This document shows, piece by piece, positions 1 to 36,305 of a stretch of 36,305 nucleotides of DNA. The notes beneath the pieces were generated by a model, which was not told the DNA's origin, made no database searches, and saw nothing but the letters and a program-made list of their open reading frames with translations. Within the stretch, counting starts at the first letter, position 1. Every line of letters starts with the position of its first letter. Both the position numbers and the translations under genes were made by a program. This DNA is from an uncultured SAR86 cluster bacterium (GTDB lineage Bacteria > Pseudomonadota > Gammaproteobacteria > Magnimaribacterales > D2472): contig CACELG010000003.1 of assembly GCA_902560315.1 (NCBI GenBank), forward strand, positions 1 to 36,305, written 5' to 3'.

Positions 1-287
1 GCTGTAGCAGCATCATCTACTGCACTTGGAGGAGATGACTGATTAAAATGGAGATCCAAAGCTTCTAATAACTTTGCTTTAGTTAGATTTATGTCTAAAT
101 CAAGTCCATTTTCTTTAGCAACATCTACTATATCTGCTTTTTTCATTTTGTTTAAAGCAGATTTTGTTGGTAATTCAACAGAATCTTGAGGTTTAGTTAC
201 TTCATTTTCTGTTTCTTTAGGCGCACTTAATCCTCCAAATAAACGGGAAAAAAAGCCTTTTTTCTTACTATCTTTGCTATCACTCAT
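1..287 (-). CDS. Partial unrecognised protein with basic N-terminus and SAP/Rho-N-like helical motif
   Basis: This is the first 95 codons of a gene that runs off the left edge; the ATG is at 287-285. The N-terminus is Lys/Ser-rich, followed by a GFFSRLFGG stretch and a polar linker. At roughly residues 46-79 lies a helix-loop-helix segment (MKKADIVDVAKENGLDLD, then LTKAKLLEALDLHF) that resembles SAP, HeH or Rho-N nucleic-acid-binding modules. A Ser/Pro/Ala-rich linker follows up to the edge. It starts 19 bases after the trmD stop, so it is probably co-transcribed with rpsP-rimM-trmD. In most relatives this slot holds rplS, but the visible part does not resemble an ordinary L19 N-terminus. It could be an N-terminally extended L19, an FtsY-like protein with an amphipathic N-terminus, or something unrelated. 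I do not assign a function. Confidence 0.7.
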   Translation of the reverse strand, partial: MSDSKDSKKKGFFSRLFGGLSAPKETENEVTKPQDSVELPTKSALNKMKKADIVDVAKENGLDLDINLTKAKLLEALDLHFNQSSPPSAVDDAAT

Positions 288-306
288 AATATTCGCCTAA
301 AAAGGG

Positions 307-1038
307 CTATAGGATAGCCTTAGATGTCCATTCTTCCAAGAGTTTTTTTTGTTTTTTTGTTAATTTTATACCATCTAGTAAATCTGGCCTTTTCATTAAA
401 GTTCTTATAAAAGATATTTCAGATCTCCAAGTTTCAATTTTTTTATGATTTCCTGATAAAAGTACATCTGGAACCTTCATCGATTCAAATATTTCAGGTT
501 TTGTGAAAACATCTCCTTTCAATAAACCATTTGAAAAAGTATCATTTAGATATGAGTCTTTGTTTCCTAAAGTCCCAGGCAGGTATCTTGATATAGCATC
601 TACTAGACATATTGCGGCGAACTCTCCACCACTTAAAATAAAATCGCCAATAGATATTTCTTCATCTACATATTTATCAATTATTCTTTGGTCTATCCCT
701 TCATATCTACCACAAATTAAAGTTATATTTTTTAATTTAGATAAAGAAATAATTTTTTGTTGGTTTAGTGTCTTACCTTGAGGTGACATAAAGATTACTC
801 GACCACGTTTTTTTTTATCTATTTCTTTTAATGTTTTAACAATTGGTTCAGCCATCATAACCATTCCTTCACCTCCACCATAAGGTTTTGAATCTACATG
901 ATTATGTTTATTTACAGAATTCTTTCTTATATCTAAAGCTTGAATAGAAAGTAATTTATTCTTAATTGGTTTTGAAACCACACCAGATTGTAAAACATTA
1001 AATATCTCAGGAAATATAGTTAGAATATTAATATTCAT
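307..1038 (-). CDS. trmD: tRNA (guanine37-N1)-methyltransferase TrmD
   Basis: TrmD transfers a methyl group from S-adenosylmethionine to the N1 of guanosine 37, next to the anticodon, which prevents +1 frameshifting. The 243-residue length is typical. The protein opens with the family's N-terminal strand (NILTIFPEIF). It contains the trefoil-knot SAM-site segments GRYEGIDQR (about residues 110-118) and IGDFILSGGEFA (about 130-141), and the C-terminal GNHKKIETWR motif (about 196-205). It begins 2 bases after the rimM stop, so it belongs to the rpsP-rimM-trmD operon, the standard bacterial order. No key residue appears to be missing. Confidence 0.97.
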   Translation of the reverse strand: MNINILTIFPEIFNVLQSGVVSKPIKNKLLSIQALDIRKNSVNKHNHVDSKPYGGGEGMVMMAEPIVKTLKEIDKKKRGRVIFMSPQGKTLNQQKIISLSKLKNITLICGRYEGIDQRIIDKYVDEEISIGDFILSGGEFAAICLVDAISRYLPGTLGNKDSYLNDTFSNGLLKGDVFTKPEIFESMKVPDVLLSGNHKKIETWRSEISFIRTLMKRPDLLDGIKLTKKQKKLLEEWTSKAIL

Positions 1039-1040
1039 TT

Positions 1041-1559
1041 TTAGTAATCACTTTCCCAGTCTACTTTTACTAATCTGTTTTCTTTATCAATTGATGTTAT
1101 AAAAGTTTGTTTTATAAAAGGGATTAATCTTTCTTTGTTATCTATTGATTTGGTTGAAGGTTTTACTATTAAACAATCATTTGAACCAAAGTTATTTAAT
1201 CCTTCAATTATGCCTAATATTTCATTTTTATTTATATTTACAACAAGCATTCCAACCAGATCATGCCAATAGGTCTCATTTGAAGAGAGTAAAGGTAAAT
1301 CATTCGATGAAATATAAAGTTTAATATTTGTATATTCTTTAATTTCATCTAAATCATTTACATTTTTGATTTTTGCATGAAATTTAGTATTGTTTTTTTT
1401 AATATACTCAAAGCTAAGCTTTATATCCTTAGTCTGGATGTTATCGATATATTTAAGAATATTTTCTCTTGGATTACAAAAAGAATTTAGAAAAAACTCT
1501 CCCTTTAAACCTCTAGGTTTTCCAATGTTTCCAATGCAAACTAACTTACTTTTTTTCAT
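1041..1559 (-). CDS. rimM: Ribosome maturation factor RimM
   Basis: RimM binds ribosomal protein S19 in the head of the 30S subunit and assists 16S rRNA processing and late 30S assembly. At 172 residues it has normal length. The N-terminal beta-barrel opens with the family motif [15 protein letters not shown] (about residues 9-23). The PRC-barrel-like C-terminal half contains [11 protein letters not shown] (about 97-107) and the ending [11 protein letters not shown]...RLVKVDWE. Its ATG lies inside the 3' end of rpsP (14-base overlap), which suggests translational coupling with S16, its assembly neighbour. Downstream trmD starts 2 bases after its stop. Confidence 0.96.
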
Positions 1560-2151
1560 CTTCTGAAGAGTCTTTTTCTTCAGACTCTTCTTCTGCTGGG
1601 GCTTCCTCTTCTGCTGGGGCTTCTTCTTCTGCAGGAGCTTCCTCTTCTGCTGGGGCTTCTTCTTCAGCTGGAGCTTCCTCTTCTGCTGGAGCTTCCTCTT
1701 CTGCAGGAGCTTCTTCTTCAGCTGGAGCTTCCTCTTCTGCTGGAGCTTCCTCTTCTGCTGGGGCTTCCTCTTCTGCAGGAGCTTCTTCTACTTGAGCATC
1801 ACTAGCAGCTTGTTCCTCAGCTTCTTTTGCTAATTTTTCTGCTAAAGCAGCTTTTTTTGCATTAGCTTTCGCTTTTTTTGCTTCAACCTTTGCTGCAAAT
1901 TCTTCTGGTGTTAAATTAGCCTCTTTTACTAAAGCACCTACTCTATCACTAACTTGAGCGCCTTTTGATTTCCATTCTTCTATCTTATTTAAATCTATTC
2001 TTAATCTTTCTTCTTGACCTTTAGCTGAAGGATTAAAAAAACCAAGTCTCTCAATAAATGAGCCGTCTCTTGGACGTCTTTCATCTGCAACAGTGATAAA
2101 ATAATATGGATTCTTTTTTGAACCACTTCTAGCCAATCTAATAATTACCAT
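1546..2151 (-). CDS. rpsP: Ribosomal protein bS16 with long repetitive acidic C-terminal tail
   Basis: Residues 1-80 are a normal bS16 core ([19 protein letters not shown], then [14 protein letters not shown]), a small-subunit protein that binds 16S rRNA early in 30S assembly. The usual length is about 80-90 residues; this one has 201. After the core comes a Lys/Ala-rich helix (about 84-116), then eleven tandem EEEAPA-type hexapeptides (about 120-188), then an acidic Ser/Asp/Glu/Lys end. The tail is strongly negative and predicted disordered, so it should extend off the ribosome surface. The 3' end overlaps rimM by 14 bases. It is the first gene of the rpsP-rimM-trmD operon and is divergent from the ypjD-like gene. 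The S16 identity is certain; a function for the tail is not known. Confidence 0.96.
1595..1792 (-). repeat. Eleven-copy 18-bp in-frame minisatellite in rpsP
   Basis: Eleven contiguous 18-bp units, each encoding the hexapeptide EEEAPA on the minus strand, make up 198 bp of the rpsP tail. Units differ only at synonymous positions (gctggg, gctgga or gcagga at the start; cct/ttc and tct/tca variants at the end), and the last unit diverges at its edge. The order of variants is patchy: two identical units, one different, two identical again. This suggests multi-unit duplication rather than only unit-by-unit slippage. The array keeps the reading frame whatever the copy number, so length could vary freely between strains. 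Confidence 0.95.
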
Positions 2152-2253
2152 AGTAAAAATATTTAAATTTGTTTAAAAAGATGTGTATTTTAGGGTAACC
2201 TTGCTAATATTGATAGTATTATTATGCAAAGTTTTAATTAATCTTTATATTTA
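2152..2253. promoter_or_regulatory. Divergent promoter region between rpsP and the ypjD-like gene
   Basis: This 102-bp AT-rich gap separates divergent operons and must serve both. For the plus strand, ttgata at 2210-2215 with tttaat at 2233-2238 (17-bp spacing) is a possible sigma70 pair that would leave a very short leader. For the minus strand, TTGCAT at 2229-2224 is the best -35 candidate, but no good -10 sits at the right distance. No Shine-Dalgarno is visible before the plus-strand ATG at 2254. Placement of individual boxes is tentative; the assignment as a promoter region rests mainly on gene orientation. Confidence 0.45.
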
Positions 2254-2820
2254 ATGAGTTTTATTACCCAAGTAACTATAAGTATAGTTATTTATTTTAT
2301 TATTAGATTCTTCTACCAGAAAGAAAGATCCCTTTATGTTTCTTTATATGTCTCAGCTTTTTCATATATTTTAATTTATTTGTTAACTTATGAAGTTATT
2401 ACTATATTGCCAACAATTCATTTTATGGTGACTGGGTTGAGTTTATTGTTCATATTTATTGCATATAATGAAATTCTAATCCTTGAAAGAAAGGTGAGAA
2501 AAATTAAACTTGGTGATTTAGCAAGTATTGAGCCATTTTCAATAGAAAGAAACTATAAAATAGTATTTAAACTATTGGGGATGGGACTTTTATTTCTATC
2601 CCTAGCTTTAATTTCAGGTCTTAGTATGCAGTCTATTTTTACAGCAAATTTAATATTCAAAGCGGTTTTTACTTTTATAGCTTGGTTAATATTTGTTATA
2701 ACAGTTCTTGGTGTGAAATATTTTAATTTTCCAATTAAATATGGCACGAGGAGTCTTTTTATAGCAATGTGGGCTGTATTGGGGGCTTATTTTATGAATT
2801 CTTACATAATTGGATCGTAA
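2254..2820 (+). CDS. ypjD: YpjD/CorE-like inner-membrane protein (CcsA/HemX superfamily), short form
   Basis: A 188-residue integral membrane protein with about six hydrophobic segments. Its C-terminal two thirds follow the E. coli YpjD (CorE) pattern: a transmembrane segment beginning IHFMVTGLSLL (about residues 50-60), a cytoplasmic loop with PFSIERNYKIVF (about 93-104), then three membrane helices including ISGLSMQSIF and KAVFTFIAW. The family is related to the cytochrome c assembly protein CcsA/HemX, but the haem-handling WGxxWxWD signature is not seen. E. coli YpjD is about 263 residues, so this one lacks roughly 70 N-terminal residues or has a reduced N-terminus. It overlaps the next gene by one base (TAATG), and the pairing with a CorB-like gene matches E. 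coli ypjD-yfjD. A role in magnesium/cobalt homeostasis is inferred from that pairing. Confidence 0.8.
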   Translation: MSFITQVTISIVIYFIIRFFYQKERSLYVSLYVSAFSYILIYLLTYEVITILPTIHFMVTGLSLLFIFIAYNEILILERKVRKIKLGDLASIEPFSIERNYKIVFKLLGMGLLFLSLALISGLSMQSIFTANLIFKAVFTFIAWLIFVITVLGVKYFNFPIKYGTRSLFIAMWAVLGAYFMNSYIIGS

Positions 2821-4085
2821 TGTTAGAAGATCCCTCTTTGATATTTTTACTTTCAATACTAATATCTTTATTAATTATTAGTGGCTTCTTTTCTGGCTCT
2901 GAAACAGGGATGATGGCCGCTAATAAAATTAAGCTTAGGAATTTATCAAAAAAATCAAAAACAAGTGCTAAAAGAGCTCTAAATCTTTTAAAAAGACCAG
3001 ACCAATTATTATCTGCAATATTGGTAGGAAATAATTTTGCTAATATTTTAGCTTCGGCAATTGTTACGATAATTATGATTAATTATTTTGGAGGTAATGT
3101 TTTGGTCGGTTCAATTATACTAACCATAATAATTCTAATTTTCTCAGAAATTACACCAAAAACCATGGCTACTATAAAGCCCGAAAGTTTTGCTACAAGA
3201 TCATCTTTTATACTTAATATTCTAATCTATTTGTTTAAACCAATAATATTTTTTACTAATTTCTTAAGCAGATTAATTCTTAAAATATTTAAATTAGATG
3301 CTAAAGATGCAACGTTAAACGATAGTCTTAATACTGAAGAGCTTAAAACATTACTTGAAGAGTCGGGAGATCTTATTCCAAAACAATATAGAAAAATGCT
3401 CTCTTCTGTTCTAGGTATGGAAGAACTTGTAGTTGAAGATATTATGATTCCTACTTCTGAAATAATTGGTATAAACATTAATAAAAATTATCAAAATGCT
3501 ACGAAAATTATTGAATCTACTGAATATACTAGATTGCCAGTTTATGAAGATACAATTGATAATATGATTGGTGTTCTTCATTTAAAAGATTCTCATTCAT
3601 TCTTAGAAAGTTTTAGTAAAAAAAATCAAGATTATAAAAAGATACTTCAAAAAACATATTTTGTATCTCAATCTACTCTGTTAATGAAACAACTTAGAGA
3701 GTTTCTTTCAAGCAATCAAAGTTTAGGTTTGGTTGTAGACGAATATGGAGAAATAGAGGGTTTAATATCTGTTGAAGATATTTTTAAAGAAATAACTGGA
3801 ACTTTTGGCGGAGATAAGGAAGAGTTAGAAAAAGAATTTACTAAGTTAAAAGATGGATCGATATTAACTGATGGAAATTCAAAAATTAGAGAACTAAATA
3901 ATTATTTAAACTGGAGAATTCCTGAAGAAAATGCAAAAACCATTAATGGTCTTGTTACTGAATATCTTGATCAAATTCCCCAAGCAAACCTATGTATAGA
4001 AATAGAAGATTATCAATTTGAATTATTGGAGCTTGATGAAAATTCCATATCTAAGATAAGAATCAAAAAAAAGCATCTGAAGTGA
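2820..4085 (+). CDS. corB: CorB/YfjD-like CNNM transporter-type protein (DUF21-CBS-CBS-CorC_HlyC)
   Basis: This 421-residue protein has the CNNM/CorB architecture. It has an N-terminal DUF21 membrane domain (about residues 5-160) with the hallmark FFSGSETGMMAANK, then an acidic helical linker. A tandem CBS pair follows (about 195-330), including VEDIMIPTSEI and VVDEYGEIEGLISVEDIF. The C-terminal CorC_HlyC domain covers about 335-421. CorB homologues are linked to Mg2+/Co2+ transport with Mg-ATP binding in the CBS module. I chose the ATG at 2820 because it overlaps the upstream TAA stop and places DUF21 at the right distance; an in-frame ATG at 2769 lies inside ypjD and would add a non-family extension. 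It converges on the PuuD-like gene with a 14-bp gap and no visible terminator. Confidence 0.92.
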   Translation: MLEDPSLIFLLSILISLLIISGFFSGSETGMMAANKIKLRNLSKKSKTSAKRALNLLKRPDQLLSAILVGNNFANILASAIVTIIMINYFGGNVLVGSIILTIIILIFSEITPKTMATIKPESFATRSSFILNILIYLFKPIIFFTNFLSRLILKIFKLDAKDATLNDSLNTEELKTLLEESGDLIPKQYRKMLSSVLGMEELVVEDIMIPTSEIIGININKNYQNATKIIESTEYTRLPVYEDTIDNMIGVLHLKDSHSFLESFSKKNQDYKKILQKTYFVSQSTLLMKQLREFLSSNQSLGLVVDEYGEIEGLISVEDIFKEITGTFGGDKEELEKEFTKLKDGSILTDGNSKIRELNNYLNWRIPEENAKTINGLVTEYLDQIPQANLCIEIEDYQFELLELDENSISKIRIKKKHLK

Positions 4086-4099
4086 TCTTTTGTAAAAAT

Positions 4100-4735
4100 T
4101 TATAAAGTATCTGTAATAATTTTAAAGATTATAGCTAAGACAAATGATGAGGTTATTACTGCTCTAACGCTAGCGATAACTGGCAACATCTTGCCCCATA
4201 TAGCATTAGCCTCGATTGCAAATATTAAAGCTAAACCAACTATTAGACTTGTCATATTCCAATCATCTAAGACAAGATAAGAGCCTTGAGCATGGGCTGA
4301 ATAAACCATATACATTAACATTGGAACTGAAAAAAGAGTGTTTGTTCTTGAGGCTAATCCTGCTTTTGCAGCAGCTGAGGCAACATCTCCATCTTTCATT
4401 CCTAAGACAATTTTTTGATTTCTCCAAATAATACCCCATACATTTAGCATCATTAGTGTTCCCATTGTTGCACCAAGTATTATTTCTGTACCTATTCTTG
4501 CAGTTATCTGATAAAGGAGAATGATGCCTGTTAAGAATGTAAAAAAGGCAGCCCATCTAAACCACCATAGAGCATTTGGGGCTAGTTTTTTCATAACATC
4601 CGCTTTAGCATCTGGATCTGCAACTTTTACATATTCTGTTTGAACAAAATTAAAGTAATATAAAAGACCAATCCATGCGATTCCGAAAAGAATATGAAAC
4701 GATCTAAAAAACGCTTGATCAGTAAATAAGTCCAT
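4100..4735 (-). CDS. PuuD/urate-oxidase-N-like membrane protein
   Basis: A 211-residue hydrophobic protein with about six transmembrane segments. It opens with FFRSFHILFGIAWIGLLYYFNFVQ-type sequence, in which an early membrane His (about residue 14) precedes a Gly/Ala/Trp-rich helix, and it continues with NALWWFRWAAFFTFLTG (about 54-70). This matches the urate-oxidase-N (DUF989) membrane domain of the urate hydroxylase PuuD. The C-terminal cytochrome c domain of full PuuD is absent, since no CxxCH motif exists. No purine-catabolism gene is nearby. Proteins of this short form are common in marine bacteria with no demonstrated function, so urate oxidation should not be assumed. A Shine-Dalgarno GAGGAA lies about 6 bases before the ATG. 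It precedes the groEL terminator and is presumably its own transcription unit. Confidence 0.72.
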   Translation of the reverse strand: MDLFTDQAFFRSFHILFGIAWIGLLYYFNFVQTEYVKVADPDAKADVMKKLAPNALWWFRWAAFFTFLTGIILLYQITARIGTEIILGATMGTLMMLNVWGIIWRNQKIVLGMKDGDVASAAAKAGLASRTNTLFSVPMLMYMVYSAHAQGSYLVLDDWNMTSLIVGLALIFAIEANAIWGKMLPVIASVRAVITSSFVLAIIFKIITDTL

Positions 4736-4795
4736 AATGGTTCCTCTAAAGTGTGTAAATATATATTAAAGGAAATTAAGATTTAAATCTAATAA

Positions 4796-4819
4796 AAAAC
4801 GGGGAAAAATCCCCGTTTT
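4796..4819 (-). terminator. Rho-independent terminator after groEL
   Basis: A perfect 10-bp inverted repeat (aaaacgggga / tccccgtttt) encloses a 4-base loop. Read on the minus strand, the GC-rich stem is followed by a run of Ts, as required for intrinsic termination. It sits about 20 bases after the groEL stop codon and separates the groE operon from the PuuD-like gene. The stem is also flanked by T-rich sequence in the other direction, so it might also stop transcripts arriving on the plus strand from corB. Confidence 0.9.
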
Positions 4820-4837
4820 ATAAGAATAAATTTCAGC

Positions 4838-6484
<1,647 letters not shown>

Positions 6485-6503
6485 TTATCTCCCTATTAAA
6501 AAT

Positions 6504-6791
6504 TTATTCTACGACACCAAAGATATCTCTTTCACTTAGAATAAGATAATCTTCACCGTCTAATTTAATTTCATTGCCGCCGTATTGGCCAAAAATCACT
6601 GTGTCCCCAACTGAAACATTCATAGATACTGGGTCGCCTGATTCAGAAACTTTTCCTGGTCCGACTGCAACTACTTCACCTTGAGATGGCTTTTCTTTTG
6701 CAGAACCTGAAAGAATAATGCCACCAGTAGATGTTTCCTCTTCTTCTGTTCTTTTAACTAGAACATTATCATGTAAAGGTCTTAACTTCAT
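6504..6791 (-). CDS. groS: Co-chaperonin GroES (Cpn10)
   Basis: GroES caps the GroEL ring to form the folding chamber. This copy is 95 residues, normal for the family. It has the N-terminal MKLRPLHDNVLVKR strand, the mobile loop that contacts GroEL (EEETSTGGIILSGSAKEKP, about residues 17-35), and the DTVIFGQYGGNEIKLDGEDY and LILSERDIF endings. A good Shine-Dalgarno (GGAGAGA, 6801-6795) lies 3 bases before the ATG. It is transcribed ahead of groEL with a 22-bp gap. Only 64 bases separate it from the VanZ-like gene upstream, and a possible heat-shock promoter overlaps that gene's end. Confidence 0.98.
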   Translation of the reverse strand: MKLRPLHDNVLVKRTEEEETSTGGIILSGSAKEKPSQGEVVAVGPGKVSESGDPVSMNVSVGDTVIFGQYGGNEIKLDGEDYLILSERDIFGVVE

Positions 6792-6836
6792 TTATCTCTC
6801 CATATAAATAACTAAAATCTATCTTAGACAATAGTT

Positions 6837-6860
6837 ATGGGCTAAAAATTATAAATCAAT
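6837..6860 (-). promoter_or_regulatory. Candidate promoter(s) for groES-groEL, including a sigma32-like pair
   Basis: On the minus strand, ATTGATT (6860-6854), an 11-base spacer and GCCCATAA (6842-6835) resemble the sigma32 consensus CTTGAAA / CCCCATNT. The -10 fits well and the -35 only partly. In the same place a perfect TATAAT (6853-6848) could act as a housekeeping -10, though its -35 is poor. Heat-shock control of groE is known from gammaproteobacteria; its use here is inferred. The site overlaps the last codons of the VanZ-like gene. Confidence 0.42.
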
Positions 6861-7200
6861 AGATTAAATTATTTTTTAACCTAATTATTAGCAGCGCAAT
6901 TGTAACCCCAATTAGGTTTGCAAGTAAGTCAAAATACTCAAAATATCTATATGGATGATAATAATGTATCAATTCAATAAATGCTCCAAATAAAAAAATG
7001 TAAAAAGCTAAAGTCAGATTAGAAATCTTAAATTTACATATAAATCCAACATAGGTTAAGTATGCATAAATTAATGAATGCACTAATTTGTCAGACAATA
7101 TAGATAATGAATTAAATATAGGAATGTCGCTAGCATTTAAGGTGCTTAATATAAATACCACAAAAAGTGAAGAAAAAAATATTAATCTACTGAGTTGCAC
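6856..7200 (-). CDS. VanZ-like membrane protein
   Basis: A small 114-residue protein with about four transmembrane helices. The VanZ-like family signature is visible: SDKLVHSLIYAYLTYVG (about residues 36-52), then a later membrane segment FGAFIELIHYYHPYR followed by FDLLANLIGVTIALL. VanZ itself confers low-level teicoplanin resistance by an unclear mechanism; stand-alone VanZ-like proteins of this size are widespread and mostly uncharacterised. The start is a GTG that overlaps the ampG stop by one base (TAGTG), with no clear Shine-Dalgarno, so translation is probably coupled to ampG. Position after ampD-ampG suggests an envelope role, but this is only context. Confidence 0.85.
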   Translation of the reverse strand: MQLSRLIFFSSLFVVFILSTLNASDIPIFNSLSILSDKLVHSLIYAYLTYVGFICKFKISNLTLAFYIFLFGAFIELIHYYHPYRYFEYFDLLANLIGVTIALLIIRLKNNLIY

Positions 7201-8456
7201 TATTTAATTAATGTAAAAAAGCTTCTGTTTTGATAAATCATAAGTATTGCTGGTAAAGCCAAGATAGATGTAAATATATAAAAAGACATCCATCCGATGG
7301 AAAAACCATATAAACTTTGAAAATTCTCAACTATCAAACCTGAAAATCCGGCAAATATTTTTCCTAAAAATGCCATTAATGAGGTTAATAATGCATACTG
7401 AAATCCTGTATATTTTTGGGAAACTAAACTAGTTAAAAAAGTTATATTAACAGTACCAACAATTCCTGCTGCAATACTATCAGAAGCTACTATTAAAGCT
7501 AAAAGAGTCAAATCCTTATCACTTAAAGCTGCATAAGAAAAAAATAAATTAGTAAACATTACTAAAACGCCGCCAATTATTAACGATCTATACAAACCAA
7601 TTCTTTTTATTAATATGCCGCCAAGAAAAACTCCAAAAATTGTTGCAATTAATGCAACTACTTTCACAATGTAACCAATTTCCTCAAGCGTATAGCCCAT
7701 ATCAATATAAAAAGGATTTGCCATTGGACCCATTACAATGTCAGTCAATCTATAAGTTGCTACTATTAAAAGAAGAATTGAAGCCATCTTAATGCCAAAT
7801 CTAGAAAAGAAATCCTTTAAAGGTTCAATTATTGAGTTGATATGATTTAATTTTTGAAGATCATTATTTTTTGATTCACTTGAAACCAACATTGACAAAA
7901 CTATATTCACAATAAATATTAAAGCCATTAATTGATAAGCAAATGACCATGAAAAGTTTGCAGCAATTATCAATGCTAGAGAAGACCCTACTAAAATTGC
8001 AATTCGGTATCCAAACTGATACCCAGCTGCTAAATTTCCCTGATCCTCTAGTTTCGCGCTTTCAATTCTGTAAGCATCTATTGCAATATCTTGTATTGAG
8101 CCTGCTAAAGCAATAATTAATGCAACAAATGCAAAAAAAGTTAGATTTGTTAATGGATTTATATTTGACATTATTAATAAAGAAATAATTATTATAATTT
8201 GCATTAAAACAATCCAACTTCTTCGCGATCCAAATATATTTAAAAAAGGTATCGAAAATCTATCAATAAAAGGAGCCCAAAGAAACTTAATTGTGTATGC
8301 GAGGCTAATCCAACTTATAAAACCAATGAGACTTAGGTCTAAGCCTATATCCCTTAACCAAGCTGTAAGCGTTATTAAAATTAATACATAAGGCAAACCA
8401 GAAGCAAATCCAAAGCCTGTGAATGAGATTATTTTTAAATAGTCATTCTTAATCAT
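7200..8456 (-). CDS. ampG: AmpG-like anhydromuropeptide permease (major facilitator superfamily)
   Basis: AmpG imports GlcNAc-1,6-anhydroMurNAc and its peptides from the periplasm for peptidoglycan recycling. This protein has about 418 residues and roughly 12 transmembrane helices. The AmpG-type features are the N-terminal GFASGLPYVLI (about residues 13-23), LGLDLSLIGFISW-like loop (here IGLDLSLIGFIS), KFLWAPFIDR (about 59-68) and GSIQDIAIDAYRIE (about 117-130). The ATG at 8456 overlaps the ampD stop as ATGA; an upstream in-frame start inside ampD is less likely. It lies directly after ampD, whose product cleaves the imported anhydromuropeptides, which strongly supports the substrate assignment. 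Shorter than E. coli AmpG (about 490 residues), mainly at the C-terminus. Confidence 0.9.
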   Translation of the reverse strand: MIKNDYLKIISFTGFGFASGLPYVLILITLTAWLRDIGLDLSLIGFISWISLAYTIKFLWAPFIDRFSIPFLNIFGSRRSWIVLMQIIIIISLLIMSNINPLTNLTFFAFVALIIALAGSIQDIAIDAYRIESAKLEDQGNLAAGYQFGYRIAILVGSSLALIIAANFSWSFAYQLMALIFIVNIVLSMLVSSESKNNDLQKLNHINSIIEPLKDFFSRFGIKMASILLLIVATYRLTDIVMGPMANPFYIDMGYTLEEIGYIVKVVALIATIFGVFLGGILIKRIGLYRSLIIGGVLVMFTNLFFSYAALSDKDLTLLALIVASDSIAAGIVGTVNITFLTSLVSQKYTGFQYALLTSLMAFLGKIFAGFSGLIVENFQSLYGFSIGWMSFYIFTSILALPAILMIYQNRSFFTLIK

Positions 8457-8992
8457 AGTGCATCTAAATATCTTTTCCATTCAAACTTATTACCAGGATC
8501 TGTTTTCCTTCCAGGTGAAATATCGGAGTGGCCTGCAATACTATCCTTGTTTATTTCTGGATAACTTTTAATAATCAATCTTGAAACTTGAATCAATGAT
8601 TCGTATTGTTCGTTTGAGTAAACATCACAGTCTGTTCCTTCGAGCTCAATTCCAATTGAATAGTTATTACAATCTTTAATACCTTTATAGGATGATTCGC
8701 CAGCATGCCATGCTCTCATGTTTAATGGTACAAATTGAATAGTTTCGCCAGTTCTCTTTATATAAAGGTGAGATGATACTTTCATGTCTTGGATCTCTTG
8801 AAAATAATCATGATCAGATATGATGAGTTTATTCATAAAAAAATCTTCTACATAATTATTTCCATAAATATTTGGAGGAAGGCTAATTGAGTGAATTACT
8901 ATTAAGCTTATTTTAGAGTTTTCAGGTCTTTCATTAAAATTTGGAGAATTGACGAATTTTATATTTTTAAAAATATGGTTTTCAATTTCCAT
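8453..8992 (-). CDS. ampD: 1,6-anhydro-N-acetylmuramyl-L-alanine amidase AmpD
   Basis: AmpD is a cytoplasmic zinc amidase that removes the peptide from anhydroMurNAc-peptides during peptidoglycan recycling, and so controls levels of the AmpR inducer where that system exists. The 179-residue size is close to E. coli AmpD. Zinc ligands fit: His34 in LIVIHSISLP, His155 and Asp165 in GHSDISPGRKTDPG; a catalytic Glu is expected in IGIELEGTD (about 113-121). The substrate-recognition stretch WHAGESSYKG (about 94-103) is intact. No signal peptide is seen. It begins right after the ispH stop, and ampG starts within its stop codon. No ampC or ampR is in the window. Confidence 0.95.
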   Translation of the reverse strand: MEIENHIFKNIKFVNSPNFNERPENSKISLIVIHSISLPPNIYGNNYVEDFFMNKLIISDHDYFQEIQDMKVSSHLYIKRTGETIQFVPLNMRAWHAGESSYKGIKDCNNYSIGIELEGTDCDVYSNEQYESLIQVSRLIIKSYPEINKDSIAGHSDISPGRKTDPGNKFEWKRYLDAL

Positions 8993-9931
8993 TTATCTCA
9001 ATCCAGGAGGCATTTTAAAATAGACATTCTCAGTATCTTCACCATCCTCAATAAGCTTAGCTCCAAAATAATCTTCAAGTGATTTTGCGATTTCCATAAC
9101 TCTTGATTCTGGAGCAGATGCTCCGGCTGTAATAGCAATATTTTTACATTTTTTAATATCCTCAAGATCTAAGTCTGAAAATTCATCTATTAAAGTTGAT
9201 TTGCAACCACATTTTTCAGCAAGCTCTTTCAGTCTATTCGAGTTTGAGCTATTTTTTGATCCAACAACAATAATATAATCTGATTCAAGGGCTAGCTGTT
9301 TTACAGCATCCTGCCTGTTTTGTGTTGCATAACAAATATCGTCTTTTTTTGGAACTTCAATATTTGGAAATCTTTTTCTTAGTATATCTATTATCGCAAT
9401 TGTCTCATCAACGCTAAGTGTTGTCTGAGTAACAAGAGCAAGATTTTCATTATTCTTTATATTAATATTTAGTGCATCATTCTCATCTTGAACTAAATAT
9501 ATTGAACTATTTTCAGAATTTATATGACGGCCCATCGTACCCTCAACTTCGGGATGGCCTTCATGACCAATTAAAATAATATCTCTATTTGCTTTAGCGT
9601 GTTTTCTTACTTCCATGTGAACTTTGGTAACTAAAGGACATGTAGCATCAAAAAAATTAAGATTTCTTGCCTTGGTAGTCTCCTCTACTTCACTAGATAC
9701 TCCATGAGCACTAAAAATTACCAATGAATCATGAGGAATCTCATCAATTTCCTCTACAAATACTGCGCCCCTATTTCTTAAATCATCCACAACTACTTTA
9801 TTATGAACAACTTCATGTTTCACATACACAGGAGCTCCATATATATCAAGAGCTTTATTTACAATGTCTATAGCTCTGTCAACACCAGCACAAAAGCCTC
9901 GAGGGTTAGCTAATTTTATTTCTTTAGTCAT
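8993..9931 (-). CDS. ispH: 4-hydroxy-3-methylbut-2-enyl diphosphate reductase IspH (LytB)
   Basis: IspH catalyses the last step of the MEP isoprenoid pathway, reducing HMBPP to IPP and DMAPP with a [4Fe-4S] cluster. The three cluster cysteines are visible: Cys14 in PRGFCAGVDRAI, one in DATCPLVTKVH (about residue 96), and one in CYATQNRQ (about 200). The active-site HEVVHN and GHEGHPEVEG motifs are present. The 312-residue length is typical. Its ATG overlaps the lspA stop (ATGA). Another MEP-pathway gene, ispG, lies at the other end of the window. In many relatives fkpB sits between lspA and ispH; it is absent here. Confidence 0.98.
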   Translation of the reverse strand: MTKEIKLANPRGFCAGVDRAIDIVNKALDIYGAPVYVKHEVVHNKVVVDDLRNRGAVFVEEIDEIPHDSLVIFSAHGVSSEVEETTKARNLNFFDATCPLVTKVHMEVRKHAKANRDIILIGHEGHPEVEGTMGRHINSENSSIYLVQDENDALNINIKNNENLALVTQTTLSVDETIAIIDILRKRFPNIEVPKKDDICYATQNRQDAVKQLALESDYIIVVGSKNSSNSNRLKELAEKCGCKSTLIDEFSDLDLEDIKKCKNIAITAGASAPESRVMEIAKSLEDYFGAKLIEDGEDTENVYFKMPPGLR

Positions 9932-10384
9932 TTCAAATAATCTTTAAATTCAAAGTATATAATTAATATTGCCCCTATCGTTATAAATGCATCGGCTAAA
10001 TTAAATACAAAAAGCGAATAATTATATATTTTCAAATGCAGAAAGTCTGTTACGCTCCCATCATTAATTCTATCTAGGACATTACCAATCGCGCCGCCGG
10101 TTATAAATGACAAAGCAATTTTATTTCTATCTTTAGTTTCATTAATTATCATCCATAAAAGATAAAGAGTGATTAAGATAGTTAGTATCAATAATAAATT
10201 TGAAGCCAAATCACCCTTATTATCAAAAATTCCAAAGGCGATTCCTGAGTTGTAAATTAGTAGCAGTTCAATGAAAGGAAAAAAAGTTTTAATTGATTCT
10301 CCAAATAACAAATTATTATTTGCAAAAACTTTTGAGAATATATCTATTGATACTAGAAAAAAAATAATTAATATAAATCTATAG

Positions 10385-10413
<29 letters not shown>
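9928..10413 (-). CDS. lspA: Lipoprotein signal peptidase LspA (SPase II)
   Basis: LspA is the inner-membrane aspartyl protease that cleaves signal peptides from prolipoproteins (such as BamB, also encoded in this window) after lipidation. The 161 residues form four transmembrane helices. The catalytic aspartates are Asp123 in SVTDFLHL and Asp141 in FNLADAFI; the conserved IYNSGIAFGI (about 53-62) and GGAIGNVLDRI (about 106-116) motifs are intact. The start is one of two adjacent ATGs (10413 or 10410), both inside the 3' end of ileS, giving an overlap of up to 29 bases. It ends as ATGA with ispH. Confidence 0.96.
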
Positions 10414-13145
<2,732 letters not shown>

Positions 13146-13156
<11 letters not shown>

Positions 13157-14108
13157 TGGAATTTTGTAAAATATTTTTTGCTATCGATATATCCTCTTGG
13201 ATTTGTGATTTTAACATGTCTAAATTATCAAATTTCTTTTCATCTCTTATTTTTTCTACAAATTTGACACGTATTCTCTGGGAATAAATGTTCTCATTAA
13301 ATTCAAATAAGTGAACTTCTAATACTGGTTTTTCACCACCAACAGTTGGTCTAACACCCATATTAGCTATTCCATTTAAACTTAGATTATTTAATTTACA
13401 TTTAACTGCATAAACTCCCTTAATTGGCAATCTTTGATTAGGTAGCCATATATTTGCAGTTGGAATGTTAATCGTTCTTCCTAAATGTTGACCATGAACT
13501 ATCTTTCCAGAAAATGTATATGGTCTTCCAAGTAATTTTTCAGCATTATTAAAATTATTATTTAAGAGCTCCTCTCTTATTCTTGTACTACTTACTCTTT
13601 GGCCGTCTAAAGTTATTGTTTCGGTATTTTCTACCAAAATTCCTTTTTTCTCTCCCCAATTTTTTAATAAATCAGTATCCCCTTTTCTGCCTGCTCCAAA
13701 TCGAAAATCATCCCCTACTGTAAAGCTTACTAAATTTATTGAATCTAAAATTTGAGAAATAAAGTCATCGGGTGACATTGTTCTCAGTTTGTTATTAAAT
13801 TTTAAAAAACAAGCAAAATCTATTTTACTTTTTTTTAGAAGTTGAACTTTTTCTCTCCATGGACATATTCTTGGAGGTGGGATTTGATTCCTATCTCGTA
13901 CTTTTGAGAAATACTCTGCTGCATGAGGTTCTGTAAAAAAAACTATTGTTTTTGCATTATATTTTTGTGCATTATTTTTTATTTTTCCTAAAATTGCCTG
14001 ATGTCCTAAGTGCAATCCGTCAAAATTCCCTATTGTTCCTGATAAAAGAATATCGGGATATCTTGATTTGAATAACTTTAAGTTGTTTTGTCCTCTTATT
14101 AAATACAT
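13146..14108 (-). CDS. ribF: Bifunctional riboflavin kinase/FAD synthetase RibF
   Basis: RibF converts riboflavin to FMN and then FAD. The N-terminal adenylyltransferase domain shows GNFDGLHLGHQAIL (about residues 27-40) and the later STRIREELL motif. The C-terminal flavokinase domain starts around GRPYTFSGKIVHGQ and contains INIPTANIWLP. I start it at the ATG at 14108, one base after the murJ stop, because the sequence then begins MYLIRGQNNLKL like E. coli RibF. An in-frame TTG at 14117 inside murJ would add three residues. The 3' end overlaps ileS by 11 bases. It supplies FAD needed by SdhA and Lpd among others, but the link is only biochemical. Confidence 0.96.
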
Positions 14109-14109
14109 T

Positions 14110-15678
14110 TTAATCAAATAAAAATTTTAATGGCTTATTTAACATTAATCTTGAAATTGAAAAATAAATAATTACAGAGGCTAAGACTTCAATTGATAAA
14201 TAAAATATCCTTTCAACTTCGGTTAATTTCATAAAATCTATCTCTGAAGTATAAAAATATAAAAAAATTATCAAAAATAAGCTCGAAATAAATACGTTAA
14301 AACTAAATTTACTTACAATACTCTTTGATTTAATAAACCCATCTCTATACAAAACAATTTCTAAAGTGAATACGCTAATTATAGCTGCTAAAGAACTGCC
14401 AATTGCAATGCCTACATGTCCATAATCTAAAACAAATGCTAGATAATAATTAAATACAACATTTAAAAATAACGATGCTAAAGCAACGTACATTGGTGTT
14501 TTGGTATCCTTTCTTGCAAAAAATGCCGGAGTTAAAACTTTCATGAGCATAAAAAAGGGCAATCCAAGTGAAAATGCCATAAGGCTATAGGATGAATTTA
14601 TAACATCCATTGATGTAAAAGCGCCTCTATAAAAAATTGTACTTATCAAGTCTTCTGCACAGAAAAACAAACCTATTAAAGATGGTAATCCAATATATAA
14701 AACAAATTTTTGACCCTTTTGTATTCCTGAAATGAATTTATCTTTTTCATGATTAAGATCAAATTTTGATAGCGTTGGCAGTAAAACTGTGCCAATTGCA
14801 ATTGCAAAAATTCCCATCGGAAATTGAATTAATCTGTCAGAAACATATAGCCAAGTTGGACTACCTGTTTCTAGTAAAGATGCAAAAATTGTGTCTATCA
14901 ACAAATTAATTTGAATGATTCCACCAGCTAAAACTGCTGGAACAATTAATCTAAAAAACTTTTTTATACCTGGGTTATTAAAATTAAGCTTTGGAATTGG
15001 TAATCTATTTATACTCCTTAAAGGTAAAATTTGAATTAGCAGCTGTGCTATACCTGCTAACAATACTCCCCATGCAAGAACATAAATAGGCATTTCGTAC
15101 TTTGGCGCAATTGCCACTGCAGCAATTATTAGGGATAAATTAAAAAAAACAGGTGTATATGCTGGAATTGAAAATCTCTTATGAGTATTTTGAATCCCAC
15201 CTGCAAAGGCTACAAGTGAAATTAAAGCAAGATATGGAAACATTATTCTCAAAACATTAATTGCCAAATCTTTTTTTACAGAATCAAAATAGAAGCCAGG
15301 AGCAAAAATAAAGATAAACATTGGAGCAAAAATTAAAACCAATAAAGTAAAAACAAATAATGAACTGATTAAAATGCCCGCAAGGGAGTTTAAAAATTCA
15401 TATGTATCATTTTTATTGTTAGCTTTTTCAAAATCGCTATATATTGGTATAAATGCTTGGTTGAATGCTCCTTCTGCAAAAAATCTTCTAAATAAATTTG
15501 GTATCTTCAAACAAATTACAAAAATATCATGAAATATTGATGCTCCAAGAAGATTTGTTGTTGATATATCTCTTATTAAACCAAAAAATCTAGATATTCC
15601 TGTTCCAGAAATAACCTTTCTAAGGCTTGAAAATAATCCCTCAGATGAATCTGAAATTAATTTATTATTTTTGTTCAA
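14110..15678 (-). CDS. murJ: Lipid II flippase MurJ
   Basis: MurJ flips lipid II across the inner membrane for peptidoglycan synthesis. This 522-residue protein has about 14 transmembrane helices and the family features: [21 protein letters not shown] near the N-terminus in shortened form ([13 protein letters not shown]), [20 protein letters not shown]-type sequence around residues 64-83, and [13 protein letters not shown]. The only canonical start is a TTG at 15678 inside the end of msrB (14-base overlap); a stop codon lies two codons further upstream and no ATG occurs before the first membrane segment. It is followed almost directly by ribF. Confidence 0.95.
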
Positions 15679-16057
15679 AATCTAAGGAAACAGAATTAAT
15701 ACAATATCTTAAACCAGTTGGTTGGGGCCCATCATTAAAAACGTGTCCGAGGTGTGCATCACAGTTTGAGCATTTAACCTCGGTTCTATTCATCCCAAAT
15801 GAGTTATCTTCAAATTCATTTATAGAATTAGAATTAAAAGGCACGAAGAAACTAGGCCAGCCACAACCAGCGTCGAATTTAGTATCAGATTCAAAAAGAG
15901 TTTGGCCACAACAAACACATTTATAAATTCCATCTTTATTGAAATTCCAATATTTACCACTAAATGGTCTCTCAGTTCCTGATTGTCTAGTAACTCTATA
16001 ACTTTCATGATCTAAGAGCTTTTTCCATTCTTTATCACTTTTAATATGATCTGACAT
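15665..16057 (-). CDS. msrB: Peptide-methionine (R)-S-oxide reductase MsrB
   Basis: MsrB reduces the R-epimer of methionine sulfoxide in oxidised proteins. The 130-residue length is normal. The structural zinc site is formed by two CxxC motifs, CVCCGQ (about residues 47-52) and [12 protein letters not shown] (about 96-107). The catalytic cysteine is in [10 protein letters not shown] (about residue 119). [13 protein letters not shown] and GCGWPSFF are further family signatures. No signal peptide is evident, so it should be cytoplasmic. It heads the long murJ-ribF-ileS run, with murJ overlapping its end. A 9-bp inverted repeat adjoins the start codon. Confidence 0.97.
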
Positions 16058-16091
16058 ACCTAATTGTAATTAAAAAGATACTAATTAGGTA
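16057..16091. repeat. 9-bp inverted repeat at the msrB start
   Basis: The arms tacctaatt (16057-16065) and aattaggta (16083-16091) are perfect inverted repeats separated by 17 bases. On the msrB strand the second arm (AATTAGGTA) runs into the ATG itself, so an RNA hairpin would pair the only purine-rich ribosome-binding segment and the first base of the start codon. No T run follows, so a terminator for the preceding gene is unlikely. It could be an operator, a translational control hairpin, or chance in AT-rich DNA. Confidence 0.5.
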
Positions 16092-16112
16092 GGAAATGAA
16101 TATGTATTGATG

Positions 16113-16505
16113 TTAAGCAGATGATATATTCTGATTATATAAAGAATTGGTATATTTTAAAAAATCTTGAATAAGGGTTTCAGTAGGTTTATAAATTCTT
16201 CTTCTTTTATCAACAGACGATGCATTTTCATCAATATATCCAAGAGCAACTGCCTGTTTTAATATTTGCAAACGCTTGATTCTAGAGGCATACTTTTTTG
16301 GGACTAGTGATATGGCATATTCTTGCGACATTTCATTCTCTTCTAAATGTTCCCACATAAAACTCATTAAAAAATAAAATCTATAGGTGTCTGCCTGAAA
16401 GAAGTTTAATGACTCTGGATTGTTTGGGTTATCCAACGTTTGTTTTAAAATAGTTTGAATAACACTTCTAGCATTAGATATTGATTGTATTTCACTACTA
16501 TTCAT
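16113..16505 (-). CDS. Small hypothetical protein with MarR-like winged-helix pattern
   Basis: A 130-residue soluble protein that I cannot assign to a named family. The second half (about residues 70-122) looks like a winged helix: a recognition-helix-like YASRIKRLQILKQAVALGYI, a wing-like loop with SSVDKRRRIYKPT, and a final helix with TETLIQDFLKYTNSL. This spacing (R.L..L...GYI, then D.RRR.Y.PT) is that of MarR-type regulators. The first half is helical (SVIQTILKQTL, FYFLMSFMWEHLEE). The ATG follows a Shine-Dalgarno GAGGAAA. It has its own upstream gap of 112 bp. It precedes msrB on the same strand; whether it regulates msrB or the neighbouring divergent genes is unknown. Confidence 0.7.
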   Translation of the reverse strand: MNSSEIQSISNARSVIQTILKQTLDNPNNPESLNFFQADTYRFYFLMSFMWEHLEENEMSQEYAISLVPKKYASRIKRLQILKQAVALGYIDENASSVDKRRRIYKPTETLIQDFLKYTNSLYNQNISSA

Positions 16506-16617
16506 AATTTCCTCACATATTAAAATGACTCACTCTTATTTACATGCAATCTATGTGCCAATATTTGTATAAAATAAATACATACTAAATATAGTCAATA
16601 TTGATATATATATTTAG

Positions 16618-17280
16618 TTAATGAGTATCGTCTGGATATATAATGCTTTTTAGCCAATTTAAAAATGAATTATCATTTAATGTGTATTTATCTAGCATAT
16701 CAAAATCATGTGCTAATTTTTTTGGATCTTTAAAGAAATCCTCTCTCGTATTAAATTCTTCGTTATTAAGTTCTTTTACAAGTTTAGCTGGGTTTCCAGC
16801 AAAGATTGTATTATGTGGCACATCTTTTGTAACTACGGCTCCAGCGCCAATAATACTATTTTTTCCAATAGTTACACCCTTACATATTATTGCACTGTCA
16901 CCTACCCAAACATTGTCTTCAAGAATTACTGGTTTTGTTTGACCAACTGGCTCTGCTCTATCATAGATTCCATGCCAATCTGCATCAGAAATATATACAC
17001 CATGTGCAATCATGCAAGCATCACCAATTTTAATTTTCTCTGCGGCCATGATTCTTACACCAGGAGTAATTAAAGAATATTTTCCAATAATTATTTCCCC
17101 TTTATGCTCACCAATGTTCCATGAAGTTAATTTAACCTCAGCATCTCTTGCTCCAATAATTGTTGGGTAGTCACCTATACTTACGTTATAACCAAAAACT
17201 TTTATATATCTTGGTTTAAAGTATGCGCCACCCTTACCTAAATACTTAAACTGAGGTTTTAGGAAATGCCTAACATACAA
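16618..17280 (-). CDS. Hexapeptide-repeat (left-handed beta-helix) acyltransferase
   Basis: A 220-residue member of the xenologous/maltose-type O-acetyltransferase group. Isoleucine-rich hexapeptide coils run from about residue 50 to 175 (GEIIIGKYSLITPGVRI, EKIKIGDACMIAHGVYI, PVILEDNVWVGDSAIICKG, VTIGKNSIIGAGAVVTKDV), ending with the usual FAGNPAKLVKEL. The ADWHGIYDR segment (about 107-115) likely carries the catalytic histidine. Acetyl-CoA is the probable donor; the acceptor is unknown (perhaps a cell-surface sugar). The listed start is a TTG at 17280 without a Shine-Dalgarno. The frame stays open for 36 more codons upstream with protein-like sequence (RPYWLKK.ATKLNKLYVR), and an ATT at 17337 has a GGAG seven bases before it, so the true gene may be longer. 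No glycan gene cluster surrounds it. Confidence 0.85.
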   Translation of the reverse strand: MYVRHFLKPQFKYLGKGGAYFKPRYIKVFGYNVSIGDYPTIIGARDAEVKLTSWNIGEHKGEIIIGKYSLITPGVRIMAAEKIKIGDACMIAHGVYISDADWHGIYDRAEPVGQTKPVILEDNVWVGDSAIICKGVTIGKNSIIGAGAVVTKDVPHNTIFAGNPAKLVKELNNEEFNTREDFFKDPKKLAHDFDMLDKYTLNDNSFLNWLKSIIYPDDTH

Positions 17281-17398
17281 TTTATTTAATTTAGTAGCAT
17301 ATTTCTTAAGCCAATATGGTCGATTATCTTTTCTAATAAAAATTCTCCAAATTAATTTTTTTACTATGATAAAGTAGCAAAAATATTTCTAATTAAAA

Positions 17399-18781
17399 TT
17401 GAATAACAAATATATTATAGAATTTAAACAGCTTATAAAGATAGGTGTACCAATTTTTGGTTCTCAAATGTCGTATATGCTTATGGGAGCGACAGATGTT
17501 ATTGTTGCTGGAAGAGCCAGTGCAAATGATCTAGCAGGTTTAGCATTAGGCACCGCATTTGGTAATGCTATTTGGTTTTTTATTTCAGGAGTCATTTTTT
17601 CTGTAACGCCAATAATTGCACAGTTATATGGTGCTAAAAAGTTTATAGAAATAGGTAAAAAATTAAGAGAGATATTATGGATTGCTCTTTTCTTGTGTAT
17701 TGTAATTGTCTTAATATTTACAAATCTAGATTTGATATTAGACCAACTACCTACCAACAAAGGAATCACAAAAATATCAGGCGACTATCTTAAAGCAGTT
17801 TCAATTGGAACAGCCTGCTTTACTATTTATACATGCTTGAGATGTTATAGCGAAGGAATGACGCTGACCAGGCCAATATTTGTAATTGCCTTTTTTGGAA
17901 TGATATTAAATATTCCATTAGATATAATTTTTGTATATGGACTGTTTGGAATGCCTGCGCTTGGAGGTGTTGGTTGCGGAATAGCTACTTCAATTATTGG
18001 TTTTTTAATGATGGTCGTTTTGATTATTTATATTAATTTTTCTAAAAATTATAAGCACACTAAACCATTTTCAGAGTTCACTCCATTTTCATTTGAAACG
18101 ACTAAAGAAGTTTTCAAACTAGGTTTACCAATTGGTATGGGAATATTTTTTGAACTAAGTATGTTTTCTGGAGCTGCAATAATTTTGAGTGTTTTTGGTG
18201 AGATAGTTGTAGCTGGACATACCGTTGCAATTAATATTGCAAGTTTATTTTTTATGGTTCCTCTTTCAATTGGATTAGCTGCCGCAACAAGAGTTGGAAA
18301 CCTTATAGGTGAAGAAAATCCATTTCAAGCTCAATTTGCTGCATATTCTGCTATATATTTATGTTCTTTTACAGCATTAATAAACAGCATAATAATATTA
18401 GTATTTGGTTCATATATTGTTAGCCTGTATACAACAGAGATTCCAGTAAAAGAGCTTGCTATAGCTTTAACTTTATTTGCAGCAATATTTCAATTACCTG
18501 ATGGAGTTCAAATGGGTGCTTTAGGCAGCCTTAGAGGTTACAAAGATACATTTGCACCAATGATATTATTATTCATATCTTTCTGGATTTTTGCTATGCC
18601 AATTGGATACTTTCTAACAAATTATGGTTTTAATGACCCTCTCGAAGCAAAAGGAATGTGGTATGGAATGATTATAGGTTTAACCATTTTTTCTTTCTTA
18701 GTTATATCCAGACTTAGGTGGATTATAAAAAAAACTCTAAAGTTTAAGATTTCAGAATCTCATCAACTTTTGAACCAATAG
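17399..18781 (+). CDS. MATE family multidrug/sodium efflux transporter (NorM-like)
   Basis: An inner-membrane exporter of 460 residues with about 12 transmembrane helices in two homologous halves, as in the MATE family, which extrudes cationic compounds using a Na+ or H+ gradient. Family features include [25 protein letters not shown] (about residues 14-38, quoted in part: [18 protein letters not shown]) and, in the second half, the [15 protein letters not shown] region and [11 protein letters not shown] (about 296-306). The substrate cannot be read from sequence. The start must be the TTG at 17399: a stop lies three codons upstream and the next ATG falls inside the first helix. It is divergent from the acyltransferase and its last 38 bases overlap the end of sucD on the other strand. 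Confidence 0.93.
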
Positions 18782-19616
18782 AAACTAAATTATCTGCTAT
18801 GTGAACTCCGCACTCTTTTAATTTTTTTATTTTATCTTCTGCAGTACCCTTGCCACCAGCAATAATAGCTCCAGCATGACCCATTCGCTTTCCTGCTGGT
18901 GCGGTTTTACCTGCAATATATGATATGACTGGTTTTGTTATATTACTTTTAATAAATTCAGCAGCAGATTCCTCAGCATTACCACCAATTTCGCCAACCA
19001 TTACAATAGCTTCAGTTTGATCATCTTCTTCAAATAATTTAAGCATATCTATAAAAGAGGAACCTGGAATAGGATCTCCACCTATGCCAACACAACTACT
19101 TTGTCCAAATCCTAAATCAGTAGTTTGTTTTACTGCTTCATAGGTAAGAGTTCCCGATCTAGATATAATTCCAATAGATCCAGGTTTATGAATATTACCT
19201 GGCATTATCCCTAGCTTAGCTTCTCCAGGTGTAATCACTCCAGGACAATTTGGTCCTATCAATCTTACTCCCAATTCATCTATTTGTTTTTTTATATCAA
19301 GCATATCTAAGGTTGGAATACCTTCTGTAATACAGATTATTAATTTAATACCAGCTTGTGCAGCTTCAATAATTGAGCTTTTACAGAATTTTGCTGGAAC
19401 AAAAATAATAGATGCATTTGGTTCAACTTCTTTTATAGCTTCTTCAACTGAATTAAAAACTGGTTTTTGTAAATGTATTTGGCCACCTTTACCAGGTGTA
19501 ACGCCACCCACTATATTGGTTCCATACTCTATTGATTGCTCTGAATGAAGAGTTCCTTGCGATCCAGTAAAACCCTGAACTATTAATCTTGTATCTTTAT
19601 TTACTAAAATACTCAT
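18744..19616 (-). CDS. sucD: Succinyl-CoA synthetase alpha subunit
   Basis: SucD binds CoA and carries the phosphohistidine of succinyl-CoA synthetase, which makes ATP or GTP from succinyl-CoA in the TCA cycle. At 290 residues it has normal length. The CoA-binding Rossmann segment [17 protein letters not shown] (about residues 16-32) and the phosphorylated His in [18 protein letters not shown] (about residue 247) are present, as is [12 protein letters not shown] (about 122-133). It is the last gene of the sdh-suc operon; its ATG overlaps the sucC stop (ATGA). The 3' end overlaps the convergent MATE gene by 38 bases, and no hairpin terminator is visible. Confidence 0.98.
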
Positions 19617-20773
19617 TTCGCTAGCTCAACTGCTTTTTTAGCTGCATGAGATAAATTATTTATACTTTCAATTTTTATATTAGCTTTAGATAAAATCTTA
19701 GACCCTTTTTCAGCATTATTTCCTTCAAGCCTAACGACAACAGGTATATTTATATCCACCTCTTTTATTGCAGCAATTATTCCCTCTGCAATCAAATCAC
19801 ATCTAACAATGCCTCCAAAAATATTTACTAAAACTACTTTTACTTCGGGATCTTTTAAAATTATTTTAAAAGCCTTTGCAACTCTCTCTTGAGTTGCTGT
19901 ACCACCAACATCTAGGAAGTTAGCCGGATTACCACCAAAAAATTTAATAGTATCCATTGTGCCCATAGCTAATCCAGCTCCATTTACCATGCATCCAATA
20001 TTTCCATCAAGAGATACATAACTTAAATCACTTTTTGCAGCTTCTGCCTCTTGAGGATCTTCTTGAGACTCATCATACATATCTTGAAGTTCTGGTTGTC
20101 TATATAAAGCATTTGAGTCTATGTTTATTTTTGCATCTAAACAATGCAAATCTCCTTTCTCATTAATTACTAATGGATTTATTTCTAACAAACTGAGATC
20201 TTTTTCAATAAAAAGCCTTAAGAGATTCTCTATTATCGGCAAAAATTGATCAGTTTGTTTTTCATCTAGTTTTAAGACTTTTGCAATATTGGTAGCATCT
20301 TCAGGTAATGATTTATCTCCATAAGTTACACCCTGATAAATAATTTTTTCTGGTGCATTCTTAGCTACATCTTCAATATTTACTCCACCCTCACAAGAGC
20401 CAATAAAAACAATTTTTTGCGATTCTCTATCAATGACCGCACTAAGATATAGTTCTTTTACAATTTCAGTACACTCTTCTATGAGAATTGAGTTCACTGG
20501 TTGTCCGTCTTTATCAGTTTGATATGTGATTAAATTTTTGCCAAGCCATTTATTAGCAAATTTAACTCCCTCATTGGGGTCATCTATTAATTCAACTCCA
20601 CCTGCCTTTCCTCTTCCGCCAGCATGAACTTGAGCTTTTACAACCCACTTTGATCCGCCTATCTCATTACAAGCTTCTATTACATCTTCAGCTTTAAAAA
20701 TGATTTTCCCTTTTGAGACAGGTAAATTGTATTCAGCAAATAGAGCTTTTCCCTGATACTCATGTAAATTCAT
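19613..20773 (-). CDS. sucC: Succinyl-CoA synthetase beta subunit
   Basis: SucC provides the nucleotide-binding ATP-grasp domain and the succinate site of succinyl-CoA synthetase. The 386-residue protein begins with [19 protein letters not shown], contains the ATP-grasp segment [20 protein letters not shown] in part ([14 protein letters not shown], about residues 46-59), the metal-site region LEINPLVI (about 197-204), [18 protein letters not shown] (about 257-274), and [15 protein letters not shown] near residue 320. Start and stop overlap lpd and sucD as ATGA, so the three are translated as a tightly coupled set. Confidence 0.98.
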
Positions 20774-22188
20774 TTACTTTTATTTCCAATATGAATAGCT
20801 TGATTATTTGAAGCTAAAGCGGCTTCATGGAATGCTTCGGATACTGTTGGATGACTAAACATTGTAAGACCAATATCTTCAGCACTTGAACCAAATTCCA
20901 TTGAAATTAATGCCTGTTGAACTATTTCTGCCGCAGCTGGGCCAAAGACATGAACGCCGAGAATTGTATCAGTTTTAATATCTGTTAGAACTTTTACAAA
21001 ACCCTCAGACTGGTCAACTGCTAACGCTCTTCCACTTGCAGCAAAAGGAAACTTGCCTATTTTAAATTTAATGCCTTTTGATTTTAATTCATTTTCATTC
21101 ATACCAACCCAGGCAATCTCAGGATGGGTATATATTACAGATGGAACAAGATCATAGTTAACTTGCACATGATTATTTGCAATTTTTTCAGCAACCATAA
21201 TTCCTTCTTCACTTCCTTTGTGTGCCAACATCGGTCCTCTTACTAGATCTCCTATAGCCCAAATATTCTGAATGCTGGTTTGACAAAATTCATTTACCTC
21301 AATAAATCCTTTATCAATTTTGATATTTATATCTTCAGACAAAATTTCTTCAGAATTTGGAATCCTTCCAACAGCTACAATTAACTTTTCAAACTCCATT
21401 TCATGTTTCTTGCCTTTTTGTTCATAAGTTACTTTCACAGAATTTTTAAGTTTTTTTGTATCAATGACTTTTGAGCCTAATTTAATATCTAGGCCTTGAT
21501 TTATAAATTCTCTATATGATTCCTTCGAAATATCAGGATCTGCCATAGAAAGGAAATCATCCAATGCCTCTATAAGAGTTACTTCTGATCCAAGTCTTGA
21601 CCATACGCTACCTAACTCCAATCCTATTATTCCAGCACCAACTATACCAACAGTTTTTGGTAACTTTTTAAATGATAACGCTCCTGTACTATCAACAATA
21701 TTCTCACTAAAACTTGCTGAAGGTATTTCTATTGGTTTAGAACCAGTTGCTAAAATAATATTTTTTGTCTCTATATTTTCAATTGTTCCATCTGTTTTTG
21801 TAACTTCGACAATATTATTTGATACTACTTTACCTGTGCCTGACATTGATTGAACCTTATTTGCAGCAAATAGACCATTAATTCCACCAGTTAGCTTAGA
21901 AACTATGTCATCTTTACGCTTCATCATTGATTTAAGGTCTAATTTTAAGTCTCCAACCACGATACCGTGATCGCCAAGATTTTTATTAGCTTCATAGTAT
22001 CTCTGTGATGAATCTAAAAGTGCTTTAGATGGAATACATCCAACATTTAAACATGTGCCACCAAGGTTTACTTTGCCTTTTTCATCAACTGATTGTTCTA
22101 CACACAAGGTTTTTAAACCCAATTGTGAAGCTCTAATAGCTGAAACATATCCAGCTGGCCCACTTCCTATAACGACTACGTCAAACAT
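20770..22188 (-). CDS. lpd: Dihydrolipoyl dehydrogenase (E3)
   Basis: E3 reoxidises the dihydrolipoyl arms of 2-oxoglutarate dehydrogenase using FAD and NAD+. The 472-residue protein has the N-terminal FAD motif [10 protein letters not shown] (about residues 8-17), the redox-active disulfide Cys46/Cys51 in [13 protein letters not shown], the NAD-binding [13 protein letters not shown] (about 185-197), and the C-terminal catalytic [13 protein letters not shown] (His454). It lies between sucB and sucC, so it presumably serves the OGDH complex, though it may also be shared with pyruvate dehydrogenase encoded elsewhere. In E. coli the corresponding gene is in the pyruvate dehydrogenase operon instead. 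Its stop overlaps sucC. Confidence 0.98.
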
Positions 22189-22201
22189 CTTTATTAAAAT
22201 A

Positions 22202-23416
22202 TTATAAATTTAGTAATAATCTCTCAGGTGATTCAAGTTGTTCTTTAATTGATACTAAAAAAGTAACAGCCTCCTTGCCGTCAAGTAATCTATGATCATA
22301 ACTCATGGCAAGATACATCATAGGCCTAATAGTAATATCTCCATTAATAGCAACAGGCCTGTCTTGAATTGCATGCATGCCCAATATTGCAGTTTGAGGT
22401 GCATTTAGTATGGGAGTAGAGAGTAAAGATCCAAAAATACCACCATTTGATATTGTAAAAGTTCCTCCCTGCATTTCTTCGATAGATAATTTTCCATTTC
22501 TTGCTTTCTCAGAATATTCTAGAATAGATTTCTCAATTTCAGGTAATGATTTTGTATCAGCATCTTTAATTACTGGAACAACCAATCCTCTTTCAGTCGA
22601 TACGGCAACACCAATATCTTGAAAACCATGATACACAACATCATTTCCGTCGATAGATGCATTAACAACTGGAAATTTCTTAAGAGCTTGAACTGCAGCC
22701 ATTACAAAAAATCCCATAAAACCAAGTTTTACTTCATGTTCTTTTTCAAATTCAGCTCCATACTTTTTTCTTAAGTCTTTAATAGGTAACATATCCACTT
22801 CATTGAAAGTTGTTAACATTGCTGTTTCTTGTTTTACAGATACTAGTCTTTTAGCAATTGTAGATCTAAGTCTAGACATTGGGACGCGTTTTTCAGGCCT
22901 ACCATCATTAGAAACTGAGGTTTCTGTAGCGCTATTTTCTTCTTCATCAGGACTTAAATGATTTATAACATCAGCTTTTGTAATTCTGTTGTCTTTTCCT
23001 GTAGGTTTTATATCATTACTATCTAAATTTTCTTCAAGTATCATTTTTTTAGCTGCTGGTGCTATCTTCTTGTTATCAATATTTGCTTTTTTACTTTGAG
23101 GCTCTTCTGATATTTTTTCTTCTTTCTTTGGTTTAGATTTTTTTTGAGTATCTGTATTCTTAATTTCAGAAGGTTCATTAGATTCTTCAAATTCACCTAT
23201 AATTTCAGAACTTGCAACAGTCTCGCCTTCTGTTTTAAGAATTTTAGAAATCACTCCATCTGATTGAGCAAGAACCTCAAGAACAACTTTGTCAGTTTCG
23301 ATTTCAGCTATTACTTCATCCTGATTTATATCTTCGCCTTCTTTTTTTACCCAATTAGCAATAGTCCCGTCAGCGACCGATTCTGGAAATGTAGGTGCTT
23401 TTATCTTAATACCCAT
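22202..23416 (-). CDS. sucB: 2-Oxoglutarate dehydrogenase E2, dihydrolipoyl succinyltransferase
   Basis: SucB forms the core of the OGDH complex and transfers the succinyl group to CoA. Its 404 residues show, in order, one N-terminal lipoyl domain with lipoylated Lys43 in [10 protein letters not shown], a Lys/Glu/Pro-rich linker (about 78-112), a peripheral-subunit-binding domain (about 116-150, [11 protein letters not shown] and [12 protein letters not shown]), and the catalytic domain ending with the active-site [12 protein letters not shown] (His375, Asp379). The start overlaps the sucA stop by one base (TAATG). A 13-base gap leads to lpd, so E1, E2 and E3 are encoded consecutively. Confidence 0.98.
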
Positions 23417-26217
23417 TAAAAAATTGCCTCATTAATTAAATCTTCCTGCTGCTGAAGATGGAGTTTCATTAATCCTACTGCGGGGGCAGCTGCTGCTGGT
23501 CTACTAATTAAATTCACTTCATATCCTTCACAAAGCCTATCTAAAACTCTTTGAATCCTATGCCTATGACTAAACCAAGCTCCTTGATTTAGAGGTTCTT
23601 CTTGGCACCATATGAATTCTTCTACATTTTGATACTTTGTTAAGATTTCTTCAAGGTCATCATAAGGAAAAGGATACAATTGTTCTATTCTTATTATCGC
23701 AATATTATTAAGCTTTTTATCATTTCTTTTTTTAACTAAATCATAAAATACCTTTCCAGAACACATTATTATTTTTGAAACTTTTTTATAATCTTTAATT
23801 TCATCATCAATTACACATTCAAATTGACCATCTGTTAATTCTTCGATACTTGAGACTGCTTCAGGATTTCTTAGAAGACTTTTTGGTGAAATTACCACTA
23901 ATGGTGTTCTCATTTTTCTAATTGCTTGTCGTCTTAATAGATGAAATATCTGCTTAGGTGAACTTGGAACGCAAACCTGAATATTCTCTGATGCACATAA
24001 TTGTAAAAATCTCTCTATTCTAGCGCTACTATGTTCAGGACCTTGTCCTTCATATCCATGAGGTAAGAGCATTACTAATCCAGATAATCTCTCCCATTTA
24101 TGTTGTGCAGAGACAATAAATTGGTCAATAACAACTTGAGCTCCATTAGCAAAATCTCCAAACTGCGCCTCCCAAATTGTCAAACCGGATGGCCATGTTG
24201 CAGAATATCCATATTCAAACCCTAAAACTGCTTCTTCAGATAATAATGAATCGTATATATCAAATCTTGTATCATAACTTTTGGCGATTTCAGATAATGG
24301 AATAAACCCCATACCTGTTTTTGTATCAAAAACACATGCATGTCTATGAGAAAAAGTTCCTCTTCTTACATCTTGTCCAGTAAGTCTAATTGGATATCCT
24401 TCACTTAGAAGTGTTCCATAAGCCATAGTTTCTGCATATCCCCAATTTAATAAAATATCTTTATTGTTCATTCTTGTTCTGTCATCAAAAATCTTTGAGG
24501 CTTGTGTACCCAAGTTAAATGTTTTTGGAACAGTATTTATAGAATTTCCAATTTCTTTAAATTTATCTTTATTAAAGTTCGTTTTAACTTTTGGCCACCA
24601 TTTGATATCCAGATATGGCTCCCAATCAAACCACATAGAATCATTTGGTTTATCTGCTAGATTTTTTGCAACGCTTTTTCCGCCTTCTAAAGAATTTCTA
24701 TAATTTTTTTTAATCTTTTTGGCTTCTTCGTCAGATATTATCTCCTCATTCTTCAAATAACTTTCATATTGAGTTAAAACTGATGGATGTTTTAAAATTT
24801 TTTGATACATCAAAGGTTGTGTTGCTGAAGGATCATCAGCTTCGTTGTGCCCCCTTCTTCTATAACAAAAAAGATCAATTACAATATCTTTTTTGAATTT
24901 ATTACGATATTTGCATGCTATTTTGGATGCATTAAGAACCATCTCAGGGTCATCTCCATTTACATGTATAACTGGAGCCTGAATTATTTTAGCAACATCT
25001 GATGAGTAATCGGTTGATCTTGAGTCATCTATATTACTTGTCGTAAAACCTATTTGATTATTGACAATAATGTGAATTGTTCCGCCAACTCCAAACCCTC
25101 TTGTTTGAGACATTTGAAGTGATTCCATTACAACACCTTGACCAGAAAAAGAAGCATCGCCGTGAAGTAAAACTGGCACAACCTTTGATCTGTCATCATC
25201 TTTAATTCTATCTTGTCTAGCTCTTACAGAACCAAGTACAACAGGATCAACTATCTCCAAATGTGATGGATTATTAAACAAAGATACATGCACCTCTCCA
25301 CCAGGGGTATTAAAGTTTGAGGAGAAACCTAAGTGATATTTAACATCACCAGTATTTGCTCCGTCTAATTCATCCTCTTCATCAAAAGCTGAAAATAATT
25401 CAGATGGAAGTTTTCCTAAAACATTTACTAATAAATTTAATCTACCTCTGTGCGCCATGCCAAAACAAATTTGGTTTGCACCCAAAGATCCACAGTTTTG
25501 AATTACACTTTCAACTAATGGAACTAACGATTCAGCTCCATCAATTCCAAATCTCTTCATTCCAGGATATTTAGCAGATAAATACTTTGCCAATCCTTCT
25601 GCTGAATTTAACCTTTCAAATATATTAATTTTTTCTTCTTTGTTAAAACTATATTCCTTTAATCTTGATTCAAATTTTCTTTGGAACCATCTTCTTTCCT
25701 TTGAATCAAAAATATGATTGCACTCAACACCAATGTTGCCACAATAACTAGCTTTTAATTGATCAATAATCTCTCTAAGAGTTAGTTTATCTTTATCAGT
25801 AAAGGTATCTGTATAAAACTCTTCATCGAGATCATCTTGTGACAAACCATGAAATTCTATACTAAGATCTTCAACAGTCTTATGCTCCATCATTCCGAGA
25901 GGATCCAAAGTTGCTTGAAGGTGACCTCTATTTCTATAAGACTTGATAAGTCTAATAACTTTTCCTTGTCTTTCATCTATAGATATTTTTTTAACAGACT
26001 TGCTTCTTGAAAAACTTTTAAACTCATTAATAATATCTTTATGAGATATTTCCCCATTTGAATTTGGATGCTTAGGCAGATTAGTAAAAAAATCTAACCA
26101 TTCTTTTGATAGTTCTTTTGGATTATTTATAAAAGTTTCATAAAGACTTTCTAAGTAGGCTGCATGTCCTGCTGAAATATGCGAGCTGCCCCAAAGCTCC
26201 TTCATAGATAAACTCAT
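23416..26217 (-). CDS. sucA: 2-Oxoglutarate dehydrogenase E1
   Basis: SucA is the thiamine-diphosphate-dependent decarboxylase of the OGDH complex. At 933 residues it matches E. coli SucA. An N-terminal segment for E2 interaction ([18 protein letters not shown]) is followed by the helical domain and [16 protein letters not shown] (about 218-233), [18 protein letters not shown] (about 248-265), and the ThDP-site region [18 protein letters not shown] to [10 protein letters not shown] (about 348-386). The C-terminal transketolase-like part has [35 protein letters not shown] and [12 protein letters not shown]. It follows sdhB after a 15-base gap, with sucB overlapping its stop. Confidence 0.98.
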
Positions 26218-26232
26218 TTTTTTGCCTGTATC

Positions 26233-26973
26233 TTATACCCCGTCAGAGACAATTATATCCTTTTTATTTTTATGTAACATTGATTTTATCTCACCAATTG
26301 CTTTATTTGGATTAAGGCCTTTTGGACAAACATTTACACAATTCATGATTCCATGACATCTATAAACACTAAACGGATCGGATAAAGATTCGAGTCTTTC
26401 TTGTGTTTTTAAATCTCTCGAGTCTGCAAGAAATCTGTAGGCTTGAAGTAAGGCAGCTGGACCAACAAATTTATCAGGATTCCACCAAAAGGATGGACAG
26501 CTTGTCGAACAACATGCACACAGAATACATTCATATAAACCATCTAACTTATCTCTTTCTTCAGGCGACTGAAGTCTTTCTTGTTCTGGTGCAGTTGTTT
26601 CATTTTGTAAAAATGGTTTTATTTTTTCATATTGGTTATAAAACTCAGTCATGTCTACAACTAAATCTCTAATAACAGGCAAACCTGGAAGTGGCCTTAA
26701 TTCTATCTTATTCTTTTTTATTACAGATGATATTGGAGTTATACATGCTAAACCATTCTTACCATTGATATTCATTCCATCTGAGCCACATACACCCTCT
26801 CTGCATGACCTTCTATAAGAAATTGATTGATCTTCTTCTTTAAGAAGATTAAGTAAATCTAAAACCATTATGTCTTTTTTTGGCTTATCAATTTTATATT
26901 TTTTCATATATGGGAATTTATCCTCTTCAGGATTGTATCTATATAAGCTAATATGAAGTTGATTACCAATCAT
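26233..26973 (-). CDS. sdhB: Succinate dehydrogenase iron-sulfur subunit
   Basis: SdhB carries electrons from the SdhA flavin to ubiquinone through three iron-sulfur clusters. The cysteine motifs are all present: SCREGVCGSDGMNINGKNG and a following Cys for [2Fe-2S] (about residues 57-77), CILCACCSTSCPSFWW for [4Fe-4S] (about 148-163), and CHGIMNCVNVCPKGLNP for [3Fe-4S] (about 205-221). Length is 246 residues, slightly longer than E. coli SdhB. Its ATG overlaps the sdhA stop by one base. It is peripheral, on the cytoplasmic face of the membrane, anchored by SdhC and SdhD. Confidence 0.98.
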   Translation of the reverse strand: MIGNQLHISLYRYNPEEDKFPYMKKYKIDKPKKDIMVLDLLNLLKEEDQSISYRRSCREGVCGSDGMNINGKNGLACITPISSVIKKNKIELRPLPGLPVIRDLVVDMTEFYNQYEKIKPFLQNETTAPEQERLQSPEERDKLDGLYECILCACCSTSCPSFWWNPDKFVGPAALLQAYRFLADSRDLKTQERLESLSDPFSVYRCHGIMNCVNVCPKGLNPNKAIGEIKSMLHKNKKDIIVSDGV

Positions 26974-28757
26974 TAATATGTCCTTACTATGGGAGGGAAA
27001 GCTTCAACTTTTTCTGGTTTAAAATTTACCTCTCTTTTGCTGACAATTTTACTTTGAGGGTCGTAAATGGTATGGCAAAGCCAATCTTCATCATTTCTAT
27101 CTGGAAAATCATCTCTAGCATGAGCGCCTCTGCTTTCAGTTCTTTCGTATGCAGAAATTGCAGTAGATTCAGCAACCTCAAAAAGATTTTGAAGTTCAAT
27201 TGCCTCTACCCTGCTAGTATTAAAGGCATCACTTTTATCTTTGAGATGAAGGTTATAAACTTTTTCTTTTAAAGCGCTTAGTTGATCTAAACCTTTTTTC
27301 ATAAAGTCTCCTCTTCTAAAAACACCAAAATAATTTTGCATACATTCTTGAAGTTCTTTTTTTACTTCAGCTGTATCAAAGCCATCAGTAGATTCATTTA
27401 GTTTATTTAATCTTTCGAGTGACTGATCGATGTCACTTTTTGCAGCAGAGCTAACTCCACCGCCAGATTTTAATTCGCTTTGAATATGCATACCTGTTGC
27501 TCTTCCAAACACAACCAGATCAAGTAATGAGTTTCCACCCAGTCTGTTTGCTCCATGAACTGATACGCATGCTGCCTCACCTGCAGAAAATAAGCCATTT
27601 ATTAAATGGTCTTCATTGTTTGTTCTAGTGAAAGCTTGGCCTGAAACATTAGTTGGTGTTCCGCCCATCATATAATGACAAGTTGGTACTACAGGAATAG
27701 GCTCATACAGAGGATCTACATGGGCAAATGTTCTAGAGAGTTCACAAATTCCGGGCAATTTTGAGTTTAAAACTTCAGACCCTAAATGATCAAGCTTCAA
27801 AAAAATATGATCATTATTTTCGCCACATCCCCTTCCTTCAAGAATCTCAAGAACCATAGATCTTGCAACAACATCTCTTCCTGCTAAGTCCTTAACGTTT
27901 GGGGCATACCTTTCCATAAATCGTTCGCCTTCTTTATTGATTAAATAACCGCCTTCACCTCTACAACCTTCTGTCACAAGAGAGCCCGCACCATATATTC
28001 CTGTAGGGTGAAACTGCCACATTTCCATATCTTGTGCAGGAAAGCCTGCTCTTAAAGCCATAGCTAGTCCATCACCAGTATTTATAAGTGCATTAGTTGT
28101 TGATGCATAAATTCTACCAGCACCTCCTGTAGCAAGAACAGTGGCCTGAGCTTTTAGATATGCAACTTCACCACTCTCTATTGAGAAGGCAATAACTCCA
28201 GTCACTTCGTCATTTGAATTTTTTACTAAATCAACTGCAAACCATTCATTAAGAAAATTTGTACCTTCTTTAACATTATTCTGATAAAGAGTGTGAAGAA
28301 GAGCATGACCAGTTCTATCAGCAGCCGCACATGTTCTAGCAGCTTGTCCTCCCTTACCAAAATCTTTTGATTGTCCACCAAAAGGCCTTTGATATATTCT
28401 TCCATTTTTAAATCTTGAAAAAGGTAATCCCATGTGCTCTAGTTCAAAGACAGCTTTTGGACCTTCAGAACATAAATATTCTATTGCATCTTGATCACCA
28501 ATAAAATCTGCGCCTTTAACTGTATCGTACATATGCCATCTCCAATCATCGTTAGGATCAGCGCTCGCAATAGCACATGTTATGCCACCTTGGGCAGAAA
28601 CTGTATGTGATCTAGTTGGAAAAACCTTAGAAACAACAGCAGTATTTAATCCAGATTTGGCTAGTTCTAGAGATGCCCTCATACCTGAGCCACCACCACC
28701 AATAATCAACGAATCAAACTCAATAGTTTTTATATTGTTTGTAAATATATTATTCAT
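26973..28757 (-). CDS. sdhA: Succinate dehydrogenase flavoprotein subunit
   Basis: SdhA oxidises succinate to fumarate with covalently bound FAD. The 594-residue protein has the N-terminal dinucleotide motif [16 protein letters not shown] (about residues 18-33), the FAD-attaching His51 in [11 protein letters not shown], the substrate-site region [20 protein letters not shown] (about 250-269), RDVVARSM (about 293-300), and [10 protein letters not shown] followed by [20 protein letters not shown] (about 361-415). It lies 28 bases after sdhD in the standard sdhCDAB order. No signal peptide; it is cytoplasmic-facing. Confidence 0.98.
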
Positions 28758-28785
28758 ATTGTTTATAATTACATATCATTAATAT

Positions 28786-29145
28786 TTATAACCATATTAT
28801 ATACAAAATACTAATTAAATAAACCAATCCAAGCGATACAAAAATAAAGAAATATGTGTTTCTTAATAAATTTGCCCTTCTTGATAATGATTTATTAAGA
28901 AATCCTAGAGTTCTGTGAGTTAGATAGTCCGTTCCTACTGTCCATAGTCCAATAAAAGCATGCATAACTATCATTATAAAAACAATCGATGTTAAAAACC
29001 TAACTTTAAAAGAAAGGAAAAAATTAGACCAAGAAAAGAAATTAATCTCATCATTAGAGACAATGAAGCTTAAAATATAAATTAAGTAAATTAGAATTAG
29101 AATAGAGCTATAACGTTGGGCATTCCATATAATTGAACCTTTCAT
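28786..29145 (-). CDS. sdhD: Succinate dehydrogenase membrane anchor SdhD
   Basis: SdhD is one of two haem-b and quinone-binding anchors of succinate dehydrogenase. The 119-residue protein has three transmembrane helices. The segment VMHAFIGLWTVGTDYL (about residues 60-75) holds the haem-ligand His and the Asp-Tyr near the quinone pocket, matching E. coli HAWIGMWQVLTDY. It opens with MKGSIIWNAQRYSS, where the Ser/Arg pattern also fits the family. I chose the ATG at 29145 because it overlaps the sdhC stop (ATGA); a longer frame upstream inside sdhC would add a non-family extension. No separate Shine-Dalgarno is visible, consistent with coupling. Confidence 0.94.
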   Translation of the reverse strand: MKGSIIWNAQRYSSILILIYLIYILSFIVSNDEINFFSWSNFFLSFKVRFLTSIVFIMIVMHAFIGLWTVGTDYLTHRTLGFLNKSLSRRANLLRNTYFFIFVSLGLVYLISILYIIWL

Positions 29146-29525
29146 AGGAATAAATACCCAAATAAAATAATAGAACTTATAATCCAAAGAATTACTGTAA
29201 AAATAGAAGAGTAATGAGACCCGTTTAGTGATTCACCAATATGAAAAAAGTCCATAATTAAATGTCTTATCCCGGTTAGTATGTGATACCAAAATATTGC
29301 AAGACTTACAAAAACAAAAATAGAAAAAAATGATATTGAAGATATATCAATCAATAATTTTTCGTAATTTGATTTAGAAGAAGTGGATTGATTAATGATA
29401 TATAGCATTAATGGCAATGTAATAAAAAACACATACATACCAGACAAACGATGAGTAATTGAAGAAAATGCAGACATAGGTAGCCTGATTTTTGTTAGAT
29501 CAAGATATACTGGCCTTTCTTGCAT
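29142..29525 (-). CDS. sdhC: Succinate dehydrogenase cytochrome b556 subunit SdhC
   Basis: SdhC is the second membrane anchor, contributing a haem-b ligand and quinone-site residues. The 127-residue protein starts with the signature RPVYLDLTKIRLPMSAFSSI in part (RPVYLDLTKIRLP) and SITHRLSGMYVFF (about residues 22-34), followed by three helices. The haem-ligand motif appears as YHILTGIRHLIMDF (about 80-93). It is the first gene of the sdh-suc operon. An upstream consensus -10 box predicts a leader of about 39 bases. Its stop overlaps the sdhD ATG. Confidence 0.96.
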   Translation of the reverse strand: MQERPVYLDLTKIRLPMSAFSSITHRLSGMYVFFITLPLMLYIINQSTSSKSNYEKLLIDISSISFFSIFVFVSLAIFWYHILTGIRHLIMDFFHIGESLNGSHYSSIFTVILWIISSIILFGYLFL

Positions 29526-29570
29526 TGTGTGCTTATTATTAATATCAATAATTTATTGTTATCAGTGGAG

Positions 29571-29600
29571 ATTATAACGCAAATTTGTTATTCAAATTAG
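29571..29600 (-). promoter_or_regulatory. Promoter of the sdh-suc operon with adjacent inverted repeat
   Basis: In the 95-bp gap between der and sdhC, the minus strand has a perfect TATAAT at 29576-29571, about 45 bases before the sdhC ATG. A recognisable -35 is missing at the standard spacing (only TAATTT or CTAATT). Where the -35 should be lies a short inverted repeat, aatttg (29582-29587) and caaatt (29593-29598) with a 5-base spacer, which could be bound by a regulator that compensates for or blocks the weak -35. Regulator identity is unknown. Confidence 0.55.
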
Positions 29601-29620
29601 TGTATATCTTCTAATAAACA

Positions 29621-31006
29621 TCACTTTTTTGATTTCTTTGCGTGCTTCATTAGACGCTGTCTTTTTTTCAATTGCCTTTCTGAGAGCTTATTCTTTTTTC
29701 CATCATATGGGTTCAAAGATTTTCTGAAAATAATTTTTAATTGAATACTTTTAAGGCCTAATTCTGAACGAAAACTATTTTCTAAATATTTTTTATAGTT
29801 TTTTGGTATCTTCTTATCTTGATTAGAGTGAATTATTAAGGTCGTTGGATAAGTTCCACCAAAATGGACATGCTTAAATTTAAGTTGTCTTCCAGAAATT
29901 GCTGGAGGTGCGCTAGCATTTACAAATTTTTCTAACAATTTGTTTAACATTGATGTAGAAAATTTTGTTTGGGATTTTTTGATTAGTTTATCTGTCAGAT
30001 TGAATATCTTTTTAAATCCTTTCTTTTTCATAGCAGATATTTCAACTTGTTCTATATTTTTCATGAATTCAGATTGCATTTTTTTAGAATTGTATTTTTC
30101 TTCTAATTCAGATTTTAAAACTAAGTCAATTTTGTTAAATGCTAAAAGTACTGGCTTCCCGTTTTCAATAATCATGTTTAATATTTTCATGTCTTGATCT
30201 ACAAGACCTTCATTAATATCACACATTAATATGACAATATCACTTTGATCAATAGCGTGCATGCTTCTAACAAATGAAAAATATTCTACTTTATGATTAT
30301 ATTTATATCCTTTTCTAATGCCGGCGGTATCAATTAAAATAAAATTTTCATCGTTAAATTCAAATGGAATGCTTATAGCATCTATAGTTGTCCCAGCAAT
30401 TTCACTTACTATCAATCTTTCTTCATTTATTAATTTATTTATAAAAGTAGATTTTCCTGCATTTGGTCTTCCAAGTATTGCAACTTTTTTACCATCGGGT
30501 ACGTCAATGGATATTTCTGACAATCCTTTTTCTAATTCAGATTTTAAAATATTTAAATTAGTTGAGTGTTCGGCACTAATTTCAATCATGTTTACAATTC
30601 CATTCTTATGCAGGTCCTCTTTAATTGAGGATATGGATTTTTTATCAATCTTATTAATTACTGTTACGAATTCTTTGCTTAGCTTCCTAAGTCTAGAAAT
30701 TATATTTAAATCTTCATTGTTTAATTCTTCGGAACCATCAAATAAAAGAACTGTCAGATTTGATTCCATGACAGCATTCCATGCTTGATTAGAAATAGCT
30801 TCTTTAATTTCATTTTTATCGTTAACTATGCCTCCTGTATCAATTAAAAATGCTTTTTTATTTTTTAAATTGATAAAGCCATGGTTTCTATCTTTTGTTA
30901 GACCAGGAAAATCAGAGACTATTGCATCTCTTGAATTAGTTAATTTGTTAAATAAGGTTGATTTACCTACGTTGGGGCGCCCTATTATTGCTATTGAAGT
31001 GAACAT
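29621..31006 (-). CDS. der: Ribosome biogenesis GTPase Der (EngA)
   Basis: Der has two tandem GTPase domains and assists 50S subunit assembly. The first P-loop is GRPNVGKS (residues 9-16) with DTGG (56-59) and NKID (118-121); the second is GRPNAGKS (179-186) with a later DTAGIRKG and FNKIDL. The C-terminal KH-like domain covers about 355-440 and includes PAISGRQLKFKHVHFGGTYP-type sequence (here GRQLKFKHVHFGGTYPTT). The protein ends in a Lys/Arg-rich tail. At 461 residues it is close to E. coli Der (490). It is the last gene of the rlmN-rodZ-ispG-hisS-yfgM-bamB-der cluster, 14 bases after bamB. No clear hairpin terminator follows. Confidence 0.98.
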   Translation of the reverse strand: MFTSIAIIGRPNVGKSTLFNKLTNSRDAIVSDFPGLTKDRNHGFINLKNKKAFLIDTGGIVNDKNEIKEAISNQAWNAVMESNLTVLLFDGSEELNNEDLNIISRLRKLSKEFVTVINKIDKKSISSIKEDLHKNGIVNMIEISAEHSTNLNILKSELEKGLSEISIDVPDGKKVAILGRPNAGKSTFINKLINEERLIVSEIAGTTIDAISIPFEFNDENFILIDTAGIRKGYKYNHKVEYFSFVRSMHAIDQSDIVILMCDINEGLVDQDMKILNMIIENGKPVLLAFNKIDLVLKSELEEKYNSKKMQSEFMKNIEQVEISAMKKKGFKKIFNLTDKLIKKSQTKFSTSMLNKLLEKFVNASAPPAISGRQLKFKHVHFGGTYPTTLIIHSNQDKKIPKNYKKYLENSFRSELGLKSIQLKIIFRKSLNPYDGKKNKLSERQLKKRQRLMKHAKKSKK

Positions 31007-31020
31007 ATCTAAAATTCATT

Positions 31021-32187
31021 TTATATTTTTATTGAAAATAGATTAAATGCTTCATCGATAACATATAAACTATCGCTTCTACTCAAAACTGTTTTAATAG
31101 GTTTTCTTGAGATTTTTTGTCTGGCAATTGTTTTTCCATTAAGTGGATCAACAATATGGAGATATCCTTCAAAATCGCCAACAATTAAGTTTCCTTTAAA
31201 ACTTACAGCATTTGATAAATCTCTATTAAGATAATCCTCATTCATCCATGATTCTTGTAGAGTTTTTATTGCGAAGGATCTTATTCCAGAGTTAGCCTCA
31301 ATAACCATAAGCATTCCTCTTGTAATAATCGGTGAATAAAACGATGACGTTTCATAAGACCATACAGACCTTTTTTGTGTGGTATCAAAAATATTTAAAT
31401 TTCCTTGATAATTAGTGGTATAAATTAAAGGGCCGTCAACAATTGGATCAGAATCTGAATCAATAAGATTTTCGAGTTCTGAGACACCTCTCACATAAGA
31501 TATAGCGCCATCCCAAACTTGAAATCCAGTATTTAATTCAAATGCTCCAAGCCTGCCATTATCAAAAGAAGCATAAATTTTGTCATCTACAATTACTGGG
31601 CTACTACTTCCCCTAACCGTTAATAATGGTAATTTAGATCTATAGGACCACTGGATTGAACCATTTTCTTTACTTAAACCTAATAATTCACCAGACCCTG
31701 TTTTAATAATAACTAATTTAGCATCTATTGCAGCTTTACTTAAAACCTCGCCCTTTACATTTGAGGACCATAATTGAGAACCATCTTTTTGATCAAGAGC
31801 TATTACGTTTCCTTCAATATCTGAGACAACAACAATACCAAAACCTGCTGCAGTTCCAGAAGCTAAAAAATTTAATTCAGTAGCCCAGTTCTGATTCCCA
31901 TTATTTGCATTAACTGAATAAACATTGCCTGATGGATCGCTAAAAAATAAATTCTGAGCGCTAAAGTCAGGTAGAAAATTACCCATTTGATTCTCGCCTT
32001 TATTTGATTTCTTCCACTCAATTGAAATATTTATATTATCCTGATTATTAAAAGCAATAAGTTCTTTGGGTTCATCGGGATCAATTTCATCACTTTGCCA
32101 AAATCTTAAACCATCTAAAGATGAGCATGAACTAATAACAATTAACATTGGTAGAAGAACAATAAAATTAATTCTTAATGATCTCAT
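31021..32187 (-). CDS. bamB: Outer membrane assembly lipoprotein BamB
   Basis: BamB is a lipoprotein of the BAM complex that inserts beta-barrel proteins into the outer membrane. The 388-residue protein starts with a lipoprotein signal peptide, about 23 residues long, ending in ISSC with Cys as the lipidated residue. It continues with PQQ-type beta-propeller blades, for example GNVYSVNANNGNQNWATEL, GNVIALDQKDGSQLWS and GRLGAFELNTGFQVWDG. I use the ATG at 32187, one base after the yfgM stop; an earlier in-frame start inside yfgM would spoil the signal peptide. Maturation would need LspA, also encoded in this window. Gene order (yfgM-bamB-der) supports the name. Confidence 0.95.
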   Translation of the reverse strand: MRSLRINFIVLLPMLIVISSCSSLDGLRFWQSDEIDPDEPKELIAFNNQDNINISIEWKKSNKGENQMGNFLPDFSAQNLFFSDPSGNVYSVNANNGNQNWATELNFLASGTAAGFGIVVVSDIEGNVIALDQKDGSQLWSSNVKGEVLSKAAIDAKLVIIKTGSGELLGLSKENGSIQWSYRSKLPLLTVRGSSSPVIVDDKIYASFDNGRLGAFELNTGFQVWDGAISYVRGVSELENLIDSDSDPIVDGPLIYTTNYQGNLNIFDTTQKRSVWSYETSSFYSPIITRGMLMVIEANSGIRSFAIKTLQESWMNEDYLNRDLSNAVSFKGNLIVGDFEGYLHIVDPLNGKTIARQKISRKPIKTVLSRSDSLYVIDEAFNLFSIKI

Positions 32188-32188
32188 C

Positions 32189-32833
32189 TTAAGTTCCAAT
32201 ATTTGCAATCTTCATTGATATGATTGACTTTGATGTTTCATCAGAATATTTAGCAGCTGCTAATTCATATTGCGCAATAGCTAAATTATTCTTATTCTGT
32301 TTAACCAAAATATCGCCAGTTAATTCATGGATATAACCATTAGTTCCAGAGGAAGAATATGTTTCAATCATTTTAAGAGCTTCTTCATAAAGATCTAGTG
32401 TAAGCAATATTCGAGCAGCACTAACTCTAGCCATTTTATTAAAAATTTTATTGCCTCCAAATCCATCTGTTAGATCAATAAGAATATTGAAATTCTCTAA
32501 TGCTTGATTAAATTCATTTGATTTAGCATCCATATTTGCTTTGCTGAGAAGTGCAAGTTTGGTGTATCCAGTATTTTTATAATCTTCTAAAAGTTGATTT
32601 AGAATAGTATTTAAATTGTCCAAATTAGGATCTTCATTAGAAAGTTCTTCAAGCCATTCACTATATATAATCGATGCCTCTTCATTATTTTGTTTTTCTA
32701 TTTGATTAGAAATAATAAAAAAAGTGATAGCTGATAAGAGCAAAATAAAAATGGCCACAATAATTTTTTTGTACTTATCTAAAAACTTTAAAAAAGGAAC
32801 AAATCTCATATTATTTTCGTAAACATTGTTCAT
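32189..32833 (-). CDS. yfgM: YfgM-like ancillary translocon/periplasmic chaperone subunit (TPR)
   Basis: A 214-residue single-span protein. A short cytoplasmic N-terminus is followed by one transmembrane helix (about residues 24-42, IIVAIFILLLSAITFFII) and a helical periplasmic domain with TPR-like repeats, including YTKLALLSKANMDAKSNEFNQAL in part (KLALLSKANMDAKSNEFNQA) and GYIHELTGDILVKQNKNNLA. E. coli YfgM binds the SecYEG translocon and PpiD and assists envelope protein biogenesis. The assignment rests on architecture and its slot between hisS and bamB, because primary sequence is weakly conserved in this family. ATG at 32833 lies 9 bases after the hisS stop. Confidence 0.88.
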   Translation of the reverse strand: MNNVYENNMRFVPFLKFLDKYKKIIVAIFILLLSAITFFIISNQIEKQNNEEASIIYSEWLEELSNEDPNLDNLNTILNQLLEDYKNTGYTKLALLSKANMDAKSNEFNQALENFNILIDLTDGFGGNKIFNKMARVSAARILLTLDLYEEALKMIETYSSSGTNGYIHELTGDILVKQNKNNLAIAQYELAAAKYSDETSKSIISMKIANIGT

Positions 32834-32842
32834 AATAGGATC

Positions 32843-34111
32843 CTATTTCAAATTCTTAATAAAGTTATTAAAGTCATTCATTTTCATAATAGTTTGTTCA
32901 GAATCATCGTCAGTCAATGATTTAACTATTACAGAATCTGAACCCAATTCCTCTTCTCCAATAATAATTGCATAAGAAGAGTTATCTTTATTTGCTCTTC
33001 TTAATTTTGATTTCAAACTTCCATCCGAAAGCTGAACATCAACATTGATATTATTATTTAATGATCTTAAGTTGTGCGCTATTTTATATGCTTTTGGTTC
33101 AATATTGCTAGAAATAATTATTAAGGATATAGATGTTTTAGACTCTTCTAATACGTTTGATAAAAGAGATAGTCTTTCAATTCCAATAGCCATGCCTATT
33201 GCAGGAAGATCTTTGCCACCAAGCTGTTTGCAGAGATTATCATACCTTCCTCCACCTAGATAAGCGTCTTGAGCACCTAAATTTGAAGAAATAGCTTCAA
33301 AAACAAACCCAGTGTAATAATCCAAACCTCTTACTAAATTATGATCTATTTGTATTTCACATTCATCTGAAAATGTATCTACAATCAAATCCATAATTTT
33401 TAGAGAACTTTCTTGAAGAAATTCAGATATTTTTGGTCCATCCACAAGAAGTTCTATAGTCTGTGGACTTTTAGAATCAAGGATTCTTAATGGATTTTTT
33501 TCCAATCTAAATAAATCTTTTTCATCTAATTGAGATTTAATAGGTTTCAAATATTTAATCAAAGCATCACAAAAATTCTTTTTTGTTTCATTATCCCCAA
33601 GATGGTTTATCTTGATTATTGGTTTCTCAATTCTTAATCTATCATTGATTGAACATACCATTGAAATCATTTCAAATTCTGCTAATCCTTCTTTGTATCC
33701 AAGAATTTCAACACCAGCTTGGTTAAATTGCCTATATCTTCCCTTTTGAGGTCTTTCATACCTCCACATTGGTCCTAGATACCATAATTTATGAAAATCA
33801 CCATCTAATTTTTTTTCAATTAATGATCGAATAACACTTGCTGTACCCTCAGGTCTAAGGGTGATGCTTCTATCATTCTTATCAGAAAATGTATATAACT
33901 CCTTATTTACGATATCTGATGAGTCTCCAACAGATCTCTCGAAAAGATTTGTATTCTCAAGAGATGGTGTTCTTATTTGTGATATTTTGAAATTATCAAA
34001 AATTTCTTGCAGTACTTTTTCAGTGTAAAAAATTTTATTAGCCAGTTCTTCTTTGCTTTTTTTACTAGCTAATAAATCCATCATGCCTGTTAAAGAGTTA
34101 ATTTTATCCAC
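32843..34111 (-). CDS. hisS: Histidyl-tRNA synthetase
   Basis: HisS charges tRNA-His. The 422-residue class II enzyme has motif 1 around residues 42-50 (ISQIRTPSLE), motif 2 with LRPEGTASVIRS (about 85-96) and MWRYERPQKGRYRQFNQ (about 114-130), the histidine-binding LVRGLDYYTGFVFE (about 257-270) and motif 3 with GLPAIGMAIGIERL-type sequence (LPAIGMAIGIERL, about 299-311). The start is a GTG at 34111; a Shine-Dalgarno AAGGAG lies 8 bases before it and no in-frame ATG fits the family N-terminus. A competing ATG at 34116 is out of frame. It follows ispG closely. Confidence 0.97.
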   Translation of the reverse strand: MDKINSLTGMMDLLASKKSKEELANKIFYTEKVLQEIFDNFKISQIRTPSLENTNLFERSVGDSSDIVNKELYTFSDKNDRSITLRPEGTASVIRSLIEKKLDGDFHKLWYLGPMWRYERPQKGRYRQFNQAGVEILGYKEGLAEFEMISMVCSINDRLRIEKPIIKINHLGDNETKKNFCDALIKYLKPIKSQLDEKDLFRLEKNPLRILDSKSPQTIELLVDGPKISEFLQESSLKIMDLIVDTFSDECEIQIDHNLVRGLDYYTGFVFEAISSNLGAQDAYLGGGRYDNLCKQLGGKDLPAIGMAIGIERLSLLSNVLEESKTSISLIIISSNIEPKAYKIAHNLRSLNNNINVDVQLSDGSLKSKLRRANKDNSSYAIIIGEEELGSDSVIVKSLTDDDSEQTIMKMNDFNNFIKNLK

Positions 34112-34115
34112 TTCA

Positions 34116-35219
34116 TTAACTCCTTAAAATAATCTTTTCGGATTCAGTTTTATCTTTAATAATCTTATGTCTTACCTGTTCCTCTAATTCATTTACTAAA
34201 TCTTCATTTGAAACTTTCTTATTAGGTGAGCCATCAACATATAACAAATTATTTGGACTTGCTCCAGTTAACCCAATATTTGCAGCTTTACTTTCACCAG
34301 GACCGTTAACATAGCAACCTATGATTGCTACTTCTATGTCATCAGAAACATCTTCAAGTCTTTGCTCAAGCTCATTAACAACTTTTATTACATTAAAATT
34401 TTGACGAGAACAACTTGGACAAGCAATTATCTTAACTCCTCTACTTCGTACGTTTAAACTTTTAAGTATATCCCATCCAATTTTAATCTCATCTACTGGA
34501 TCAGATGCTAAAGATATTCTAATAGTGTCACCTATCCCCTCAGATAACAACATACCTACACCAATAGAAGATTTGACAGTCCCAGCCCTGTAACTCCCAG
34601 CTTCAGTGATACCAAGATGAAGAGGTTGATTAATTATTTTTGATATTTTTCGATATGCATCAACTGTCATTTCTATATTTGATGCTTTTAAACTCATTTT
34701 ATAGTTATCAAAATTAAATTTATCTAGAATTTCTACATGTCTTAATGCTGATTCAACTAAGGCATCAGCATTTGGTTCCCCGTATTTTTTCTGGAGATCT
34801 TTTTCTAAAGAACCAGCATTTACACCAACCCTTATAGGTACATTATTATCTTTTGCCGCATTTATAACTTCTTTAATTTTTTTTTCTTTACCAATATTGC
34901 CTGGATTAATTCTTAAGCAATCTGCAGTATCAGCAACTTCTAGAGCAATTTTGTAATCAAAATGAATATCGGCTACTAATGGAATATTTACTGCACTTTT
35001 AATTTCTTTAAAAGCTTTAGCCTCATCAAATCCTGGAACAGAAACTCTTACAATATCAGCGCCAGCAAATTCTAGATCATTTATTTGCTTAACAGTTGAT
35101 AAAATATCGCAAGTATCGGTATTGGTCATAGATTGGACTGATATTGGGTTACCCCCACCAACAGAAACATCACCGACTTTAATAGTTTTAGTTTTTTTTC
35201 TTTTAATCCAGTTACTCAT
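34116..35219 (-). CDS. ispG: 4-hydroxy-3-methylbut-2-en-1-yl diphosphate synthase IspG (GcpE)
   Basis: IspG is the penultimate MEP-pathway enzyme, converting MEcPP to HMBPP with a [4Fe-4S] cluster. The 367-residue protein shows the TIM-barrel N-terminal half ([12 protein letters not shown], about residues 25-36; [33 protein letters not shown]) and the C-terminal cluster domain with CPSCSRQNF (about 267-275) and [16 protein letters not shown] (about 301-316). It supplies the substrate of IspH, encoded at 8993-9931. Its ATG overlaps the rodZ end by 8 bases and it is followed by hisS. Confidence 0.98.
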
Positions 35220-35976
35220 TAAAAATAATAGTATTTACTCTAGTTAGTCTATTCGCATTGTTAATAAAATCAATCTCAGTATTATTATATGACCCTTTAA
35301 CAAAATCGGCATTTCCTATGATAATTTTAAATGGCGTCTTGATATTTATTAGATATCTTTCATCATCAAAAAATAGTTTTGCTTCTATGAGCTCATCATT
35401 AACATATAACTCTAGCCAACATTCACCATAAAACTCCAATGATAAATTATTATTTTGCATATCTTTGGTTATTAAATTTGATTTATCTTCTATTTGATTA
35501 ATATCTTCTTCGCTCTTTGATATCTCATCTAATATAATCTTTTCTTTCTTAATCTCTTCAATATTATTTATTTCATTTTTAGAGACGGGTTCTTCATTAG
35601 AAAAGAAATATATTCCTAATAAAATTGCAGAAAATATAAGAAATATAGATAAATAATACTTAATACTATTATCGAATGAGTCATCAAAGGAGAGCTCTTT
35701 AAATATTCTTTTGTGCTTTTTTTCTGCAATTAGTTCAAAAATGCTTGGGAATTCATAATTTATTTCTAGAAAATTTAAGTACTTACTGAAATAAGCTTTT
35801 GCAAATGCTTCACTTGGAAAAATGGAATAATTTCCCTCCTCAATTGCAGCCAAATAAGTCTTATTAACAAATAATATATTTGAAACTTGTTCAATTGAGA
35901 GCCCTAATTCAACCCTTCTTTGTTTAAATTTTTTGCCTATCTTTACAGAACTAGCTGATTTAATTTCTTTATTCAT
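35212..35976 (-). CDS. rodZ: Cytoskeleton/cell-shape protein RodZ
   Basis: RodZ links the MreB cytoskeleton to the elongation machinery in rod-shaped cells. The 254-residue protein has an N-terminal helix-turn-helix domain (about residues 13-85, [39 protein letters not shown]), a basic juxtamembrane stretch (KHKRIFKEL), one transmembrane helix (about 106-126), an acidic periplasmic linker, and a C-terminal DUF4115-like domain (about 173-254, [12 protein letters not shown] and [12 protein letters not shown]). It is shorter than E. coli RodZ (337) mainly in the linker. Start overlaps the rlmN stop (TAATG). Presence suggests an MreB-dependent rod shape. Confidence 0.93.
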
Positions 35977-36305
35977 TATATTAATTTATGAGTAATTAAA
36001 TTTTTTCCTTTTATAGAGTTTGAAAGATTTCCTACTAATTGGCCACAAGCTGCATCTACACCATCGCCCCTAGTAACTCTTAATGTTGCAATAAATCCTT
36101 TGTCCATCAGATATTTTTTAAATGCTGCAATCTTATTATTGCTAGGCCTTTTATAATTTGATCCTGGAAAGCTGTTGAAAGGTATAAGATTTATCTTACA
36201 AGAGATATCTGATAAAAGTTTTGAAAGTTTCGTAGCTTGTTCAATCGAATCATTAACTCCATCGATTAATATATATTCAATCGTTATGTTTCTTTTATTT
36301 TGAAA
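35976..36305 (-). CDS. rlmN: 23S rRNA/tRNA adenine-C2 methyltransferase RlmN (C-terminal part)
   Basis: The last 109 codons of a gene entering from the right edge. RlmN is a radical-SAM enzyme that methylates C2 of A2503 in 23S rRNA and A37 of several tRNAs. Visible motifs are ITIEYILIDGVNDS, CKINLIPFNSFPGSNYKRP and RVTRGDGVDAACGQL, in which the Cys of AACGQL corresponds to the catalytic methyl-carrying C-terminal Cys (Cys355 in E. coli). The radical-SAM CxxxCxxC motif would lie beyond the window. Its stop overlaps the rodZ ATG. The following rodZ-ispG-hisS order matches gammaproteobacteria. Confidence 0.95.
   Translation of the reverse strand, partial: FQNKRNITIEYILIDGVNDSIEQATKLSKLLSDISCKINLIPFNSFPGSNYKRPSNNKIAAFKKYLMDKGFIATLRVTRGDGVDAACGQLVGNLSNSIKGKNLITHKLI

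Follow-up and report, generated by a model that had tools for sequence, protein, structure and literature searches.

An acidic, minisatellite-encoded C-terminal tail on ribosomal protein bS16 across the SAR86 order

Few proteins are considered to be as constrained as those of the ribosome. Low-complexity tails rich in Ala and Glu have been surveyed on bacterial S16, S2 and L25, and also on S6 and L19, and the accessible part of that survey places S16 among the proteins with the most such regions (PMC6821194). In the actinobacteria C. acnes and M. smegmatis, the available portions of the structural reports describe a C-terminal bS16 extension of about 60 to 75 residues that includes a short helix; in the protein presented here, a helix is predicted. 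Bacteroidetes bS16 proteins of similar length are also known, with 188 aa in Flavobacterium johnsoniae (7jil) and 192 aa in P. gingivalis (9i5v), of which 85/188 and 118/192 residues, respectively, are modelled in the structures.

The rpsP locus and the anatomy of its tail

The window, that is, the whole stretch of 36,305 bp analysed here, begins at the first base of contig C3, in a 1.08 Mb genome assembled in 19 contigs. This genome is SAR86-like, its nearest named relatives in a Pfam S16 scan (best 80 loci) being SAR86 single-cell and metagenome genomes; SAR86 are abundant bacteria of the ocean. The operon rpsP-rimM-trmD-rplS is present, with a partial rplS, and the features of the region are the following.

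1..287, minus strand: 5' part of rplS (bL19), encoding an N-terminal arm with a GFF motif, truncated by the contig start
307..1038, minus strand: trmD (PF01746)
1041..1559, minus strand: rimM (PF01782, PF24986), with a 14-bp overlap with rpsP
1546..2151 including the stop codon, minus strand: rpsP, ribosomal protein bS16, 201 aa (ORF list, PF00886, TIGR00002)
1549..1593, minus strand: acidic end of bS16, 15 residues, partly common to many relatives; its last codons hold the rimM start
1594..1791, minus strand: minisatellite of 11 x 18 bp (VEEAPA and ten EEEAPA), residues 121-186, predicted disordered
1786..1908, minus strand: basic Ala/Lys linker, residues 82-122, predicted helix; pLDDT per block falls from 91 to 73
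1912..2151, minus strand: S16 core, residues 1-80; Pfam match at residues 8-68, AlphaFold2 pLDDT 87-97 per ten-residue block
2152..2253, no strand: interval separating rpsP from the ypjD-like gene, the ffh position in E. coli
2254..2820, plus strand: gene for a ypjD-like membrane protein, assigned from its position and a weak similarity, without a Pfam match
2769..4085, plus strand: corB/yfjD-like gene (CNNM, CBS, CorC_HlyC), start as listed mechanically

The rpsP ORF scored 76.8 bits against PF00886 (cut-off 27) and 80.8 bits against TIGR00002 (cut-off 45.3), and Tandem Repeats Finder placed an array at 1589-1789 with a period of 18, 11.2 copies, 88% matches and no indels. These results bear out the first-pass annotation in describing an in-frame 18-bp tandem array inside an S16 ORF, with a core of about 80 residues followed by about 120 extra residues. 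Its count of eleven units was also right, although not all are EEEAPA, the first being VEEAPA; the span it assigned to the protein and its tail (1546-1792) needs correction to the gene and unit coordinates listed above. The partial rplS gave no Pfam match by itself and was named through its match to a relative (L291). The overlap between rpsP and rimM is claimed for the window only, because a pattern for it as a conserved feature split 111 loci into 37 overlaps, 37 gaps and 37 undecided cases. Elsewhere in the window, a 9-bp repeat at 4844-4873 corresponds to the Gly-Met end of GroEL and is ordinary.

The array has a GC content of 0.556 (taken at 1592-1789) against 0.315 for the window, and 54 of its 66 residues are Ala or Glu, which exceeds the 70% Ala plus Glu used here to assign a C-terminal stretch to the kind surveyed in PMC6821194. 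Among the ten EEEAPA units, the variable columns are 6, 12, 15 and 18, and all four are third-position synonymous. The earlier suggestion that the synonymous variants are arranged in blocks, implying recent duplication, was not confirmed: the lag identities of the window units fell within those of shuffled unit orders, and the longest exact repeat, of 50 nt, was attained by 92 of 1000 shuffles, so that the signal for recent block duplication does not exceed chance in the window. At lag 2, a two-unit pattern was detected in the arrays of L028 and L054 (0.012 and 0.042 of shuffles, uncorrected for the four lags tested per array) and was not seen in L061, the third other array tested. A second copy of the array was not found in the window genome; the acidic stretch expected in rplS would lie past the start of the contig, and it did not turn up anywhere else.

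An AlphaFold2 model of the window S16 (51 aligned sequences) was confident for the core and for the helix at residues 82-122, with pLDDT below 50 over most of residues 127-194; on repeats, low pLDDT is weak evidence of disorder. The predicted core matched S16 of many ribosomes in Foldseek. No amphipathic signal was obtained for residues 121-190, where the hydrophobic moment was below that of shuffles, and that of the linker (residues 81-126) was not above shuffles.

A predicted helix directly after the core would fit a brace like that of Actinobacteria, in which the extension binds uS4 and offsets a short 16S helix 17; S16 extensions touch uS4 in Cutibacterium and Mycobacterium, as described in the available portions of PMC10085706, PMC5876184 and PMC6133939. 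The V3 region, which holds helix 17, argues against this explanation, as it measured 174 nt in 11 of 12 16S loci of the SAR86 order, the same as in E. coli (174 nt), with the twelfth locus (L242) unmatched by the primer patterns. Compensation for a short helix 17 was thus rejected, and we regard the brace as very unlikely. Because the published extensions reach uS4, this contact is still a likely path for the first part of the arm.

Presence, turnover and possible role of the tail across the SAR86 order

A Pfam S16 search gave a match in 31 of 34 genomes of the genus and in 155 of 203 of the order, and further loci came from the scan of named genomes (best 80 loci). Among the matches listed, we distinguished 154 SAR86-type S16 proteins, 111 with a stop codon and 43 cut by a contig end. 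At least 134 aa were present in 110 of these 111, the remaining one having 101 aa, whereas S16 is 81-86 aa long at nine outgroup loci, from Halomonas, Aliamphritea and further gammaproteobacteria. The 111 proteins comprise 81 with intact Glu/Ala/Pro tails, 21 with amphipathic tails, eight broken or irregular ones and one without a tail; intact tails thus number 102 of 111 among the matches listed. In the 81 intact Glu/Ala/Pro tails, the protein length ranges from 135 to 299 aa and the median net charge is -25 (range, -78 to -1), and Phe, Trp and Tyr are absent beyond residue 120 in 81 of 81. The tail had been considered odd in a streamlined genome; this oddness is weakened because the tail is order-wide and because PMC6821194, in the part available to us, describes S16 tails of the acidic Ala/Glu kind as common among bacteria.

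The eight broken or irregular proteins and the tail-less one (L138) are counted in the 111 and excluded from the 81. Six have a shifted or N-filled frame (L002, L069, L087, L122, L135 and L222) and two are irregular, L083 having an early stop and L094 lying on a contig whose downstream part looks foreign; L030/L086 lacks its first residues, at a contig start. In L002, L069, L135 and L222, the acidic array is frameshifted and the repeat continues in a different reading frame, consistent with an error of sequencing or assembly. In L138, from a one-contig genome (G039), S16 ends at 101 aa, the start of the linker is kept, the acidic array is absent and rimM comes next; hence, loss of the acidic part can occur.

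The nearest relative, AG-325-P20 (L031, whose protein is identical to L028 of G012), carries 15 units, one EEESPA and fourteen EEEAPA, compared with 11 in the window. This agrees with the earlier proposal of a repeat-built, acidic tail whose copy number varies without frameshift. The two genomes are identical at 231/240 positions of the core DNA, 116/120 of the linker and 480/500 of the 500 nt past the stop, and the best in-register match between their arrays is 0.878. A constant copy number across relatives, which the first-pass annotation had set against a variable repeat, was not seen; repeat unit and tail length both vary among them. In four hexapeptide arrays, whose selection pattern was biased towards similar units, 17 of 21 codon changes were synonymous (4/4 in the window; all four nonsynonymous changes are in L054), the expected synonymous share being 12 of the 54 single changes of a unit. 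Recent duplication might account for part of this predominance of synonymous changes.

Contig ends were located within 600 bp downstream of codon 80 in 38 of 104 distinct loci among the matches listed (the window's own included), versus 4 of 104 within 600 bp upstream of the start in the same set (Fisher p 2e-9); therefore, short reads often fail to resolve S16 arrays. The same asymmetry would favour the view that the length or even the existence of the array is an assembly artefact. We consider this highly improbable, given that the S16 frame closes inside the contig in 68 of the 104 loci (36 are cut within the frame), that closed frames occur alike in single-cell, metagenome and one-contig genomes, and that their ends are mostly conserved. 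By a crude sorting rule, contig ends cut 1 of 22 amphipathic tails versus 42 of 132 Glu/Ala/Pro tails; after moving L153, which is amphipathic by its start, the cuts were 2/23 versus 41/131 (Fisher p 0.025). As arrays break short-read assemblies, public genomes often contain a truncated copy of the gene.

We propose, with intermediate confidence, that the C-terminal arm of bS16 is a disordered polyanionic arm of the ribosome that is held by composition and not by length. A basic helix (residues 82-122) would leave the S16 core and be followed by a disordered polyanionic stretch arising from the in-frame minisatellite, and then by a short acidic end that contains the rimM start. Gain, loss and exchange of units would alter the tail length without breaking the frame, and selection would keep the composition (Glu/Ala/Pro, net negative, with an acidic part free of aromatics) and not the length or the exact sequence. 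The arm would probably extend outwards from the 30S body, on its solvent side, and may serve as an electrostatic and entropic spacer or as a weak docking surface on the ribosome. This role, the display on ribosomes and the selection on charge are inferred, while the analysis directly shows the anatomy of the tail, its presence throughout the order, its turnover, the predominance of synonymous changes and the existence of comparable arms on other ribosomal proteins. The tail-less S16 of L138 and the near-neutral charge of some tails (net -1) count against this reading.

The spread of lengths among the 81 intact tails and the turnover of units, along with a single natural loss and several assembled tails whose frame is broken, could also result from neutral growth, in which the exposed S16 C-terminus tolerates low complexity made by slippage and weak selection removes frame breaks and aggregation-prone residues. 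We judge this to be unlikely, yet deserving serious consideration: in an order of compact genomes, 110 of the 111 stop-containing genes among the matches listed have kept a tail, two genera keep a conserved alternative tail of near-fixed length, and the composition is acidic almost throughout. An arm maintained for its composition is the reading that we prefer.

The ffh position and arms on bL19, bS6 and S16

In E. coli, the gene order is rplS-trmD-rimM-rpsP-ffh, followed by the divergent ypjD and yfjD. In the window, ffh is absent, and the ypjD-like and corB/yfjD-like genes stand beyond rpsP. Using the GTPase part of E. coli FtsY as a query, an SRP-type GTPase was found upstream of rpsP in 9 of 9 outgroup loci and in 0 of 100 distinct SAR86 loci, among the matches listed, whose upstream sequence spans 700 bp or more; in these 100 loci, the corB-like gene was present in 100 and the ypjD-like gene in 71. 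Genome-wide, FtsY was above the cut-off in 0 of 9 genomes of the order (controls, 14/14), and the SRP54 GTPase in 6 of 202 (controls, 14/14). Five of these six matches scored about 21-25 bits, compared with 255.8 for E. coli Ffh. The sixth, L320 (G156:C34, 240 bits), is an FtsY and the only strong match of the order; its contig is likely an archaeal contaminant, because the neighbouring ORFs look archaeal. The bacterial small SRP RNA (4.5S) was detected in 0 of 14 genomes, with controls found in 11 of 14. From the missing GTPases and the SRP RNA searches, we think that the order lacks SRP; the genomes are incomplete, and several are single-contig. YidC is present in 12 of 12 genomes. A basic C-terminal tail of YidC was considered as an alternative ribosome anchor and discarded, as none was observed in the 11 of 12 loci that were well read (for L343, another frame was read).

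A second acidic arm is encoded in the same operon. When the acidic tail of the window was used as a query in eight genomes (E <=0.1), matches were obtained in four, in rpsP, and G012 and G026 showed one further match, in a gene that is rplS (L19) by its place after trmD and by Pfam. This search was blunt, and rpsP itself was missed in the other four genomes, three of which have other tail types. Two relatives illustrate the arm.

L291, 1147-2040: bL19 with an N-terminal arm
L292, 1195-2019: bL19 with an N-terminal arm

In the family of the window (f1), the N-terminal arm of bL19 often consists of a GFF motif and a helix-pair region, then an acidic stretch, and finally the L19 core; in many genomes, the acidic stretch is built from the S16 units. 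The helix-pair region looks like a SAP-type helix pair and gave no Pfam match. The GFF motif (KKKGFFSRLF-like, at the arm start) is present in 33 of 50 distinct long bL19 arms and absent in 17. The L19 proteins read in f2 and f4 loci have about 115-117 aa (132 aa in L162, by start choice), and no long arm was found in the two f3 loci or in the two f4 genomes read. The contig of the window starts inside rplS, a few residues before the array position of AG-325-P20, so a second array in rplS probably ended it. Exchange of arrays between rpsP and rplS was not retained as a result: among near relatives, the 18-mer similarity was 0.098 within and 0.033 between genomes, a value that 0 of 2000 permutations reached, but it is suggestive only, because the permutations ignore kinship and the rpsP array ranked its own rplS partner first in only 6 of 24 genomes.

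The S16 tails of genera g14 and g12 (family f2; L141-L152 and L154-L161) are not of the Glu/Ala/Pro type. Complete g14 proteins have 349-353 aa in 13 of 14 cases and 347 aa in the other, and g12 proteins have 325 aa in 6 of 6 read. An amphipathic pattern extends over about 200 residues of these tails; the hydrophobic moment peaks at 97-98 degrees, the angle that a repeat of 11 residues in three turns should give, with z values of 12.8 and 9.9 versus shuffles (one protein per genus); the tail of L146 is acidic (82 Asp/Glu versus 21 Lys/Arg). Phasin_2 scored 32.1-37.7 bits (cut-off 24.9) in three of three g12/g14 proteins, and Rv1893 (47.3; cut-off 27) and Senescence (26.4; cut-off 24.6) in one of three, matches that are weak because such repeats score by composition; the Apolipoprotein profile was below its cut-off in these tails. 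AlphaFold2 drew helices in the amphipathic tail with block pLDDT of about 28-44, and this model was not used as evidence. An internal ATG is conserved in the g12/g14 genes with GAGGA seven bases upstream, and the GAG codon of this motif is kept in 14/14 g14 and 5/6 g12 sequences, which are closely related and hence not independent witnesses; elsewhere in the g14 and g12 S16 genes, GAG accounts for 10% and 11.6% of Glu codons, respectively. This pattern in the sequences suggests that the amphipathic part may also be made separately, as a nested second protein. In f1, the lineage of L084 and L088 has a short amphipathic-like tail without the internal start.

Ribosomal protein bS6 of g14 also carries long amphipathic repeats (L254:1492-2181; L256:925-1722; L305-L307), with moment peaks at 98-100 degrees and z values from 4.8 to 10 in 5 of 5 tails tested; two g14 contigs end within the bS6 gene (L304 and L308). 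The z value of the bS6 tail was 1.1 in the window genome and 0.2 in one g12 genome. Most other lineages read have Lys/Glu-rich acidic bS6 tails, and in the two f4 genomes read bS6 has no tail, the f4 S6 frames among the matches listed having 95-110 aa.

The loss of ffh beside rpsP and the near-empty searches for FtsY, the SRP54 GTPase and 4.5S RNA raise a different explanation, that the arms on bS16, bL19 and bS6 might answer the loss of SRP by helping to hold or steer ribosomes near the membrane or its partners. The GFF motif of the bL19 arms resembles that of E. coli FtsY, MAKEKKRGFFSWLGF, which is likewise joined to an acidic domain, and the amphipathic helices on S16 in two genera and on S6 in one would point in the same direction. 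Against it, the S16 array of the window and the S6 tail of its genome lack an amphipathic signal, f4 has neither a bL19 arm in the two genomes read nor a long S6 among the matches listed even though SRP parts were not found there either, the GFF motif is missing from a third of the long bL19 arms (17/50), and YidC has no basic tail in the 11 loci that were well read. S16 is not located at the ribosome exit tunnel, and other phyla with S16 tails, Actinobacteria and Bacteroidetes, have SRP. We therefore find this explanation doubtful. Mitochondrial ribosomes are stably attached to the membrane, and an extended version, which is at least as doubtful, would view SAR86 as a free-living order without SRP whose ribosomes compensate by means of acidic bS16 and bL19 spacers, an FtsY-like GFF tip on the bL19 arm and, in some genera, amphipathic bS16 and bS6 helices; the task of targeting would have passed from a shuttling particle to the ribosome itself, as in mitochondria, and the S16 tail would have arisen beside the lost ffh. 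The link between the S16 tail and SRP is correlative and concerns the root of a single order. Coping with SRP loss through a change in the translation machinery has a precedent, since E. coli can lose SRP if mutations in initiation factors, in S3 or in the S10 leader slow translation down; the available portions of these reports contain no mention of S16 or rplS (PMC7844537, PMC8299109).

Comparison with known systems

Searches of the open-access literature yielded no publication that deals with the ribosomal tails of SAR86 or with a loss of SRP in this group. Acidic Ala/Glu tails on S16, L19 and S6 were already described, as far as the accessible part of PMC6821194 goes; the turnover of the minisatellite, the second acidic arm on bL19, the amphipathic replacement on S16 with its internal start, and the absence of ffh beside rpsP and of SRP parts in the genomes searched appear to be new to us. 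Here, in cells that are abundant at the ocean surface, a member of a constrained protein class carries a segment with the turnover of a minisatellite. The tail lengths of some hundred species, the replacement in two genera and the single loss make the role of the acidic tail testable by comparison, and, if the SRP loss holds, the rpsP locus would mark a rare exception to a near-universal pathway.

The bL19 arm shares with the N-terminal acidic domain of FtsY a short basic GFF motif and a long acidic stretch; it differs in being fused to L19, while the FtsY domain is fused to a GTPase, and the likeness is not a feature of S16. Common descent of the two is not demonstrable because of their low complexity. 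By their sequence, the GFF motif on bL19 and the amphipathic helices on S16 (g12 and g14) and S6 (g14) are putative membrane-binding elements. Regarding S16 itself, the tailed Flavobacterium protein is mostly unresolved in its structure, and it is similar to that of SAR86 in length. The available accounts of the actinobacterial bS16 describe no hexapeptide array and tie the extension to a short helix 17, which is not the case in SAR86. The closest likeness is to the tails of PMC6821194, which, in the portion of the survey available, are also C-terminal, rich in Ala and Glu and found on S16 above all, with L19 and S6 listed as well; the SAR86 tails differ in the order-wide 18-bp minisatellite that changes between relatives, in the bL19 stretch and in the amphipathic replacement.
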